Below are positions 1-64,000 of a stretch of 64,000 nucleotides of DNA, piece by piece. The notes under the pieces were generated by a model, which worked only from the letters and a program-made list of their open reading frames with translations, made no database searches and was not told where the DNA came from. Location of the stretch: NCBI GenBank assembly GCA_001874305.1, contig MPCU01000003.1, positions 496,001 through 560,000 on the forward strand. The letters are read 5' to 3'. Source of the DNA: Bacteriovorax sp. MedPE-SWde. Its GTDB lineage: Bacteria > Bdellovibrionota > Bacteriovoracia > Bacteriovoracales > Bacteriovoracaceae. The stretch's first letter is position 1, and the number at the start of each line of letters is the position of its first letter. Position numbers and translations under genes: made by a program.

Positions 1-261
1 TTTGGATGCTATAATCCTGTTCTAGGAGCTATGCAAAGCTACTTGATTTCAAATGAACCGCAAAAGGTTTATATTGGTGAAATTCAGAGATCCTTTCTCT
101 TTGATGCTTCAGAGCCAATTCATCTCGAACATTCATTTAAGTACTTAAGATCAGATATCAGCTACCTATGTGAGCAAACTGGATTTTCTCTTGAGAATAA
201 TTTTGCAGACGATAATGAATACTTCATCGATTCTCTTTGGAAAGTTGCTAAGGGAGTATAG
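1..261 (+). CDS. EgtD-like L-histidine N-alpha-methyltransferase family protein, C-terminal fragment
   Basis: The frame is open from the first base of the window, so this is the 3' end of a gene that begins outside it; the internal ATG at 31 is probably not a start. The 86 visible residues resemble the C-terminus of the EgtD/DUF2260 SAM-dependent methyltransferase family: the stretch SEPIHLEHSFKY followed by a C-terminal strand region with ADDNEYFIDSLW fits the family's substrate-side end. EgtD trimethylates histidine in ergothioneine synthesis, but relatives have other amine substrates and the SAM-binding core is not visible. It ends 39 bases before the next gene. A DUF2260 protein of other function is the main alternative. 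Confidence 0.6.
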   Translation, partial: FGCYNPVLGAMQSYLISNEPQKVYIGEIQRSFLFDASEPIHLEHSFKYLRSDISYLCEQTGFSLENNFADDNEYFIDSLWKVAKGV

Positions 262-268
262 TAAGTCG

Positions 269-277
269 TGATATAAT
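269..277 (+). promoter_or_regulatory. Extended -10 promoter element
   Basis: TGATATAAT is a perfect extended -10 (TGn plus TATAAT). It sits 23 bases before the TTG start of the following gene, leaving room for a short leader that contains the AGGAG ribosome-binding site at 290-294. No good -35 is needed with this element. Confidence 0.5.
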
Positions 278-300
278 AAAGCGAAATCTAGGAGAACAAT

Positions 301-1647
301 TTGTTGATTACAATCGCTGGAGCATCAGGCTTTATAGGTAAGAATCTAACAAAAAATCTAGTATCTCGTTTTAATGTTAGAGGACTAAGTAGAAGCACTA
401 AGAGTTCCGAAGGGAATCTCGAATGGGTGTGTGCTGATCTCTTCTCATTTCAAAGTACAAATGAAGCATTAAAAAATAGTGATGTAGCAATCTTCTTAGT
501 GCACTCGATGCTTCCATCATCACGTTTATTTCAAGGAAATTTTCAAGACACGGATCTTATGATTGCAGATAATTTTGCAAAGGCCTGTGTTAATAATAAT
601 ATCAAACATATTATTTATCTTGGTGGCCTGGTTCCAGATCATGGAATTAGCAAACACTTAGAGAGTAGAAAAGAAGTTGAAGATGTATTTAAGGCAACTA
701 ATATTCCATTGACAGTCTTGCGTGCAGGTATGGTCGTAGGTGATGGAGGATCATCTTTTGAAATATTAAAGAACTTAGTATTAAACCTTCCTGCGATGTT
801 ATTACCACAGTGGACTAAGAGTAATACTCAGACCATATATATAGATGATTTAATTTCTGTTATAGCTGAGTCCGCTGGCAACGAGACCTTCTATAATAAG
901 ACTATAGACGTTGTGAATGGAGAGAAAATAACTTACGGAGAGTTGATTGAACAAACCTCAATTTATCTAGAGAAAAAGAAACTAATGATACCTGTTCCTA
1001 TTAATTATACTTCCTTCTCTAAGTTATGGGTCAAGATATTTGGCGAAGCGGACAGTGAGCTTGTATCTCCATTAATTGATAGCCTCTTATGTCATTTACC
1101 TACTCCTGAAGTTCCTAAAGAAATCGATCACCTCATAAAGTTTAGAAAGTACAAAGATATGCTCAATAATATATCTAAAGAAAAACTTAAAAGAGTTAAA
1201 AGGAAAGGACATAGAGCAGAAAGAAATGTTCGCTCCATTCAGCGCCTTTCTAACCCTCATAAGCTATCTCAAATAGATATAAGTGACGAGTATCTTAATT
1301 GGTTACCAAGTCATATGAATCATTTTATATTAGCGCAAAGAGATGGTGATAATATAACTTTTGTAGTTACTGGACTACAAGCACCTTTATTAAAATTAGA
1401 GCGAATTGAAGATAGTAAAGGTCTAGATAGAATTAAGTTTCATATTACTGGAGGACTTCTTACGCAAGATAGTCACTCCGGTTGGCTAGAGTTTAGGCAT
1501 GTGGCAAAAGGGAAGTATACATTAGTTTCTATCAATAACTTTAAGCCTTCACTACCTTGGTACTTGTATAAATTTACCCAGGCCCTACTTCACAGTAGAG
1601 TTATGAATCAATTTGGTAAGCATCTAGATTCAATGGAAAGCAAGTGA
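301..1647 (+). CDS. NAD(P)-binding epimerase-like protein with C-terminal DUF2867-type domain
   Basis: The N-terminus has a Rossmann NAD(P)-binding fingerprint, GASGFIG at residues 7-13, and continues as an atypical SDR (NmrA-like) domain to about residue 240. The last 150 residues, with SHMNHFILAQRDGD and GGLLTQDSHSGWLEFRHV, match the DUF2867 C-terminal region of bacterial proteins often named SDR family or DUF2867 protein. Residues 290-310 are strongly basic. The TTG start at 301 is chosen because AGGAG lies six bases upstream and the fold begins at once; a second TTG follows directly. The substrate is unknown. It is likely a single transcript from the extended -10 upstream. Confidence 0.75.
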   Translation: MLITIAGASGFIGKNLTKNLVSRFNVRGLSRSTKSSEGNLEWVCADLFSFQSTNEALKNSDVAIFLVHSMLPSSRLFQGNFQDTDLMIADNFAKACVNNNIKHIIYLGGLVPDHGISKHLESRKEVEDVFKATNIPLTVLRAGMVVGDGGSSFEILKNLVLNLPAMLLPQWTKSNTQTIYIDDLISVIAESAGNETFYNKTIDVVNGEKITYGELIEQTSIYLEKKKLMIPVPINYTSFSKLWVKIFGEADSELVSPLIDSLLCHLPTPEVPKEIDHLIKFRKYKDMLNNISKEKLKRVKRKGHRAERNVRSIQRLSNPHKLSQIDISDEYLNWLPSHMNHFILAQRDGDNITFVVTGLQAPLLKLERIEDSKGLDRIKFHITGGLLTQDSHSGWLEFRHVAKGKYTLVSINNFKPSLPWYLYKFTQALLHSRVMNQFGKHLDSMESK

Positions 1648-1716
1648 ATCCTTGTCCATTCTTCTCGTAGCGTCTAGAATATTACATAGTAAAAACTAAA
1701 ATAAAGGAATATTGCT

Positions 1717-2190
1717 ATGTTCAAACTATTACTTATTTCAACTCTAGTATTATTATTTCAATCTTGTGCTGGTCATAAGAGTATGAAGAATGAAGTTACA
1801 AAAAAGCCATTCTATGGAAAAGAGATCAAGAAAACTAAGGCGATTGCTTTAGATAAGATTATTAAGAATCATTCTGCGTATAATAATAAAGATGTCGTGA
1901 TGGAAGCGAATGTTGAAAAAGTATGTGCTAAGAAAGGTTGTTGGATGACTCTACAGGGAAGCGATAAAACTTTCAGAGTTAAGTTTCATGACTATAGCTA
2001 CTTTGTTCCAATGTCACTTATTGGAAAGAAAGTTTGGGTTGAAGGAAAAGTTATTCGTAAGACTCTTTCAATCAAAGATACAAAGCACTATCTTGAAGAT
2101 GCTGGAGCATCAAAGAAAGAGATCGCAGCAGTTACAAAGCCAAGCTTTGAGTACCGTATTGTTGCAAAAGGTGTAAAAGTCGTTAACTAA
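1717..2190 (+). CDS. DUF4920 lipoprotein
   Basis: A lipoprotein signal ends in FQSC with the lipidated cysteine at residue 17, so the mature protein should be anchored in an envelope membrane. The rest is a DUF4920 domain: an OB-fold-like stretch with the paired cysteines KVCAKKGCWM (Cys70 and Cys75), then VKFHDYSYFVP and a conserved strand containing VWVEGKV. The cysteine pair suggests metal or redox chemistry, but no function is established for the family. AAGGA lies eight bases before the ATG. It is followed by a hairpin terminator shared with the convergent gene. Confidence 0.75.
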   Translation: MFKLLLISTLVLLFQSCAGHKSMKNEVTKKPFYGKEIKKTKAIALDKIIKNHSAYNNKDVVMEANVEKVCAKKGCWMTLQGSDKTFRVKFHDYSYFVPMSLIGKKVWVEGKVIRKTLSIKDTKHYLEDAGASKKEIAAVTKPSFEYRIVAKGVKVVN

Positions 2191-2206
2191 TATATTCGTC
2201 ACAAAA

Positions 2207-2228
2207 AAGGCCCTCAATTGAGGGCCTT
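2207..2228. terminator. Bidirectional rho-independent terminator
   Basis: AAGGCCCTC and GAGGGCCTT form a 9-bp stem around a short AATT loop between two convergent genes. The U-tract is best for the leftward transcript (six T after the stem on the minus strand); the rightward side has a weaker TTGTTAT tail. Confidence 0.8.
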
Positions 2229-2235
2229 GTTATAC

Positions 2236-2739
2236 TTATTGTCTAAGAAAAAATTCTTCTTGCAGGTACTCATAAACCTTAATATTCACTTTCATTGCTT
2301 TCGTTGAAGCAGTATCAAGAATAAGCTTTTTGGCCTTCTTAACCTTCTTTGCACGAGATTTTGCAACAGCTCTTATTCTCATATTAACTAGAGGTCCAAA
2401 AGGAACCGCAATACAAGTTGCCGGGTTATAGTTTACACAGTTATCGACAAAGTCTATCTTCTCTTCATTCTTAAAGCTCTCATAAACATTATCAAAAGCT
2501 TCAATCACTTCTTCTTTAGTTAAGATAATTTCTTCTTGATGCTTGAGGTCTTCATCGGTTTCATCATCAAACTCTCTTATATATTGAAATGACTCAATGA
2601 TTTTATACTTTGAACATTCAGCATCTAAGCACTCTGCTGATAGCGACTGCTTTTTCACATACTCTGACTTATCTCTAGAGTAGATACTTCCAGCAAATAC
2701 GTTACTTAAAATTAAAAATGATAATAAGAACTTTTTCAT
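2236..2739 (-). CDS. Small exported protein of unknown function
   Basis: A Sec signal peptide (MKKFLLSFLILSNVFAG, cleavage near residue 16-17) is followed by about 150 residues rich in Glu, Asp and Lys. The mature part has an acidic central helix region (EFDDETDEDLKHQEE), two cysteines in DNCVNYNPATCIAVPFGP that could form a disulphide, and a basic segment KSRAKKVKKAKK. I do not recognise a family. The gene stands alone, ending at the shared terminator and starting next to the phoR terminator. Confidence 0.65.
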   Translation of the reverse strand: MKKFLLSFLILSNVFAGSIYSRDKSEYVKKQSLSAECLDAECSKYKIIESFQYIREFDDETDEDLKHQEEIILTKEEVIEAFDNVYESFKNEEKIDFVDNCVNYNPATCIAVPFGPLVNMRIRAVAKSRAKKVKKAKKLILDTASTKAMKVNIKVYEYLQEEFFLRQ

Positions 2740-2801
2740 AATTTCCCCCGTGTTTGTTTTAAACTATCTAACACGGCGATAAGTTCTCGCTCTATTACAT
2801 G

Positions 2802-2832
2802 AAAAAAAGTTATACTCATGATGAGTATAACT
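2802..2832 (-). terminator. Rho-independent terminator of the phoB-phoR operon
   Basis: AGTTATACTCAT and ATGAGTATAACT are perfect 12-bp arms separated by one base, followed on the minus strand by seven T. It lies just downstream of the histidine kinase stop codon. Confidence 0.85.
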
Positions 2833-2839
2833 AAGCTAC

Positions 2840-4093
2840 TTAGAGTGTTACAGTGAATGTACTTCCATGATTCTCAGTGCTTACGACTTGTATTTTACCA
2901 CCTAGCTGATCTACTGCATGTTTAACTATTGAGAGGCCAAGTCCTGTTCCGCCCAGTTCTCGTGATCGAGAGTGGTCTACTCTATAAAACCTTTCAAATA
3001 TATGTTCTAGATCTTTTGGTCCAATTCCAATACCTGTATCTTTAATCTCTATTACATTATTTAATCCAGTAGTCTTACTTGAGATAGAAATAATATCTCC
3101 TTCTTTAGAATACTTGAAAGCATTATCAATGAGGTTTCCTAATACATGCTGTAGTAAAATTGGATCAGACTCCACAAAACTAATATTGAGATTCGTATTC
3201 ACTTTTATATCTTGATTAGGATACTTCGCCTTAATATCTGAAATTGTACTATCTATAAATTCTTCTAGATCTATAGTTTGTCTCAGAATTTCTCTATCTT
3301 TTTCAAGTGATGAGAGACTTAGGATATCTGTGAAAAGTACAGATAATCTGTCCACATTTTTCTCAATTCTGATTAAGTGAGAGGCAAGCTCACTGGAGAC
3401 TTTATCCTTTGATAACATCGCCATTTGAATAAAGCCCTTAATTGAAGTTAGAGGGGTTCTCATCTCATGGGAAATATTTGAGACAAGATCTTCTTTAATT
3501 TTTCTAATAGCAGAAGTTTGTTTGTTCTCATAAAGAACAATACTCCATAAAGAAAGTAACGAAAGAATTACAAATACTGGAATTAGAAGGAGAAAAACTG
3601 ATTTATATATAGTGTTAATTGTTTTTGATAAGAAACTAAAAGGTATTGCTTTTCTTAGAACATAGACTTTATTCAAATAGTTGATTTTAACAGCACCATA
3701 GAACATTGGTATATCTAAAGTGGAGCTTTGTCTTACAGAGCTGCCTTTATCTGATTTAAAAGCATCCCGTACCTCTGGCCTATCTTTATGATTCTCCATT
3801 TTACTATGATCTTTCTCTGTATCACAGAGTACATTACCGGATTGAGAGATTAGTGTGATTCGGTTATTAGGTCCGACTTTAAATTCTTCACATAGCTTAT
3901 TAGCTGGAAGATCAATTCTTGTGATTGACTGTTTTGCATAATCAAGAAAGTTATAAAGCTGACTTTTTGCCTGCTCATGAAAGAAAATATTAATATAGTA
4001 TTTACCGATAAGTGCGGTTGTTATTATCGCAACCATTAAAACTAAAGTTTGCCAGGTTGCTAACGCTTTATACTTTATATTAGAGCTTTTCAT
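2840..4093 (-). CDS. phoR: PhoR-like sensor histidine kinase
   Basis: Membrane sensor kinase of a phosphate-type two-component system. Two transmembrane segments (about 12-32 and 163-188) flank a periplasmic domain of some 130 residues. The cytoplasmic part has HisKA with the phospho-acceptor His209 in SNISHEMRTPLTSIKG, an N box with GNLIDNAFKYS near 319-329, the G1 box DTGIG at 352-356, the F box and G2 box GGTGLGL at 381-387. It overlaps the response regulator gene by 14 bases, so the two are co-translated. The divergent pst operon identifies phosphate as the likely signal; in the known system PhoR senses Pi through PstSCAB and PhoU. Confidence 0.85.
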   Translation of the reverse strand: MKSSNIKYKALATWQTLVLMVAIITTALIGKYYINIFFHEQAKSQLYNFLDYAKQSITRIDLPANKLCEEFKVGPNNRITLISQSGNVLCDTEKDHSKMENHKDRPEVRDAFKSDKGSSVRQSSTLDIPMFYGAVKINYLNKVYVLRKAIPFSFLSKTINTIYKSVFLLLIPVFVILSLLSLWSIVLYENKQTSAIRKIKEDLVSNISHEMRTPLTSIKGFIQMAMLSKDKVSSELASHLIRIEKNVDRLSVLFTDILSLSSLEKDREILRQTIDLEEFIDSTISDIKAKYPNQDIKVNTNLNISFVESDPILLQHVLGNLIDNAFKYSKEGDIISISSKTTGLNNVIEIKDTGIGIGPKDLEHIFERFYRVDHSRSRELGGTGLGLSIVKHAVDQLGGKIQVVSTENHGSTFTVTL

Positions 4094-4775
4094 TTATTCT
4101 ATATCCTATTCCACGAATGGACTCTACTTGTGAAGAATAGTGTTTTAGTTTTTTCCTAAGTCCGAAAATATGGGTGTCGATAGTTCTGTCTGTTACATGA
4201 ACGGCATCGCCTTGAATAACTAACTTCAGCTCTTTTCTAGTCATAACTTTTCCTACGTTCTTAAGAAGTATTGTCATAAGATTAAATTCTGATTTTGTTA
4301 ACTGTACTTCTTTTTCTTGTAAGAGGAATACTCGTTTTTGTATATCAAGAGACAAGGCACCTAATTCTAGCTTTGATATATTTTCTTTCTTATCTTTAAT
4401 GAGGTGATATCTTCTAAGTTGGCAGCGAAGACGTGCTAAGAGAATATTTATATCAAAGGGTTTCGTAATATAATCATCAGCACCAGCGTTTAGACCTTCA
4501 ATTATTTGTTCTGGCTGAGTTAGTGCAGTAATCATAAGAATGGGATTACTACTATATAAGTCGTGACTCCTTATATAGTTGCAAACTTCCATTCCTGTTG
4601 CACCAGGAAGCATTCTATCAAGTAGAAAAATATCAAATGTATTCTCTTTAATAAGATCGATTGCAGTTTTACCGTTTGATGTGCAGATGACATCAAGTCC
4701 TAAGGACTCTACTTGGGACTTTAGTAAGTCTTGAATGTCTAGGTCGTCTTCAACTAATAATGCTTTTAATCTCAT
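4080..4775 (-). CDS. phoB: PhoB-like OmpR-family response regulator
   Basis: Receiver domain (residues 1-120) with acidic pocket Glu9-Asp10-Asp11, phospho-acceptor Asp53 in LLDRMLPGATG, Thr83 and Lys105 in ITKPF, followed by an OmpR/PhoB winged-helix DNA-binding domain (about 130-230, with VHVTDRTIDTHIFGLRKKL as recognition helix region). It is the first gene of the leftward two-gene operon and would activate the divergent pst operon and itself under phosphate limitation. The intergenic region has direct repeats with 11-bp period, as in Pho boxes. Assignment to PhoB rather than another OmpR member rests on this context. Confidence 0.85.
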   Translation of the reverse strand: MRLKALLVEDDLDIQDLLKSQVESLGLDVICTSNGKTAIDLIKENTFDIFLLDRMLPGATGMEVCNYIRSHDLYSSNPILMITALTQPEQIIEGLNAGADDYITKPFDINILLARLRCQLRRYHLIKDKKENISKLELGALSLDIQKRVFLLQEKEVQLTKSEFNLMTILLKNVGKVMTRKELKLVIQGDAVHVTDRTIDTHIFGLRKKLKHYSSQVESIRGIGYRINEKL

Positions 4776-4831
4776 TTTTCAGCCACTCACTGTTAGTAAT
4801 TTCAAGTGTATACGCAATTTATCACGAGGTT

Positions 4832-4849
4832 TGTTAGGAATCTGTTAGG
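4832..4849 (-). promoter_or_regulatory. Candidate Pho box facing phoB
   Basis: TGTTAGG occurs twice with starts 11 bases apart (4832 and 4843). Read on the minus strand this is CCTAACA-N4-CCTAACA, the two 7-bp repeats plus 4-bp spacer layout of a PhoB site, upstream of the phoB start. Confidence 0.5.
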
Positions 4850-4875
4850 ACTTAGGCCCTAAGAGAATCAAAGTC

Positions 4876-4893
4876 CTGACAAAACACTAACTT
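4876..4893 (+). promoter_or_regulatory. Candidate Pho box facing pstS
   Basis: CTGACAA-N4-CTAACTT is an imperfect direct repeat with 11-bp period, close to the known CTGTCAT-N4-CTGTCAC type of PhoB site. It is on the strand of the pst operon. Confidence 0.45.
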
Positions 4894-4966
4894 ATCATTT
4901 TACTTTTTTCACTCTAGCCTCTGGGTAAGCATTTTAAAAGAATACTATACGGTTAAAGGCCAAATT

Positions 4967-4984
4967 CTAACCAAAGGCCAACAA
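4967..4984 (+). promoter_or_regulatory. Second candidate Pho box facing pstS
   Basis: CTAACCA-N4-CCAACAA repeats the same 7+4 layout, 48 bases before the pstS start. It is weaker than the other two and could belong to a tandem PhoB array. Confidence 0.35.
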
Positions 4985-5031
4985 AACTTTAATTGTAAAA
5001 ATGATATCAATAACCAACAAAGGACTTATAG

Positions 5032-5955
5032 ATGAAATTTTCCAAAAGCTTATTTACACTCTTTTTAATATCAGCAATTTTGTTGGTTATAGCTCCATAT
5101 GATGCTTCGGCCAAGACTTTACGAGGTAAAGTGTCAATTGATGGGTCTAGTACAGTTTTTCCTATTACTGAAGCAATTGCAGAAGAGTTTCGATCTGTTG
5201 CGCCAAGAGTTAAGGTTATTGTTGGTGTTTCAGGTACAGGTGGTGGCTTTAAAAAGTTTCTTGCTGGTTCAATAGATATTAATAATGCTTCTAGAAGAAT
5301 TAAAAGCAAAGAAGTTAAGAAGGCTAAAAAGCAAAATATTGACTTCCTTGAAATACCAGTGGCCTTTGATGGAATTACTGTTGTTATAAATAAGGCCAAT
5401 GATTGGGCGAAGGAAATCACTCCTGCTGAACTTAAGAAGATCTGGAATACGAACTCTAAAGTTGTAACTTGGAAAGATGTACGTTCTTCATGGCCAGATA
5501 AGAAAATTAAGCTTTATGGTCCGGGTACAGATTCTGGAACTTTTGATTACTTTACTAAAGCGATAAATGGTAAGTCACGTGCAAGCCGCTCAAACTATAC
5601 AATGAGTGAAGATGATAATGTTCTCGTGGCCGGTGTATCTGGAGATAAGTATGCTCTAGGTTACTTTGGTTTTGCATACTATCTAGAAAACAAGACAAAG
5701 ATAAACGCACTTCCTATTAAGAGTAAAAATGGAAGTATTACTCCATCAATGGAGAGTATTAATTTAGGTACTTATGTTCCTCTTTCAAGACCAATTTTTA
5801 TCTATGCAAGAAAAGATGCTTTTAAGAAACCTGAAGTAAAAAAGTTTATTCAGTTTTATTTAGAAGAAGCAGGTGGTCTAGTAAAGGATGTAGGATATGT
5901 TCCACTTCCTAAAGCTGATTATGAGGAGTCTCTTGAAAAGATCAAATCTCTTTAA
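5032..5955 (+). CDS. pstS: Phosphate ABC transporter substrate-binding protein PstS
   Basis: Periplasmic phosphate-binding protein. A signal peptide (MKFSKSLFTLFLISAILL, cleavage after ASA at residue 27) precedes the PBP-like fold. The phosphate-binding loops are visible: IDGSSTVFPITEA near the mature N-terminus, GVSGTGGGFKKF with the family's SGTGGG signature, and GPGTDSGTFDYF. The length, 307 residues, is usual for the shorter PstS/SphX group. It is the first gene of pstSCAB-phoU and has AAAGGA nine bases before the ATG. Expression is expected to depend on PhoB through the upstream repeats. Confidence 0.93.
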   Translation: MKFSKSLFTLFLISAILLVIAPYDASAKTLRGKVSIDGSSTVFPITEAIAEEFRSVAPRVKVIVGVSGTGGGFKKFLAGSIDINNASRRIKSKEVKKAKKQNIDFLEIPVAFDGITVVINKANDWAKEITPAELKKIWNTNSKVVTWKDVRSSWPDKKIKLYGPGTDSGTFDYFTKAINGKSRASRSNYTMSEDDNVLVAGVSGDKYALGYFGFAYYLENKTKINALPIKSKNGSITPSMESINLGTYVPLSRPIFIYARKDAFKKPEVKKFIQFYLEEAGGLVKDVGYVPLPKADYEESLEKIKSL

Positions 5956-6847
5956 GGCAAACTCTATTAAAAAAGACTGGTTTGATAGTTTTGTTAAAGG
6001 TAGTTTAGGATTGTGTGCACTTATCTCAATCATAACTACCTTTAGTATTATCTTCATCCTAGGAAAAGAGACGCTATTATTTTTTGAGCAAGTTCCTATT
6101 GGGGACTTTCTCTTTGGTACCAAGTGGGAGCCTCTACTTGAGCCACAATCTTTCGGTGTACTTCCTCTCATAAGTGGAACTTTCTTAATTGTTATTGGTT
6201 CCTCGTTGGTCGCTATACCTGCAGGCCTTCTGACATCAATTTACCTTGGGGAATATGCTGGTCCTCGGACTAAAGCTATAGTTAAACCTATTCTTGAAAT
6301 ATTAGCAGGAATTCCGACCGTCGTTTACGGATACTTCGCTCTAACAGTAATCACACCAATGTTAAAAATGATCTTTCCTAGTATTGAAGTATTCAATGCA
6401 CTAAGTGGTTCAATTGTTGTAGGGATTATGATCCTACCAATGATTTCTTCATTGTGTGACGATGCTATGTCATCACTACCTCGTTCTCTAAAGGAAGGTG
6501 GTTATGCAATGGGAGCAACAAGTTTTGAAGTAGTATGGAGTATTTTAGTTCCTACAGCTCTTCCTCGAATTGTTGCTGCTTTTATCTTAGCTATATCCCG
6601 AGCAATTGGAGAGACAATGGCCGTTGTAATGGCCGCTGGTGCAACTCCAAAAATGACAATGAACTTCTTAGAAAGTATTCAAACGATGACGTCATATATT
6701 GTACAGGTAAGTTTGGGCGATACTCCGGCAGGAGGGGTTGAGTACCAAACATGTTTTGCCGTCGGTGCGGTCCTATTTGTCATGACTCTTGTTATGAATA
6801 TTATAGGAAGAAAATTCTATAAAAGATTTAATCTAGAGATTGAGTAG
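5933..6847 (+). CDS. pstC: Phosphate ABC transporter permease PstC
   Basis: Inner-membrane permease subunit with about six transmembrane helices and the BPD_transp_1 domain; the EAA-type loop appears as EGGYAMGATSFEVVWSILVPTALPRIVAAF. The start is uncertain: ATG codons at 5897 and 5921 and the TTG at 5933 are in frame. TTG 5933 is preferred because GAGGAG lies four bases before it, giving a 304-residue protein beginning MKRSNLFKANSIKKDW and a 23-base overlap with pstS. Translational coupling to pstS is likely whichever start is used. It pairs with PstA to form the channel. Confidence 0.9.
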   Translation: MKRSNLFKANSIKKDWFDSFVKGSLGLCALISIITTFSIIFILGKETLLFFEQVPIGDFLFGTKWEPLLEPQSFGVLPLISGTFLIVIGSSLVAIPAGLLTSIYLGEYAGPRTKAIVKPILEILAGIPTVVYGYFALTVITPMLKMIFPSIEVFNALSGSIVVGIMILPMISSLCDDAMSSLPRSLKEGGYAMGATSFEVVWSILVPTALPRIVAAFILAISRAIGETMAVVMAAGATPKMTMNFLESIQTMTSYIVQVSLGDTPAGGVEYQTCFAVGAVLFVMTLVMNIIGRKFYKRFNLEIE

Positions 6848-6855
6848 AGGGACAT

Positions 6856-7710
6856 ATGAGTTTAAGACGAAGACGTCTCACAGAAAAATGTTTTAAGATA
6901 GCAACAGCTCTAATTACCTGGTCATCAATTGCTATTTTAGGGGTTTTAGTTTTTCAAATCCTAAAAGAAGGTATGCAGTGGGTGGATTGGCAGTTTATTA
7001 CTTCGCTTCCTTCTAGGAAAGCTGAGAAGGCCGGAATTTATACTGCGATATGGGGAAGTTTCTATTTAATGATCACAACTATGCTATTCGCTCTACCAAC
7101 TGGTATTGGAGCGGCAATCTTCTTAGAAGAATATGGTGGTAAAAGTCGATTGTCTCGATTCATTGATGTTAATGTTGCAAACTTAGCAGGTGTACCGTCA
7201 ATTGTTTATGGGTTGTTAGGCCTCGCTGTTTTTGTTAATTTATTTGGTTTTGGAAGAAGTGTAATCTCTGGAGGATTAACACTTGGACTTCTCGTTTTAC
7301 CCGTTATTATCATAACGACTAGGGGAGCGATACGTTCAGTTCCCAAATCTATTCCCCAAGCAGCTTATGCGCTAGGTGCAAAAAAGTGGCAGGTTATATT
7401 CTTTCACACGCTACCTTACGCTCTTCCGGGAATTTTGACTGGAGTTATATTATCTGTCTCTAGAGCGATAGGTGAAACGGCTCCACTGATTATAGTTGGT
7501 GCTGCAGCTTATGTTGCTTTTGTTCCAGAGTCGCTTCTTGATGAATTTACAGCACTTCCTATTCAAATATTTAATTGGACAAGTAGACCTCAAGAGGTTT
7601 TTCATAGTTTAAGTGCTGGAGGAATAATTATTCTATTAAGTGTAATGCTTACGATGAATTCCGTAGCAATTTTCTTTCGACATAAAACTCAAAGGAGTAG
7701 AAATGGTTGA
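6856..7710 (+). CDS. pstA: Phosphate ABC transporter permease PstA
   Basis: Second inner-membrane subunit of the Pst channel, 284 residues, with about six transmembrane helices. The EAA loop reads [30 protein letters not shown], and [16 protein letters not shown] follows as in PstA proteins. The N-terminal cytoplasmic end is basic ([10 protein letters not shown]). It starts 8 bases after pstC behind a GAGGG motif and overlaps pstB by 8 bases, so the operon is tightly coupled. Confidence 0.92.
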
Positions 7711-8473
7711 TTCAATAGATTCAAATGACGGTATTTTTAGGACTCAAAACTTAAATCTCTACTATGGAGAAAATAGAGCTGTAAAAGATGTCTCTATTTC
7801 TTTTAAAAAGAAAGAAGTAACCGCCATTATTGGACCAAGTGGATGTGGTAAAAGTACTCTATTACGTACTCTTAATAGAATGAATGACTTTATAGATATC
7901 TTTAGTACTAAAGGTGAAATCTTTTTTCAAGGTGAAGATATATATCGAAGTTCTCAAGATGTTGCAGATCTTAGAAAGAGAGTGGGGATGGTATTTCAAA
8001 GGCCTAACCCTTTTCTAAAAAGTATTTATAAGAATATTGTCTGGGGACCTCAAATACATGGAACTAAGAAAGATCTTGATGAGTTAGTAGAAAGCTCTTT
8101 AAGAAAAGCAGGTCTTTGGGATGAAGTGAAGGATAGATTAAATGATCTCGCAACGAATCTATCCGGGGGACAACAGCAAAGGCTTTGTATTGCTCGTACA
8201 ATTGCAATGAAGCCTGAGGTTATCCTTATGGATGAGCCTTGCTCAGCTTTGGACCCACGTTCAACAGCTAGAATTGAAGATCTGATTGGTGAACTTAGAA
8301 AAGACTACACGATCGTAATTGTTACACACAATATGCAACAAGCTGCTAGAATTTCAGATAAGACAGCTTTTTTCTATGAGGGTGAATTAGTCGAATTTGG
8401 AGATACCAAATCACTTTTCACAAAGCCTAAAGAGAAACGTACAGAAGACTATATTACAGGTCGATTTGGTTAG
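7703..8473 (+). CDS. pstB: Phosphate ABC transporter ATP-binding protein PstB
   Basis: Cytoplasmic ATPase that powers phosphate import. All ABC motifs are intact: Walker [10 protein letters not shown] at residues 44-52, Q-loop in [10 protein letters not shown] near 95-104, signature LSGGQ at 153-157, Walker B ILMDEP at 174-179 and the switch His209. [14 protein letters not shown] and DPRSTARIE are typical of PstB as opposed to other importers. AAAGGAG lies just before the ATG, inside the pstA end. Confidence 0.95.
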
Positions 8474-8481
8474 GAGGATTT

Positions 8482-9150
8482 ATGCCAAAACACTTAGGAA
8501 ATGCTTTAAAGTCGCTAAAGAATAATCTTCTTACACTTATGGAGTATACAGAGACAACTGTAGAAATGGCCGTTGAGGCGCTTGAAAATAAAGACCAGGC
8601 CAAGGCAAATGAAGTCTTCAATAGTGATGATGAAATTGATGAGATGGAAGTTGCGATTGAAGAGGAATGTCTTCAGATCTTAGCGCTACATCAACCTGTT
8701 GCAATTGATTTACGCTTTATAATAACGGCATTGAAAGTAAATAACGACTTAGAACGAATTGGAGATCTTGCTGTTAATATTTCTGAAAGGGCCCTTGCTC
8801 TATCAAAGATGGATGATCACGAGTCTCCATTTAACTTTACGATAATGGCCGCCAAGACAAAAGAGATGTTAAAGAATGCAATTGATTCTCTTATGAGTAA
8901 AGATACTGCTCTGGCGAAAAAGGTTTGCCAAGATGATGACGAAGTAGACACGATTAATCGTGAGGTCTATCAGATTATTTATGAAGGGGTTAAGACACAT
9001 CCTGAAAGAATTGAGTTCTATCTTCAATACCTATCATGCTCTCGTCATCTCGAACGTATCGCAGATTATGCTACTAATATAGCTGAAGATGTTATCTATA
9101 TGGTTGAAGGTGAAATAGTGAGGCATAGCCCAGATCTATACAAGGATTAG
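8482..9150 (+). CDS. phoU: Phosphate signalling protein PhoU
   Basis: Two PhoU three-helix repeats (about residues 10-100 and 115-205), each with the acidic metal-binding motif E(D)xxxD-type: LERIGDLAVNISERAL in the first and LERIADYATNIAEDVIY in the second. PhoU transmits Pst transporter status to PhoR and keeps the Pho response off when phosphate is ample. AGGAGG precedes the ATG at good spacing. It is the last gene of the operon, followed by a strong terminator. Confidence 0.93.
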   Translation: MPKHLGNALKSLKNNLLTLMEYTETTVEMAVEALENKDQAKANEVFNSDDEIDEMEVAIEEECLQILALHQPVAIDLRFIITALKVNNDLERIGDLAVNISERALALSKMDDHESPFNFTIMAAKTKEMLKNAIDSLMSKDTALAKKVCQDDDEVDTINREVYQIIYEGVKTHPERIEFYLQYLSCSRHLERIADYATNIAEDVIYMVEGEIVRHSPDLYKD

Positions 9151-9155
9151 TAAAT

Positions 9156-9185
9156 AAAAAAAGGCCATGAGAGCGGCCTTTTTTT
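9156..9185. terminator. Bidirectional rho-independent terminator
   Basis: AAAAAAAGGCC and GGCCTTTTTTT flank an 8-base loop between phoU and the convergent hydrolase gene. The T-run serves rightward transcripts and the A-run becomes the U-tract for leftward ones. The last bases touch the hydrolase stop codon. Confidence 0.85.
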
Positions 9186-9910
9186 TATGGTTTTAACTGC
9201 TCTTTAAGAAAAGCACTTAAGCGTATCCAACTCTTCTCGTCAGCATCCTTTCTATAGCGCTTACTTCCTATTACCGTAAAGGCATGTGGAGCTCCACTAT
9301 AAGTGATCATCTCGTGAGGTATACTTAGGCCTTCAAGGTGAACAGCAAGTTTTGCAAAGTCATCCATACTTACAACCTTGTCCGCAGTTCCGTGAAAGAT
9401 CGCAATCTTTGATTTTACACTCTTATAAGTTTCTTTTTCTTTAAGTGCTAGGTTTCCATGAAAACTAGCAAAGCCTTTTATGTCTACTCCAGATTTCGCC
9501 CATTCAAGAATAGAAGTTCCACCAAAGCAATATCCCACAGCAAGAGACTTCTTAATATTGAGACCTTGTTTCTTCGCCTCATTAAATGCTCCATTCATTA
9601 AGGCTCTCATTTTAGATCGATCTTTATAGAGGGACTTAGTCATTGCCTTCTTATCTTTTACCTCTTGAGGTCTATTTCCCTTTCCATACATATCAATAGC
9701 AAATACGGAATAACCTAAGTCAAAGAACATTTTTGCGCGCTTCTTTTCATATCCATCTATCCCATTCCAATCATGGACTATAAATATCGTCGGTGCATCA
9801 GCACTCTTCTTTAGTATATGGCCTTCATATGTCTCTTTATTAACTTTATAGTCGATATCCATGGCATATGAAGAAACGCTTACAAGTAATGCAATTATTG
9901 TAGTGATCAT
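9185..9910 (-). CDS. Exported dienelactone hydrolase family protein
   Basis: Alpha/beta hydrolase of the DLH family with a signal peptide (MITTIIALLVSVSSYA). The catalytic triad is visible: nucleophile Cys128 in VGYCFGG, Asp177 in HGTADKVV and His209 in GAPHAFT. The cysteine nucleophile is the DLH hallmark and separates it from serine lipases. The early segment FIVHDWNGIDGYEKKRA is the oxyanion-hole strand region. Periplasmic location and lack of aromatic-degradation neighbours argue against true dienelactone hydrolysis; the substrate is unknown. It lies between two terminators, so it is probably monocistronic. Confidence 0.85.
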   Translation of the reverse strand: MITTIIALLVSVSSYAMDIDYKVNKETYEGHILKKSADAPTIFIVHDWNGIDGYEKKRAKMFFDLGYSVFAIDMYGKGNRPQEVKDKKAMTKSLYKDRSKMRALMNGAFNEAKKQGLNIKKSLAVGYCFGGTSILEWAKSGVDIKGFASFHGNLALKEKETYKSVKSKIAIFHGTADKVVSMDDFAKLAVHLEGLSIPHEMITYSGAPHAFTVIGSKRYRKDADEKSWIRLSAFLKEQLKP

Positions 9911-9932
9911 AGTTGTCCCTTGTTTTTTATAA

Positions 9933-9958
9933 AAAAAAAGGCCCCCAAGTGGGAGCCC
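9933..9958 (-). terminator. Rho-independent terminator of acnB
   Basis: On the minus strand GGCTCCC pairs with GGGGGCC (one G-U pair) around a short loop and is followed by nine T, just after the acnB stop codon. Confidence 0.8.
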
Positions 9959-9976
9959 GTTTATTTATCTAATTAA

Positions 9977-12733
9977 TTATTTTACCGGTGGAGCATAAGA
10001 AGTAAGTTTAATTCCATCTACTGCTGCTTTGTACTCTTCCATGTTTGGAGTTCTTCCTAAGATTGTAGAAAGAACAACTAGTGGAGTAGAAGCGAGTAGT
10101 GATTCACCTTTCTTTTCTGCAGAATCTTGAACAACTCTTCCTTCGAATAAACGAGTAGAAGTTGCCATAACAGTATCACCCTTGGCAGCTTTTTCTTGGT
10201 TACCCATACAAAGGTTACAACCAGGTCTTTCAAGGTACATTGTATTGTCATACTTTGTACGAGCTTCAGCTTTTGGTGCAGTATCATCAAATTCAAAACC
10301 AGCATACTTTGATAAAGTTTCCCAATCACCTTCGGCCTTAAGCTCGTCAATGATATTGTATGTTGGTGGAGCAACAACTAGTGGTGCTTTGAATTCAACT
10401 TTACCGTAAGTCTTTTCAACATTTCTCAGCATTTTAGCTAGGATCTGAAGGTCACCTTTGTGAACCATACAAGAACCTACGAAACCAAGATCAACTTTCT
10501 TCTCACCTTTGTAAAAAGAAACTGGTCTGATTGTATCGTGAGTATATCTCTTAGAAACATCTTCGTTATTAACATCAGGGTCAGCAATCATTGGCTCAAC
10601 AATTTGATCTAGATCTACTACGAACTCAGCAGAGTACTTAGCGCTGTCATCAGGAGTTAAAGCAGGATTCTTACCAGACTTGATATCTGCAATTCTAGCA
10701 TCTGCCTTATCTACTAGACCTTGAAGCATCTTACCTTGGTTATCCATTCCTTTTTCAATCATGATATTGATTCTAGACTTAGCAATCTCTAAAGACTCAA
10801 TTAGAGTATCATTAGTTGAGATACAGATAGAAGCCTTCGCTTTCATCTCCGCAGTCCAGTCAGTAAATACGAATGCCTGGTCAGCAAGTAGAGTACCGAT
10901 ATTTACTTCGATAATCTTACCTTGGAAAACATTCTCACCACCAAATTGCTTAAGCATTTGTGCTTGAGTTGCGTGAACAACATCTCTAAAGTCCATATGA
11001 TCTTTAAGGCTACCTTTAAAAGAAACCTTAACAGATTGTGGGATTGGCATTGAAGCTTCACCTGTTGCCAGTGCAAGAGCAACTGTCCCAGAGTCAGCAC
11101 CAAAAGCAACACCTTTTGACATTCTTGTATGTGAGTCACCACCAATAGTGATATCCCAATCGTTAACAGTAATGTCATTCAGTACTTTGTGGATAACGTC
11201 TGTCATTGCCGGGTATTTCTTTTCAGGTGATCTTGCAGTGATTAGTCCAAACTTATTCATGAAGTTCATAAGCTTTGGAATATTTGCTTGAGCTTTCGCA
11301 TCCCAAACAGAAGCAGTGTGGCAACCTGATTGGTATCCTGCATCGAGTGAAGGAGCGATAACTGTCGCTGCCATAGACTCAAGTTCCTGAGAAGTCATAA
11401 GACCTGTCGTATCTTGAGAACCTACGATATTAACTTGAACTCTAACATTTGAACCAGCGTGAAGAGTCTTTCCTGAACCACCAAGTAGGTTTTTGTTAAA
11501 GATCTTTTCTACTGCTGTAAGGCCTTGACCTTCATGAGAGATTTCTTTTGAAACTGCGTAAGCAGATTTAACTTCTTGCCCTAGTGCTTCACAAGCAAAA
11601 GTCTGAAGTTTCTTTCCAAATACTACAGCGTAAGATCCACCAGCTTTGATGAACTCAAGCTTTTGTGGAGTAAGAGAAGCTGACATATCAATTAGCTCTT
11701 GGTCTCCGTTATATAGCTTCTTTTCTTTTGTATTAATTGTAAGAACTGTTCCTGTTTTAACAGAATAAACTTCTTCAAGTTCTGGATCACCATTCTTATC
11801 TAGGATAGGGTTACCTGAACCGTCTAGTTTCTTCTTCCAGTTCTTAAGGTCAATTCCGATACCACCAGTAACATCAACAGTTGTTAAGAAAATTGGAGCA
11901 ATACCATTTGTTCCTGCAACGATTGGAGCGATATTAATAAATGGAACATATGGAGAAGCCTGCTTTCCTGTCCAAAGTGCAACGTTGTTAACACCTGACA
12001 TTCTAGAAGAACCAACACCCATAGTACCTTTTTCAGCTACTAGCATAACTCTAGCATCTGGATTAGCTTTTTGAAGTTCTTTGATTTCGTTTTGAGCTTC
12101 TGGAGTGATAAGACACTGACCATGAAGTTCTCTATCTGAACGAGAGTGAGCTTGGTTACCTGGTGAAAGAAGGTCTGTAGAGATATCTCCAATACCAGCA
12201 ACATATGTAACAACTTTTACAACTTCTTCAGCTTCTGGAAGCTTAGTGAAGAACTCTGCATTCGCATAACTTTCTAAAATACTCTTAGCGATAGCACTTC
12301 CACCATCTAGAGCTTTCTTTAATCTTGCAGTATCTGCATCATATAGAAATACTTGTGTCTTTAAAACGTCGGCCGCTTGATTAGCGATTTCAGCATTGTC
12401 TCCAAGAGCAAGGTCAAGAAGTACTTCAACTGATGGACCACCTTTCATGTGAGAAAGAAGTTCAAAAGCAAATGTCGGTGTAATCTCAGCTACTACTGAT
12501 TCACCAAGTACGATCTCTTTAAGGAATTTAGCTTTAACTTCTGCCGCAGCAGTTGTTCCCGGTAGAGTGTTATAAATAAAGAAGTTTAAAGAACCTTCAC
12601 GGTGCTCATTTCCTGCGTCTTTGATTTGAGAAATGATCTCGCTAGTAAGTTCCGCACCATCAATTGGCTTTGGATTTAGCCCTTCAGTTTTTCTATTTTC
12701 AATTTCTTGTAAATACTCTGTGTATAGACTCAT
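9977..12733 (-). CDS. acnB: Bifunctional aconitate hydratase 2 / 2-methylisocitrate dehydratase AcnB
   Basis: Cytoplasmic [4Fe-4S] TCA-cycle enzyme converting citrate to isocitrate. The N-terminal HEAT-like and swivel domains precede the catalytic domains, the order found in AcnB. Cluster ligands are visible: the cysteine in GFVGSCMVHKGD and the pair in PGCNLCMGNQ. GGDSHTRMSKGVAFGADSG is the substrate-binding region. The length, about 918 residues, is slightly above the E. coli enzyme. The first in-frame ATG (12757) lies in the loop of a GC-rich hairpin without a ribosome-binding site. Homology starts at MSLYTEYLQEIENRKTEGL, so the ATG at 12733 is preferred. Confidence 0.93.
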   Translation of the reverse strand: MSLYTEYLQEIENRKTEGLNPKPIDGAELTSEIISQIKDAGNEHREGSLNFFIYNTLPGTTAAAEVKAKFLKEIVLGESVVAEITPTFAFELLSHMKGGPSVEVLLDLALGDNAEIANQAADVLKTQVFLYDADTARLKKALDGGSAIAKSILESYANAEFFTKLPEAEEVVKVVTYVAGIGDISTDLLSPGNQAHSRSDRELHGQCLITPEAQNEIKELQKANPDARVMLVAEKGTMGVGSSRMSGVNNVALWTGKQASPYVPFINIAPIVAGTNGIAPIFLTTVDVTGGIGIDLKNWKKKLDGSGNPILDKNGDPELEEVYSVKTGTVLTINTKEKKLYNGDQELIDMSASLTPQKLEFIKAGGSYAVVFGKKLQTFACEALGQEVKSAYAVSKEISHEGQGLTAVEKIFNKNLLGGSGKTLHAGSNVRVQVNIVGSQDTTGLMTSQELESMAATVIAPSLDAGYQSGCHTASVWDAKAQANIPKLMNFMNKFGLITARSPEKKYPAMTDVIHKVLNDITVNDWDITIGGDSHTRMSKGVAFGADSGTVALALATGEASMPIPQSVKVSFKGSLKDHMDFRDVVHATQAQMLKQFGGENVFQGKIIEVNIGTLLADQAFVFTDWTAEMKAKASICISTNDTLIESLEIAKSRINIMIEKGMDNQGKMLQGLVDKADARIADIKSGKNPALTPDDSAKYSAEFVVDLDQIVEPMIADPDVNNEDVSKRYTHDTIRPVSFYKGEKKVDLGFVGSCMVHKGDLQILAKMLRNVEKTYGKVEFKAPLVVAPPTYNIIDELKAEGDWETLSKYAGFEFDDTAPKAEARTKYDNTMYLERPGCNLCMGNQEKAAKGDTVMATSTRLFEGRVVQDSAEKKGESLLASTPLVVLSTILGRTPNMEEYKAAVDGIKLTSYAPPVK

Positions 12734-12750
12734 ACGTTTTCCCATTGCTT

Positions 12751-12763
12751 GGCGCATAGCGCC
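12751..12763 (-). promoter_or_regulatory. GC-rich hairpin in the acnB leader
   Basis: GGCGC and GCGCC flank three bases in a strongly AT-rich region, 18 bases upstream of the preferred acnB start. The loop contains the complement of an upstream in-frame ATG. It may be a leader structure affecting translation. Confidence 0.4.
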
Positions 12764-12936
12764 GTATTTCTAACTAATAATCTCTTATATATAGCTGGAT
12801 TTTAACATATTGATCACATCCTATAAATAGGAATTTGGTCTATGTGAGTGGAGGAGTAAAAAGACGACTTAAGATCTATCCTTTCTTAAGTGTTTGAAAT
12901 TATTATTTTTCTAAGAGTTTTAATGATTTTGTTTAT

Positions 12937-12960
12937 TATACATACATGGTTGTATGTATA
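12937..12960. promoter_or_regulatory. AcrR-like TetR-family operator
   Basis: TATACATACA and TGTATGTATA are perfect 10-bp arms around TGGT. The right arm runs into a TATAAT (12957-12962), a good -10 for the rightward tetR gene, so binding would block that promoter. The half-site TACATACA is the same as in the known 24-bp E. coli AcrR operator. Confidence 0.7.
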
Positions 12961-13020
12961 ATGATCTTGTGATACTTAGTAACTGTTAATCAATTTTTAA
13001 AAATCTCAAAGTGATGAATT

Positions 13021-13611
13021 ATGAAAAAGACAAAAGAAGAGGCCCAAAAAACTAAGAATATTATAGTGAAGGGTGCAATCGAACTATTCTCAAAGGTAGG
13101 CATTGAATCTTGTACGTTACAGCAAATTGCTAATGAAGTTGGATGTACTAGAGGAGCAATCTATTGGCATTTTAAAAATAAAGAAGAATTAATAAGTTTT
13201 TTAATTGATGAATATAAAACTAGAGAGGCAAGGAAATTTGAAGAACTTTCTAGCCGTAGTGACTCAAATGTAGAACTCCTAATTCAATATGGTGTTTGGA
13301 GTCTTGAAAAAGAACATCAAGATCCATTAGGAGCTAAAGTTGAAAAAATACTAAGTCATAATATTCAGAGTTTACTTAAAATAGGTGTGAACTATAACGT
13401 CGATGAAGACATTCTCTTTATTGCAAGTACCGTAGAGAAAGCAATTAAGAGTAACGAGATGAAAACAGATCTGAATTCTCAAGATATTAGTTACATGTAT
13501 TTATCTTATATTTATGGAATGAGTCTTATGGCCTACTCAGAAGATAAAGAAAAATATTGTGAAAAATACGATAACTATCTTCGTACTTTTTTCAAAAACT
13601 TTTGTAACTAG
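13021..13611 (+). CDS. TetR/AcrR family transcriptional regulator
   Basis: The N-terminal 60 residues form a TetR DNA-binding domain with TLQQIANEVGCTRGAIYWHFKNKEEL, very close to the AcrR/TtgR subgroup (GVTRGAIYWHF is typical there). The C-terminal ligand domain is divergent. It starts 61 bases after an AcrR-type palindrome that overlaps its own -10, so autorepression is likely. It ends 15 bases before the Rieske gene, which is probably co-transcribed and so also under its control. The subgroup usually senses lipophilic compounds; no efflux pump is adjacent here. Confidence 0.88.
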   Translation: MKKTKEEAQKTKNIIVKGAIELFSKVGIESCTLQQIANEVGCTRGAIYWHFKNKEELISFLIDEYKTREARKFEELSSRSDSNVELLIQYGVWSLEKEHQDPLGAKVEKILSHNIQSLLKIGVNYNVDEDILFIASTVEKAIKSNEMKTDLNSQDISYMYLSYIYGMSLMAYSEDKEKYCEKYDNYLRTFFKNFCN

Positions 13612-13626
13612 TTAAAGGAGAAGTCT

Positions 13627-14781
13627 ATGCTTTCACTTAATTCTTATGAAGATTACCTTAAACAGAATATTGAAGATGCTTTTTCGCTACCTTTTGAAGC
13701 ATACACATCATCTGATATTTTTAGTACTGAAGTAGATAATATTTTCCATAAAGACTGGGTGTTTGCGTGTTCAGAGCAAGAGATTCCAATGCCTGGTGAT
13801 TATAAGGTTCTAACCTTTCTTAATGAGTCAGTCATGATCATTAGACAGAAGGATCATTCAATTAAGGCGCTACTAAATAACTGCAGACATAGGGGAACTA
13901 AACTTTTAGATGATGGACGAGGTAACTCTAAAAAAATCATATGTCCTTACCACGCTTGGAGTTATTCAAACGATGGAAAACTCAAGGGAGCGCCTTTTAC
14001 TGGAAATATTAAAATTGAAAAAGAGAAACATTGCTTAAAAGGTATAAAGATAGAGTCATGGCAGTCATTAGTATTTATTAATTTTAATGGCGAAGCACAG
14101 AGTATAGCTAAGAGATACTCTGGCTTAAATCGCTACTTCAAGGCATTTGATAGTTCGAGATTTAAGTATGCAACAGAGGATTCGATCGAAAAATGGAGTT
14201 GTAATTGGAAAATTGCTATGGAAAATGCAATGGAGAGCTACCATCTCTTTGCTGTCCACAATGAAACACTTGAAAAAACAACGCCCACTAAGAAGGCTTA
14301 CTATGTTGAAGGTGGTGCTGACTGGACATTAACAGGTGGAGCAATAGTAGATATAAAATCTAAGTTTATGGATATGTTTAAACAAGACAAATACAATTAT
14401 CTTGATAACTATCTTCTTATTTCACTCCCTCCTTCTTTTGTCGGCATATTAACATATGACTCATTTGCTTGGATTCAAATCCTTCCTGATGACGTCGGAA
14501 AAATTAGTGTTATCTCTGGAGGACTCTCTTCTAACAAAGGTAAAACTCCTAAGTCTATTCAGGATTTTGTTAATAAGTTCTTTAAAGAAGATGAAGCTAT
14601 TTGTGAGAGAATGCAAGAGTCTATGAAGTCTAAAATTAGTAGTGGTGGTAAACTTGTTGAACTAGAGAAAGTTATTGTAGACTTTAGACAATATATTGCA
14701 AAATATAGTTTCGCAGCAAAGGTGGACTCTCACATGAAAAGTGAGCGTGTAAACGACTTTCCATCAGATGTTCCTGAATAA
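13627..14781 (+). CDS. Rieske non-heme iron oxygenase, alpha subunit
   Basis: Aromatic-ring-hydroxylating oxygenase family. The Rieske [2Fe-2S] ligands are CxH in NNCRHRGTK and CxxH in CPYHAW (about residues 88-110). The catalytic domain has the mononuclear iron motif NAMESYHLFAVHNETL, giving two His ligands. At 384 residues it resembles the choline monooxygenase/carnitine oxygenase-like group more than ring dioxygenases. No reductase, ferredoxin or beta subunit is nearby, so electrons must come from elsewhere. AAAGGAG precedes the ATG. Co-transcription with the TetR gene and the following unnamed gene is inferred from 15- and 16-base gaps. Confidence 0.87.
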   Translation: MLSLNSYEDYLKQNIEDAFSLPFEAYTSSDIFSTEVDNIFHKDWVFACSEQEIPMPGDYKVLTFLNESVMIIRQKDHSIKALLNNCRHRGTKLLDDGRGNSKKIICPYHAWSYSNDGKLKGAPFTGNIKIEKEKHCLKGIKIESWQSLVFINFNGEAQSIAKRYSGLNRYFKAFDSSRFKYATEDSIEKWSCNWKIAMENAMESYHLFAVHNETLEKTTPTKKAYYVEGGADWTLTGGAIVDIKSKFMDMFKQDKYNYLDNYLLISLPPSFVGILTYDSFAWIQILPDDVGKISVISGGLSSNKGKTPKSIQDFVNKFFKEDEAICERMQESMKSKISSGGKLVELEKVIVDFRQYIAKYSFAAKVDSHMKSERVNDFPSDVPE

Positions 14782-14797
14782 TACTTAAGAGGTTAAC

Positions 14798-15340
14798 ATG
14801 TCATATATCTATCATTTAAAACCAGATCCAATGGAGGGAAGTGAACTAATTCCTCTTAATATGATGTGTCCTGAAAGTGAGATGTATAAAAAGCATGCGA
14901 GTAAGTATGTTGGCCGTGAAAGCTTAATGAAGGAGATGATTCCGATACTTGATTGCAAGTGGAATGATGTCGTTCAGTTCTCGGCCCTTGATCCCCAAAT
15001 TATTGTAGATGAGTTAAAGAATTATCAGTCCGGGTTAAAGTTATTAAGACTTCAGTATTATAAAATTCATGTTGATGATATTATTGGTAATTTTGATTCA
15101 ATAGTTTTTGATAGGAGTCAGGCCAGAAAGAAGAAAGACTTTACGATTCAAGACTCGGAAGTTGAAGTATTGAATAAGTCATATAGAGAGTTAACAGAAG
15201 TTCCTGATGCCACAATAAAATGCTGGAAAAAAGCTAAAGAAGAAGGTGGAAAGCTATTATGGTTTCCTTTTATTCCTCATATTCTAGTCAAGGGTCGAAT
15301 TGAAACGTCTAAGTTTGAGATTTGTAATTTGAGTCTTTAG
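14798..15340 (+). CDS. Uncharacterised conserved protein next to the Rieske oxygenase
   Basis: Soluble 180-residue protein with no signal peptide. The pattern YIYHLKPDPMEGSELIPLN ... KYVGRESLMKEMIPILDCKWNDVVQFSALDPQ resembles a family of unnamed proteins in Bacillus and Legionella that start with a YHL(V)P motif and carry GRE and a conserved WNDV; I know of no assigned function. Trp, Cys and His residues (ILDCKWNDV, KCWKKA, FPFIPHI) could line an active site. It begins 16 bases after the Rieske gene behind AAGAGG and overlaps the convergent photolyase gene by four bases. Context suggests it handles the substrate or product of the oxygenase. Confidence 0.7.
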   Translation: MSYIYHLKPDPMEGSELIPLNMMCPESEMYKKHASKYVGRESLMKEMIPILDCKWNDVVQFSALDPQIIVDELKNYQSGLKLLRLQYYKIHVDDIIGNFDSIVFDRSQARKKKDFTIQDSEVEVLNKSYRELTEVPDATIKCWKKAKEEGGKLLWFPFIPHILVKGRIETSKFEICNLSL

Positions 15341-16635
15341 AGTGATGCCTTATATGTAGCAATTGCTCTATGATAGGCACTGTTGTGATCAACCATCTCG
15401 TCGTAATAGTCTTGCGTCCCATATTCTGGTACCCATTTTCTTACATAGGTAAGTTCTGGATCAAACTTCTTAAGCTGAGTCGTAGGATTAAAAATTCGAA
15501 AGTAGGGGGAGGCATCGCACCCCGTTCCGGCCGCCCATTGCCAATTACCATTATTAGAGGCCAGTTCAAAATCAAGTAGCTTTTGTGCAAAATATTCTTC
15601 TCCCCATCGCCAATCAATTAGCAGATCTTTTACTAAGAAGCTTGCAACAACCATTCTTACTCTATTGTGCATATGTCCTGTCTCATTTAACTCCCTCATT
15701 CCAGCGTCAACGAGGGGAAATCCTGTTTGTCCATTACACCATTTTTTAAATTCTTTTTTTGAGTTCCTCCATTTTATGTTGCGATACTTTTCTCTAAAGG
15801 ATTCTTTGGTAACATTTGGAAAGTGATATAAAATCTGAATAAAGAATTCTCTCCAGATAAGCTCACTCAACCATACTTCATTATTTTCATAAGCAACTTG
15901 TACTAGTTTTCTTATACTAACTGTTCCAAATCTAATGTGGAGGCCCAGGTGAGAAGTCGCGTCTAGGCATGGAATATCTCGATTAAGATGATATTTTTTA
16001 ATGATAGATTTCTTTATACGACGAGGTGGAAAATTAACAGTCTGAGGAGAGTTAAAACCTAAGTCTTCAAGTTCTATAAGATGACCATTGTAATCTTGAA
16101 TGAAATTCTTAACATATTTGTGAGAGCTTATACTTGAAATATCATTTGGTGTTAGGCTTTGTAGCCACTTATTTTTATAAGCAGTATATACAATGTATGG
16201 TTTTCCATCATTTTTAAGAATATCGTTCTTTGCGAAGATACAGTGATCTTTATATTGATAAAACTTAATGCCTTTCTTTATTAAGAATTGCTCGATTAAA
16301 TTATCACGCTTTATGGAATAAGGCTCATAGTCTTCATTGGAGTAGACGGCTTGTATATTATACTTGATTACTAGATGCTTCCAAACATTTAAAGGCTTCT
16401 CATGGAAGGTATGAATGTCACTTCCATATGATATTAACTCGTCTCTAAGATTAGATAGTGAATCATGTATGAACTTAATTCTCTGATCATCTTTATGGAT
16501 CTTTTTCAAAATAGAATCATCAAATATAAAAATAGGAAGTACATTTTTATTATTCTTAAGTGACCAGTACAACGCCATATTATCTTTTATTCGTAAATCT
16601 CTACGAAACCAAAAAATAGATACTTCTCTTTTCAT
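15337..16635 (-). CDS. phrB: Class I CPD photolyase
   Basis: Light-driven repair of cyclobutane pyrimidine dimers. The N-terminal antenna domain begins FWFRRDLRIKDNMALYWSL, typical of photolyases. The FAD-binding C-terminal domain contains WLSELIWREFF, GFPLVDAGMRELNETGHMHNR, a conserved ELASNNGNWQWAAGTGCD stretch and YFRIFNPTTQ. These match class I CPD photolyases rather than 6-4 or Cry-DASH enzymes. The length of 432 residues is slightly short for the class but complete. It is the last gene of a leftward run (epimerase, lipocalin, DUF523, phrB) and starts directly at the stop of the DUF523 gene. Confidence 0.93.
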   Translation of the reverse strand: MKREVSIFWFRRDLRIKDNMALYWSLKNNKNVLPIFIFDDSILKKIHKDDQRIKFIHDSLSNLRDELISYGSDIHTFHEKPLNVWKHLVIKYNIQAVYSNEDYEPYSIKRDNLIEQFLIKKGIKFYQYKDHCIFAKNDILKNDGKPYIVYTAYKNKWLQSLTPNDISSISSHKYVKNFIQDYNGHLIELEDLGFNSPQTVNFPPRRIKKSIIKKYHLNRDIPCLDATSHLGLHIRFGTVSIRKLVQVAYENNEVWLSELIWREFFIQILYHFPNVTKESFREKYRNIKWRNSKKEFKKWCNGQTGFPLVDAGMRELNETGHMHNRVRMVVASFLVKDLLIDWRWGEEYFAQKLLDFELASNNGNWQWAAGTGCDASPYFRIFNPTTQLKKFDPELTYVRKWVPEYGTQDYYDEMVDHNSAYHRAIATYKASL

Positions 16636-17595
16636 TTATATCTCTCTTAGGAGGTTTAGGCCCTTTGGGTATGGTGAGAAGTAGCGTTGCTCATTTAGAT
16701 ATGAGATTTTATATTTGTTGGTTAATAACTCTAAGTGTTTAAGAGCAACGAGGTAGTTGTAGGAACCGCTTTTGCAGTCTTCAAGTAATTCAACAAGTAG
16801 GGCCTTCTCATCTTTGCTCAGATGTTTTTTGAAATATCCCATTATATGTTGAAGAGTATTAAAGCGTGAATGGTTACTTGGCTCACTTTTCATTACTTCA
16901 AAAAATAATTCATAGTACTTGTTTTTATTCTCTACATTATTGGAAATAGAAGTCGTTGCGGCTATTTTTCCTAAAGCTTTAAGTTTTGAAGGAGAGTGAT
17001 CCATTAGTATATATTTGTATTTTCGGTGAAATGCTTGGAGCTCATTAGTGGAAGCGTCAATGCTTGTAAGTGAGAAGTGTGCAAAGACAGACTTTATAAA
17101 GTTCTCTCTAAGTGACTTATTATTAAGTCTTCCTGAGTCAATCTTTGGTACAAATTCAAAATTATCAATTATATTCTGAGCAAAGAGTCCTGTTGATTGT
17201 TTTACTAATTTGGGATTGTCTTTTTGTATTGTTTTAACACCATCTAATCCACATGAAGGACTTTTCTTAGTTAGGATAAATCCATCTATTTTTCTTTTGC
17301 GCAACTCTTTATTAAGGGTGTTATAGGTACTATGCGCCCTTTCTGTAAGGTCCTCATCTGTTTTTTTAGATTTTAATCGAATGCTCTTTTTATCATTTTC
17401 TTCGTAATAAAGATGAATCTCGTCACGAGGAGTTCCAAGATTCATCTGGACTTCAGGACATATAGAATAAAAATCAACATGCTTAGATAGCTCTTTCATT
17501 ATCCAACTATCACTGCAGTGACCACCGTTGTGCCGTACCAGTTCCCCTAATAAACAAGAACTAATAACTACTAATGGTCTCTTTTTGTTGATCAT
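16636..17595 (-). CDS. DUF523-DUF1722 fusion protein (TudS/YbgA-like)
   Basis: The N-terminal half is DUF523 with three conserved cysteines: Cys14 in ISSCLLGE, Cys46 in YSICPEVQ and Cys115 in KKSPSCGLDG. DUF523 members such as the thiouracil desulfidase TudS use three cysteines to hold an oxygen-sensitive [4Fe-4S] cluster. The C-terminal half (about 185-300) is DUF1722, found alone as YbgA in E. coli, where ybgA lies next to phr. Here no base separates it from the photolyase, the same association. A role in handling damaged or thiolated pyrimidines is plausible but not proven. Confidence 0.85.
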   Translation of the reverse strand: MINKKRPLVVISSCLLGELVRHNGGHCSDSWIMKELSKHVDFYSICPEVQMNLGTPRDEIHLYYEENDKKSIRLKSKKTDEDLTERAHSTYNTLNKELRKRKIDGFILTKKSPSCGLDGVKTIQKDNPKLVKQSTGLFAQNIIDNFEFVPKIDSGRLNNKSLRENFIKSVFAHFSLTSIDASTNELQAFHRKYKYILMDHSPSKLKALGKIAATTSISNNVENKNKYYELFFEVMKSEPSNHSRFNTLQHIMGYFKKHLSKDEKALLVELLEDCKSGSYNYLVALKHLELLTNKYKISYLNEQRYFSPYPKGLNLLREI

Positions 17596-17607
17596 ATATT
17601 CTCCATT

Positions 17608-18138
17608 TTAGTGAAGTGTTTTTCTTAGTTTGCTTACATCAAAATGCATGTCCTTTGCTTTTGCAACAAGCTCTAGGTATAGTGCGTCGCTCATTTTACT
17701 TGTTCTACTTAATATCCATAGGTACTTTCTTGATGGCTCTCCAATAATTGCATATTGATAATTTTCATCAAGTTCTAAAATCCAGTAATTTCCAGCAAAA
17801 ATTGGAAGCTTTAATCCTCTTAAAAAGAATTGAACTTTTAGTTTTGCATTTGTTTCTTTGTCTTTTACCCATGCTCTTGCTTTAGCTGTTTCTAACTTTC
17901 CATTTATAGAGCCTTTACGACAAGTGTTAACAACTTTAACATCACCGTTCTTTTTTAATGAATAATTTGCTGTTACAGCTTCACAGTCTTTTTGAAACTT
18001 TTGTTCGAAACGTGCAATTTCATACCACTTACCAAGGTAACGATCTAGGTCTACACTACCTACTGTATCTAAAGGTAGATTTCTAGCGCTTAAAGCTGAA
18101 CATGATACCAACACTGCTAATAATAATAACTTCTTCAT
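17608..18138 (-). CDS. blc: Outer-membrane lipocalin, Blc-like
   Basis: Bacterial lipocalin with a lipoprotein signal (lipobox LVSC, Cys13). The lipocalin fingerprint DLDRYLGKWYEIARFEQKF begins near residue 29, and a later YAIIGEPSRKYLWILSR matches the second and third signature regions of Blc. Blc proteins bind lysophospholipids and fatty acids at the outer membrane. It stands in the leftward arm of the light-response cluster, 12 bases from the DUF523 gene and 19 from the epimerase gene, fitting a role in membrane lipid repair or transport there. Confidence 0.9.
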   Translation of the reverse strand: MKKLLLLAVLVSCSALSARNLPLDTVGSVDLDRYLGKWYEIARFEQKFQKDCEAVTANYSLKKNGDVKVVNTCRKGSINGKLETAKARAWVKDKETNAKLKVQFFLRGLKLPIFAGNYWILELDENYQYAIIGEPSRKYLWILSRTSKMSDALYLELVAKAKDMHFDVSKLRKTLH

Positions 18139-18157
18139 TCTTTTCCTCCGCTGGTAA

Positions 18158-19528
18158 TTAGAAAATATCTCTAATTACTTTTTTTCTAAAATTAAAAATA
18201 TTCGTTACATCTCTTTGAACAAACCAACCTGCTACTAAATTACCAATTGAACCCATTGGTAACTTGTAAGTTATCTTGTCACAAATAAGTGTTCCGTTCT
18301 TACTATCGATAAAATCATGTTGATGAATCCATTTCTTATAAGGTCCCTTTAGTTGTTCATCTATAAATGATTCACCTTCAGTGAATTTTGATATTTTTGT
18401 TTGCCAGTGGGCCGGCATTCCATGAATTCTTAGCTTGTAATCAATTAATGTACCTTCTTGAATTTTATCTGTAGTCATTTTGAGGACTTTAAACCCAAGT
18501 GATGGGGGAGTGATTGATTCTAAGTTTCTTTCATTGGAAAAAAATGTAAAGACTTCATTTCTTTTTTTTGGCACCCACTGATACTGTTTATATAGAACTT
18601 CGCCTTTTGAATCATAGGAAAACTCATGTGCAAGAGCATGTTCCAATTTCTTGTATTTAAAAGTGAACCCTTCGTCTAATAATCTACTCGGCAATACCTT
18701 TTGTCCCTCTAGTAGTATCTGAGACATTTCTCCGAAAATTAATTGAAGTACAAATTTTGGTACAGGAAAAATTGTTGGTCTCTTCAGTTGAGACCCTAAT
18801 CTTTTAGTGAATTCTTTATTGTTTACTGGATCTGGTGATACTCCATTATAAGCAAAGTGTTTACAATTGTGTTTCATTAAAAAGATATAGGACTTAATTA
18901 AATCATCAATGTGAATCCAGCTCATATATTGCTTTCCTGAACCCAATATTCCACCTGCGCCCATTTTAAATGGCGTTAACATTTTTTCAAGTGCACCACC
19001 ATTTTTACTAAGGACAATACCTGTTCTTAGTACATGCTTTTGCATACCTTCTATATTTGAGTTTTTAAGCGTTGCTTCCCAGTCCTTGCAAACTTGTGCA
19101 AGATAGTCATTCGCTAGCTCAGACTCCTCATTTATCTCTATACTGTTAGTATCTCCATATATTCCAACGGCCGATGCGGAGATAAACTTCTTAGGTGTAG
19201 TAGAGGATTTCTTTATCTCGTTTAATAAAAGAGTCGTACTTAAGATTCGTGATTCTAGTATTCTTGTTTTTCTACTTTGATTCCATCTTCCGCCTGCAAC
19301 GCTTTCCCCTGCAAGATGAAAAATAATATCTACGTTCTCTAATGAGTCGGCATCAATTTCGCCTCTTAATGGATTCCATCGTTTTATTTCTACTGGGAAA
19401 GGAATCTTTAAGTTAGCTGTTTCAATATTTCTCGTTAAGACACGTATGTCTTCGTGGCCATTAAGATATAAGTCTTCAATTAATTTTGAGCCAACTAATC
19501 CTGTAGCTCCAGTTATAAGAATTTTCAT
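18158..19528 (-). CDS. TIGR01777-family epimerase fused to an SRPBCC domain
   Basis: Residues 1-300 are an extended SDR with GATGLVG at 7-13, the sequence HLAGESVAGGRWNQSRK and the C-terminal DUF1731 motif (LLDEGFTFKYKKLEHAL) that mark the TIGR01777 family. Residues 310-456 form an SRPBCC/START-like lipid-binding domain (EVFTFFSNERNLESITPPSLGFKV ... DYKLRIHGMPAHWQTKI). The fused form is known from other bacteria, often near photolyase and LitR genes. It is the first gene of the leftward arm; a TTGACT/TATATA promoter lies upstream with a palindrome between its elements. The substrate is unknown. Confidence 0.87.
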   Translation of the reverse strand: MKILITGATGLVGSKLIEDLYLNGHEDIRVLTRNIETANLKIPFPVEIKRWNPLRGEIDADSLENVDIIFHLAGESVAGGRWNQSRKTRILESRILSTTLLLNEIKKSSTTPKKFISASAVGIYGDTNSIEINEESELANDYLAQVCKDWEATLKNSNIEGMQKHVLRTGIVLSKNGGALEKMLTPFKMGAGGILGSGKQYMSWIHIDDLIKSYIFLMKHNCKHFAYNGVSPDPVNNKEFTKRLGSQLKRPTIFPVPKFVLQLIFGEMSQILLEGQKVLPSRLLDEGFTFKYKKLEHALAHEFSYDSKGEVLYKQYQWVPKKRNEVFTFFSNERNLESITPPSLGFKVLKMTTDKIQEGTLIDYKLRIHGMPAHWQTKISKFTEGESFIDEQLKGPYKKWIHQHDFIDSKNGTLICDKITYKLPMGSIGNLVAGWFVQRDVTNIFNFRKKVIRDIF

Positions 19529-19561
19529 AATGTCCTCCTTGAGGCTTGATTAACTTTTGTT

Positions 19562-19591
19562 TATATATTAAACTATACAATAGTTAGTCAA
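19562..19591 (-). promoter_or_regulatory. Leftward promoter of the light-response cluster with operator in its spacer
   Basis: On the minus strand the -35 TTGACT (19591-19586) and -10 TATATA (19567-19562) are 18 bases apart. The spacer contains the whole palindrome AACTAT-N3-ATAGTT (19571-19585). MerR-family proteins bind promoter spacers, so this is a likely site for the adjacent LitR-type regulator. The palindrome also overlaps a possible rightward -10, TACAAT at 19576-19581. Confidence 0.55.
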
Positions 19592-19596
19592 TGTAA

Positions 19597-20532
19597 ATGG
19601 AAAATATTGGTGTAATCATGAAAAAAAATATAGGAATTAAAGTAATATCAAATGCTTGCGGTGTCTTACCTCACTCAATTAGAACTTGGGAAACGCGATA
19701 TCAAGTATTTACGCCTGATCGTACAGAGGGAGGCCAGCGTTTATATAGCGAAGATGACCTTGCTAGGGCTAAATTATTAAGTGTTCTTATAAATGAAGGG
19801 CATAGCATCTCTCAAATAGCGAAGTTGGATATAGATGAAATGCAATCAATGGTTAAACAGAATCCTTCACCAATTGATAGAAGCAGGTTGGGTGTAAACA
19901 AAGCAATCACAAATCTATTTAACTCTTTGACCACTTATAATATTGAAGGTGTTGTTGATGAGATGAGACATTTACGTCTAAGTCTTGGGTCTAAGGATTT
20001 TATCTTTCAGGTTATTTTACCAGTTATGCAGGAGATAGGAATCAAGGTCGCCAATGGTGTTTATTCTGTAACACAAGAGCATATCGTGTCGACTATCGTT
20101 CGTGATCAAATGGGTCAAATAGCAATTCCAAATTTAGGTGACTCAAATAGGAAGATTGCGCTGGCCACTCCTAATGGAAATCTACACGAGTTATCTATTT
20201 TGATAGCGGATATAATTTGTCGATCTAATCGAGTGCCTACTTGCTATCTAGGAGCATCTCACCCAGCAGAATGTTTATCAGAAGCTGTTAATGCTTTGAA
20301 GGTAAATACTATTGTTATGGGAGTTGTATCATCTGACTCCTGGGACTATGAAAAAAATATTGTTAACTATCTTACTAAGCTTGATAAGAATCTTAAAAAT
20401 AAGGTTACGGTTGTTCTTGGAGGAGGATGGGAAATGGACTTTCCTTCATTTACTAATATTGAAAAAATAGAAGTAATGACTAGTTTTGAAACTTTTGATG
20501 AATCCTTAATGAACTATACACTTGCTGTATAA
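19597..20532 (+). CDS. litR: CarH/LitR-type MerR regulator with B12-binding-like domain
   Basis: An N-terminal MerR helix-turn-helix (ISNACGVLPHSIRTWETRYQVFTPDRTEGGQRLYSEDDL) is followed by a helical cap and a B12-binding Rossmann domain, the CarH/LitR layout. The lower-ligand His is kept in PNGNLHELS, but the Glu of the ExH motif is Asn, and the Trp of the Wx9EH cap motif is Val (V-ANGVYSVTQ-EH). So cobalamin or light sensing may differ from CarH. ATG codons at 19597 and 19618 are both possible and neither has a good ribosome-binding site. It heads the rightward arm and probably represses both arms in the dark. Confidence 0.85.
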   Translation: MENIGVIMKKNIGIKVISNACGVLPHSIRTWETRYQVFTPDRTEGGQRLYSEDDLARAKLLSVLINEGHSISQIAKLDIDEMQSMVKQNPSPIDRSRLGVNKAITNLFNSLTTYNIEGVVDEMRHLRLSLGSKDFIFQVILPVMQEIGIKVANGVYSVTQEHIVSTIVRDQMGQIAIPNLGDSNRKIALATPNGNLHELSILIADIICRSNRVPTCYLGASHPAECLSEAVNALKVNTIVMGVVSSDSWDYEKNIVNYLTKLDKNLKNKVTVVLGGGWEMDFPSFTNIEKIEVMTSFETFDESLMNYTLAV

Positions 20533-20547
20533 TAGGAAAGGTGAGCT

Positions 20548-21831
20548 ATGAAAAGAATTGCAATTGTAGGCTCAGGTATAGCTGGAACTTCCTGCGCATA
20601 CTATTTAAATAAGCTTGGCCATGATGTGACCTTATTTGAGGCCGGTGAATACTTTGGTGGACACACCAATACAATTGATATCAATCTTGATGGGAAGCAA
20701 GTCCCAATCGATACAGGCTTTTTAGTTCATAATGATAGAACCTATCCCAATTTAATAGACTTTTTCAATGAGCTAGGTATTGAAACACATCCTAGTGATA
20801 TGAGTTTTTCAGTAAATAGAATTAGCGAAAATCTCATATGGGCAGGGACCACTATCTTCTCTGTATTTTGTCAGTTAAAAAATATTTTTAAACCAAGTTT
20901 TCTAAGCTTTTTATTAGAAGTATTAAGATTTAATAAAAATGCGAATAAATACTTATTGGAATGTAAAAATGATAAAAAACAAACCTTAGGGCAGTTGTTA
21001 GATAAATATAAGTACAGTGAAAACTTTAGACGTTGGTACTTACTACCAATGGGGGGATGTATATGGTCCACTCCAACAGACGAAATGCTCAAGTTTCCAG
21101 CGTATACTTTTCTCATCTTTTGCATGAATCATGGTCTATTACAAATATTTAATAGACCTCAGTGGAAAACAGTATCTCAAGGGTGTCGTACATATGTAAA
21201 AAATGCTCTAAAAGGTGTTGAAAAAAAATATCTTAATCGAGCTGTAGAAAAAGTAAGCTATGCTGATGGTAAAGTTATACTGTCTACAGAAACAGCTTCT
21301 AGTGAATATGATTATTGTATCTTTGCAAGTCATCCACCTCAAATTTCAGAGATACTTGAAACTAAAGACTCAAAGCTAACAGAGATATTAAAGAACTTTA
21401 AGTATCAGCCTAATAAGGCCGTATTACATTTAGATGAATCGATACTACCAAGTTATAAAAGTGCTTGGGCGGCATGGAACTATACTTCGGTTAAGTCGAA
21501 TGATGGTTATGAGAAAGTCTCTGTTAGTTATTTAATAAATAAGCTTCAACCGATTCCATCTGCTAAGTCTGTTATCGTTTCATTGAATCCAGTACAAAAA
21601 ATTGCAGATAATAAAATCCTAAAAACTATTAACTACGAGCACCCTCTATTTGATATCGGGGCAATAAAGGCCCAGATAGATATTAATGAATACCAAGGTG
21701 TTAATAATTGTTACTTTGCCGGGGCATGGATGAGGTACGGGTTTCATGAAGATGGAATTTTAAGTGGTAAACAAGTTGTATCAAAGTTTTTAAAAGATAT
21801 TGGTAGTGAGGAGACGATAGAGATTCTATGA
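20548..21831 (+). CDS. FAD-dependent amine-oxidase-like oxidoreductase of the light-response cluster
   Basis: The dinucleotide-binding motif GSGIAGTSCAYYL starts at residue 8, followed by FEAGEYFGGHTNTI and DTGFLVHNDRTYPNL, the pattern of NAD(P)/FAD-binding proteins that travel with DUF1365 and cfa genes. The C-terminal FAD-contact segment is FAGAWMRYGFHEDGILSG. Related flavoproteins in photo-oxidative-stress regulons have been linked to fatty-acid tailoring, so a lipid desaturation or oxidation role is plausible. AGGAAAGG precedes the ATG; the gene overlaps DUF1365 by four bases. Confidence 0.85.
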   Translation: MKRIAIVGSGIAGTSCAYYLNKLGHDVTLFEAGEYFGGHTNTIDINLDGKQVPIDTGFLVHNDRTYPNLIDFFNELGIETHPSDMSFSVNRISENLIWAGTTIFSVFCQLKNIFKPSFLSFLLEVLRFNKNANKYLLECKNDKKQTLGQLLDKYKYSENFRRWYLLPMGGCIWSTPTDEMLKFPAYTFLIFCMNHGLLQIFNRPQWKTVSQGCRTYVKNALKGVEKKYLNRAVEKVSYADGKVILSTETASSEYDYCIFASHPPQISEILETKDSKLTEILKNFKYQPNKAVLHLDESILPSYKSAWAAWNYTSVKSNDGYEKVSVSYLINKLQPIPSAKSVIVSLNPVQKIADNKILKTINYEHPLFDIGAIKAQIDINEYQGVNNCYFAGAWMRYGFHEDGILSGKQVVSKFLKDIGSEETIEIL

Positions 21832-22562
21832 AGAAGCTTTACTTGGCCAAGATATTTCATAAAAGGTGTAATCCGAGAGCTAATGAGTTTAGCTATAATG
21901 GATTCTATATATCTTTTGATATAGATAAAGCTGAATCGATGAATTCATTATTATTCGGTGTAAATAGAAGACGTATATTCTCTTTTAAAAATTGTGACCA
22001 TGGTTTTCGAAATTCCAAATCACTCAGAAGTTGGGCGAATCACATATTAAACCTATCTGGAGTATCTGACTTTAAGGGACAAATTGTCCTACAGACTTTT
22101 CCTCGAGTTTTTGGCATGGTTTTTAATCCTGTTAGCTTTTGGTTTTGCTATGAGGGAAATAAGTGTAAATACATAATTAGTGAAGTGAATAATACTTTTG
22201 GCGAGACGCATGCCTATCTTATCGAAACGAATGACGATACTAAGTCTGGCACATTACCTAAGAAGTTCCATGTCTCTCCATTCTTCGATATACAAGGAGA
22301 GTATAACTTTGACTTCTCCGAAAAAAATACTGCTGAAATAAAGTTGTTTAATGATGAAGAGCTACAAATAATCACTAATATTAAAGGTAATGAAATAGAG
22401 TGGTCACTATTAAACTTTATAAAGCTAGTTATTAAATACCCCTTATATTCTTTGTTAATCCAGTTTCTTATCCATTATCAAGCACTGAAGTTATATTTAA
22501 TGAAAAACAAGTTCTATTCTAAACCTACTAAGACTAGGAGTGAGGTGACATATGAATACTAA
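21828..22562 (+). CDS. DUF1365 family protein
   Basis: Soluble 244-residue DUF1365 protein: KIFHKRCNPRANEFSYNGFYISFDID at the start, and the diagnostic PRVFGMVFNPVSFWFCYE in the middle, followed by EVNNTFGETHAYL. The family almost always lies between a flavin oxidoreductase and a Cfa-like methyltransferase, as here, and its biochemical role is unknown. It overlaps the flavoprotein gene by 4 bases (ATGA) and the cfa-like gene by 11, so the three products are made together. Confidence 0.88.
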   Translation: MKKLYLAKIFHKRCNPRANEFSYNGFYISFDIDKAESMNSLLFGVNRRRIFSFKNCDHGFRNSKSLRSWANHILNLSGVSDFKGQIVLQTFPRVFGMVFNPVSFWFCYEGNKCKYIISEVNNTFGETHAYLIETNDDTKSGTLPKKFHVSPFFDIQGEYNFDFSEKNTAEIKLFNDEELQIITNIKGNEIEWSLLNFIKLVIKYPLYSLLIQFLIHYQALKLYLMKNKFYSKPTKTRSEVTYEY

Positions 22563-23766
22563 AATTCAAGTTATTGAAAACAATATTGCTCCTACTTATT
22601 GGGCAAAACTTTTTTTGGAATTGATGAATAATATAGACTATGGATTAGTTGAACTCACTGCTCCATGTGGAGAAAAATATTCATTTGAGGGGAGTTTAGA
22701 TTCATCTCAAAAAGTTGATATGCAAATACATGACTGGAAGTTTTGTGAATATATTTTTACAAAAGGTGATATTGGCCTTGGTGAAGCATATATCGATGGA
22801 CTCTGGAGTACTTCAGATATTTCAAAGATCATTGAGTTTGGTGTGGCCAATGAGAAAAAATTAGAAAAAATAATAAAAGGTTCTCTGATAAAGATTATTT
22901 TTTATCGTATAAAACATTTGATGAATAGAAATACAGTAAAGGGTAGTAAAAAAAATATTCATGCACATTATGATCTAGGAAATGATTTTTATAAATTGTG
23001 GCTTGATTCGACAATGACCTATTCAAGTGCTTATTTTAAAGATGAAAAGAATGAAGAATTAAATGTAGCTCAAAACAATAAGTATGAAAGAATGTTACAG
23101 CAGTTAAAGCTTGAAGGTCCAAGTGAAATTCTTGAAATTGGCTGTGGATGGGGTGGTTTTGCTGAAGTTGCTTGTTTGAAAGGTCATAGGGTGACGTGTA
23201 TTACAATCTCTAAAGAGCAATATGATTTTGCAAAAGATAGGCTTTCAAAGTTTGGTAATATGGCAACCGTTCTTTTGAAAGATTATAGAGAACTAGAGGG
23301 GAAGTATGATCATATAGTTTCTATCGAAATGTTTGAAGCACTTGGTGAATCATATTGGGATACATACTTTAAAAAGGTAAGGGAGCTGTTATCACCTCAA
23401 GGAAGAGCAGTTATACAAACTATTACGATTAGTAATGATATATTCTCTTCATATAGGAAAGGTACTGACTTTATTCAACAATATATTTTCCCAGGTGGAA
23501 TGCTTCCTTCACCGGAAATCTTTATAAAGAAAGCTAAGAAAAGAGATCTCTATCTTTTAGAGAGACTAGACTTTGGTGAAGATTATGCTCTTACATTAAA
23601 TAAGTGGTACGAGAATTTTAAGGCATGTATCCTCAAGGTAAAATCCTTAGGGTTTGATGAAAAGTTCATTCGCACATGGGTCTTTTACCTAAAGTACTGT
23701 GAAGGTGGCTTTAATACTAAAAGAATAGGAGTTTCACAATTTACACTAGGAGCAAGTGATGTTTAA
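22552..23766 (+). CDS. Cyclopropane-fatty-acyl-phospholipid synthase family methyltransferase
   Basis: SAM-dependent methyltransferase acting on unsaturated chains of membrane phospholipids. Features: HAHYDLGNDFYKLWLDSTMTYSSAYF in the family's N-terminal part, the SAM-binding loop EILEIGCGWGGFAEVA, IVSIEMFEALGESYW and QQYIFPGGMLPS. The length of 404 residues is normal for CfaA-type proteins. Cfa paralogues in LitR or RpoE-ChrR regulons can act in cyclopropane or methylated/furan fatty-acid formation (for example UfaM of Rhodobacter sphaeroides), so the exact product here is uncertain. It is tightly coupled to its neighbours. Confidence 0.9.
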   Translation: MNTKIQVIENNIAPTYWAKLFLELMNNIDYGLVELTAPCGEKYSFEGSLDSSQKVDMQIHDWKFCEYIFTKGDIGLGEAYIDGLWSTSDISKIIEFGVANEKKLEKIIKGSLIKIIFYRIKHLMNRNTVKGSKKNIHAHYDLGNDFYKLWLDSTMTYSSAYFKDEKNEELNVAQNNKYERMLQQLKLEGPSEILEIGCGWGGFAEVACLKGHRVTCITISKEQYDFAKDRLSKFGNMATVLLKDYRELEGKYDHIVSIEMFEALGESYWDTYFKKVRELLSPQGRAVIQTITISNDIFSSYRKGTDFIQQYIFPGGMLPSPEIFIKKAKKRDLYLLERLDFGEDYALTLNKWYENFKACILKVKSLGFDEKFIRTWVFYLKYCEGGFNTKRIGVSQFTLGASDV

Positions 23767-24259
23767 GAAAATATCATTACTCTTATTTCTTATAGCATGT
23801 TCTACATATGCTTTTTCCGAGAATAGAGTTAGTAGTAAATTTCGTGGAGAAGGTCTATATTCATGGTATTTTCTAGATGTTTATACTGCAAAGCTATGGG
23901 CCGATGAAAAGAATATATATGAAGGAAACTTAAGCCTAGAACTTGAGTACCATCGAGATCTTAAAGGGAAAGACATAGCTAATCGAAGTGTCGCTGAAAT
24001 GAGAGATTTAGGCCATGACGATTTAGACTACAAGGAAGTAACTAAAGTACTTACTAAAATTTTTCCAGACGTAAAAAAGGGAGATAAGATTCTTGCAAAC
24101 TACAGGCATAAAGTCGGAATCGAGTTTTTGTTAAATAAGAAAACTCGCTTAGGTCAAATATCTGATGTAGAGACTTCTAAGAAATTTTTAGATATTTGGT
24201 TTCATAAGAAAACATCCGGTAAGTTACTAAAAAAAAAGTTACTAGGACTGATCGAATGA
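23759..24259 (+). CDS. Exported chalcone-isomerase-like protein
   Basis: A signal peptide (MFKKISLLLFLIACSTYAFS) is followed by a chalcone-isomerase-like domain: RVSSKFRGEGLYSWYFLDVYTAKLWAD and LELEYHRDLKGKDIANRSVAEMR are typical of the bacterial fold. These bacterial proteins bind fatty acids rather than flavonoids. ATG 23759 is preferred over the GTG just before it because AGGAG lies six bases upstream. The start lies within the end of the cfa-like gene. Periplasmic fatty-acid binding would fit a cluster that modifies membrane lipids. Confidence 0.8.
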   Translation: MFKKISLLLFLIACSTYAFSENRVSSKFRGEGLYSWYFLDVYTAKLWADEKNIYEGNLSLELEYHRDLKGKDIANRSVAEMRDLGHDDLDYKEVTKVLTKIFPDVKKGDKILANYRHKVGIEFLLNKKTRLGQISDVETSKKFLDIWFHKKTSGKLLKKKLLGLIE

Positions 24260-24669
24260 TGACAATAAGTAGAGTTAAAGAATGGTATGAAGGTTTAACT
24301 GAGAAGTCTTTGGAAAGTATCTCAGAATTCTATGCAAGAGACTGTTTCTTTAAAGATCCATTCAATGAATTCCGTGGAATAGATAAGATAGCCCGTGTCT
24401 TTCTACATATGTTTGAAGAGATGGAAAAACCGAGGTTTATATTTCTTGATATGATAGATGGAGGTGATCAATATTTTATAACCTGGGATTTCATATTCGT
24501 GATGAAAGGAAAGGAGCATAGAATACATGGAAGCTCTCACTTGAAAATTTCTAATGATAAGATTGTATACCATCGCGATTACTGGGATGTTGGAGAAGAG
24601 GTATTGTTAAAAATACCAGTAATAAGGAGTATTTACGGACTTTTGGTTAATAAGTTAAAAGTGGAGTAG
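24256..24669 (+). CDS. NTF2-like (SnoaL-type) protein of the light-response cluster
   Basis: Small soluble alpha+beta protein of 137 residues with the NTF2/SnoaL layout: an N-terminal helix (RVKEWYEGLTEKSLESISEFYARDCFFKDPF), FRGIDKIARVF and a cone-forming sheet ending HIKISN-like HLKISNDKIVYHRDYWDVGEE. Relatives with the same HRDYWD ending are regular members of LitR-photolyase clusters. It could be an enzyme or a ligand-binding protein; the substrate is unknown. ATGA overlap with the previous gene and a 2-base gap to the next point to one operon. Confidence 0.8.
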   Translation: MMTISRVKEWYEGLTEKSLESISEFYARDCFFKDPFNEFRGIDKIARVFLHMFEEMEKPRFIFLDMIDGGDQYFITWDFIFVMKGKEHRIHGSSHLKISNDKIVYHRDYWDVGEEVLLKIPVIRSIYGLLVNKLKVE

Positions 24670-24671
24670 TT

Positions 24672-26039
24672 ATGTTAATACTGAAATTAGTCTTTCTTAA
24701 TGTTCTTTGGTTGATAGTTGTTAAATATGGACAACAGGATATAGGAAGACTCTTTCTTCCAGTGGCGCTTGTTACAAGTATCATTAACTTTTATATCTTT
24801 AAACCTAAGATAGAGTTTAGAAAGTATATTTTGTTATTAGTATTTATGACCCTTTGGGGACTTATTCAAGATGGTTTATTATATCAATTTGGCGCAATAA
24901 AAGGAAAAGAGTATCCCTTGTGGACAGTCTCTCTGTGGGTGATATTTGTTTGCTATTATGGAGATGTATTTAATAGGTTTAATAAATTCAGCTCTGTTCA
25001 TTTATCTCTTATTGGTGCATTTGCTGGAACTTTTGCATATTGGGGTGGTGTTCAACAAAGTGATATGGTTGTTAATACCATAATATTTTATCCAGCTATA
25101 TTTCTGAGTTGGTTGATTTTCTTTCCTCTATCTATAAAGTTAGCATACCGTTATTCATTTCTAGATCTACTCTTAGATAAATCAATTATTTTTTCATTTG
25201 ATAAATCTGGTTATAAGAGACATGAGCAATTCTTTAAATCGGATGATATCTCTTTAGAAGGTAAAACAATTTTGGTCACTGGAGGGACTTCTGGAATTGG
25301 ACTCTCTTGTGCAAGAGACTTAAATAAATTGGGGGCCAATTTAATAGTAACTGGAAGAAATTTACAAAAGGGTGAGCAGGCCCAAAAAGAGGGGCTACGT
25401 TTTATACCAATGGATCTAGTTAATTGGGATGACTTTACCTTGAACGTTGATAAATTGGATAAATTAGATCATGTTATACTTAATGCTGGAGCAATGCCAG
25501 ACGAGTTAGTTTTGAATAAATATGGTGTTGAATCTCAATTAGCTTCACAGTTAATTGGTCATTACAAATTAATTTCCATGTTGAGAAAGAAAAATAAACT
25601 GAAGACGAATTGTCGCATCATTTGGGTAAGTTCAGGTGGCATGTATTTAAAAAAGTTGGATGTTGATGAGTTATTCTCTAATTTGAACTATGATAAGGTA
25701 AGTACATATGCAATGGTTAAAAGAGCACAAGTAACTCTAGTTGAAGAATTAAGTAATGATAAAGATTGGGAAGGTGTATCTCATCTTTCTATGCATCCAG
25801 GGTGGGTTCGAACAGATGGACTTACAAATGCACTTCCTGGTTTTACAAAATTTATGAGCACTCAATTGAGAGCTCCTCATGAAGGGGCCGATACCATTGT
25901 TTGGCTAACTTATTCTAAGGAAGTTCAAAATGGTGCATTTTACTTCGACAGAAAAGCTGTAAGCGCATATGTTAATGAATCCTATAAACCAGACACTCTT
26001 TCTCGAGATGATTTAGTTAAGAGAGTGAAGTTGTTATAA
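24672..26039 (+). CDS. DUF2878 membrane domain fused to a short-chain dehydrogenase
   Basis: Residues 1-165 form five or six transmembrane helices of DUF2878 type (VLWLIVVKYGQQ, LLYQFGAIKGKEYPLWTVSLWVIF). Residues 195-455 are an SDR with cofactor motif TGGTSGIG at 203-210, NAG at 271-273, catalytic Ser near 320 and YxxxK at Tyr346-Lys350; SMHPGWVRTDGL resembles DHRS12-type SDRs. In related clusters DUF2878 and the SDR are usually separate genes, so the fusion places the reductase at the membrane. It is the last gene of the rightward arm. No clear terminator follows. Confidence 0.85.
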   Translation: MLILKLVFLNVLWLIVVKYGQQDIGRLFLPVALVTSIINFYIFKPKIEFRKYILLLVFMTLWGLIQDGLLYQFGAIKGKEYPLWTVSLWVIFVCYYGDVFNRFNKFSSVHLSLIGAFAGTFAYWGGVQQSDMVVNTIIFYPAIFLSWLIFFPLSIKLAYRYSFLDLLLDKSIIFSFDKSGYKRHEQFFKSDDISLEGKTILVTGGTSGIGLSCARDLNKLGANLIVTGRNLQKGEQAQKEGLRFIPMDLVNWDDFTLNVDKLDKLDHVILNAGAMPDELVLNKYGVESQLASQLIGHYKLISMLRKKNKLKTNCRIIWVSSGGMYLKKLDVDELFSNLNYDKVSTYAMVKRAQVTLVEELSNDKDWEGVSHLSMHPGWVRTDGLTNALPGFTKFMSTQLRAPHEGADTIVWLTYSKEVQNGAFYFDRKAVSAYVNESYKPDTLSRDDLVKRVKLL

Positions 26040-26110
26040 TGATACTATCGAAGATATGACTAAAACTATTTTATTATTTGTAATGATTTTCAATATTGCT
26101 CTTTGACTCT

Positions 26111-26641
26111 TTAGATATTTATACGTTTTCTAATTCTACTTAGTGCAATAGCTGTTATTCCTAAAAACTTTGCCACGTCATTAAGTGATACCCTGTCTAA
26201 GATTTGAGGTCTCTCCGATATAAATAATTTATATCTTTCTTGAGCACTCATACATAAGAATTCATATTCTCGCTTTTCTTTTTTCATGGAGAGTTCAATG
26301 AGATTGTTCATAAGTAGGGTAGCGGTATCTAAGTTCTTTTTAGAATGCTCGATTAATTTATTAAAGGGAACAGAGAGAACTTCTGTTTCTTCTAGGCAGA
26401 CCACACTAAAGTAGCATGGGCTATCTTTTGATGCTGATCGTAAACTTCCAATAAGTTCTCCTGTATCTAGAAAAGACTTAACAAACTCTTTTCCTTCGCT
26501 GGTAATATAATAAGCTTTCAAAAGACCTTTTTTTACAAAGTATATATTAGGGTTAATATCTCCCTGCTCAAAGATATGTGCATCCTTTTTAAATACAATT
26601 GTTTTGCCAATTTCCATGAATATATTGTTTTGAATGCTCAT
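26111..26641 (-). CDS. Crp/Fnr-family transcriptional regulator
   Basis: The cNMP-binding-like beta-roll (residues 15-110, with IFEQGDINPNIYFVKKGLLKAYY and DTGELIGS) is joined by a dimer helix to a short Crp/Fnr winged helix ending VSLNDVAKFLGITAIALSRIRKRI. No Fnr-type N-terminal cysteines are present. At 176 residues it is short, like the small Bacteroidetes-style members. There is no ribosome-binding site: a TAGACA/TATATT promoter lies so close that the ATG is about the first transcribed base. Two 13-bp inverted arms flank this promoter, one covering the start codon, which suggests autoregulation. The ligand is unknown. Confidence 0.85.
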   Translation of the reverse strand: MSIQNNIFMEIGKTIVFKKDAHIFEQGDINPNIYFVKKGLLKAYYITSEGKEFVKSFLDTGELIGSLRSASKDSPCYFSVVCLEETEVLSVPFNKLIEHSKKNLDTATLLMNNLIELSMKKEKREYEFLCMSAQERYKLFISERPQILDRVSLNDVAKFLGITAIALSRIRKRINI

Positions 26642-26691
26642 AAATATAAATATAGAGATAAAATAATTTTATGTCTAAATATTTATGAGCA
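26635..26691 (-). promoter_or_regulatory. Crp/Fnr gene promoter flanked by inverted 13-bp arms
   Basis: TGCTCATAAATAT (26635-26647) and its perfect inverse ATATTTATGAGCA (26679-26691) enclose 31 bases. Between them, read leftward, are -35 TAGACA (26677-26672), a 17-base spacer and -10 TATATT (26654-26649), then seven bases to the ATG. The arms may be operator half-sites for the encoded regulator. Confidence 0.55.
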
Positions 26692-26701
26692 ATCAGTTTT
26701 A

Positions 26702-27496
26702 TTAGTCTAGTTGATTAGTGCTGTATTCTTGTAATGTACTTAAAAAGACTTCACTAAATTCTTCAGTTGAAAATGGATTTTGATTTGTTACTAGGAATCT
26801 ATCTTTTTCAACGTGGGACATCTTAGGAAGAGCTGAGTGGGCATTATACCCATGGTCATCGAGCTGAAATCTTATCATTCGGTGTTTAGCTTTGCCATCC
26901 ATAATAAAGTTTTCAATATATAGCTCCTCAAAAATTGAAACAGATGTAACATCGAATCCCTTGAGCGGATTATTACCAAGCTTTGCGACATTGACTAATA
27001 GAGCTGGTGAGTGACAAATTAATCCAATAGGTTTCTTTGCTAAAGCAAACCTTTGAATAAGGGAAGTGACAGTATCATTTTCAAACAAATCTACCATTAC
27101 TCCCTGACCACCAGGTATGACTATCGCATCATACTTTTCAAAGTCATGAAGAGCATTCTTTAGAGACTTGGGATTATTAAACTTAGTATCAGTCTTGGTA
27201 AATTCAAATGCTTCGTTAACGAGATTGCCATCTACCCAGTAATCAAGTTTTAGACTTTCGGGATCAACTGGGGCAACCTTTGCATTTATTGTAGCAAAGC
27301 TCACTTCATGGCCGGCATCTACAATATCTTTATAAGGAACATAGAACTCATTAAGAAAGAAGCCCGTATTTCGAACTTTCCCATTTTGTAGCTCTTGCTT
27401 ATCTGCAGTTGTAAGAACAAAGAGAACATGATCCTTAGCGAGAACATTTGATACTAATAGGGTTAGTAAAGTAATTGTCATGGTGATTATGCGCAT
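26702..27496 (-). CDS. Exported DJ-1/PfpI family protein
   Basis: Class I glutamine-amidotransferase-like fold of the Hsp31/PfpI type with a signal peptide (MRIITMTITLLTLLVSNVLA). The nucleophile elbow is GLICHSPALL with Cys161 followed by His162, and VIPGGQGVM at 127-135 is the family's conserved turn. LNEFYVPYKDIVDAGHEV matches Hsp31-like proteins that act on glyoxals or misfolded proteins, but those are usually cytoplasmic. It lies 60 bases upstream of the Crp/Fnr gene start on the same strand, possibly with its own promoter (GGAG before the ATG). Confidence 0.85.
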   Translation of the reverse strand: MRIITMTITLLTLLVSNVLAKDHVLFVLTTADKQELQNGKVRNTGFFLNEFYVPYKDIVDAGHEVSFATINAKVAPVDPESLKLDYWVDGNLVNEAFEFTKTDTKFNNPKSLKNALHDFEKYDAIVIPGGQGVMVDLFENDTVTSLIQRFALAKKPIGLICHSPALLVNVAKLGNNPLKGFDVTSVSIFEELYIENFIMDGKAKHRMIRFQLDDHGYNAHSALPKMSHVEKDRFLVTNQNPFSTEEFSEVFLSTLQEYSTNQLD

Positions 27497-27576
27497 TGTT
27501 TCTCCTTTTTTGATAGTTTATAGCAGCTTATAGGAGTATGTGATGCGAGTAATTAACTTGGGTTTATTCCTATTAA

Positions 27577-27605
27577 TTTACTAATTATCACTTGATGGAT
27601 AGAAT
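27577..27605 (+). promoter_or_regulatory. Promoter close to the GDPD start codon
   Basis: -35 TTTACT (27577-27582), 17-base spacer and -10 TAGAAT (27600-27605) place the transcription start at or beside the ATG at 27612. No ribosome-binding site is present, so the mRNA may be leaderless. Confidence 0.4.
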
Positions 27606-27611
27606 ATATTT

Positions 27612-28442
27612 ATGTTGAAACTTCTTACCTCGCTTATATTCATATTGAACCTAAGCTTTGCTACTCATGCAAAAACTCTTCCTATCGCACATCGAGGTGC
27701 CTCAGCATACGCACCCGAAAATACAATCAGCTCCATAAGAAAAGCAATTGAGCTAGGATCTAAGTATATTGAAATAGATGTTCATATGACTAAAGATGGA
27801 GAAGTTGTTGCTATTCACGACTCTACTATCGATCGAACGTCTAATTCTTCAGGTTCGGTAGCAGATTTTACCATTGCTCAGTTAAGAGGGCATGACTTTG
27901 GTACATGGTTTTCAAAAGAGTTTTCGAAGGAAAAAATCCCGACACTAAAAGAAGTTCTAAAAGTGATGACGTCGGAATCTATCTTAATTATTGAACTCAA
28001 GTATGGAGCTGATACATATCCAGAAATTGAAAAGAAAATTGTCGATACCGTAGTAAAGATGGGGCTTTCAAAGAATGTAATTCTAAAGTCGTTTAGCTAT
28101 GAAATTCTAAATACCTTTGAAAAAATCGCCCCAAATATTGATCGCCTATATTGTACTTTTTGGGGAAATAGTTGGCTTACAATTGATAACTTTCTACGTT
28201 TTAAGGGAATCTTCGATAGGGGCTCTTTTAAATATCTACAAGTACATAAGTTCTTTTTAACAAAGGAGCTTGTTGATAAGGCCCACGAAAAAGGTATCAA
28301 AGTTGTTGTCTGGGATGTTCACGATAAGGAATCGATGAAAGAATTTCAAAGTATGGGAGTTGATTTTATCGAATCAGATAATCCAGATTATGTTATTGAG
28401 ATTCAAAAGAATCCCAAATCATTTGAGAAACCTGTCCCATAA
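27612..28442 (+). CDS. Exported glycerophosphodiester phosphodiesterase
   Basis: GDPD-family TIM-barrel enzyme that splits glycerophosphodiesters into glycerol-3-phosphate and alcohol. A signal peptide (MLKLLTSLIFILNLSFATHA) puts it in the periplasm. Active-site residues are visible: His27-Arg28 in AHRGA, Glu54 and Asp56 in YIEIDVHMTKDG, and His69 in VAIHDSTIDRTS. The length of 276 residues fits the UgpQ-like short form. Its 3' end overlaps the convergent LysR gene by 50 bases. Confidence 0.92.
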   Translation: MLKLLTSLIFILNLSFATHAKTLPIAHRGASAYAPENTISSIRKAIELGSKYIEIDVHMTKDGEVVAIHDSTIDRTSNSSGSVADFTIAQLRGHDFGTWFSKEFSKEKIPTLKEVLKVMTSESILIIELKYGADTYPEIEKKIVDTVVKMGLSKNVILKSFSYEILNTFEKIAPNIDRLYCTFWGNSWLTIDNFLRFKGIFDRGSFKYLQVHKFFLTKELVDKAHEKGIKVVVWDVHDKESMKEFQSMGVDFIESDNPDYVIEIQKNPKSFEKPVP

Positions 28443-29268
28443 ATGCATTCTTTCTTTTACAGATATACATCTCAACTTCATCATCATCTTTAAACTTCTT
28501 TAAGTGTGTTAATGTGCCTTTTCTTATTTCATCTTTTACGATGTGAAGAGGGAGTCTTCCCCAGCCAAGACCGTTCATGATGATATCTTTTTTAGAAGGA
28601 GTGTCGGTAACTTTCCATTTTAAAGATTTTGAATGAACGCCTATCTTATGATCTTTATCTTGAATTGTACTTCTCTGAACAATTTGTGGGTATTTATAGA
28701 GCTCTTCTTTTGTTTGCTTTTTTGATGGAAGCTCTAAGAATGAGTGATCACTCGAGATAACTAATACAAGTTCCACCTTTCCAATACTTTTGTATTCGAG
28801 TTCTCTCTTATTATGTACATTCTCAAAAATTGCGATATCAACGAGTTCTCTTTGAAGCATCTTCTCACCACTTAGAATTTCTTTTTCAAGTAGGATCTCC
28901 GTAGAAGGAAACTTATTCATTGCATTCTTAATAACGGGGTAGAGTAGTTTAATATCAAAGATTCCAGAGACAGACATACTAAGGTTCATTTCAACTTCTG
29001 ATGCGATGAGTTTGCAGTAGTCGTGAAGCTCGGACATATTTTTTAAGACTTTGTGGGATCGATAAAGAAAGGCCTCTCCTTGAGGTGTTACTTTTGAGCG
29101 ATAAGATGATCTGTCCAGTAAAGGAAAGCCTAGTTGTTCTTCGAGATTTTTTACCGAATACATAACAGCTGACTTCGCTTTATTTAGCTTTAGACTGGCC
29201 TTCTGGAAGCTACCTGTTTCGCTAACTGCTTGAAAACATTCAATTTGATCTATGGTTATCCAATACAT
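28393..29268 (-). CDS. LysR-family transcriptional regulator
   Basis: N-terminal LysR winged helix (IDQIECFQAVSETGSFQKASLKLNKAKSAVMYSVKNLEEQLGFPLLDRS) and a substrate-binding-like C-terminal domain. An ATG at 29286 is in frame, but the ATG at 29268 is preferred. It starts MYWITIDQIECF as usual for the family, and a TATAAT six bases upstream would make the mRNA leaderless, with 29286 lying inside the promoter. A 22-bp palindrome covers that -10 and the start codon. The divergent SDR gene is the likely target. The C-terminus overlaps GDPD by 50 bases. Confidence 0.85.
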   Translation of the reverse strand: MYWITIDQIECFQAVSETGSFQKASLKLNKAKSAVMYSVKNLEEQLGFPLLDRSSYRSKVTPQGEAFLYRSHKVLKNMSELHDYCKLIASEVEMNLSMSVSGIFDIKLLYPVIKNAMNKFPSTEILLEKEILSGEKMLQRELVDIAIFENVHNKRELEYKSIGKVELVLVISSDHSFLELPSKKQTKEELYKYPQIVQRSTIQDKDHKIGVHSKSLKWKVTDTPSKKDIIMNGLGWGRLPLHIVKDEIRKGTLTHLKKFKDDDEVEMYICKRKNAFMGQVSQMIWDSFESQ

Positions 29269-29287
29269 GGTCTCATTATAGACCATG
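29266..29287. promoter_or_regulatory. Palindrome over the LysR gene promoter and start codon
   Basis: CATGGTCT and AGACCATG are perfect 8-bp arms with a 6-base spacer. Read leftward, the spacer and its edge supply -10 TATAAT (29280-29275); a TCAACA -35 lies 17 bases upstream (29303-29298). The right-hand codon of the palindrome is the ATG at 29268. Confidence 0.5.
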
Positions 29288-29297
29288 ATGTGAAAAA

Positions 29298-29345
29298 TGT
29301 TGATCTTTTTTTAGATCCAGTTTGGACGTAGAGTAAATATCAACA
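29298..29345. promoter_or_regulatory. Inverted TGTTGAT/ATCAACA pair in the LysR-SDR intergenic region
   Basis: TGTTGAT (29298-29304) and ATCAACA (29339-29345) are inverted 7-base arms 34 bases apart. One arm forms the presumed -35 of the LysR gene and the other lies 11 bases before the SDR start. They may be LysR half-sites. Confidence 0.3.
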
Positions 29346-29356
29346 AGGAGATAATT

Positions 29357-30118
29357 ATGAGTACAAAGAAATTTTCAAACAAAGTCGCAGTCGTTACAGG
29401 TGGTAATAGTGGAATAGGTTATGCCACGGCAAAAAAGCTAAAAGAAGAGGGTGCAACTGTCATCATTACTGGTCGCTCTAAAGAAAAAGTACAAGAGGCA
29501 GCGGCTGAGTTAGGGGTCATTGGCCATACTGCAGATGCTAGTAATTTACAGGCACTAGATGGATTAATCGAGTTTGTAAAAAAGGAAGTTGGTAGTGTTG
29601 ATATCCTTTTTAATAATGCTGGTATTTTCGCACCTGCTCCAGTTGGGCAAATCTCAGAAGAAATGTTTGACCATCAAATGGGTATAAACTTTAAAGGAGC
29701 ACTATTTACCGTTGAAAAGTTTTTACCTCTTTTGAATGATGCTGCTTCAATTATAAATCTATCGTCTGTGAATGCATATACGGGAATGCCTAATACTGCA
29801 GTCTACGCAGCTTCAAAAGCTGCTCTTAATGCATACACAAGAACTGCTGCTACAGAACTTGCACCAAGAGGAATTAGAATAAACTCAGTTAATCCTGGTC
29901 CAGTACAAACTGCAATTTTTGGAAAAACAGGTATGCCTGAAGAGCAGCTCACAGGCTTTGCCGAAGCTATGCAAAATCGTATTCCACTTAAGAGGTTTGG
30001 ACGTCCTGAGGAAATTGCAGAGCTCGTCCTATTCTTAGCAAGTGATAACGCCTCTTTTATTACTGGAGCAGAATATAATATTGATGGTGGAATTAATATT
30101 AATCCACTTCTTGGTTAA
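29357..30118 (+). CDS. Short-chain dehydrogenase/reductase
   Basis: Classical SDR of 253 residues: cofactor motif TGGNSGIG at 15-22, NNAG in DILFNNAGIF, catalytic Ser in INLSSVNAYTG and YxxxK in AVYAASKAAL, then VNPGPVQT and the C-terminal FITGAEYNIDGG. These belong to the FabG-like/glucose dehydrogenase type; TGRSKEK suggests NADPH preference. AAGGAG lies at proper distance. It is divergent from a LysR gene that probably controls it. The substrate is unknown. Confidence 0.92.
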   Translation: MSTKKFSNKVAVVTGGNSGIGYATAKKLKEEGATVIITGRSKEKVQEAAAELGVIGHTADASNLQALDGLIEFVKKEVGSVDILFNNAGIFAPAPVGQISEEMFDHQMGINFKGALFTVEKFLPLLNDAASIINLSSVNAYTGMPNTAVYAASKAALNAYTRTAATELAPRGIRINSVNPGPVQTAIFGKTGMPEEQLTGFAEAMQNRIPLKRFGRPEEIAELVLFLASDNASFITGAEYNIDGGININPLLG

Positions 30119-30129
30119 ACAAATAAAAA

Positions 30130-30147
30130 GGGAAGGGAGACCTTCCC
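30130..30147 (-). terminator. Leftward rho-independent terminator
   Basis: GGGAAGG and CCTTCCC form a perfect 7-bp stem with a GAGA tetraloop. The U-tract (TTTTTATTT) is on the minus strand only; the plus side continues ACATATC. It would stop transcripts arriving from the leftward lipoprotein gene at 30508-30855. Confidence 0.6.
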
Positions 30148-30184
30148 ACATATCAACCAAGTATAGAGATTTAGGAACCAAGAG

Positions 30185-30511
30185 ATGAAAATAAAATATT
30201 ATCACTTTCATTTATATTACGACCCTCAAAATATTAATGTGGCAACTAAGGTTAGTGAAAAACTTAGTTCAATTTTTGATCTTGAAATTGGACGATTGTG
30301 GAATAAGCCTGTTGGGCCGCACCCTGTAGGCTCATGCCAGGTTACTGTTCCAGTAGAGTTATTTGAAAAAGTAGCAGCGTGGTTTCTAGAAAACCGTAAT
30401 GGAATTGATATTTTTATTCATCCAATCACTGGTGATAATATTGCAGATCATAGAGACTATATAATGTGGATTGGTAAGTCGTATAAGTTACATACTAACT
30501 TCTTTACTTAA
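30185..30511 (+). CDS. DOPA 4,5-dioxygenase family protein
   Basis: Small 108-residue protein of the DOPA-dioxygenase family: YYHFHLYYDPQ at the N-terminus, GPHPVGSCQVTVP in the middle and WFLENRNGIDIFIHPITGD with HRDYIMWIG at the end. The repeated histidines are the presumed metal ligands. Bacterial members are extradiol-type dioxygenases or of unknown activity. It ends by overlapping the convergent lipoprotein gene by four bases. Confidence 0.85.
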   Translation: MKIKYYHFHLYYDPQNINVATKVSEKLSSIFDLEIGRLWNKPVGPHPVGSCQVTVPVELFEKVAAWFLENRNGIDIFIHPITGDNIADHRDYIMWIGKSYKLHTNFFT

Positions 30512-30855
30512 ATTGTTCGACAACTAAACAGTTCCCAAAAATAAGACTTCTTTCTCTCAAGTCCTTCTTGGGCATACTCTTTTTCTACATAGTAGAGAAT
30601 TTCGGCGACCTGCTCTTTTTCAACAGGGTGTCTGAAAGCTTGAAATATGTCCTCGTAGTCGAGGTTGTTTTGTATATCTTCAACTTGAGGTGAGGATATA
30701 CTTAGCTTACTTGGTGACTTAACTTGCGAGAATGACATAAGTGAACTTCCACAACTTAGACTTGAGTGTCCATTTAAAGACGCCGGTGTTCGAGATACCT
30801 GACTTGAACAACTAGTTATTGTGAATGTGAGTATAGCAAGCGCTAGAATTCTCAT
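30508..30855 (-). CDS. Small hypothetical lipoprotein
   Basis: The signal MRILALAILTFTITSC gives a lipobox ending at Cys16, so a lipidated protein of about 100 residues is expected. The mature part is Ser-rich first (SLSCGSSLMSFSQVKSPS) and then acidic and helical (EDIFQAFRHPVEKEQVAEILYYVEKEY). I recognise no domain. The start lies three bases from one arm of a 10-bp inverted repeat shared with the divergent gene at 30921. Confidence 0.6.
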   Translation of the reverse strand: MRILALAILTFTITSCSSQVSRTPASLNGHSSLSCGSSLMSFSQVKSPSKLSISSPQVEDIQNNLDYEDIFQAFRHPVEKEQVAEILYYVEKEYAQEGLERKKSYFWELFSCRTI

Positions 30856-30858
30856 AAA

Positions 30859-30918
30859 TATCTTATCGACAATAGACTAAATTAGTTAAATAACGCAGTA
30901 AAAAGAGACGATAAGATA
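30859..30918. promoter_or_regulatory. Mirror-image elements before two divergent starts
   Basis: TATCTTATCG (30859-30868) and CGATAAGATA (30909-30918) are perfect inverted 10-base arms. Each lies two or three bases before a start codon: the leftward lipoprotein ATG and the rightward GTG at 30921. Both genes therefore begin with the same leader sequence. Confidence 0.45.
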
Positions 30919-30920
30919 GT

Positions 30921-32258
30921 GTGAAATTATTTATCAGAATATTACTCTATTCAATCATTTCAATGAATATCAACGCCTTCGATTTTAATAAAATTGAAGA
31001 TGTGAAATTAAGAGTTGATTTAGCTACCAGTATTTATAAAGCAAACGAAAGAATTGCTAAGAAGTTTAATATAGAATCTGATCTCGACAACCCTTCTGCT
31101 GAGTTCATTAATACAATTGCTGATGAACTAAAAAAAGAAGGGGAGAAAATTCTTAGAATGAGCTCTGAGAATTTTGTTGGTCCCACAATTAAAACATCAA
31201 GAATTAACAACTTAACTTCTAAAGTTCAATGGAAGAAGTTAGCTCGTTTAATGGTGACTAAGCTATCTACACTTAGAACTTATATTAGAAAGCAGGGCTT
31301 CTTCTATTTAGGATATGCTCTTTTTACTAATATTCTTCAATTTACAATTCCATCGCTTCTCGTGGCCGCGAACATGAATATACTAGGCTTTGCTGCGTTC
31401 TATATCTTAAGTGATCTTCCGGCATACCTTTATTATAAAGTCGCTCACAGTATTTATTATAAGCACAAGATGTTTCGCCTATTTGGTGGAAAAGAAAAGT
31501 ATCTAAAATTTAAGAAAATTGATGTTGAAGTTAAGAGTATTTTAAAACTATCTGATCACTCTGATATGTTACTTCCTATCCAGACTGATTCGGGAGCAGA
31601 ATCTATAGTATTAAAAGAAGATAAATTTTATCGAAAACTGCTAAAACGCTTTGGTTATAAAGATGATGGGCTAACTCTTTCGCAAGTTACTAAGTTTATA
31701 ATCGATGAGAATATAAATACGGGGCTAATTAAGGCGATTGTCGATAATGAGAGGCTTCCTGAAATGATGAAACTCTCTATGCTTACCTTAGAGATTCAAA
31801 GATCATCACCGGCCTCTGTTCAAACAGCATTTTTGACAAAATTCAATGACTACTTTGTCGGAGTAAAAGATACTTCTTCCATGGAAGAGGTTTATCAGTG
31901 GGTTAATAAGATACTAAAGACTGAAGATCTCGATGAGCTTGTTGAGCAAGCAACGAATATGCCAAAATCATTCAAATCATCTGAACAATTTGTAATTCTA
32001 TGGCAGGAAGTTATTCTTCCTAGAATTGCTGATAAGAAAGATATGATGAGCTTTAATCAATATCGAAAGTTATCAGGAACTTTCCAATTATTTAAAGTTA
32101 ATATCTATAAGAATGAACTTTCTTTAAGCTCGAGTGAGTTTCAAAACCACTTTGAAAAATACCTCTCAACATCTTTTGGGCAGGCGAAAGTGAATTGTGG
32201 TGAAAAAATAGATTTATTTATAGGAACGATGGTTAAAAAATTTAAGAAGGGATTATAA
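30921..32258 (+). CDS. Exported membrane-associated protein of unknown function
   Basis: A signal peptide (MKLFIRILLYSIISMNINA) is followed by a 110-residue mostly helical region, two or three hydrophobic segments at about 126-175 (FFYLGYALFTNILQFTIPSLLVAANM, LGFAAFYILSDLPAYLYY) and a long soluble helical C-terminal part of some 260 residues with many charged residues. I recognise no family. GTG 30921 is the only sensible start; CGATAAGATA just before it is shared with the divergent lipoprotein. The next gene, for another exported protein, starts three bases after its stop, so the two may act together. Confidence 0.65.
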   Translation: MKLFIRILLYSIISMNINAFDFNKIEDVKLRVDLATSIYKANERIAKKFNIESDLDNPSAEFINTIADELKKEGEKILRMSSENFVGPTIKTSRINNLTSKVQWKKLARLMVTKLSTLRTYIRKQGFFYLGYALFTNILQFTIPSLLVAANMNILGFAAFYILSDLPAYLYYKVAHSIYYKHKMFRLFGGKEKYLKFKKIDVEVKSILKLSDHSDMLLPIQTDSGAESIVLKEDKFYRKLLKRFGYKDDGLTLSQVTKFIIDENINTGLIKAIVDNERLPEMMKLSMLTLEIQRSSPASVQTAFLTKFNDYFVGVKDTSSMEEVYQWVNKILKTEDLDELVEQATNMPKSFKSSEQFVILWQEVILPRIADKKDMMSFNQYRKLSGTFQLFKVNIYKNELSLSSSEFQNHFEKYLSTSFGQAKVNCGEKIDLFIGTMVKKFKKGL

Positions 32259-32260
32259 AA

Positions 32261-32767
32261 ATGGGTAGTTTATTAAAAGTATTTATGAAGTTAGTAATTA
32301 GTTTTTCTTGTATATTATTATCATCATCAATTCATGCTTTAAGTTGTGACACATTTGAAAATGGAACGAAAACCATGTGTAATGATTATGCTGATTCAGG
32401 GAATGCTTCTAAACTAAAAAAACTTTGTTCTGCTGGAGATTTTCGAACAACTAAAAATAAATTTAATAACGGACCGTGTAGTGAATCAAACCTTGCGGCA
32501 AAGTGTGTAGTTAAAAGTAGAAATGTTAGTACTTTCTACTATAAAGGCAGTGACCTCTCTGCTGAAGAAATGCAGAAGGGTTGTAAATTCTTTAAAGATG
32601 GTGTTTTTACAAATATTTCAGCTAAATCAAACCCTGGAGATACCCAGAAAATGAATAACCTTATGAATAATCTAAATAAAAACCCTAAAATGAAGAAGTA
32701 CATGGACTGTGTTAAAAGTGCTCGAGGTCCACAAGCGATGGGTAAGTGCCGATCTCTTTTAATGTAG
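32261..32767 (+). CDS. Exported cysteine-rich protein of unknown function
   Basis: A signal peptide ends near SSSIHA (residue 27; an internal ATG at 32285 would give a shorter one). The mature protein has many cysteines (DTFENGTKTMC, KKLC, NGPC, AAKC, KGC, MDC, GKC), which suggests several disulphides, and a middle part rich in Asn and Met (KMNNLMNNLNKNPKMKK). AAGGG lies before the ATG. It is co-transcribed with the preceding exported protein. No family is recognised; a secreted or periplasmic structural or binding role is only a guess. Confidence 0.65.
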   Translation: MGSLLKVFMKLVISFSCILLSSSIHALSCDTFENGTKTMCNDYADSGNASKLKKLCSAGDFRTTKNKFNNGPCSESNLAAKCVVKSRNVSTFYYKGSDLSAEEMQKGCKFFKDGVFTNISAKSNPGDTQKMNNLMNNLNKNPKMKKYMDCVKSARGPQAMGKCRSLLM

Positions 32768-32837
32768 AAATAAGAATTCGGTCTTACATCAAGATATGCT
32801 TTAAAAGTCCGATAAATTTGTTATGCTATATCCTACT

Positions 32838-34139
32838 ATGATGAAGTTTATACTACTTATGACAATTATTGTCGGGCTATATAGCTGCGATAAGCCTAGG
32901 AGCGAAGAACAAGTTGCTCCTGTAATGACTCTTTTGAGCGCCCCACGTGTTGAAAATACCGTGATAAAAGGTGAAGTGAAAAGGGGACAAGGTCTATACC
33001 AAGCACTGAAAAGTGTTTCTATAGTTAATTCTCAAGCATTAAAACTTATTAATGAGTTACGTGATGAAGTTGAATTCTCAAAATTAAAAGTTGGTGATCG
33101 ACTGGTCGCAACATTTAATGAAAGTAAACAACTTATAAACTTCTCTTTCTCTCAGAACTCTGTTGAAACACATGTTGTGACTTTAAATAAAAAAACAGGA
33201 AAGTGGGATTACTCACTTAATGTTTTAGAGACTTCTTGGCGACCAAGATTGCTAGAGGGGAAGCTTCGTTCAGGTTCAACTCTTGAAGATGATCTCATTG
33301 CAACTGGCCTTGAAAGATCAGTAGTAAATGAAGTTGTTAATGTTTTACTATGTAAGGTTAATTTTAGAATGAATGCTCGAGAGGGCGATAGATATAAAAT
33401 TCTTTTAAGTGAGAGAAAGCACAAAGACAATATCGTTGGAACCAAAGTTCTCTTTACTTCATATAGTGGAACAAGGGCGGGAAAACATGAGGCCTTCTAC
33501 TATGAAGACGAAGAGAAGGGCTCAACTTATACTGCACACTATACGGAAAGTGGGCAGGCGCTAATAAGCTCTGGTTTAAGATATCCTCTTTCAAGACTTC
33601 ATGTGCGCTCTAGCTATGGATGGAGAAGACATCCTGTTACTGGAAAGCGAGCTATGCACAGAGGTGTTGATTTACGAGGTAGACATGGAGCAAAAGTTCA
33701 TGCTGTTGCTGCAGGTAAAGTCGTTATTTCAACATTTAATAAATTTGCTGGAAATAAAATTGGAATAAGACATAAAGACGGTTCTACTTCATTCTATTAC
33801 CATCTCTCTAGACGTGGGGTGAGTGTAGGAAGTTGGGTTAGATCTCACCAAGTTATTGGGAGAGTTGGTGCTACAGGAAGAGTAACTGGTGCACATCTTC
33901 ATTTTGGATTTAAGAAACCAAATGGAAGATGGATGAATCCTCTAAACAAAAGAATGATTGCGACACCAAGACTGAGTGGACAACGCTATATAAACCTCAC
34001 ACATCAAATCTCTATGCATAAGGGAACACTAGCTGATCTTGAAATTAGCAAGGAAACAAAGTACCTTGTAGCAAACCTACAGCACTTTGAAAGGCCAGAG
34101 CTTACTTATAAAGACTTTAGCTTATTACCACGCTTGTAA
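32838..34139 (+). CDS. M23-family peptidoglycan endopeptidase lipoprotein
   Basis: C-terminal LytM/M23 domain with zinc ligands in MHRGVDLRG (HxxxD) and GAHLHFGF (HxH), plus YYHLSRRGVSVGSWVRSHQVIGRVGATG between them, as in active MepM/YebA-type DD-endopeptidases. The N-terminal 220 residues match the OapA/Csd3-like regulatory region (QGLYQALKSVSIVNSQALKLINELR). A lipobox (GLYSC) follows the signal. An ATG at 32823 is in frame, but it lies in a TGCTATATC extended -10, so ATG 32838 or 32841 is preferred. Cell-wall remodelling is the known role; in a predator such enzymes may also act on prey walls. Confidence 0.88.
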   Translation: MMKFILLMTIIVGLYSCDKPRSEEQVAPVMTLLSAPRVENTVIKGEVKRGQGLYQALKSVSIVNSQALKLINELRDEVEFSKLKVGDRLVATFNESKQLINFSFSQNSVETHVVTLNKKTGKWDYSLNVLETSWRPRLLEGKLRSGSTLEDDLIATGLERSVVNEVVNVLLCKVNFRMNAREGDRYKILLSERKHKDNIVGTKVLFTSYSGTRAGKHEAFYYEDEEKGSTYTAHYTESGQALISSGLRYPLSRLHVRSSYGWRRHPVTGKRAMHRGVDLRGRHGAKVHAVAAGKVVISTFNKFAGNKIGIRHKDGSTSFYYHLSRRGVSVGSWVRSHQVIGRVGATGRVTGAHLHFGFKKPNGRWMNPLNKRMIATPRLSGQRYINLTHQISMHKGTLADLEISKETKYLVANLQHFERPELTYKDFSLLPRL

Positions 34140-34201
34140 TTGGCAAATCACCTAAATTCAAATACCATCTACTCATATAACTAACTTTAAGGAGTTTCAG
34201 T

Positions 34202-34810
34202 ATGAGTGATGGAAAGATGCAAGAGTTAATCGATAAGATCAGAAAACAATATCCTACTCTTACTAATAAGAAGGGCGACCTCGGAAGTTATGTTTATATC
34301 GTAAAGAATCGCGAAATCCTTATTGCTGTTGAAAGAACAAATAGTGATGCTGAGTATGCCTTAACTGGTGACGTTACAGACCTCAAACACTCCAAGTCTG
34401 GAATTTCTATGATGGCTTCTGCCTACAATAGAACAAGAAATAATATCTACTATATCCCTTCGACTAAAACTAAAGGCGCAGAGATAGAAAGAGAACTTAA
34501 GCAGATTGAAAAGAACATAAAGACTATAGTTCTTGGACATTATGGGATCTCAAATAAGAAAGCAGGTGATTTATACTGCAGTGGAACTATTAAGAATAAA
34601 GAAGTAGCGAATCTACTTAAGAGATTTCTCTATGAAGGTCTATCTCCTGATGCTCGAAGAGAGCTAAATGAGCCAATGTTCTCTTTTACAGAACTACTAG
34701 AAATGGTAAATGAAGACGGAGAAGCTTGGCATAATATAATCCATAATAAAAAGTCAGCTCTACTCGCTTGTAAACTTCTAGGTGTAAGTCCAAAGCAATT
34801 ACCAGAGTAA
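34202..34810 (+). CDS. Uncharacterised soluble protein
   Basis: A 202-residue protein without signal peptide or membrane segment. It opens with a helix (MQELIDKIRKQYPTL) and a strand-rich part (SYVYIVKNREILIAVERTNSDAEYALTGD), then a long charged helical region. I do not recognise a domain. AAGGAG precedes the ATG at proper spacing, and it ends seven bases before an AraC-GyrI regulator gene with which it is probably co-transcribed. Confidence 0.65.
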   Translation: MSDGKMQELIDKIRKQYPTLTNKKGDLGSYVYIVKNREILIAVERTNSDAEYALTGDVTDLKHSKSGISMMASAYNRTRNNIYYIPSTKTKGAEIERELKQIEKNIKTIVLGHYGISNKKAGDLYCSGTIKNKEVANLLKRFLYEGLSPDARRELNEPMFSFTELLEMVNEDGEAWHNIIHNKKSALLACKLLGVSPKQLPE

Positions 34811-34817
34811 ATAGAGA

Positions 34818-35732
34818 ATGAGTAAGTACGAAGACAAAATTCAAAACGCTCTAAGTTATATTCAAAATAACTTAGAGAATACTATCGTATGGAATGACGT
34901 CTGTAAGGAATGTGGTATCAGCGAATATCACTTCCATCGTATTTTCTCGAGTTATATGAGTGAGTCTCCAGGTGACTTTATAAAAAGAAAGAGAATGGAG
35001 AAAGCTGCAATGTACTTGTCTTGTGGAGACAAAGATCTCAGCATTGTGGATATTTCATTTCTTTGTGGTTACTCATCACAGGCAAATCTATCTAAGGCAT
35101 TCAAACTATATTTTGGCGTTACTCCTGGTGATGTAATTAAGGGCGAGCAGCCTAAAAATAGCAAGATTGGAAAACTCAAAAGCAAATATGGAAAAGATTT
35201 CAACGTAAAGGACCTATATCCTAATCCTGAGCTAATAAAGGCCAGCAAGGACTATTTTAAGGAGGTTCTAATGAATGTTGAAATGAGAGATATGGCAGAG
35301 AGATCTGTTATGTATATGGAAAGTAAGAATGGTTATGTAAAAGAATCTATTCACTCTACATGGGATAGCCTAGTAGAGCAGGCCATGTGTCTTCCAATGA
35401 AAAGAGAAGAGTTTGAAATGTATGGTATTGGACATGATAATCCACAGGTAACTCCAGAGGAAAAGTGTCGCTATGATGCATGTATTCTTTTAGAAGAGGG
35501 TGTGTCTGTTGGAGACGGTGTGAAAACTAAATCGTTTCCAAAAGGTAAGTACGCTTGTTTTTATTATAAAGGCGAGAGTGCAGACTTAGTTCAGTTTTAC
35601 TTATCTATTTATAAGGATTGGTTTCCTAAATCAGGTTTTGAACCAGGTAACTTTCCTTTAATTGAAAAGTACCTAACAGTCTCTAAGGATAGTAGCTCTA
35701 TCGAATTAGAGGTTCAATTCTTAGTATTATAG
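34818..35732 (+). CDS. AraC-family regulator with GyrI-like effector domain
   Basis: Residues 1-105 carry two AraC helix-turn-helix units (IVWNDVCKECGISEYHFHRIFSSYMSESPGDFIKRKRMEKAAMYL and IVDISFLCGYSSQANLSKAFKLYFGVTPGDV). Residues 150-304 are a GyrI-like small-molecule-binding domain (RYDACILLEEGVSVGDGVKTKSFPKGKYACFYYKG). This HTH-first layout is that of Rob and the SoxS/Rob-like multidrug regulators. The effector is unknown. It follows the uncharacterised 202-residue protein gene closely. A convergent terminator follows. Confidence 0.88.
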   Translation: MSKYEDKIQNALSYIQNNLENTIVWNDVCKECGISEYHFHRIFSSYMSESPGDFIKRKRMEKAAMYLSCGDKDLSIVDISFLCGYSSQANLSKAFKLYFGVTPGDVIKGEQPKNSKIGKLKSKYGKDFNVKDLYPNPELIKASKDYFKEVLMNVEMRDMAERSVMYMESKNGYVKESIHSTWDSLVEQAMCLPMKREEFEMYGIGHDNPQVTPEEKCRYDACILLEEGVSVGDGVKTKSFPKGKYACFYYKGESADLVQFYLSIYKDWFPKSGFEPGNFPLIEKYLTVSKDSSSIELEVQFLVL

Positions 35733-35743
35733 TTTTGGTATGT

Positions 35744-35771
35744 GATGGATCTTATTTTAAAAAGATCCATC
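35744..35771. terminator. Bidirectional terminator between convergent genes
   Basis: GATGGATCTT and AAGATCCATC form a perfect 10-bp stem with an A/T-rich 8-base loop. CTTATTTATTT follows on the plus strand, and the loop side gives extra T on the minus strand. Confidence 0.75.
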
Positions 35772-35776
35772 CTTAT

Positions 35777-36391
35777 TTATTTCTTCGAAATAAGAAAGAG
35801 GTCTACTTTGGTAGGACTCCAATTTCTTTCTATTTTAAATCCACAATTTTTTACTTCATTTTCAAATTCAGTCTTTGAAAAGAAACCAATGTACGGAAGT
35901 TTCCCAAGTGAGAACCCTATATACCAAAGAGGCTTAAAAATTTTGAGAGCTCCACCAATACAACCTGTATTTGTAATAAAGTGACCACCGGGTTTTAAAG
36001 AGCGATAAATTTTTTCCAGGACAGTCTTACGATCTTCTACGAGATGTAGAATACTATGTGCCATAATTACATCGAACTCTTCATTTTGAAAGCTCATTTC
36101 TTGAACTGACTCTTGTCGAAATTCAACATTAGTAATCTCTTGAGCAACTGCTTTCTCTTTTGCTATTGCTACCATCTCTTTGGAAAAGTCTGTTGCTATT
36201 ATTTGTTTTACATAGGGAGCATGAATAAGAGACGTTGTTCCCGTTCCACATCCAATCTCTAAAACTTTCATCTCAGGAGAAAATAACTCTTGAGTTGATT
36301 TCAGTTTCTCTTGGTAATTTTCTTCACTAGGAACAGGTTTTGCCGCATATTTCTTAGCAGTATTATCCCAAAATATAGATTCATCTTTCAT
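35777..36391 (-). CDS. Class I SAM-dependent methyltransferase
   Basis: Methyltransf_11-type fold: motif I KVLEIGCGTGTTSLIHA near residue 40, IIATDFSKEMVAIAKEKA as motif II, FDVIMAHSILHLVEDRK as motif III/IV and LKPGGHFITNTGCIGG afterwards. There is no signal peptide. The length of 204 residues is usual for small UbiE/menG-like methyltransferases. The substrate cannot be read from the sequence. It is monocistronic between two rightward genes. Confidence 0.87.
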   Translation of the reverse strand: MKDESIFWDNTAKKYAAKPVPSEENYQEKLKSTQELFSPEMKVLEIGCGTGTTSLIHAPYVKQIIATDFSKEMVAIAKEKAVAQEITNVEFRQESVQEMSFQNEEFDVIMAHSILHLVEDRKTVLEKIYRSLKPGGHFITNTGCIGGALKIFKPLWYIGFSLGKLPYIGFFSKTEFENEVKNCGFKIERNWSPTKVDLFLISKK

Positions 36392-36487
36392 AGTAGTTTC
36401 CTTTTCTTCATATATTTATATCGACTTTCGTTTTGCTTTACCAGATAATTAATAAAATACATTTATATCTTTATAGGGAGTTCTGTG

Positions 36488-36895
36488 ATGAGTGAAAACA
36501 GTAAGATGATGAAGAAGATGGTTCTTGGTGGAATAGCAGCATTTGTTTTTGTATTCGTTTTCGAGTTTGTTGTTCACGGTATTCTTATGAAGGGTATGTA
36601 TGAGGCGACAAGTTCACTTTGGCGTCCACAGGTAGAATCTAGTATGGCAGTAATGCTTCTAAGTCAGTTCTTATTTGCGATGGCGATAGCTTTCTTCTAC
36701 CCAATAATAGGAACGTCAAAAGATTGTAACAAGGCGATTCCATTCTCGTTTGGACTTGGACTCGTGATGGCGATGCCTCAAATAGCTAGCTACTCATATA
36801 TGCCACTGCCAATTACTATAACTATCTGTTGGACTTTAGCTACATTCTTTAAGGCGTTTGGAAGTTCTTTTATTATTTCAAAAGTAATGAAGTAG
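36488..36895 (+). CDS. Small four-helix membrane protein
   Basis: About 135 residues with four predicted transmembrane helices (MVLGGIAAFVFVFVFEFVVHGIL, MAVMLLSQFLFAMAIAFFYPI, IPFSFGLGLVMAMPQIASYSY, ITICWTLATFFKAFGSSFII). The first helix and the following MYEATSSLWRP resemble small integral membrane proteins of unknown function found in several marine bacteria. AGGGAG lies seven bases before ATG 36488, so that start is used rather than the GTG three bases earlier. A GNAT gene starts eight bases after it. Confidence 0.7.
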   Translation: MSENSKMMKKMVLGGIAAFVFVFVFEFVVHGILMKGMYEATSSLWRPQVESSMAVMLLSQFLFAMAIAFFYPIIGTSKDCNKAIPFSFGLGLVMAMPQIASYSYMPLPITITICWTLATFFKAFGSSFIISKVMK

Positions 36896-36903
36896 ATAAA
36901 TAA

Positions 36904-37350
36904 ATGAGCATTACGATTGAGAAATTCCTTATAATTGGCCCTAAGGAAATTGAGCTTATATATCCTCTTTATTGCAAGCTTTTTGATCCAGCGCACCCAA
37001 TAGATACGCTGATTGAAAGGTGTAGAGAAAAAGAGAAATATCTCTTACTTGTTGCAATGAGTAATGGAAGTCCGGTTGGGCTTAAGGCCGCCATGGCCGA
37101 AGATAATTTATTGCATTCATGGATTGGAGGTGTGCTTCCTGAGTTCAGAAGACAGGGAATTGCTCGCCAACTAACTGAAATTCAACACGAATGGGCTAAA
37201 GAGAATGGCTTCTCTAGGATCCGCACGCATACAGACCATCGCTATAATAATATGATCATTCATAACATTAGAAATGGCTTTGAGATCATAGAGACTAAGA
37301 TTCGCCCTCATAATGGTGTTCGCAAAATCGTAATGGTCAAGGAGCTTTAA
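36904..37350 (+). CDS. GNAT-family N-acetyltransferase
   Basis: Acetyl-CoA-dependent transferase of 148 residues. The core is typical: LLVAMSNGSPVGLKAAMAEDN as the first beta hairpin, SWIGGVLPEFRRQGIARQLTEIQHEWAKENG with the acetyl-CoA loop motif RRQGIA (Q/RxxGxG/A form), and NMIIHNIRNGFEIIETK at the C-terminus. The substrate is unknown. The gene directly follows the small membrane protein gene without its own ribosome-binding site, so it is probably translated by coupling. Confidence 0.85.
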   Translation: MSITIEKFLIIGPKEIELIYPLYCKLFDPAHPIDTLIERCREKEKYLLLVAMSNGSPVGLKAAMAEDNLLHSWIGGVLPEFRRQGIARQLTEIQHEWAKENGFSRIRTHTDHRYNNMIIHNIRNGFEIIETKIRPHNGVRKIVMVKEL

Positions 37351-37398
37351 AAATTGGCCCACTTTTAGTATGGTAGGGCCGTATTAAAGGTGATGATT

Positions 37399-39261
37399 AT
37401 GAATTATGAAAATGTAAGAAACAATATAGAAGTGATTTTAGAATGTATGCCATCTGATTGGATTAGGCTTACTACACATAGACTTGATATTTATGATGAA
37501 TCTCAGGCAAAAACTCAATTCCTTGAGCAGTTAGAAAGCTTACTAGTTTCTGGCGAAACAGATAAAGAAATCCTAAAAAAGAAGATGAAGAATCTTCCTA
37601 CGGCTTTTGATTACATTCGTCTTGGTCATCCACTGTCTTGTGTTTTAGAAGGTGTTGTTGCTAAGGCTAAAGATCTTAATAGTGAAAATGTTATTTCATT
37701 TTCATCTAAGACAATGCCGGCATTTGCTGTTTTAAGAAAGAACTTACTCGAAAATACTAAGACTCAAATCGTCTATAAGAATGAACTACCGGAAAATTTT
37801 GATGCTAAAATATTAGAGCAAGTTTATGGATATAAGTTTGATCTTGTAAAAGTTAATTCTATTGAAGAGGTATCAAGCTTTGATGGAAGTACTATTTATT
37901 TAACTGACTTTAAGGAAGCTTTAGATATTGAATTAAACTCTAAAACTGACTTCGTTATTGGTCTTGATTCAGACCTTGGAAGTATCACTCTTGTAAATGG
38001 AGATAAGAACACTTCATATATTTCAGAAATTCAGCACGTAAGAAGAAGAGAGTCAGTTGCTATGACTCCTAATGATTGTCTGCTAGTTTTAGAAGGCCTA
38101 ATTGATAAATCAGCAAATACGAATAATACAAATACTGATTCAAACAATAGAGAACTAACACTAGATACCATTAAGAAGATCACTAATACTTCTTTAAATG
38201 GTTGTCTAGGATCAAGTGGATTATCTATTCAGTATGCAATTATGATGGGGCTTATTCATAATGCTCTTGATAAACATCCTGGAAAAGATATTAAGTTCAT
38301 CGTTCCACCGAATTGCTATGGTGGTACAAATGATCAAGCTCGAAGAGTTGCTGCTTGTGTCGATAACGTGGAAATACTAGACCTTCCTGTTGATAGTGGA
38401 AAGGACATGGCAACAAGTGTTGAGAAGATACTTTCTCAAGTTGCACTTGAAGATGCTATACCATTCATCATTGCTGAGATTCCAACTAACCCAAGAGTAG
38501 AAATTCCTGATTTAGAAAGATTGAGACTTGCCTTGAGTAAAGAGCGTCTAACTAAAGATGGTAGTTCTGCGATAGTACCTGTTTTCATATTAGATCAAAC
38601 ATTTTGTCCTAATGTAAAATTTCTTGGAGAAGGCGATTACCTCGGTGGAGTGAGAACAATTTCATATGTAAGTGGATCTAAATTTCCATCTGGTGGTCTT
38701 TGTACTGCTGGTTATTGTGTAGCAAATGAAAGTGCTGAAGAACTAATTCCATATGTTGAAAATCATCTCAATCTTTGTGGAAATGAAGCAACGGATTTTC
38801 AAATCGAGATACTAGCTAAGCAAATGCCTTCAATGGTTGAAAGAATTGATGGTGCTTATAAGAACACACGTGGTTTCGTAAATCATATTCAAAAAGTTCT
38901 ACCACAAGCAAAAATAAACTTTGTATCAGAAGAGTTGGCCAGTGCTGAGTTTACTCCGTCTGTATTCTCATTGGATCTCCCTACTAAAGGGGAAACTCAT
39001 GAAGAAAAAGAAACTTATAAGAGAGAATTAAATCTCAAGCTAATAAACTTAATGATCAATGAAATACCTCATGAAAGTAAGTACTGTGTAAGTTACGGGC
39101 AACTTGAAGGTTGTTACTGGACGATTCCTGCAACATCAACTCAGGGTACTACTAAAGAGGGCGATAAAGACTATATCGTAAGAGTTGCAATCTCTCCTAA
39201 ATTTGACCTGGATCTTCACAATAAGGTCTTTTCTAAATTTTGCTCGGAATATATCAACTAA
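37399..39261 (+). CDS. Large PLP-dependent enzyme of the Cys/Met-metabolism type
   Basis: The C-terminal 370 residues look like a fold-type I PLP enzyme related to cystathionine gamma-synthase: NGCLGSSGLSIQYAIMMG as the phosphate-binding loop region, VPPNCYGGTND, FIIAEIPTNPRVEIPDL, VFILDQTFC (Asp for the PLP nitrogen) and YVSGSKFPSGGL with the presumed Schiff-base lysine. About 240 N-terminal residues precede it. They may be a degenerate copy or a separate domain, and 620 residues is much longer than usual. AAAGG lies eight bases before ATG 37399; earlier GTG/ATG codons are too close to it. The reaction is uncertain. Confidence 0.7.
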   Translation: MNYENVRNNIEVILECMPSDWIRLTTHRLDIYDESQAKTQFLEQLESLLVSGETDKEILKKKMKNLPTAFDYIRLGHPLSCVLEGVVAKAKDLNSENVISFSSKTMPAFAVLRKNLLENTKTQIVYKNELPENFDAKILEQVYGYKFDLVKVNSIEEVSSFDGSTIYLTDFKEALDIELNSKTDFVIGLDSDLGSITLVNGDKNTSYISEIQHVRRRESVAMTPNDCLLVLEGLIDKSANTNNTNTDSNNRELTLDTIKKITNTSLNGCLGSSGLSIQYAIMMGLIHNALDKHPGKDIKFIVPPNCYGGTNDQARRVAACVDNVEILDLPVDSGKDMATSVEKILSQVALEDAIPFIIAEIPTNPRVEIPDLERLRLALSKERLTKDGSSAIVPVFILDQTFCPNVKFLGEGDYLGGVRTISYVSGSKFPSGGLCTAGYCVANESAEELIPYVENHLNLCGNEATDFQIEILAKQMPSMVERIDGAYKNTRGFVNHIQKVLPQAKINFVSEELASAEFTPSVFSLDLPTKGETHEEKETYKRELNLKLINLMINEIPHESKYCVSYGQLEGCYWTIPATSTQGTTKEGDKDYIVRVAISPKFDLDLHNKVFSKFCSEYIN

Positions 39262-39285
39262 GAGAACTCCAATTTATTCATTCAT

Positions 39286-39321
39286 AAGTACTTGTTAATA
39301 TTGACTATTAATCAAGTACTT
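39286..39321 (+). terminator. AT-rich rho-independent terminator
   Basis: AAGTACTTG-TTAATA pairs with TATTAA-CAAGTACTT (one unpaired T) around a 5-base loop, followed by TTTGTATTT. It lies 25 bases after the stop of the PLP enzyme gene and immediately before the tetR promoter. Confidence 0.75.
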
Positions 39322-39331
39322 TTGTATTTAC

Positions 39332-39384
39332 TTGACAAGAGACTAGCGGTCTCTTATTCTTGACGTAGAGACTGGTGGTCTCTT
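39332..39384 (+). promoter_or_regulatory. tetR promoter with two operators
   Basis: -35 TTGACA (39332-39337), 17-base spacer, -10 TATTCT (39355-39360). Operator 1, AAGAGAC-N5-GTCTCTT (39337-39355), fills the spacer. Operator 2, TAGAGAC-N5-GTCTCTT (39366-39384), covers the transcription start. Centres are 29 bases apart. Confidence 0.7.
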
Positions 39385-39403
39385 ACGACTAGAGGAATTG
39401 TTG

Positions 39404-40060
39404 ATGGATTGGCAAAGAGCTAGAACAGATGAGAAAAAAAATGAAAGAAGGGATGCGATCTTAGAGGCAGCTTTTATTCTTTTTAAAAAGAAGGGCTACG
39501 AGAAAGTTAGCTTTAATGGAATTGCTGTAGAGGCCGGTTTCACTAAGTCTAATATGTATCGATACTTTCATTCAAAAGAGGAAATATTTTTAAATATATT
39601 CTCTAGTTTATTTGTTCAATGGTTTGAAGATTGTTGCAAGAGTTTAAGAAAAACAGAGCAAGGTGTGAGTATTGAGAACTTTTCTAAAATGTGGGTTAAG
39701 ACACTTGTCGATCATCCACGACTCCTTGATCTTAAGCCTATTCTCTTTATTGCTCTTGAGAATAATAGCTCCTTTGAAGAGCTTATAGAGTTTAAGACAC
39801 TGGCAAAAGGTTTACTCTATGAGATTGCAGTAGAGATCTCTCGAATATTTCCTGAGCTAGAAGGGGAGAAGGCATTTAAGTTTCTCACTCTTAGTTATGC
39901 TGCGACCTCAAACTCTTGGGCCGCAACATTTCAAAGTGAAGCACTAAAGAAAGTTTATCAACTAGAAGAGTTTAAAATTTTAAGGCCTGACTTTAACAAT
40001 GACTTAACTTCTTCTATAGAAATAATTATTCACGGCCTGACTAGCATGTCGAATAAATAA
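39404..40060 (+). CDS. TetR-family transcriptional regulator
   Basis: TetR N-terminal domain with RRDAILEAAFILFKKKGYEKVSFNGIAVEAGFTKSNMYRYFHSKEEIFLNIF, followed by a helical ligand-binding domain (TetR_C of the YerO/LmrA-like type). AGAGGA lies seven bases before ATG 39404, so the two TTG codons just upstream are rejected. Two matching 19-bp palindromes sit on its promoter, pointing to tight autorepression. The adjacent SRPBCC gene, nine bases downstream, is in the same transcript. The inducer is unknown. Confidence 0.88.
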   Translation: MDWQRARTDEKKNERRDAILEAAFILFKKKGYEKVSFNGIAVEAGFTKSNMYRYFHSKEEIFLNIFSSLFVQWFEDCCKSLRKTEQGVSIENFSKMWVKTLVDHPRLLDLKPILFIALENNSSFEELIEFKTLAKGLLYEIAVEISRIFPELEGEKAFKFLTLSYAATSNSWAATFQSEALKKVYQLEEFKILRPDFNNDLTSSIEIIIHGLTSMSNK

Positions 40061-40069
40061 GGAGAGAAA

Positions 40070-40588
40070 ATGGCACATCATGTAGAAAATAAACTAGTAG
40101 TGAATGTATCTAAGAATGATATTTGGAAGGTTTTAGGAGACTTTAGTAGTGTTGAAAAATTTGCAACAACTATTGAGTCGTCACCTATAATTAATGAGGT
40201 TAAATCTGGTCTTGGTTCAAAGCGATTATGTACTTTTCAAGATGGATCTAGCCTTGTTGAAGAGATTGTTGAATTTAAGGATGGGCATGGTTTTAAAATG
40301 GTACTTTCAGAGTTCTCACTTCCACTGAAGAGTATGTCAGCAGAGATGTATGTTAGAGAAATTGACGGCGGAAAGAGTGAAGTATCTATGAAATCAGACT
40401 TTATTGTGAAAGGTGGACCACTGGGTTGGTTAATGGGCTCATTGATGATGAAACCAATGATGAAGTCTGTATTTAAGAAGCTCTTAACAGGTCTCGCTTA
40501 TTATTCTGCTACAGGAACTGAGATCGGAAAGAAGTTACCGACTTCAAAAGAGCTAACTCCTATTTTACATCCTTCTTCATCCTTATAG
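40070..40588 (+). CDS. SRPBCC-family (START-like) protein
   Basis: A 172-residue single SRPBCC domain of the polyketide-cyclase/PYR1-like type: HHVENKLVVNVSKNDIWKVLGDFSSVEKF at the start, then a cup-forming sheet and the C-terminal helix LMMKPMMKSVFKKLLTGLAYY. Such proteins bind hydrophobic ligands in an internal cavity. Co-transcribed with a TetR gene, it may bind or process that regulator's inducer. GGAGAG precedes the ATG. Its last 29 bases overlap the convergent helicase gene. Confidence 0.8.
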   Translation: MAHHVENKLVVNVSKNDIWKVLGDFSSVEKFATTIESSPIINEVKSGLGSKRLCTFQDGSSLVEEIVEFKDGHGFKMVLSEFSLPLKSMSAEMYVREIDGGKSEVSMKSDFIVKGGPLGWLMGSLMMKPMMKSVFKKLLTGLAYYSATGTEIGKKLPTSKELTPILHPSSSL

Positions 40589-43091
40589 GATTAGAATTGG
40601 CCGGATCATCTGGCCAATAGTGTTTTGGGTATCTCGGTCGTAAATCATTTCGAAGTAGATCCCAAGACGCTCCCCAAAGTGATGGTAGATCTGAAGCATT
40701 TTGTATTGCTTTATTAGCAGGCGATAACAGCTTAAAGAGAATTGGAAGCTGACCATTGGCTATCGTCGGGTGTTCTTTAACACCAAAGAGGTCTTGAATT
40801 CGAGCTTGGATAAAAGGCTTCTCTTCACTATATTCAATATTAAAAGTTTTCCCATTTGTGAGAGTAATCTTTAGTGGAGTTTCTGTATCTAAGACGTATT
40901 GATCTTGAGGTGCAAGTTGATCCTTAATAAGATTAACTAGACCTCTCTTCAAGATATCTTGATAACCAGTTTCTTCCTCGATACTAGACTCTATAAACAA
41001 CTCAAACATCTCACCTGTAAACTCAGGGCAGTTATGATCAATTCCTGCTTGGCCTAAAAACGAAACTCTCTTATTGTACTCTTGAAATTTTAAGTCATCA
41101 TCAAAAGGCCATGGCCAATTTGTTTGCATTAATTCAGCGAGAACCTCACCCTTTGGTGTAACAGGAGTTCCCGTTTTAGTAGTTAGAATTAGATTTCCAT
41201 ATTTTTTGATACTTGATAGAGCTAGTGTATTCTTTTTCTCATTAAAGTTACTTTCTTTTACTACAGATATAAATTGAGAATTTGAATTTTCTAATTCAGT
41301 AACAGTAATTTTAGATGCTGCAACAATACTTGTTCCAATTGCTGCATTGGCCTTAGGGTTTTCAAGTGCATCTAATACAATTATAAAGTCGGGGAGAGTT
41401 GTTGATAGGGAAGAATTGGCAGTTAGCTTTCCACCTCTTCCCATACAGAAGTTATAACTTTCTTGTGACTTACCTTTTTTTATGACTTTTCTCTTTCCCG
41501 CAACTCTATCGGGATAACCTGCTAGGAGTGCGAAACTAAGGTCACTAATATTACTCTTTTCTTTTGAAATCTCACTACTGATCTTTAGTCTCTTACTTAA
41601 AGACTTATAAAGTTCCATGACTCGTTTATATGCCTTCATGTCGAGAATATGTGAGCGATACTCACTTAGTGAATCATCTCGCCAATGATGTGACTTGATA
41701 AGGTCCGATTGAAGACAGATATCACAGAACTCTTCTTCATCATCGGAATAGAACTTTGCTTGTTTAGAAAGAACCATTCCCTCGTTGATGATACATACCG
41801 CGAGTAGAATATCACTTTGTCTTGGATGATCAGTTGATTCGAATAGCATCGCTCCAAGTCTTGGATGAAGAGGCAGATGGGTTAGGTACTTTCCTAACTC
41901 AGTAATCTTATTGTCTTTTAAAGCTCCGAGTATATTTAAAAGCTCTAGTGCTTTTGCTAAATTCTTTTCTTCTGGTGCTTCAAACCAGTTTAGCTCTTCA
42001 GGATTATTTCCAAGTTCAATAAGATCTAAGATGTAGTGTGATAATTCGACTCGTTTAATTTCCGGAGGAGTAAAGCTAATACGCTGAGAAAAATCAGTTT
42101 GCTTATAAGTTCTAAAGACTAATCCTTCTTGTACTCGTCCTGCACGTCCAGCTCTTTGGGTTGCACTTGCTTTAGAAACCTTTTCAAGTTGCAGTAGCGG
42201 CATTCCACTCCATGGAGCAAAACTAGCTCTTCTCTCTGTTCCTGTATCGACAACCCCTGTGATATTAGGAATTGTAAGAGAGGTCTCTGCAATATTTGTA
42301 GAGAGAATTATTTTTCTATTATCACCAGTAAATGCCTTATTCTGTTCTTTTTTTGGAAGACTGGAGTGTAAAGGTAAAACCTCTACGTCTTTTGGAACAT
42401 TCCCTAATAGTTGAGACTGAAGAGTACGAATACTTCCCATTCCCGGTAGAAACACCAAGATATTCTTAGGACATCGAGAGTCACGAAGTATTTCAAGTAC
42501 TGCTTGCTGAGCTTCTACATCATGATATTCAATATCAATTGGAAAGACTCTGCCCGGAACATTAAATAATTTTGCACCACAGAGGTAATTTTCAAGTTGA
42601 GTTGTATCGAGAGTTGCAGACATTACGACTAATTTTAAATCAGGCCTCACTGTCGCTTGAAGTTTTCTAATTAAGCATAGTGCTATATCTGTGTGAATAC
42701 TTCTTTCATGAAATTCATCAAGAACGATTGTGCTGAACTCGTTTAGAGTCGTGTCCCGTCTTAGATATGATAGAAATAGACCTTCAGTTATAAATAGTAG
42801 TCTTGTTTGAGAACTTGTTACCTTATCAAAGCGAATATGATGACCGACTACTTCACCAATTTTCGTATCCAGGATCTGAGCACATCTTTGAGCAGATAGT
42901 TTTGCGGCGAGCCTCCTTGGCTCCAAAACTAATACTTTTCCAGAAGACTTTGAAACTAGATAGGGAGGTAAGCGTGTGGTCTTTCCCGCGCCTGTTTCTG
43001 CCTTAATTAAGAGAGATGAGTTTTCAGATAGGGACTGAGTTATCTCTTCTAACTGTTGGTCTATCGGAAATTTATTTGGTTCTAATTGCAC
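40560..43091 (-). CDS. hrpB: ATP-dependent RNA helicase HrpB
   Basis: DEAH/RHA-type helicase of 843 residues. Motif I ETGAGKTT at 32-39, motif II DEFH at 125-128, motif III MSAT near 157, then STNIAETSLTIPNITGVVDTG and QRAGRAGR (motifs V and VI) are all present. The HA2-like region and the C-terminal HrpB domain (ALLAGYPDRVA ... RYPKHYWPDDP) identify HrpB rather than HrpA. The frame starts with GTG at 43091 and there is no clear ribosome-binding site. The cellular role of HrpB is not well defined. Confidence 0.92.
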   Translation of the reverse strand: MQLEPNKFPIDQQLEEITQSLSENSSLLIKAETGAGKTTRLPPYLVSKSSGKVLVLEPRRLAAKLSAQRCAQILDTKIGEVVGHHIRFDKVTSSQTRLLFITEGLFLSYLRRDTTLNEFSTIVLDEFHERSIHTDIALCLIRKLQATVRPDLKLVVMSATLDTTQLENYLCGAKLFNVPGRVFPIDIEYHDVEAQQAVLEILRDSRCPKNILVFLPGMGSIRTLQSQLLGNVPKDVEVLPLHSSLPKKEQNKAFTGDNRKIILSTNIAETSLTIPNITGVVDTGTERRASFAPWSGMPLLQLEKVSKASATQRAGRAGRVQEGLVFRTYKQTDFSQRISFTPPEIKRVELSHYILDLIELGNNPEELNWFEAPEEKNLAKALELLNILGALKDNKITELGKYLTHLPLHPRLGAMLFESTDHPRQSDILLAVCIINEGMVLSKQAKFYSDDEEEFCDICLQSDLIKSHHWRDDSLSEYRSHILDMKAYKRVMELYKSLSKRLKISSEISKEKSNISDLSFALLAGYPDRVAGKRKVIKKGKSQESYNFCMGRGGKLTANSSLSTTLPDFIIVLDALENPKANAAIGTSIVAASKITVTELENSNSQFISVVKESNFNEKKNTLALSSIKKYGNLILTTKTGTPVTPKGEVLAELMQTNWPWPFDDDLKFQEYNKRVSFLGQAGIDHNCPEFTGEMFELFIESSIEEETGYQDILKRGLVNLIKDQLAPQDQYVLDTETPLKITLTNGKTFNIEYSEEKPFIQARIQDLFGVKEHPTIANGQLPILFKLLSPANKAIQNASDLPSLWGASWDLLRNDLRPRYPKHYWPDDPANSNPIRMKKDVK

Positions 43092-43190
43092 ACGATATTC
43101 TATTAAGTATTCAATCTTCTGTAAATCTATCCGATATGTTGTTAGACTATATTAAATATTTTTTTACTAAATAGTGAGTTAGCTTTAAAA

Positions 43191-43213
43191 CTTCTCACTT
43201 CTCACTTCTCACT
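43191..43213 (+). repeat. Heptanucleotide tandem repeat (CTTCTCA)x3
   Basis: Three exact copies of CTTCTCA plus CT lie just upstream of the BCCT transporter coding region. The unit length is not a multiple of three, so a copy-number change would shift any frame running through it. Confidence 0.8.
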
Positions 43214-43291
43214 GGAGTTCTTATCTCTTTAGAAAAAGACATTAACAAAACCGTATTTTTTTCCTCGGTTATTTTTATTTCTCTTATTACA

Positions 43292-45187
43292 TTGGCAGGT
43301 GCGATTTGGCCTGAAGCGCTAAATAGCTTTTTTAAAGTTATCCAAGGTTGGCTAATAGCGAAGACAAGTTGGATTTACGTCCTAGCTGTTGGAACGATTC
43401 TCTTCATATCATTGTACTTAATGGTAAGTAGACTAGGGGATATCAAACTTGGTCCCGATCACTCTGAGCCTGACTATGGAAATTTATCTTGGTTTGCCAT
43501 GCTCTTCTCTGCCGGAATGGGTATTGGTCTACTCTTTTTTGGAGTAGCAGAACCTGTTATGCACTTTTCATCACCACCGGTTGGAGATCCCTCTACAATA
43601 GAAAGTGCGAGAGAGGCAATGAAGATTACCTTCTTTCACTGGGGACTACATGCTTGGGCGGTTTATGCCATTCTAGCGGTTACCCTTTCTTATTTTTGTT
43701 ACAGAAAAAACCTACCTCTACTTCCAAGGTCAGCTTTTTATCCATTAATTGGAGATAAGGTATTTGGAAAAACAGGGGATCTCATAGATACATTTGCGGT
43801 CATCGGGACAATGTTTGGAGTAGCGACTTCATTAGGCTTTGGAGTTTCCCAAGTAAATGCGGGGATACATTATCTCTTTGGTGTACCCCAGAGTGCTACC
43901 GTTCAAGTAATACTAATTGCTATTATTACTGGATTCGCAACGATCTCAGTAGTACTGGGCTTAGATGGTGGAATCAAAAAGTTATCAAATATCAATGTAT
44001 TCTTGGCAGTTGTACTAATGATTGCAGTATTATTACTAGGAAGTACAGTTGATCTCTTACAGGCCTATGTCCAGAATACTGGCGCGTACCTGTCGGATAT
44101 TATCTATAAAACATTCAATCTCTATGCTTATGACAAGAAAGAGAGTTGGATTGGCGGTTGGACACTTCTATATTGGGGCTGGTGGATTTCATGGTCACCA
44201 TTTGTAGGAATGTTCATTGCGAGAATTTCTAAAGGAAGAACAATAAGAGAGTTCATGGTTGGAGTACTATTTGTACCTACTGGATTTACTTTTCTTTGGA
44301 TGACAATTTTTGGAAACTCAGCACTAACTCTTGCTCTAAAAAAGAATGCTGTTGAATTGGTTTCAACAGTTAATTCAAACGTACCTGTAGCATTATTTAA
44401 ATTCTTTGAATACTTTCCATTCTCTGCTGCATTGTCAATGGTTGGACTTCTTTTAGTTATTACGTTCTTTATTAGTTCGTCTGACTCTGGTTCTTTAGTA
44501 ATTGATACGCTTACTTCTGGTGGTAAACAAGAGCCACCTGTATGGCAAAGAATCTTTTGGGCAGTATTTGAAGGTGTTGTAGCTTCAATCCTATTATTAG
44601 CAGGTGGTTTAGAAGCATTACAAACGATGACAATTATTTCTGCATTTCCAATGATATTCATGATTTTAATCGGTGCATATGCACTTCTAAAATCACTTCG
44701 AGCTGATCATCAATTACTAAATTCAGTTAAAAACCATACGACATCAATTCAATATACTCAGGCAAATACAACATGGAAGCAAAGACTTGATTCTCTGGTT
44801 AGTCACCCTGAGAGAAAAGAGATTAATAACTTTCTAAGTGAAGTGGTTACACCGGGATTGATTGAATTAAAAGATGAAATGATTAAGAAGGGCCTTGAGG
44901 TTGATATTGTTGAAAAAGAAGATACTTCGACTTCATTAGTGTTAAAGAATGAAGGTGTTGAAGACTTTAAATACCAAGTACAATTAAGGCATTTTGAGGT
45001 TCCTGACTATGCCCCTGAAGATAATAAGAACTACTTTAGAGCGGAAGTTTTTCTTAGAACAGGTGGACAAGAATATGATGTATTTGGATATACAAAAGAG
45101 CAAATTGTTGCAGATGCTGTAACTCAGTATGAAAAACATTTTCACTTCTTACATATGTCTAACTCAGAGTTTTTAAAGAAAATATAA
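43292..45187 (+). CDS. BCCT-family (betaine/choline/carnitine) transporter
   Basis: Secondary transporter for quaternary ammonium compounds, used in osmoprotection. About 12 transmembrane helices; the BCCT signature region GGWTLLYWGWWISWSPFVGMFIARISKGRTIREF is intact, as is GAGMGIGLLFFGVAEPV-like SAGMGIGLLFFGVAEPVMHF. A C-terminal soluble extension of about 150 residues follows, as in BetT-type proteins. The first usable codon is TTG 43292, but codons from about 43229 encode EKDINKTVFFSSVIFISLITL, the normal first helix. So the real N-terminus lies upstream, where no ATG, GTG or TTG exists in frame. Confidence 0.88.
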   Translation: MAGAIWPEALNSFFKVIQGWLIAKTSWIYVLAVGTILFISLYLMVSRLGDIKLGPDHSEPDYGNLSWFAMLFSAGMGIGLLFFGVAEPVMHFSSPPVGDPSTIESAREAMKITFFHWGLHAWAVYAILAVTLSYFCYRKNLPLLPRSAFYPLIGDKVFGKTGDLIDTFAVIGTMFGVATSLGFGVSQVNAGIHYLFGVPQSATVQVILIAIITGFATISVVLGLDGGIKKLSNINVFLAVVLMIAVLLLGSTVDLLQAYVQNTGAYLSDIIYKTFNLYAYDKKESWIGGWTLLYWGWWISWSPFVGMFIARISKGRTIREFMVGVLFVPTGFTFLWMTIFGNSALTLALKKNAVELVSTVNSNVPVALFKFFEYFPFSAALSMVGLLLVITFFISSSDSGSLVIDTLTSGGKQEPPVWQRIFWAVFEGVVASILLLAGGLEALQTMTIISAFPMIFMILIGAYALLKSLRADHQLLNSVKNHTTSIQYTQANTTWKQRLDSLVSHPERKEINNFLSEVVTPGLIELKDEMIKKGLEVDIVEKEDTSTSLVLKNEGVEDFKYQVQLRHFEVPDYAPEDNKNYFRAEVFLRTGGQEYDVFGYTKEQIVADAVTQYEKHFHFLHMSNSEFLKKI

Positions 45188-45225
45188 GTACTATGTAGAT
45201 AAGATAAGAGGATTGGAGATCATAT

Positions 45226-45954
45226 ATGAAGAAGCTTAAAAGAGTATGCTCCATATTACCTTTCCTCTTATTATCACCTTCTATCTTCGCTCAACCAAAA
45301 AACATAAAAATTGCAACAGAAGAATGGAAAGGCTATACAAATAAAGATGGTACTGGTCTTTACTTTGAGATAGTTAATGAAATATATAGATCGACCTCAA
45401 TTAAGCTTGAGATTATATTTGTACCTTGGGCGAGGGCGACAAAATTAGTCGATGATAAACAAAGAGATGTCTTATTTGGCTCTTATAATAATCTGCCTGG
45501 ATATCTATATCCTGACTATCCTTTAAATACAGAACTCTCAGCAGTCATTTTCCATAAAGATACTATTCCTAACTGGAAAGGGGTAAAGGATTTAGAGGGA
45601 AAGAAGATTGCATGGGTTAGAGGCTATGACTATCATAACTATATAGAGAGTAAACTTGAATGGAGTGAAGTCAAATCTACGAAACAAGGTCTAGATATGC
45701 TTTTAAAAGGAAGAGTTGATGTTTATATGGACTCTTTGGAAACACTTCAAAAAACAATAAAATCTAGAAACCTTGATATAACTAAATATGAGATAAAAAT
45801 AGGATTAGAAAAGAACACATATGCAAGATTTTCTAATACTAAGAAATCAAAACAGTTAATAGAGATATATAATAGAAATGTAAAAAAGATGTTAAAATCA
45901 GGAAAGTTAAAAGAGATGTATAAGAAATGGAATCATCGTTTTCCTAAGTTTTAA
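45226..45954 (+). CDS. Exported solute-binding protein, SBP_bac_3-like
   Basis: A signal peptide (MKKLKRVCSILPFLLLSPSIFA) is followed by a type II periplasmic-binding fold: KIATEEWKGYTNKDGTGLYFEIVNEIYR, FVPWARATKLVDDKQRDVLFGSY and DLEGKKIAWVRGYDY are typical of amino-acid-type SBP_bac_3 proteins. No permease or ATPase gene is nearby, so it could be an orphan binding protein or a sensor input. GAGG lies before the ATG. It is 38 bases after the BCCT transporter, perhaps co-transcribed, but BCCT carriers do not need a binding protein. Confidence 0.8.
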   Translation: MKKLKRVCSILPFLLLSPSIFAQPKNIKIATEEWKGYTNKDGTGLYFEIVNEIYRSTSIKLEIIFVPWARATKLVDDKQRDVLFGSYNNLPGYLYPDYPLNTELSAVIFHKDTIPNWKGVKDLEGKKIAWVRGYDYHNYIESKLEWSEVKSTKQGLDMLLKGRVDVYMDSLETLQKTIKSRNLDITKYEIKIGLEKNTYARFSNTKKSKQLIEIYNRNVKKMLKSGKLKEMYKKWNHRFPKF

Positions 45955-45981
45955 AAAGAAAGAGTAGTGTTAAGGTAAATT

Positions 45982-46800
45982 ATGTTTTTCAAAAGTCCTC
46001 AGGCCCAATGGCAAAATATTCTAACAAAACCTCTAAAGCAACAAACTAAGTTTTTAAATAAAGTATGCAAAGTAAATCGTAGAGATGCTCTTGTTATTAG
46101 AGAAGCTTTCTTCGATAACCTTAGTTTTGATCTTGTTAGAGATATATTTAAGCTAGTTAACAATGTTGTTGATAGTGATGGTATAGACCCTAGCTTTAGA
46201 GAGCTGATTTTTGATCGTCTCTTTGGAGTTCTTGATATTGAGCACTTATACCCTGAGGATGAGGAAGATGATAATGTCATTTCCGGTGACGGTTATCATG
46301 TCTATACTGCGAATTACCATGACCTTGATCTTATTGTAGATTTTGTTAACTCTTGTAAAGATATAAAATCTATATGTGACCTTGGCTCTGGTTCCGGTCG
46401 TGCTCTCTTGTATATGGCCCTTGAAATGAATAGAGAACTCAATTATCTTGGGCTTGAACTTGTTAATGATAGAGTTGAATTTACAAATGATATAGCTCAA
46501 AAATTTTCTCTTGAGAATTTAAAGTTTAAAACTTGTAACTTCTTAAGTCAGCCGGATATGTTTGAAGGCTTTGATGCATACTATTTTTATGACCCTGTTG
46601 GAACCGATGATGTACCCAAGCTTATTTCACTCTTTCAAGACAAAATCTCTAAAGGGGAGAGCTTCTATATACTCTTTATCTCTGGATGGGATGATATAAT
46701 GCTAAATGCCTTAAATGACCTTAAGGGACTTGAAAAGCTATCTTCAACTCATAGTAGAAAACAAGACGATCGTTTTGTAAGCTTTTATAAAAGCAAATAA
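45982..46800 (+). CDS. Class I SAM methyltransferase-like protein (first of two paralogues)
   Basis: The N-terminal 100 residues are helical; the SAM-binding motif I DLGSGSGR is at 133-140, followed by NYLGLELVNDRVEFTNDIAQ as motif II. Farther on, DAYYFYDPVGTDDV holds a YDP triplet at the usual motif IV position. The gene at 46899 has the same DLGSGxGR and DxYYxYDP pattern, so the two are likely paralogues. No substrate can be assigned. AAGGT precedes the ATG. Confidence 0.7.
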   Translation: MFFKSPQAQWQNILTKPLKQQTKFLNKVCKVNRRDALVIREAFFDNLSFDLVRDIFKLVNNVVDSDGIDPSFRELIFDRLFGVLDIEHLYPEDEEDDNVISGDGYHVYTANYHDLDLIVDFVNSCKDIKSICDLGSGSGRALLYMALEMNRELNYLGLELVNDRVEFTNDIAQKFSLENLKFKTCNFLSQPDMFEGFDAYYFYDPVGTDDVPKLISLFQDKISKGESFYILFISGWDDIMLNALNDLKGLEKLSSTHSRKQDDRFVSFYKSK

Positions 46801-46898
46801 GGGTTGAGTGCTTTACTTCGTGAGAAGTGACAGCTAGTATCTCTTAACTTAATAAGCTCATGCATGGTAACCATGATCGTATTGCATCATAGGGCAGC

Positions 46899-47945
46899 AT
46901 GAACTTATCTGAAAAAACTCAATTAAACCTTCTCGAAGGTTCTCAAACTAATAACCTCGATTCTATTCCTTTTGATTTAACACCCATTGAAATGGCGAAC
47001 TTATACACTAACTCTGCCTTATTAGTAACGATAATGGGATTCTTAAAGGAGCAACTTTGGTTACAAGGTAAGGAAGATAATAAAACAGGTAATAATACTT
47101 CATATCGAGATTTTATCTTGCCCCTGTTTCAAAAAGAGTTAGCGCCGGTACTATTTCTCAAAAGTTATTTACTGGAGAGTGGTGCTAAAAATATAAAAAA
47201 AGTTACCAAAAACAGTGAAAAAATTGAGAAGAAAGTAATATCTCTCATAATAGAAAAATCATTTAAAAATCAGAAAGATTTTATAATACAATCACTTTCA
47301 AATATGAAAGAACTCTTCATCAGAGAAGAAACTGAAGATCAGGGCCTTAGGCTATATAGAACCTTTGATAAATTAGATGATATTTTTAACTTGGATTATG
47401 AACAGGACAAGACCTTAATCGTAGACCCTTTAAATAAAGAGAGACTCTATGAAGGCGCGGGAGTTGGAGTCCAATCAGGGTATTCAACAATACTACTTGC
47501 TCTTGAAAATATTGATTTGAGTGAAAAATCTAGAATTATTGACTTAGGTTCTGGATACGGAAGGGTAGGTCTAGTCTGTTCTCTTTTGAGGCCAGATATT
47601 AACTTCATAGGGTATGAATATGTACCTCATCGTGTAAAATTATCCAATAAGACTTCTGAGTCTTTAGATCTTGAAAAGACATTAAAGTTTATCACTCAGG
47701 ACCTTTCCCTTGATACATTTAAAATTCCTGACGCGGATGTTTATTATCTCTATGATCCCTTTACTAAAGATACATACGAGTCAGTGTTAAAGCAGATTGT
47801 AGAAATTAGTAAGAGGAAGAAGATTACTGTTGTTACAAAAGGTAATGCAAGTAACTGGCTGAATGAGATTGCCAATGATAATAATTGGTCGAAACCAGTA
47901 TATATTGATGACGGGAATCTTTGCATATTCAAATCTTGCGATTAG
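46899..47945 (+). CDS. Class I SAM methyltransferase-like protein (second paralogue)
   Basis: Longer relative of the previous protein: a 200-residue N-terminal helical domain, then motif I DLGSGYGR at 215-222, FIGYEYVPHRVKLSNKTSE as motif II and DVYYLYDPFTKDTYESVLKQI as motif IV. The DxYYxYDP motif and the overall order match the gene at 45982. The pair looks like an old duplication with different N-terminal parts. AGGG lies five bases before the ATG. A 98-base gap separates the two genes. Confidence 0.7.
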   Translation: MNLSEKTQLNLLEGSQTNNLDSIPFDLTPIEMANLYTNSALLVTIMGFLKEQLWLQGKEDNKTGNNTSYRDFILPLFQKELAPVLFLKSYLLESGAKNIKKVTKNSEKIEKKVISLIIEKSFKNQKDFIIQSLSNMKELFIREETEDQGLRLYRTFDKLDDIFNLDYEQDKTLIVDPLNKERLYEGAGVGVQSGYSTILLALENIDLSEKSRIIDLGSGYGRVGLVCSLLRPDINFIGYEYVPHRVKLSNKTSESLDLEKTLKFITQDLSLDTFKIPDADVYYLYDPFTKDTYESVLKQIVEISKRKKITVVTKGNASNWLNEIANDNNWSKPVYIDDGNLCIFKSCD

Positions 47946-47980
47946 AATAATATCAAATCGTAAGAAAGGTTTGAGAATAT

Positions 47981-48412
47981 ATGAAACTATCACACAATAT
48001 TTTTATAATGTCTTCAGTTGATGAAGTCTGGAAGCACACAGTAACGCCTAGTAAGTGGAGTAAATGGAACCCTAATATACAGGATATAAGTTATTCAGAA
48101 GATGGAGAGCTAACCGTAGGTGATACATTTCAACTTAAACAGGTCGGTATGGCGAAAGCTGAGTGGAAAGTTTTAGATATTCAGGAGAAGAAATCCTGTC
48201 GTTGGATGACGACTTCTCCAGGTATTAAAATTATCGCACAACATAGTATTGAAGCTAAGGATAAAGGTGTCTCTAATACTTTAAAGTTAGAAATTACTGG
48301 TTTTATGAGTTTCCTTCTTTATCCAATCATCTTGTTATCAAGTAAGAGTGCATTAAAAAAAGAAAACGAAGGTCTAAGAAATTATATAGTAGGTAGCAAT
48401 GGCAAAGACTAA
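47981..48412 (+). CDS. SRPBCC-family protein
   Basis: Single START-like domain of 143 residues: SHNIFIMSSVDEVWKHTVTPSKWSKWNPNIQDISY, then GDTFQLKQVGMAKAEWKVLDIQEKKSCRWMT and a C-terminal helix with a hydrophobic face (SFLLYPIILLSSKSALKKENEGLRNYI). This is the polyketide_cyc2 layout for binding a hydrophobic ligand. It overlaps the AlkC-like gene by 14 bases, so both are translated from one mRNA. Confidence 0.8.
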   Translation: MKLSHNIFIMSSVDEVWKHTVTPSKWSKWNPNIQDISYSEDGELTVGDTFQLKQVGMAKAEWKVLDIQEKKSCRWMTTSPGIKIIAQHSIEAKDKGVSNTLKLEITGFMSFLLYPIILLSSKSALKKENEGLRNYIVGSNGKD

Positions 48413-49550
48413 CTTTTTAATGAAGGACAGTATTAATCCGAGAGTTCTAAAAGAGCTTGCTGCTAATATAAAGAAAAACTACAAGAGTTTTGATGACAAA
48501 GGTTTTTGCTCTTCGGTAAGTAAGGAACTAAAAAAATTAGAATTAAAAGAAAGAATCTCTCTCGTAACTCATTCTTTAAACGATTATTTACCTGGTCAAT
48601 TTGAAAAAGCAGTGGCAATTCTCTTAAAGTCACTTCCAGAAGAACTACCTAATGGGAGTAAAGATATAGAAGGCTATGGAAGTAATATGCTTGATAGTCT
48701 CCATGGCTTTATAATGATCTCTCTAACTAATTATGTTGCAGAGTATGGGATCGCCAACTATGAAGTCTCTATGAATGCTCTTAAGATAATGACAAGTCGA
48801 TTCTCTGCTGAAGAAGCTGCAAGGTACTTTATTCAAAAGTATCCGTTAAAGACTTTTAAAACCTATAAAAAGTGGTGTCTCGATGAGAATATGCATGTAA
48901 GAAGACTGGTCTCGGAATCGACTCGTCCTAGACTTCCCTGGACTATGCAGCTAGCAGAGTTTATAGAAGATCCTACTCCTGTTCTTCCATTTTTAGAACT
49001 TCTAAAAAACGATAAAGAGCTCTATGTTAGAAGATCTGTTGCTAATAACCTCAATGATATTTCTAAAGATAACCCAGATGTCGTAATTAAATTATTAAAG
49101 AAGTGGAGTAAAGATAAATCAAGTGAAATGCAGTGGCTTGTTAAGCATGCTTTAAGAACATTAATTAAAGAGGGCAATAGTGAGGCACTCTCAATAATTG
49201 GCTTTCATCCTGACCCTGCCATTAAAGTTCAAAACTTGACGCTTGATAGTAGCACAGTAAATTTTGGTGATTCATTAATTTTTAAAACAAAGATTAAGTC
49301 ATTATCTGATAGTGATCAGTGGCTAATGATAGACCATGTAATTCATCATATGAAGGCAAATGGTAAGCTTAGTCCTAAGGTTTTCAAACTTAAGAAAATT
49401 AAACTTAAGGCCCATGAAACTATTGAAATCAATAAATCTCATCCTATAAAAAAGATAACAACTCGTGAGTACTATGCAGGTAAACACGAAGTGCAATTAC
49501 AAATAAATGGAAGTCGATTTCCCAAGAAATTCTTTAGTTTAGTCATATGA
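48399..49550 (+). CDS. AlkC-like DNA alkylation-repair glycosylase
   Basis: HEAT-like-repeat glycosylase superfamily. Residues about 90-265 contain the repeats (YFIQKYPLKTFKTYKKWCLDENMHVRRLVSESTRPRLPW and LLKNDKELYVRRSVANNLNDISKDNPDVV), typical of AlkC/AlkD-like proteins that excise 3-methyladenine or 3-methylcytosine. Residues 280-383 form an Ig-like beta domain (VNFGDSLIFKTKIKS ... REYYAGKHEVQLQINGS), which AlkC has and AlkD lacks. The length of 383 residues also fits AlkC. It is coupled to an SRPBCC gene upstream and followed by a globin gene. Confidence 0.83.
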   Translation: MAKTNFLMKDSINPRVLKELAANIKKNYKSFDDKGFCSSVSKELKKLELKERISLVTHSLNDYLPGQFEKAVAILLKSLPEELPNGSKDIEGYGSNMLDSLHGFIMISLTNYVAEYGIANYEVSMNALKIMTSRFSAEEAARYFIQKYPLKTFKTYKKWCLDENMHVRRLVSESTRPRLPWTMQLAEFIEDPTPVLPFLELLKNDKELYVRRSVANNLNDISKDNPDVVIKLLKKWSKDKSSEMQWLVKHALRTLIKEGNSEALSIIGFHPDPAIKVQNLTLDSSTVNFGDSLIFKTKIKSLSDSDQWLMIDHVIHHMKANGKLSPKVFKLKKIKLKAHETIEINKSHPIKKITTREYYAGKHEVQLQINGSRFPKKFFSLVI

Positions 49551-49560
49551 ATTAGAGATA

Positions 49561-49569
49561 TGATATAAT
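49561..49569 (+). promoter_or_regulatory. Extended -10 immediately before the globin start
   Basis: TGATATAAT is a perfect extended -10. Its end is five bases before ATG 49575, so transcription should begin at or next to the start codon and the mRNA would be leaderless. No ribosome-binding site is present. Confidence 0.5.
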
Positions 49570-49574
49570 TAATT

Positions 49575-50027
49575 ATGTATAGAAAGAAGGCAAGGGCCAA
49601 GAGCTGGGATGATAAAGTTCGAATTGTGAATGATTCGTTTTTGAGGTGTATAAACGATAAATTCTTTTCTCGTTACTTTTATAAAAACCTCTTCTTTTTA
49701 AAACCAAATCTCGAAGACTACTTTAAAAATACCGATATGGAGCATCAGGAAAAGGCCATCATGAATGGCCTTAAATTCCTATTAGGATTTCTCGATGGTA
49801 AAGATGCCAATAGTCGAAGCCAGATTGTACGCATCGCACAGACTCACGGTCATCTTGCTTTAAATATCCATCCTCATAGCTACTATTATTGGATAGAGGC
49901 GATAGTAATGACCGCAAAGAAGTGTGACCCTGAGTGGTTTGATGATTTGGAATATTACTGGCGAGAAGTTGTCTCATTCCCTGTTAGTTTTATAATTTCA
50001 AACTACTACGTAAAGCACCCAAAGTAA
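49575..50027 (+). CDS. Single-domain globin
   Basis: A 150-residue protein with the globin helix order: FLRCINDKFFSRYFYKNLFFLKPNLEDYFKNTDMEHQEKAIMNGLKFLLGFL covers helices A to E. RSQIVRIAQTHGHLALNIHPHSYYYWIEAIVMTAKKC covers F to G, with the proximal histidine in the AQTHGHLALNI stretch. KNTDMEHQ followed by the F-helix pattern is typical of single-domain haemoglobins related to flavohaemoglobin and globin-coupled sensors. It may bind oxygen or nitric oxide. An extended -10 directly before the ATG suggests leaderless expression separate from alkC. Confidence 0.75.
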   Translation: MYRKKARAKSWDDKVRIVNDSFLRCINDKFFSRYFYKNLFFLKPNLEDYFKNTDMEHQEKAIMNGLKFLLGFLDGKDANSRSQIVRIAQTHGHLALNIHPHSYYYWIEAIVMTAKKCDPEWFDDLEYYWREVVSFPVSFIISNYYVKHPK

Positions 50028-50041
50028 GGGTATATTTATAA

Positions 50042-50470
50042 TTAGTCTAAATGACATATATGTTCATTTACAGTTTTAAAAATTTCAAACGAGCATCGAT
50101 AGCTCTCTCCATATATTACTTTCTTACCGTCTTGTTTGATATAGCGCTTAAGATTACGTGCTGATTGGAAATCTCCACAATAGCCTTGCTTTATCTTTCC
50201 TATGTATTTCTTGTATACACCATTAGTAAAACGAGCCGTTGAAAGATCTAAGGATACTTCTCTTACTCCAATATCCCATCCATCAATTTTAGCATCATGA
50301 ATAATGGATACAACATTTTCGTCAACCATTACTTCACAGTTACTACCTGAAGCAACTTGTTCTCCATTTAGTGTTTGTTCTGAATAGCTACCTTTACCTT
50401 CAAAATTAAAAGTAGCGATAGCATTAGTTGTAATTAAAAGAGTAATTCCAATAAGCATTTTCTTCATTCT
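50042..50470 (-). CDS. Small exported protein, left member of regulator module 1
   Basis: The frame is open for another 207 bases upstream, but the real start is the ATG at 50470: GGGAG lies just before it and a signal peptide follows (MKKMLIGITLLITTNAIA). The mature 120 residues are strand-rich with four cysteines (SNCEVM, GYCGDF, YRCSFE, HICHLD) that could form two disulphides. No family is recognised. It faces away from a TIGR02147-like regulator, the same arrangement as at 56.2-58.2 kb. Confidence 0.7.
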   Translation of the reverse strand, partial: RMKKMLIGITLLITTNAIATFNFEGKGSYSEQTLNGEQVASGSNCEVMVDENVVSIIHDAKIDGWDIGVREVSLDLSTARFTNGVYKKYIGKIKQGYCGDFQSARNLKRYIKQDGKKVIYGESYRCSFEIFKTVNEHICHLD

Positions 50471-50545
50471 TTGCTCCCTTGTTTCTTGTTGTTTTGTTGA
50501 GTACGTTATTCCACTGATTGGAGTTCTGTTCCAGTTTTTCTGGCC

Positions 50546-50568
50546 ATATATGTAACAATAATATATGT
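50546..50568. repeat. Direct ATATATGT repeat in the divergent promoter region
   Basis: ATATATGT occurs at 50546-50553 and 50561-50568, a 15-base period, between the exported-protein gene and the regulator gene of module 1. It could be a pair of regulator sites. Confidence 0.3.
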
Positions 50569-50600
50569 CATTTTGGAATATGATGTGCGATAATGGGTAC

Positions 50601-51602
50601 ATGGATATACAATATATTGAAATTATTAAGGATCTACTTGTAGCTATCAGGGGAAAGAGAAGCCAGGCAAAACTCAATGACTTACTTGGCTATGACTATA
50701 ATCAAGTCTCTAGGTGGGAAACGGGCGCTCGTAGAATTCACTGGGATGACTTTCTTAGAATATGTGATGTTTGCAATGTAAAACTGATCGAGGCGATTGA
50801 GAGTCAATTTGCATTTACCATTGACCTAAACGAAAGCTCTGCTTCAATTATATCCTTGCTAACTTCAAACTTAAAACAACAGGAAATCGCTAAGATAGTC
50901 GAGACATCACGCTATACTATTAGTCGTTGGCTTAAAGGAGAAACAACACCATATCTTGAACACATATTAAAGCTCTTAGAATTCCACTCAGAGATGTCCC
51001 TTGTTCTAGATCTTACTGTGGGTGTTGAAAAACTGCCAAGCTTACAATTGAGCATGGTCGAAAAAATGCAAAATACTGAGGCCTTTAATGAAAACTTAAA
51101 TATTACAAAAGTGTTAGCTTGCTTTGAACTTTCTCAATACAAAGAACTAGACTCTCATATTCCAGGCTTTATATCTGACCTTGTGGGAGTAGCACTTTCA
51201 GAGGAAAATGAAACGATAGAGCTAGCAGAAAAATTAGGAATGATAAAACTTGAGCTTGGAAAGTATGTTTTAACGGATGATAAAACAATGAACCTAGCTT
51301 TTAATCCTAAGAGAAGTATGAAGATAAAAAAGTTAGCTGCTATGAAAGCAGTAGGAGTTATGGATAATTTCTTAGATGATATTAAAGTATCTCGAAATAA
51401 CAGACTTACATATCAATTTACAACAATAAGTACAGATGCTCTTGTACAAGTGAATGAAGAAATTTCAAAATTTCATAATAGTATTAATAATATCCTAATG
51501 TCTGACAACAAACCACATGATAACCTTTTATCATTGAGTGTAAATTTGGTTGATGAATTAGAAGTTTTAGAAAAAAAGAATAATATGGAGAAAACACAAT
51601 GA
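50601..51602 (+). CDS. TIGR02147-like HTH regulator, module 1
   Basis: Two helix-turn-helix segments in tandem: SQAKLNDLLGYDYNQVSRWETGARRIHWDDFLRIC (about residues 20-55) and LKQQEIAKIVETSRYTISRWLKGETTPYLEHILKLLE (about 90-130). The rest, including AEKLGMIKLELGKYVLTDD and the late segment RLTYQFTTISTDALVQVNEEISKFHNSI, matches the TIGR02147/DUF4423-like proteins common in Bdellovibrionota and Fibrobacter. ATG 50601 (MDIQYIEIIKDLL) is preferred over 50565. Its stop overlaps the start of the next exported-protein gene (ATGA), so they are coupled. Confidence 0.75.
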   Translation: MDIQYIEIIKDLLVAIRGKRSQAKLNDLLGYDYNQVSRWETGARRIHWDDFLRICDVCNVKLIEAIESQFAFTIDLNESSASIISLLTSNLKQQEIAKIVETSRYTISRWLKGETTPYLEHILKLLEFHSEMSLVLDLTVGVEKLPSLQLSMVEKMQNTEAFNENLNITKVLACFELSQYKELDSHIPGFISDLVGVALSEENETIELAEKLGMIKLELGKYVLTDDKTMNLAFNPKRSMKIKKLAAMKAVGVMDNFLDDIKVSRNNRLTYQFTTISTDALVQVNEEISKFHNSINNILMSDNKPHDNLLSLSVNLVDELEVLEKKNNMEKTQ

Positions 51603-52054
51603 AAAAAATACTATTAACTTTAGCATTTATACCTAGTCTTGCACTGTCTTCGTCTTGCCTTGATCTTAACGGTACCTGGAAAGGACTTTGTGATCGAGAT
51701 GGATCAGTAAAGGAAGAATCTATTACGATTAGACAAAAAGGTTGTGGGCAGATAACTTTCTATAGCATAGATTATAAAATTGGAATGCCATATGAGCAAA
51801 GACATGAAAATACATATGAGCGCATGACTAATATCTATAACTTATACTGGGGTAAAGATGGGCAGAGCTTATTCTTTGACGTTGATCGTATTCGCTGGAT
51901 GAAGCACAAGAATATTGTTTCAACTGGAGAAGGGGTAGGGGTTATACGAGTAAGTGGTGATGAAATGAGCTATTCTCGTTCTTATTCAGCCAGAAGTCGT
52001 GAAGGTGTCTATTCTAAATCTTCTCGTAAGTGTGATTTCGTAAAAGAGAACTAG
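51599..52054 (+). CDS. Small exported protein, right member of regulator module 1
   Basis: A signal peptide (MKKILLTLAFIPSLALSSS) leads a 130-residue mature protein beginning CLDLNGTWKGLCDRDGS, a lipocalin-like or calycin-like opening (NGTWKG), with further cysteines at QKGCGQ and RKCDF. The pattern and strand content suggest a small beta-barrel, but that is a weak inference. The start overlaps the regulator stop by four bases. The equivalent place at 57.7 kb holds another exported protein. Confidence 0.7.
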   Translation: MKKILLTLAFIPSLALSSSCLDLNGTWKGLCDRDGSVKEESITIRQKGCGQITFYSIDYKIGMPYEQRHENTYERMTNIYNLYWGKDGQSLFFDVDRIRWMKHKNIVSTGEGVGVIRVSGDEMSYSRSYSARSREGVYSKSSRKCDFVKEN

Positions 52055-52056
52055 GT

Positions 52057-53172
52057 CTATAGAGCACCATTAAGAAATTTTTCTGTGAACTTACCTCTTA
52101 CAGCGAACTTGTAAATAAGTACTGAAAACGTAATAGCAAGTAGGGTTACAAGTGGGAACTTGATAACCCAACTAAGGTTCGCTGGCGCCATCATAATTTG
52201 TAGGACAATGATAATTGGCAAATGAATTAAGTATATAAAGTAAGATCCTTCAACAAAGTAAGTAACTTTCTTATTCGCTTTCTTAAACAAATGCTTGAAT
52301 AAGAAAATTTGTCCAAGAACCAATGACCATGTGCTTATTACCGCTAGAGGTGTGAAGGTCCAAGCATCAGCTTTAAGATTAAAAATATCCAAATGAGAAT
52401 CAACTTCAATAAAAGACCTCGCCATAGCACAAGTGCAACCGATAACTATAAGACATATTGATTTTGATTTAGATAAAGTAAAATCTTTGAACTTAAATAG
52501 CATCCAACCAAAGAAATAGAAAATTCCATAATAAGCAGATATCGATATGGTTGGATACATATGAAATGGAGCATCCACCCAGTGAGACTTCATAAGGAAG
52601 TAGCTGAGGTAGGTTAAAAACATCGAAAATATAGTTAAAGACTTGATGTTGTTGAACTTGAAGATTTTAACCTTACTTAATGGAACAGATAATAATGAAA
52701 AGAGGTAGAGATACATTAGGAACCAAAGGTGTCCCCAGTTTGGATCATGTCTAAATTTATCTTGAGTAGGTCCTGCAAATAAATTATCTACTACATAATT
52801 AGATATAAATTTGTAGTCAAAGCTAAACACCTTGGCAGGGTTCTCCATTGCTAACCAAACAAGCTTAAGGGGAATGATTAGAAGCAAAAAGAAAACTAGC
52901 ATTGGGTAGAGAAGACGCTTTGTTCTTTTTTTTAGAAAGTTGCCTTTGTTAATTATTAAATGAGAAAAGAAGCCACTTATAATAAAGAACAATGGCATTC
53001 TAAATAATCTAAGAAAATCCAACATTATATCTATTATGTAAGAGTGACTCATATCCTTAATCACCCAGTGATATTCGATTTCACCATAAGCAAGACAAGC
53101 ATGTAAGGGAATTCCTAGAAGTACCGCTATCGCACGTAGAAAATCAAAGTGATGATATCTTTCTTTCTTCAC
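52057..53172 (-). CDS. Acyltransferase 3 family membrane protein
   Basis: Integral membrane acyltransferase with about ten transmembrane helices. The family start is YHHFDFLRAIAVLLGIPLHACLAYG, with the conserved His of the first helix end, and LRLFRMPLFFIISGFFS follows. It most resembles the OpgC/OafA-like group that O-acylates surface glycans or lipids. GTG 53172 is preferred to the GTG at 53208: AGGA lies eight bases upstream and the codon overlaps the stop of the previous gene (TAGTG). It is the last gene of a leftward desaturase-P450 operon, so its acyl donor or acceptor may be a lipid made there. Confidence 0.83.
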   Translation of the reverse strand: MKKERYHHFDFLRAIAVLLGIPLHACLAYGEIEYHWVIKDMSHSYIIDIMLDFLRLFRMPLFFIISGFFSHLIINKGNFLKKRTKRLLYPMLVFFLLLIIPLKLVWLAMENPAKVFSFDYKFISNYVVDNLFAGPTQDKFRHDPNWGHLWFLMYLYLFSLLSVPLSKVKIFKFNNIKSLTIFSMFLTYLSYFLMKSHWVDAPFHMYPTISISAYYGIFYFFGWMLFKFKDFTLSKSKSICLIVIGCTCAMARSFIEVDSHLDIFNLKADAWTFTPLAVISTWSLVLGQIFLFKHLFKKANKKVTYFVEGSYFIYLIHLPIIIVLQIMMAPANLSWVIKFPLVTLLAITFSVLIYKFAVRGKFTEKFLNGAL

Positions 53173-53792
53173 TAGAATTGTCCTATGATGATAAAGAGAT
53201 GTATCCACAATACGATATTAATCATCTCAGCACGTGATGGTTTTAAAAATATTGGACCAAGTATGATTAATAGAGCATAGAGTAGCTGATTTATTCCTAT
53301 ATATATTGATGGTGATGTAAGTATGTAGACGAATCCCATTAGAGATGCAGATAATGTGAATAAAATTCCAATTGGAAAATCGTTTCGACCCTTAATAAAT
53401 TGAAAATAGATCAGTCCACAAAGATATAAAGTACATCCAATCACCAATGTTACAACTGCATAGTTCGCCTGTAAGTTTGAAACTATATAGAATCGACCAA
53501 TAATGACTGGTGCAAAGGCCAAGTATGCAAGAAGGCCAAGTGTATTTCTTTTAAAGTATCGTACTGTTAGCATGCCTTTGTTTAAAGAAGACATATTCTC
53601 ATAGGCCAAGAAAATCTGACCGACCGCTTCCGAGAGAAAGAGGATAGAGAATAATACATTTGATAGAGCACTATAGAGATATACACCTAAGACTAAGAAG
53701 ATAATTGCTGAGATAAACTGAACTTGGTAGGTCTGTTTTTTGACCTCTAGTCCTGTAGATCTTTCTTCGACCTTTTTAAGTAACTTTAGCAT
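53172..53792 (-). CDS. Membrane protein of the desaturase-P450 operon
   Basis: A 206-residue protein with about six hydrophobic segments (FISAIIFLVLGVYLYSAL, VLFSILFLSEAVGQIFLAY, LGLLAYLAFAPVIIGRFYIV, AVVTLVIGCTLYLCGLIYF, IGILFTLSASLMGFVYIL, LLYALLIILGPIFL) and a basic cytoplasmic N-terminus. I recognise no family. It overlaps the P450 gene by seven bases and the acyltransferase start by one base, so it is a fixed part of the operon and may be an accessory or electron-transfer-linked membrane component. Confidence 0.65.
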   Translation of the reverse strand: MLKLLKKVEERSTGLEVKKQTYQVQFISAIIFLVLGVYLYSALSNVLFSILFLSEAVGQIFLAYENMSSLNKGMLTVRYFKRNTLGLLAYLAFAPVIIGRFYIVSNLQANYAVVTLVIGCTLYLCGLIYFQFIKGRNDFPIGILFTLSASLMGFVYILTSPSIYIGINQLLYALLIILGPIFLKPSRAEMINIVLWIHLFIIIGQF

Positions 53793-55168
53793 GGTAACTC
53801 TGTGAGCTTTATAGGCATACCATCTAGTGGCTTCAGACTCACGTGTGATACGGCCTTTGGAAGTTCTTTCGTCGCAAGTTCTAAATCATAAGACTTAATA
53901 ATCTCTGAGACTATTATTGCGACTTCCACTAAAGAAAAGTTTTCTCCTACACATCTACGTTCTCCCTTGGAAAAAGGAAGGAAGTAATCAAGTCTGTTTA
54001 CATCTACGCCAGTAAAACGCTCTGGCTTAAAACTTAAGGCATTAGGCCAAAACCTCTCACTTCGATGAATATTCCATACTGGTATTACGACACTTGTGTT
54101 TTTTGGGATTTTGTAGAAATCAAAATTGTCTTCCACGAGATTTCTTCTTGAAGACATTGGAATGGCCGTATAAAGTCTCATTCCTTCTAAGATTGCACAA
54201 TATAGCTTAGGGTGAGTTGTTTTAAATTTGATAGATTCAATTGGTGTTTGAGAATCCTCTATTTCTCTACGGATCTCATTTTGAATTTTCTTATGCTTTG
54301 AAAGTAATCCCAATACCCAACTTAGAGTATTTGAAGTCGTTTCATAACCTGCAATTAATAGAGTGATCACTTCATCTTTAAGTTCTTTATCACTTAATGA
54401 TTCACCTGTTTCAGGGTTCTTCGCATGTACTAATCGTTGAAGAATACTTGATGTTTCATGAGGAGGACTTTGTTTTTCGTTCTCTATTAAACGTTCCACT
54501 ATTCGAGAAAGGTTTCCATTATGAAAGTGAAACAACCTATTTTTCTTAGTTGGTACCCAATATGGAGTAGGGAATAATTCAAACATATGGTCATGTGCCA
54601 TTTTAGAAGTATAGAGAACTGCATCATCAACAATCTTGGCATCTTCTTTTGAGAGATCACTTCCCAATAAGGTCTTTCCTGCTATAGCAAATGTTAAATT
54701 TCTCATTTCTATAGAGAAATCTAGTTGTACTTTAGAGTTATCTCGCCATGATTGAATTGTTGAGTCAGTTAAATCTTTTATTGTTTTTGAAAAACCAATA
54801 ATAGGCTTTGATCCAAGCTCTTTGGATACAATAATACGACTTCTAAGCCATGACTTTCGATCATTGTTAGTGACAAGACCTTCTCCCATCACTACCTTCA
54901 TTTCATCAGTTTGCTCACCCTTAACGTAAATTTTATTCTTATCACCGAGAACTTGCTTTATAAGATCTGTTCTATAAATGATTACAGTATTTATAGGCCA
55001 ACCATATCTTACTACTTCTCCGTAGTTTTCCTCCGTGCTCTCAAGTGCACCAAGACTATCTCGTTTAAAATGTAGCATGAGTTTAATAAAGTTAAACCCA
55101 GAAGGACCTGGGATATGATTGAGTCCTGAAAGACTTATAAAGTTACGTAGTGAATTAATATACTTCAT
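53786..55168 (-). CDS. Cytochrome P450
   Basis: Heme monooxygenase of 460 residues with all diagnostic motifs: I-helix AGYETT at 273-278 (oxygen-activation Thr), ExxR at Glu328-Arg331, PERF at 382-385 and the heme loop FSKGERRCVG with the axial Cys406. The sequence resembles CYP102/CYP4-like fatty-acid or CYP120-type enzymes more than soluble CYP101-type, and there is no fused reductase. It starts one base after the desaturase stop. The neighbours suggest an acyl or lipid substrate; redox partners are not in the window. Confidence 0.92.
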   Translation of the reverse strand: MKYINSLRNFISLSGLNHIPGPSGFNFIKLMLHFKRDSLGALESTEENYGEVVRYGWPINTVIIYRTDLIKQVLGDKNKIYVKGEQTDEMKVVMGEGLVTNNDRKSWLRSRIIVSKELGSKPIIGFSKTIKDLTDSTIQSWRDNSKVQLDFSIEMRNLTFAIAGKTLLGSDLSKEDAKIVDDAVLYTSKMAHDHMFELFPTPYWVPTKKNRLFHFHNGNLSRIVERLIENEKQSPPHETSSILQRLVHAKNPETGESLSDKELKDEVITLLIAGYETTSNTLSWVLGLLSKHKKIQNEIRREIEDSQTPIESIKFKTTHPKLYCAILEGMRLYTAIPMSSRRNLVEDNFDFYKIPKNTSVVIPVWNIHRSERFWPNALSFKPERFTGVDVNRLDYFLPFSKGERRCVGENFSLVEVAIIVSEIIKSYDLELATKELPKAVSHVSLKPLDGMPIKLTELPC

Positions 55169-55169
55169 A

Positions 55170-56087
55170 TTACCTGATATTTTTTAGACTAATTTTCTCT
55201 TCCCAAACTCTATCTAAGTTGAAGTAGCCCTTCAAGCTAAATGAGGAGGAGTTCTGCTTAAGCTTTACGGTTGGTGCAATATTATCACTTTTAACTGTTA
55301 GCAGTCTGTCCTTTTTACTCTTTAGCTTTCGTGGATCAAAGAGGCTTAAGTTTTCATGGTGATTCTTATGGAAATAACCACCCATTGTTACAAAATTTGC
55401 AAGACGATAATAGAGAGTATGATTCATATTGAAAACTTCGACTGAACCATCTTCATGATCTCTATGACATACGTAGTTTATGTGTGCAAGGATAGCGATA
55501 TTACTAAAAACAGCGGGTAGATAAAATGCAAGAAAGAGGCCCGGTCCAAATATTAGAAACCAAATAGCGATTCTTAGAATAAGATTGATATGAAAGATTA
55601 CAGTCTGTATTTTAAGTATCTTTTGGTAAGACTCGGTGTCTTTATGAATGTCAGATAAGTATTCCTTTGTATGCTCAATCATGTATTTATTAGGTGATGT
55701 TAAATATTTAAAGAACGTCATTCCTCGTGGAGAGACAGGGTCATACTTATGATCAGAGTAGAGGTGGTGCAAGGTATGCACTAGTATAAAATTATTAAAG
55801 CCATAACCAACAAAGTGGCCGACAAATTCTCCGACTATTCTATTAAGTGGTCCTTTGCTTAAATTTTGATGACCTGTTTTATGAAGAAAAGCTGCAACTA
55901 ACCAACCAAATGGAATAGATAGAAACAGAGGAATAAAGTAGAGATAGCTAAAATCAAAGCTGATATTTCTTGGAATAACTAAAAGAATAGCAAGCAGAGT
56001 CAAAAGGAGCGTGAGGTCCTTTAGATAGTCCTTAAGTAAAAACTTAGGATCAGTTTTAATATTTTTGAATACTATGCTTGGTTTCAT
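55170..56087 (-). CDS. Membrane fatty-acid desaturase family protein
   Basis: Di-iron membrane enzyme with three histidine boxes: HKTGH at 69-73, HTLHH at 104-108 and HKNHH at 240-244. Four transmembrane helices lie between them (for example LLLTLLAILLVIPR, YFIPLFLSIPFGWLVAAFL, IAIWFLIFGPGLFLAFYL). It could desaturate or hydroxylate an acyl chain or a carotenoid/sterol-like substrate; the second box spacing fits the FA_desaturase Pfam family. It is the first gene of a four-gene leftward operon with P450, a membrane protein and an acyltransferase, with gaps or overlaps of no more than seven bases. Confidence 0.88.
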   Translation of the reverse strand: MKPSIVFKNIKTDPKFLLKDYLKDLTLLLTLLAILLVIPRNISFDFSYLYFIPLFLSIPFGWLVAAFLHKTGHQNLSKGPLNRIVGEFVGHFVGYGFNNFILVHTLHHLYSDHKYDPVSPRGMTFFKYLTSPNKYMIEHTKEYLSDIHKDTESYQKILKIQTVIFHINLILRIAIWFLIFGPGLFLAFYLPAVFSNIAILAHINYVCHRDHEDGSVEVFNMNHTLYYRLANFVTMGGYFHKNHHENLSLFDPRKLKSKKDRLLTVKSDNIAPTVKLKQNSSSFSLKGYFNLDRVWEEKISLKNIR

Positions 56088-56187
56088 GATCTATTGGTAT
56101 CATGAAAATATATTGAGATGTTGTGAAGTGAAAATAATACAATGCGTTAAAGTGAGGGGAGAGCTGTAAATACTGGAAACTATAAGA

Positions 56188-56205
56188 GAGGACCCGAGGG
56201 TCCTC
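56188..56205 (-). terminator. Hairpin after the left exported gene of module 2
   Basis: GAGGACCC and GGGTCCTC form a 7-8 bp GC-rich stem with a very short loop, followed on the minus strand by TCTCTTATAG. The U-tract is weak, but it lies directly after the stop codon. Confidence 0.5.
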
Positions 56206-56213
56206 ATATAAAA

Positions 56214-56732
56214 CTACTTTCTTAAGATTGAAACCATGTGGCTTTTGCTTCCCATTCTTTCAGTAGAGATCTCGAATAGCTCGTTAGCTAGTCTTTTGAA
56301 CTTACTTCTTTTTGGGAAAAGTCCTTTTCTAGTGTTAAGAAGAGCAATTGATTCAGCTGATAACTCGTCTAGAGAAACGTTAAATGTTACGAACTCCATT
56401 TTCTTTCCGTTAGTAACTTCTCCATCTCTACCAATTGTTCCAGTAGGTCTGTATCCAGCGATAACTTGAGCAACCTTGATTGTCTTAACAGTTACTTCGC
56501 TACAGTCATGTCTACGGCTTCTACGGTTACCATATCTTCCATTGTCAGAACATGTCTTAGAAATGATCGTCTTAGAAAGAGTTTCTTTAGCTAGTTTAAA
56601 ATCAAAGATACTTAGGCTTCTAAGTGATAGTGACTTAACAACCTTTTCAGTTTTGAAAACGTCATAGTTAATAGTTTTTGCGCTTGCAAGTGAACTTACA
56701 ACTAGTGCTAGTGCGATTAGTACTTTTTTCAT
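56214..56732 (-). CDS. Exported protein, left member of regulator module 2
   Basis: A signal peptide (MKKVLIALALVVSSLASA) is followed by 150 mature residues. The middle has two cysteines around a basic stretch (TCSDNGRYGNRRSRRHDC). The C-terminal part, ELSAESIALLNTRKGLFPKRSKFKRLANELFEI, resembles the exported protein at 57752-58195 (TIDRLEKRKKFNLFKSKYKKLARKIFIV), so the two exported proteins on either side of the regulator look related. No family name is known. GGAG lies before the ATG. Confidence 0.7.
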   Translation of the reverse strand: MKKVLIALALVVSSLASAKTINYDVFKTEKVVKSLSLRSLSIFDFKLAKETLSKTIISKTCSDNGRYGNRRSRRHDCSEVTVKTIKVAQVIAGYRPTGTIGRDGEVTNGKKMEFVTFNVSLDELSAESIALLNTRKGLFPKRSKFKRLANELFEISTERMGSKSHMVSILRK

Positions 56733-56819
56733 GTGATCTCCTTATGATTGTTGTTGGAGAAATTCTGGCAGATGCTAAATAAAAAATAAATTCTGAGAAG
56801 CATATTTTCTATTTTAGTT

Positions 56820-56864
56820 GGACAAGTGTCCGTTATTGTCTAGTCAGGGCGAGATTATTGGACA
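56820..56864. promoter_or_regulatory. GGACA motifs in the module 2 divergent region
   Basis: GGACA-AG-TGTCC (56820-56831) is a short palindrome, and a further GGACA lies at 56860-56864. Both sit between the divergent exported-protein and regulator genes and may be binding sites for the regulator. Confidence 0.3.
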
Positions 56865-56967
56865 TTTTCATAAATTTGTCTCATGTGTATAGCTAAGTAC
56901 TTGTTATCCTATCAGGTAGAAGTCACAATTCTTGTTTAAGTTTAAATTTTATGGAATAAGAAACTCA

Positions 56968-57771
56968 ATGCCAGAACTAACAAAACTTAATGATTCAAAA
57001 GGTCTTTTGAAAGAGCAACTCGTCTCTGATTTAAATACCTATTTTTCGAATTATAAAGACTATTCTCTTGCTCAAAAATACTTGGCAACAAATTCTGGTG
57101 TTCACCTAAAGACAATTCAGAGACTTTGCCGAAAAGAAAATAATCCAGGGCACACAACACTGTTAAAGATATATAAGGTTCTCCTTGGAGAGAGTGATTA
57201 TCAAAAACTATTCTCTCTTCTTCCAGAGATTATCCGAAATACATTAAAAGAAGATTCGATTCAAAATTTATCTAGAGATATTAATTACTCTCTAGAGATT
57301 AAGAGAGAAATTCTTGCAGATAGAGTCTTTTGTGAAATCTATTTCTTAGTTGATGCGGGAAATACATCTATTGAGCTAATACAGTTTAAGTTTGGTGAGC
57401 ATGGTCTTGATACTGTAAAGAGAATGATAGACCTAAAGGCGTTACGTTATAATAGCGAGGGGCTTTTAGAGCTTGGTAGTGAAAGAGCTGAAATCGATCC
57501 TCAAGTTATAAAACATTCTGGCCTCACTCTATCGGAAAAATACTCTAAGACAAAAGATTGTGAGGTTAAAGGTGAGAACTTTATTGGCCTTTATGTCGAA
57601 TCATTACCAGAAAATATTTATCAAGAGTGGCTTCAAATTGATAAGGATGCGTTTATTAAGAAAGCCGAATTAGCGAAGAAGCATCGAGTTGCGGCCGGCG
57701 GAAAGAAAGTTTTTACATATATGACAACAGATACGTTTATAAAGGAAAAGAATGAAAATATTAATCATTAG
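56968..57771 (+). CDS. TIGR02147-like HTH regulator, module 2
   Basis: An HTH segment (YSLAQKYLATNSGVHLKTIQRLCRKENNPGHTTLLKIYKVLLG, residues about 30-75) is followed by a middle domain with IELIQFKFGEHGLDTVKRMIDLKALRYNSEGLLELG, which parallels LGMIKLELGKYVLTDD in the module 1 regulator. The C-terminal helical part (GLYVESLPENIYQEWLQIDKDAFIKKAELAKKH) fits the same TIGR02147-like group. ATG 56968 (MPELTKLNDSKG) is preferred to the TTG at 56932; neither has a strong ribosome-binding site. It overlaps the next exported-protein gene by 20 bases. Confidence 0.7.
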   Translation: MPELTKLNDSKGLLKEQLVSDLNTYFSNYKDYSLAQKYLATNSGVHLKTIQRLCRKENNPGHTTLLKIYKVLLGESDYQKLFSLLPEIIRNTLKEDSIQNLSRDINYSLEIKREILADRVFCEIYFLVDAGNTSIELIQFKFGEHGLDTVKRMIDLKALRYNSEGLLELGSERAEIDPQVIKHSGLTLSEKYSKTKDCEVKGENFIGLYVESLPENIYQEWLQIDKDAFIKKAELAKKHRVAAGGKKVFTYMTTDTFIKEKNENINH

Positions 57772-58195
57772 TTTATTAAATATATTCATATCTCTGTCTG
57801 TCATTGCTGGCGGTGATTATGGTGGTGGACCAAAGGTCATAACATTAAATGCGCTAGACTTTAAAGTGAATGTTGCCGATATCAAACTTAATAAGAAGTT
57901 AGATAAAGTTGATCTTAAAGTACATTATCAAAAGAGAAGATACGAAAATGTATACCATTTAAGTGAGAGAAAACAGAATGAACTTAGAAGCGGAAAGCTA
58001 ACTGCTATAACGTTCTCTTATGATAAAGAACTTTTTCATCAAGACACAATTGATAGACTCGAAAAAAGAAAGAAGTTTAACTTATTTAAATCAAAGTATA
58101 AGAAGCTTGCACGTAAGATATTTATTGTTGAAGAAATCAAGAAGCTTGATAAGAAGTCTTCAGAGTCTAGATCATACGAAGTTCGTATGAAGTAG
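57752..58195 (+). CDS. Exported protein, right member of regulator module 2
   Basis: A signal peptide (MKILIISLLNIFISLSVIA) is followed by a Gly-rich mature N-terminus (GGDYGGGPKVITLNALDFKV) and a very basic helical C-terminal half (RLEKRKKFNLFKSKYKKLARKIFIVEEIKKLDKK). The latter resembles the C-terminal part of the exported protein on the other side of the regulator. It is translationally coupled to the regulator by a 20-base overlap. Function is unknown; a cationic secreted protein is all that can be said. Confidence 0.7.
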   Translation: MKILIISLLNIFISLSVIAGGDYGGGPKVITLNALDFKVNVADIKLNKKLDKVDLKVHYQKRRYENVYHLSERKQNELRSGKLTAITFSYDKELFHQDTIDRLEKRKKFNLFKSKYKKLARKIFIVEEIKKLDKKSSESRSYEVRMK

Positions 58196-58217
58196 ACTCT
58201 GCTTCAGTCTAAAATAA

Positions 58218-59174
58218 TTAATTCCATTCCATCAATACTTCACCAATACGGTGACCAATATTGATAAGTATCGAAAGATGTCCTTCGTCTACAGACTCAC
58301 ATACTGATACACGATTAACCTCTTCTGAACTATAGTCACAAAACTTCATAACTTTATTAGGGTCAATTAGATTATCATTTTCAGCGGCAAATAAGGCGTA
58401 GGGTCTATCTATTTGCTTAAATTGTTTAATAGGCCTCTTTGGAGTCATCGCTACTGACATATGCCTAGTAATAAAAGTATTAAGGAGAGGGTCTCTGTTT
58501 AGTACTCTTTGAGGATAGTTGAAATGAACCGCAGGAGATTTGCCGTACACGAGTCCAAATGTACTTGAAGCTATTATAAACTTATAAAGATCAATCTTCG
58601 CAAACGCAGGTGTTGATGGAATATCTCTTTCTATTTCTGCTTTATATCCAAATTGTGGAGAGATGAAGAAATAGCCATTTACAGATGTTCTCTTCTTCCA
58701 TGTACTATAGTTTAATAGAAGCCCTGCTCCAGAAGAGTGCCCCAGTATATATACTTTTTCATTACTCTTTTTAACAAACTCAATAAAGGATTTAAGGTCT
58801 TTTCTTATTGCACTAATTCTTGGAGAAGAACCTCGTTTTCCGCTCGAGAGACCATGTCCTCTTAAATCATATAGATATACATTTGTTTGGTAATCCTCTG
58901 AAAGACTTTTTCCTATATGTTGATAACCCGCTGTTGAGTGGGCGCCTCCACCGTGTAGGACAATTACAGCTACTTTACTAATAGAAGATGAAGGAAACCT
59001 ATAGAATGAGTTTAGTGTTCCATCAAAACTCTTATGAAAGCTTACCTCTGGAATATTTACTTTAGGAGCATTTGCTAATGAATCAAAATCAGTTGAATCC
59101 GAAGAGGCATATCCTAAATGGGAAATTGTAATAATTATCGTAAGTATAACTAGATTCAAAAAGCTTTTCTTCAT
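58218..59174 (-). CDS. Exported alpha/beta hydrolase (lysophospholipase-like)
   Basis: A signal peptide (MKKSFLNLVILTIIITISHLGYA) precedes a serine-hydrolase fold: oxyanion strand VIVLHGGGAHSTAGYQHIG, then LYDLRGHGLSSGKRGSSPRISAIRKDL as in monoglyceride lipase/PldB-like enzymes, the nucleophile elbow ILGHSSGAG, an acid in FAAENDNLIDPN and a late His in DEGHLSILI. The substrate is probably a lipid ester, by family. GGAG lies before the ATG. It is a single gene divergent from the DUF482 gene. Confidence 0.85.
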   Translation of the reverse strand: MKKSFLNLVILTIIITISHLGYASSDSTDFDSLANAPKVNIPEVSFHKSFDGTLNSFYRFPSSSISKVAVIVLHGGGAHSTAGYQHIGKSLSEDYQTNVYLYDLRGHGLSSGKRGSSPRISAIRKDLKSFIEFVKKSNEKVYILGHSSGAGLLLNYSTWKKRTSVNGYFFISPQFGYKAEIERDIPSTPAFAKIDLYKFIIASSTFGLVYGKSPAVHFNYPQRVLNRDPLLNTFITRHMSVAMTPKRPIKQFKQIDRPYALFAAENDNLIDPNKVMKFCDYSSEEVNRVSVCESVDEGHLSILINIGHRIGEVLMEWN

Positions 59175-59299
59175 TATATCTCCATGGAATGTAGTGCTGT
59201 TTTACACCTCCTTTTAGTTTTAGTGTGAAAAATCACTTTTATACTACATATTCATGTATTATTTATACGAATAACTTAAAAAATGGGCCCGAATAAGTA

Positions 59300-60379
59300 A
59301 TGCAGATTAATATTGCTGACAATATTCTAGATACAGGATGGAAGGATTTCACACCTTCAGAGTCACCATTCTTAAGCTATGAGTTCTTTCTTGCTTTAGA
59401 GGAAAGTCATGTTGTTGGAAATAGTTCTGGCTGGCAACCAATATATATCGAAGAGCCAGGGAATTCTCTTCTCTATACATTTGCCAAAAATCATAGCTAT
59501 GGGGAATATATCTTCGATTGGGACTGGGCCAATTTCTATCAACAACAGGGCATTCAATACTATCCTAAATTAACCTCGATGATTCCATTTACTTCTGCTA
59601 CTACGCCTCACTTCTTGAGCTCTACCTCTGATGGTGTTATGGCGAAGTACGAAGAAATTTATCAGAAGAATAATTTCTCTTCATCACATTTTCTCTTTAT
59701 AACTGAGTCGGAAAGAGAATACTTTAAGTCTAAAGATTATTTGATTCGTGATAGTTTTCAATATCACTTTTATAATAAGAATTATGAATCTTTTGATGGT
59801 TTCTTGCAGGATTTAAAACCAAAGAAAGCAAAACAAATAAGAAAAGAAAGAAGGTTCTCAGAAGGAATCACTTTCAACAGATTTACTGGAGATAAACTAT
59901 CTCCTCGTCATGCTGTTGAGATGTTTCAATTTTATCATGCAACTATAAAAAAGAAGAATGCTATTGCCTATCTTAATGAAGACTTCTTCTTAATGATATT
60001 TGATAAACTCAGACACAATATCGTTTATGTTCAAGCTTCAAAGAATGATGAAGCAATTGCAGGAGCATTCTATTTCTTTAGTTCTAGTTGTCTCTATGGG
60101 AGATACTGGGGAACAACGGAAGATATTAAAAACTTACATTTTGAGTTGTGTTATTACCAAGGTATTGAGTTTTGCATAGAAAATAAAATAAATGACTTTG
60201 AGGCCGGGGCACAAGGGGAGCACAAAATTGCTCGAGGTTTTAGGCCGGTGAAAACATTTAGCGCCCATAAAATGAAAATACCTGTAATTCATGGGGCTAT
60301 TGAGAACTATATTTCAGAAGAGCGGGCCAGTATTAACCAGCTCTTCCCATTACTTGAAAGTAAACTTCCGTTTCGTTAA
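59300..60379 (+). CDS. DUF482/GNAT-type acyltransferase (peptidoglycan FemAB-like)
   Basis: A 359-residue soluble protein of the DUF482 family: PFLSYEFFLALEESHVVGNSSGWQPIYI, FDWDWANFYQQQGIQYYPKLTSMIPFTSATTPHFL, LKPKKAKQIRKERRF, YLNEDFFLMIFDKLR and DFEAGAQGEHKIARGFRP are all characteristic. It has a double GNAT fold related to FemAB transferases; family members are annotated as N-acetyltransferases, and the substrate is not established. It starts without a clear ribosome-binding site and ends three bases before the convergent YcaO gene. Confidence 0.87.
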   Translation: MQINIADNILDTGWKDFTPSESPFLSYEFFLALEESHVVGNSSGWQPIYIEEPGNSLLYTFAKNHSYGEYIFDWDWANFYQQQGIQYYPKLTSMIPFTSATTPHFLSSTSDGVMAKYEEIYQKNNFSSSHFLFITESEREYFKSKDYLIRDSFQYHFYNKNYESFDGFLQDLKPKKAKQIRKERRFSEGITFNRFTGDKLSPRHAVEMFQFYHATIKKKNAIAYLNEDFFLMIFDKLRHNIVYVQASKNDEAIAGAFYFFSSSCLYGRYWGTTEDIKNLHFELCYYQGIEFCIENKINDFEAGAQGEHKIARGFRPVKTFSAHKMKIPVIHGAIENYISEERASINQLFPLLESKLPFR

Positions 60380-60382
60380 CTA

Positions 60383-62584
60383 TTATATCTTTGCTTGAAA
60401 GTACTTTTTCTTTGCGACTTGTAGCTTTTCGTAACTTTCAATTAACTTAATATGCTTGTCGATACCTTCTAACTTCATACTTGTTGTCGGTAGACCAAAG
60501 AACCTAACGTCACCAGAAACAGTATCTATGGCATTTTGAAGAGTTTCTTCTCCAAACATACGAGTCATATTTGCTTTATAGTCTGAAAGCTCTAATTCAT
60601 CATCAAGTGTAATATCAAGAACTGTATTTAAAGCTCTGTAATAGCTTCTTCTTTCTGGAGAGTTCTCATTGAAAGTCATGATCATTTCAACGAGTCCTTT
60701 GGCCTCGTCAAACTTCTTAAGTGCTAGGAAGATCATACATTTTAACTCACCAATATTTAACTGACCCCAATTTGAATTTTCATCAAAAGCGATTCCTATT
60801 AGCTCTGAGATAGGAGTGTAGTCATCCATCTCACTTTCTTCTAGATTGTTTACTAAAGTTGAAAGGCCGTCATTATCAAGTTTGTGTAAATTTAAGATAT
60901 CTTCTCTAAATATGATCGCTCTATTGTGGTTATCCCATACAAGATCATCAGCAGAGTAAATCTCAGAATAGTCAGGAACTAATATACGACAAGCACTAGC
61001 TCCGAGCTCTTCATAGTCAGCGATATAGACTTCTTTTTCCATTTGCTTAAGAATGTCCATAAGGTAGTCATTCTCTTGCTGTGTTGTTCCTGAGAAGTCC
61101 CACTCGTTGAATTCATAATCATTTTTATCACTGAAAAACTTCCACGAAATAACTCCTGTAGAGTCAATGAAATGATCAACAATATTATTGTGCTCGCTTA
61201 CAGCAAAGTTGTTAAATGTCGGAGGTGGAACGTCATTCATTCCCTCAAAGCTTCTTCCTTGTAGCAGCTCAGTAAGACTTCTCTCTAGTGCCACTTCAAA
61301 TTTAGGATGTGCTCCAAATGATGCAAAAACACCACCGTTCTTTGGGTTCATCAAAGTAACACACATTACTGGAAATTTACCGCCTAAAGATGCATCTTTA
61401 ATAACGATAGGGAATCCATAAGACTCAAGCTTTTCAATCCCTTCAAGGATCTTTGGATACTTTTCAAGGACACTCTTTGGAACATCTGGAAGTGTTATTT
61501 CCTCTAGAATGATTTTGTTTTTTACGGCACGTTCAAAAATCTCCGAGAGACATTGTACACGTGCTTCATATTTAGTGTTTCCAGCACTCATTCCATTACT
61601 TACAAATAGATTACCAATTAAATTAACTGGAACGTAGACTGTTTCTTGATCAGACTGTCTTGTGTAAGGAATCGCACATATTCCTCTTTCTGTATTTCCA
61701 GAGTTTGTATCAATGAGATGTTCAGCTTTGAGTTCATTCTCAGTATTATAAACTTCAAGAAATCTTTCATCCATCAGTCCTTCTGGGAGTGAGCCATCTG
61801 CACCGGGTTTAAACCATTTCTCATCTGGGTAGTGAACAAAGTCCGAATTTGATATCTCTTCACCTAGGTAGTAATCATTGTAGAAATAGTTATTACTTAT
61901 TCTTTCTAAGTATTCTCCAAGTGCAGAACATAGAGCTGCATCTTTTGTTGCACCTTTTCCGTTTGTAAAACACATTGGTGAGTCCGCGTCTCTAATATGT
62001 ACAGACCATACATTTGGAACTTGGTTTCTCCATGAAGCAATTTCAATCTTAATGCCAAGATTAGTTAAAAGCTCTGTCATATTAACGATAGTGTCTTCAA
62101 GAGATGAGTCTTTTCCTAGAATCATAGTTTGAGAGTTACTATCCGTTTCATAAACTAGACTAGCATCTTTACCAAGAACATTAAGAGTTTCAATTTTAAA
62201 GGCAGGTGACTGTTGAATTGTTTTCTTTACAGTACATCTATCAATAGATCTGAGTATCCCTTCTTTGTCTTTCTCTGAAATACTTTCAGGTAGCTCAACT
62301 TGAATATGGAAGGTTTGATTATATCTATTTTCAGGATCAATAATATTATCTTGGCGTAGTTTAATATCCTCAGTCGGGATACCTCTCGCAATACAATAGA
62401 CTCTAACAAAGTAGGCAGCACAAAGTGCAGAAGAAGCCAGGAAATAGTCAAAGGGGCTAGGAGCAGTTCCATCACCCTTGTATCTAATTGGTTGATCTGT
62501 TTTGATGCTAAAATCGTCGAAGTTAGCTTCAAGCCTTAGGTTCTCTAGAAAGTTTACGTTAATTTGCATAGGAGTTATTAACAT
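60383..62584 (-). CDS. ycaO: OsmC-YcaO fusion protein
   Basis: Residues 1-145 are an OsmC-like domain (DGTAPSPFDYFLASSALCAAYFVRVYCIARG contains its first cysteine). Residues about 200-560 are a YcaO domain with the ATP-binding patterns GEYLERISNNYF and NTKYEARVQCLSEIFERAVK, and FASFGAHPKFEVALERSLTELLQGR. The last 170 residues are a helical YcaO C-terminal extension. YcaO enzymes activate amide backbones with ATP; this fused form occurs in many gammaproteobacteria, and its substrate is unknown. No precursor peptide or partner is adjacent. GGGAGAGG directly before ATG 62584 supports this start. Confidence 0.9.
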   Translation of the reverse strand: MLITPMQINVNFLENLRLEANFDDFSIKTDQPIRYKGDGTAPSPFDYFLASSALCAAYFVRVYCIARGIPTEDIKLRQDNIIDPENRYNQTFHIQVELPESISEKDKEGILRSIDRCTVKKTIQQSPAFKIETLNVLGKDASLVYETDSNSQTMILGKDSSLEDTIVNMTELLTNLGIKIEIASWRNQVPNVWSVHIRDADSPMCFTNGKGATKDAALCSALGEYLERISNNYFYNDYYLGEEISNSDFVHYPDEKWFKPGADGSLPEGLMDERFLEVYNTENELKAEHLIDTNSGNTERGICAIPYTRQSDQETVYVPVNLIGNLFVSNGMSAGNTKYEARVQCLSEIFERAVKNKIILEEITLPDVPKSVLEKYPKILEGIEKLESYGFPIVIKDASLGGKFPVMCVTLMNPKNGGVFASFGAHPKFEVALERSLTELLQGRSFEGMNDVPPPTFNNFAVSEHNNIVDHFIDSTGVISWKFFSDKNDYEFNEWDFSGTTQQENDYLMDILKQMEKEVYIADYEELGASACRILVPDYSEIYSADDLVWDNHNRAIIFREDILNLHKLDNDGLSTLVNNLEESEMDDYTPISELIGIAFDENSNWGQLNIGELKCMIFLALKKFDEAKGLVEMIMTFNENSPERRSYYRALNTVLDITLDDELELSDYKANMTRMFGEETLQNAIDTVSGDVRFFGLPTTSMKLEGIDKHIKLIESYEKLQVAKKKYFQAKI

Positions 62585-62624
62585 CCTCTCCCTCTAGAGA
62601 GTAGTAAATGCTTAAAACTAGGTA

Positions 62625-62655
62625 AGAATTACAAGAAGAGAACCCTTGTAATTCT
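62625..62655. promoter_or_regulatory. Inverted repeat in the YcaO-YgjP divergent region
   Basis: AGAATTACAAG and CTTGTAATTCT are perfect 11-bp arms with a 9-base spacer, 40 bases upstream of the YcaO start. As an operator it could serve both genes; as RNA it would be a leader hairpin for ycaO. Confidence 0.5.
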
Positions 62656-62660
62656 AGACG

Positions 62661-62690
62661 TTTACATAGGGGATAAAATAGTTTTATATT
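62661..62690 (+). promoter_or_regulatory. Promoter close to the YgjP-like start codon
   Basis: -35 TTTACA (62661-62666), 18-base spacer, -10 TATATT (62685-62690). The expected transcription start is within two bases of ATG 62699 and there is no ribosome-binding site. Confidence 0.4.
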
Positions 62691-62698
62691 GGCCAGTA

Positions 62699-63202
62699 AT
62701 GACATCACTAAAATACTTCCAAGGTTATCCAGAATCAATAAAAGACCAGGTACATAACTTGGTTGAAAGTGGTCGTTTAAAAACTTACCTTGAGAAGAAA
62801 TATCCTAATCCCCATCAAATAAATAATGATAAGCAGCTTTATCAATATGCAAACGACTTGCGACTACAGTTTTTGCGCAATACTCCTCAGATAAGTAAGG
62901 TCCGTTACGAGAAACAGAAAGACCTTGTTAAAAATGCTCTAGGAACTCATACTTTTGTAAGCCGTAATCATGGTGGTAAGCTTAAGAGCAAGCATGAAAT
63001 TAGAATTGCGATGAGCCTCAAGAATGCACCTGAGGAAATGCTGAAAATGTTAGTTGTTCATGAGCTAGCGCACTTTAAAGAAAAAGATCATAATAAGGCC
63101 TTCTATAAGTTATGTGAATATATGCAGCCAGATTATCACCAGGTCGAACTTGATTTAAGGCTATTCTTAGTATTGTTAGATCAGGGCGAGGGACTCTTCT
63201 AG
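62699..63202 (+). CDS. YgjP-like zinc metallopeptidase (DUF45)
   Basis: A 167-residue soluble protein with the gluzincin/DUF45 motif VVHELAHFKEKDHNKAFY (HExxH, then the third His in KDH) followed by LCEYMQPDYHQVELDLR, which is the YgjP-like pattern. The first half is helical and lacks the usual beta part, so it is a compact variant. Substrate and role are unknown. The -10 of its promoter ends eight bases before the ATG, so the mRNA may be leaderless. Confidence 0.83.
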   Translation: MTSLKYFQGYPESIKDQVHNLVESGRLKTYLEKKYPNPHQINNDKQLYQYANDLRLQFLRNTPQISKVRYEKQKDLVKNALGTHTFVSRNHGGKLKSKHEIRIAMSLKNAPEEMLKMLVVHELAHFKEKDHNKAFYKLCEYMQPDYHQVELDLRLFLVLLDQGEGLF

Positions 63203-63210
63203 GTGATGGA

Positions 63211-63236
63211 GGTGAAGTAGAATTATAAACTTCACC
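63211..63236. terminator. Convergent terminator hairpin
   Basis: GGTGAAGT and ACTTCACC form an 8-bp stem with a 10-base AT-rich loop between the YgjP-like and DUF481 genes. CCTTTAGTGTTTTT follows on the plus strand; the minus-strand tail is poor in T. Confidence 0.55.
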
Positions 63237-63248
63237 CCTTTAGTGTTT

Positions 63249-63941
63249 TTAGAACTTGGCTATCAATGATGTAGTGTATTGGTAGTCACTATTCTTTGTA
63301 TCAAGAGCAGGTGAGTTATCATACTTATGAAGATAGGCCACCTTAAGTGTAAGCATCTTTGAAACAGTAAAGTTTAGACTTGGCTCAAAGTTAATTTGCC
63401 AATCATCGCTTTCGCTCAAGTTAGGAAGAGCTTCTACCCATAATTTTAAAAATAAGTTCTCATTTTGTTGTTTCGAATACTCAGTATAAATACGAAGCTT
63501 TGATCCATTTGTCTTTCTTGCTTCAAGATCTGACTCAAGTGTTCTTCTGTAACCAGCTTCAGAGTGAAGACTTTGTTTATCTGATTTGATAAAGCTGTAA
63601 GCACCACCAAGGTCATAGTTCCATCTGTAATCTAAGGATGCGAAAACATCTTCTTCTCTTTGTGCTGCTGCAAAAATAGACCATTTACTACTCAGGGATC
63701 TTTCATATCGAGTATTAACGTCCCAGTTTCTTGCATTAAGTTCCTTATCTGCCTTACCGTATGAGTAGTGTCCACCAAGCTTAAAAGTGTTGTTGTCCTT
63801 TACATATGTATTGATGGTTTTTGTATTCCAGGTTTCAGACTCAGTGTTTCCACCGTTCATGATTACTGTAAGTTCGGATTCGTTGCTGTAGTTTGCGTAA
63901 GCTGCACTGCTGAGAAGAAGCAGTGAAATTAGAAGTTTCAT
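63249..63941 (-). CDS. DUF481 (YdiY-like) outer-membrane protein
   Basis: A signal peptide (MKLLISLLLLSSAAYA) is followed by a beta-barrel-like sequence: SELTVIMNGGNTESETWNTKTINTYVKDNNTFKLGGHYSYG at the start and alternating strands such as RWNYDLGGAYSF, KLRIYTEYSK and LNFTVSKMLTLKVAYLHKYD, ending in a C-terminal Phe (SLIAKF) as outer-membrane proteins do. DUF481 proteins are found in E. coli as YdiY; function is unknown. GGAGA before the ATG lies partly within a 17-bp hairpin in the leader. Confidence 0.87.
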   Translation of the reverse strand: MKLLISLLLLSSAAYANYSNESELTVIMNGGNTESETWNTKTINTYVKDNNTFKLGGHYSYGKADKELNARNWDVNTRYERSLSSKWSIFAAAQREEDVFASLDYRWNYDLGGAYSFIKSDKQSLHSEAGYRRTLESDLEARKTNGSKLRIYTEYSKQQNENLFLKLWVEALPNLSESDDWQINFEPSLNFTVSKMLTLKVAYLHKYDNSPALDTKNSDYQYTTSLIAKF

Positions 63942-63948
63942 ATAAGTC

Positions 63949-63990
63949 TCCAGAGATATAAGGAATAAATTCTATTCCTAAATCTCTGGA
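63949..63990 (-). promoter_or_regulatory. Leader hairpin covering the ribosome-binding site of the DUF481 gene
   Basis: TCCAGAGAT and ATCTCTGGA (9 bp), an internal mismatch, then AGGAATA and TATTCCT (7 bp) with a 5-base loop form a long stem. Its 3' arm on the minus strand ends in CTCTGGA, which overlaps the GGAG of the gene, so folding would hide the ribosome-binding site. Confidence 0.55.
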
Positions 63991-64000
63991 AATAAAACTG

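Follow-up and report, generated by a model that had tools for sequence, protein, structure and literature searches.

A conserved regulator and exported-protein cassette with operator-like sites, and an unrelated look-alike, in Bacteriovorax sp. MedPE-SWde

Two loci in the genome of Bacteriovorax sp. MedPE-SWde (3.76 Mb) place an HTH regulator between genes for small exported proteins, which raises the question of whether they are copies of one dedicated module. Both lie in the window, by which we mean the whole 64,000-nucleotide stretch of DNA that was analysed. Open reading frames and strands confirmed that the loci at 50.0-52.1 kb (copy 1) and 56.2-58.2 kb (copy 2) have the predicted arrangement in common: one exported gene points leftward, the regulator points rightward, and a second exported gene overlaps the regulator by 4 nt at 51599-51602 in copy 1 and 20 nt at 57752-57771 in copy 2. 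Signal peptides were assigned using a hydropathy rule and not SignalP, with controls handled identically. The features are as follows.

50042..50467, minus strand: copy 1 exported protein P0001, ~141 aa, starting MKKMLIG, lineage-specific
50601..51602, plus strand: copy 1 regulator P0002, tandem HTH_3 domains and a TIGR02147-like C-terminal part
51599..52054, plus strand: copy 1 exported protein P0003, without a glycine tag, 4-nt overlap with P0002
56188..56205, minus strand: terminator-like hairpin 3' of U, by pattern match alone
56214..56732, minus strand: copy 2 exported protein P0004 (U), 172 aa, paralogue of D, without the tag
56820..56831, no strand: proximal operator-like palindrome GGACAAGTGTCC, copy 2, 5' of U
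56860..56880, no strand: distal operator-like palindrome GGACATTTTCATAAATTTGTC, copy 2, 5' of U
56968..57771, plus strand: copy 2 regulator P0005 (R), with HTH, winged helix and C-terminal helix
57752..58195, plus strand: copy 2 exported protein P0006 (D), 147 aa, 20-nt overlap with R
57809..57835, plus strand: glycine-rich tag GGDYGGGPK of D, residues 20-28, at the predicted mature N-terminus

An upstream TTG at 56932 is a possible alternative start for P0005. Between the two loci, all leftward, a cytochrome P450 gene (53786-55168, Pfam E 1.5e-67) adjoins a fatty acid desaturase gene (55170-56087, 2.3e-12) and the same stretch holds an acyltransferase gene (52057-53208, 1.9e-29), a group that may be a lipid-modification operon. 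At 60383-62584 of the window, one 733-aa protein fuses an OsmC domain to YcaO and YcaO_C.

The original prediction described the two loci as a duplicated module. This did not hold, as neither the regulators P0002 and P0005 nor the exported proteins P0001 and P0003 had BLASTP similarity to each other, and the relatives of P0001 and P0003 were found away from such regulators. Copy 2 is a real, conserved cassette and copy 1 is an unrelated look-alike. P0002 carries two HTH_3 domains (Pfam HTH_3, 1.4e-11) and overlaps an exported gene without a tag. P0001 had no Pfam or NCBIfam match and one relative in 59 genomes, which was not beside a regulator, and relatives of P0003 were found in two same-genus genomes only with no regulator next to them. 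An exported gene adjoined 3/21 members of the P0002 regulator family, and in the window's genome an exported ORF followed within 30 nt downstream of 28/347 ORFs (8%). No GACA-N2-TGTC site, of the kind described below for copy 2, was present at copy 1. Because of the 3/21 coupling, the unlinked relatives and the 8% genome-wide background, copy 1 was rejected as a conserved cassette, and a local juxtaposition within the range of chance is its best explanation. The same figures make it likely for copy 1 that a regulator and small exported genes simply fell together, but for copy 2 this is refuted by linkage in 44/46 loci, and that both loci are chance juxtapositions is highly improbable.

Relatives of P0005 were detected in 34/95 genomes of the family, often several in each, with carriers including Halobacteriovorax marinus, Bacteriovorax sp. 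BSW11_IV and DB6_IX and other Bacteriovoracaceae. Coupling was scored with a rule that takes any start codon within range and was applied in the same way to controls. By this rule an exported ORF started between -26 and +15 nt of the R stop in 44/46 homologous loci, and a 45th (L014), which fell narrowly under the signal-peptide threshold, was coupled by eye (45/46). Other ORFs of the same loci were coupled in 1/89 cases. The linkage at copy 2 is conserved and is therefore beyond chance. The second exported gene, U, was present in 32/46 loci (L023 was excluded from the 32 for a frame error) in either a divergent or a tandem upstream position. U and D were paralogous within the cassette, with E values of 1e-27 to 1e-46 in several cassettes. 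This kinship was weaker in the type found in the window (P0004 vs P0006, BLASTP E 5e-4), and both this match and a collinear alignment of P0004, P0006 and their relatives (19 sequences) confirm the C-terminal motif that had been noticed in the two proteins. No further relative of P0004 was found in the window's genome. The proposal of a dedicated regulator and exported-protein cassette, with repeated linkage elsewhere, was thus upheld for the copy 2 family, which also has conserved operator-like sites, but not for the family of copy 1.

D differed from U in a glycine-rich segment directly after the signal peptide, which was present in 42/43 D proteins, 0/32 U proteins and 8/138 control exported proteins. 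Among D proteins of the window's type, pairwise identity was 77% in the tag as compared to 30% in the rest of D and 28% in the signal peptide, and residues G21, G24-G26 and P27 were invariant. An RNA element was considered and is disfavoured, as the tag Gly codons were mixed (GGT 95, GGA 71, GGC 38, GGG 18) and Asp and Pro were kept. Because the Gly codons are mixed, selection on the tag appears to act at the level of the protein.

The region upstream of U contained operator-like sites. In an alignment of intergenic regions from the closest relatives, GACA-N2-TGTC appeared together with a second palindrome ~40 bp off. When all 256 four-base half-sites were scanned, GACA...TGTC ranked first upstream of U, and the palindrome was found there in 27/32 loci vs 0.96 expected (p 1.3e-36, uncorrected for ancestry), with no recognised site at 5/32 U genes. 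These palindromes were often paired ~40 bp apart and the flanks beyond them mostly failed to align. Site pairs 28-52 bp apart were absent from 400 kb of control sequence, made up of stretches from the window's genome, and the exact two-site pattern of the window occurred once in the 3.76 Mb genome, in front of P0004. GACA/TGTC was mostly missing from loci without U and was found between U and R in 0/21 tandem cassettes. U is likely the target, because the sites stand upstream of U and are absent between U and R in tandem loci. Copy 2 thus has a conserved palindrome in the upstream region of the regulator's neighbour, as in a local regulator/operator arrangement, and it would be the most economical inference that R binds these sites. 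The spacing class of the sites clustered by regulator phylogeny, with 14 changes on the tree as compared to 27 after shuffling. Inheritance of the cassette as a whole would equally produce this agreement. If another regulator of exported genes bound GACA/TGTC, R would act elsewhere or on itself alone, which would suit the tandem cassettes in that they carry the sites before U and not before R. We consider this unlikely, however, as the genome has no second instance of the exact two-site pattern, whose only copy lies within the R cassette, and the site spacing tracks the R tree. A separate palindrome, TAACTAGTTA, preceded the regulator at L027, L031, L032 and L126, all four of them tandem cassettes, and had no occurrence in the 400 kb control.

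We propose that copy 2 probably works as a self-contained cassette in which R binds the sites and controls U, and in which D, made together with R, ties R to membrane events. The pair of GACA/TGTC palindromes ahead of U would most likely be bound by R (P0005), which is likely to control U by activation or repression, and a terminator-like hairpin follows the U gene. R and D, whose genes overlap, probably form a co-translated unit apart from U. D, an exported relative of U with the tag at its mature N-terminus, would most likely couple the activity of R to what happens at the membrane or outside it. What the sequences themselves show is that linkage is conserved, that R and D overlap, that U and D are related, that only D has the tag and that the operator-like sites lie before U. 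We suggest more tentatively that D or its tag may feed back on R, which we hold to be possible rather than probable.

Both regulators had been predicted to be TIGR02147-like, and this is defensible at the level of remote homology, though not at that of the family model. Neither P0002 nor P0005 matched the NCBIfam TIGR02147 model (50-bit cut-off) at E<=1, and a search of the window's genome returned 7 matches with neither locus among them. In profile comparisons, the P0002 family aligned to TIGR02147 with 98.3% and E 1.5e-14 (hhalign) and the P0005 family with 92.9% and E 3.7e-7, while reversed controls gave 0.3-9%. The C-terminal part of the P0002 family alone gave 98.4% (reversed control 0.5%), and that of the P0005 family gave 39% vs TIGR02147 and 87% vs the P0002 family. 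These comparisons argue for superfamily-level homology to TIGR02147, firmly for P0002 and with moderate strength for P0005. TIGR02147 members can be numerous, reaching dozens per genome in the phylum, with 37 in one genome.

The search for TIGR02147 genes beside exported genes, as the original prediction had proposed, gave a positive result. Of 56 true TIGR02147 loci drawn from the family and the phylum, 37 adjoined an exported gene as compared to 1/98 other ORFs, and a GN[GPAST] motif stood near the start of 31/37 of these exported partners vs 6/79 control exported proteins. The partners had diverse bodies, and tags were repeated in L106, L107, L108, L126 and L140. From this it seems that the tag accompanies the regulator and not any single exported fold. 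TIGR02147 (Fsuc_second) resembles the two regulators of the window in remote homology and resembles copy 2 in that its members also adjoin exported Gly/GN-tagged genes, but P0005 and P0002 fall below the family model, the copy 2 tag is GGxxGG and not GNG, and no shared operator comparable to GACA/TGTC was found for the TIGR02147 set. The partners at L107 and L108, of 67 and 71 aa, consist of two copies of the motif GxEMGNG / GTEVGNGG and little else.

Two readings of the tag depart from the proposed link between R and the membrane or extend it. The tag could be an export, sorting or assembly signal, with D capping or anchoring a structure built from U, for example, and R merely switching the locus. 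The position of the tag at the mature N-terminus, its strong conservation and the paralogy of U and D, like that of major and minor subunit pairs, are all consistent with this, but similar Gly/GN tags occur on unrelated D bodies whose one common feature is a coupled regulator of TIGR02147 type, which agrees more readily with a tie to the regulator than with a tie to a single structure, and we give such a signal somewhat less than an even chance. The tag could also be recognised by a TIGR02147-superfamily regulator, or by a pathway that includes it, in a phylum-wide unit of co-translated regulator and exported protein, where the N-terminal tag would indicate that export has taken place or would itself come back as a signal. 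The tags on unrelated D bodies and their absence from U paralogues point in this direction, as do a tag type that varies with the regulator family, repeats in several D proteins and the large share that tags take up in the smallest partners (L107 and L108). We regard recognition of this breadth as doubtful.

RRNPP regulators (Rgg/SHP, PlcR/PapR) are cytoplasmic HTH regulators with TPR repeats, adjacent to a gene for an exported product that is a short propeptide. Copy 2 likewise has an HTH regulator beside a gene for an exported product, but D is a 147-aa protein and not a short exported propeptide (a few TIGR02147 partners are of 67-71 aa), and the P0005 model is winged-helix-like where RRNPP proteins have TPR, although a lack of TPR matches is no proof. 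The P0005 model (pLDDT 89) consisted of an HTH, a middle part resembling a winged helix and a helix at the C-terminus, and its matches were to lambda-type HTH and winged-helix proteins only (best Z 9.9), with none at Foldseek E<=0.001. The P0004 model (pLDDT 87) was beta-rich with two helices and had no Foldseek match in the PDB at E<=0.001. A small heat-shock protein was its best VIA-align match, which at Z 4.8 was too weak to assign the fold. Divergent local regulator/target pairs in the LysR-type style place operators between the divergent genes, as copy 2 does with its operator-like palindromes. The copy 2 regulator, however, is of an unrelated family, a second exported paralogue overlaps it, and the family keeps the sites before U even in the tandem layout.

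In the literature searched, no paper treated TIGR02147 by name, an absence that is no proof of novelty, and DUF4423 gave one match, Bd3700 in a Bdellovibrio proteome table (PMC12546842), while other literature searches returned nothing of relevance. A cassette of the copy 2 type is apparently undescribed. With tagged exported partners and, in one clade, a concrete candidate operator and target gene, TIGR02147 function becomes directly testable in predatory bacteria. A second, distant P0005-like cassette was seen in the window's genome (L140, G000:C8:69928-73644), and its D protein carries two GE[TV]TGAGK segments.
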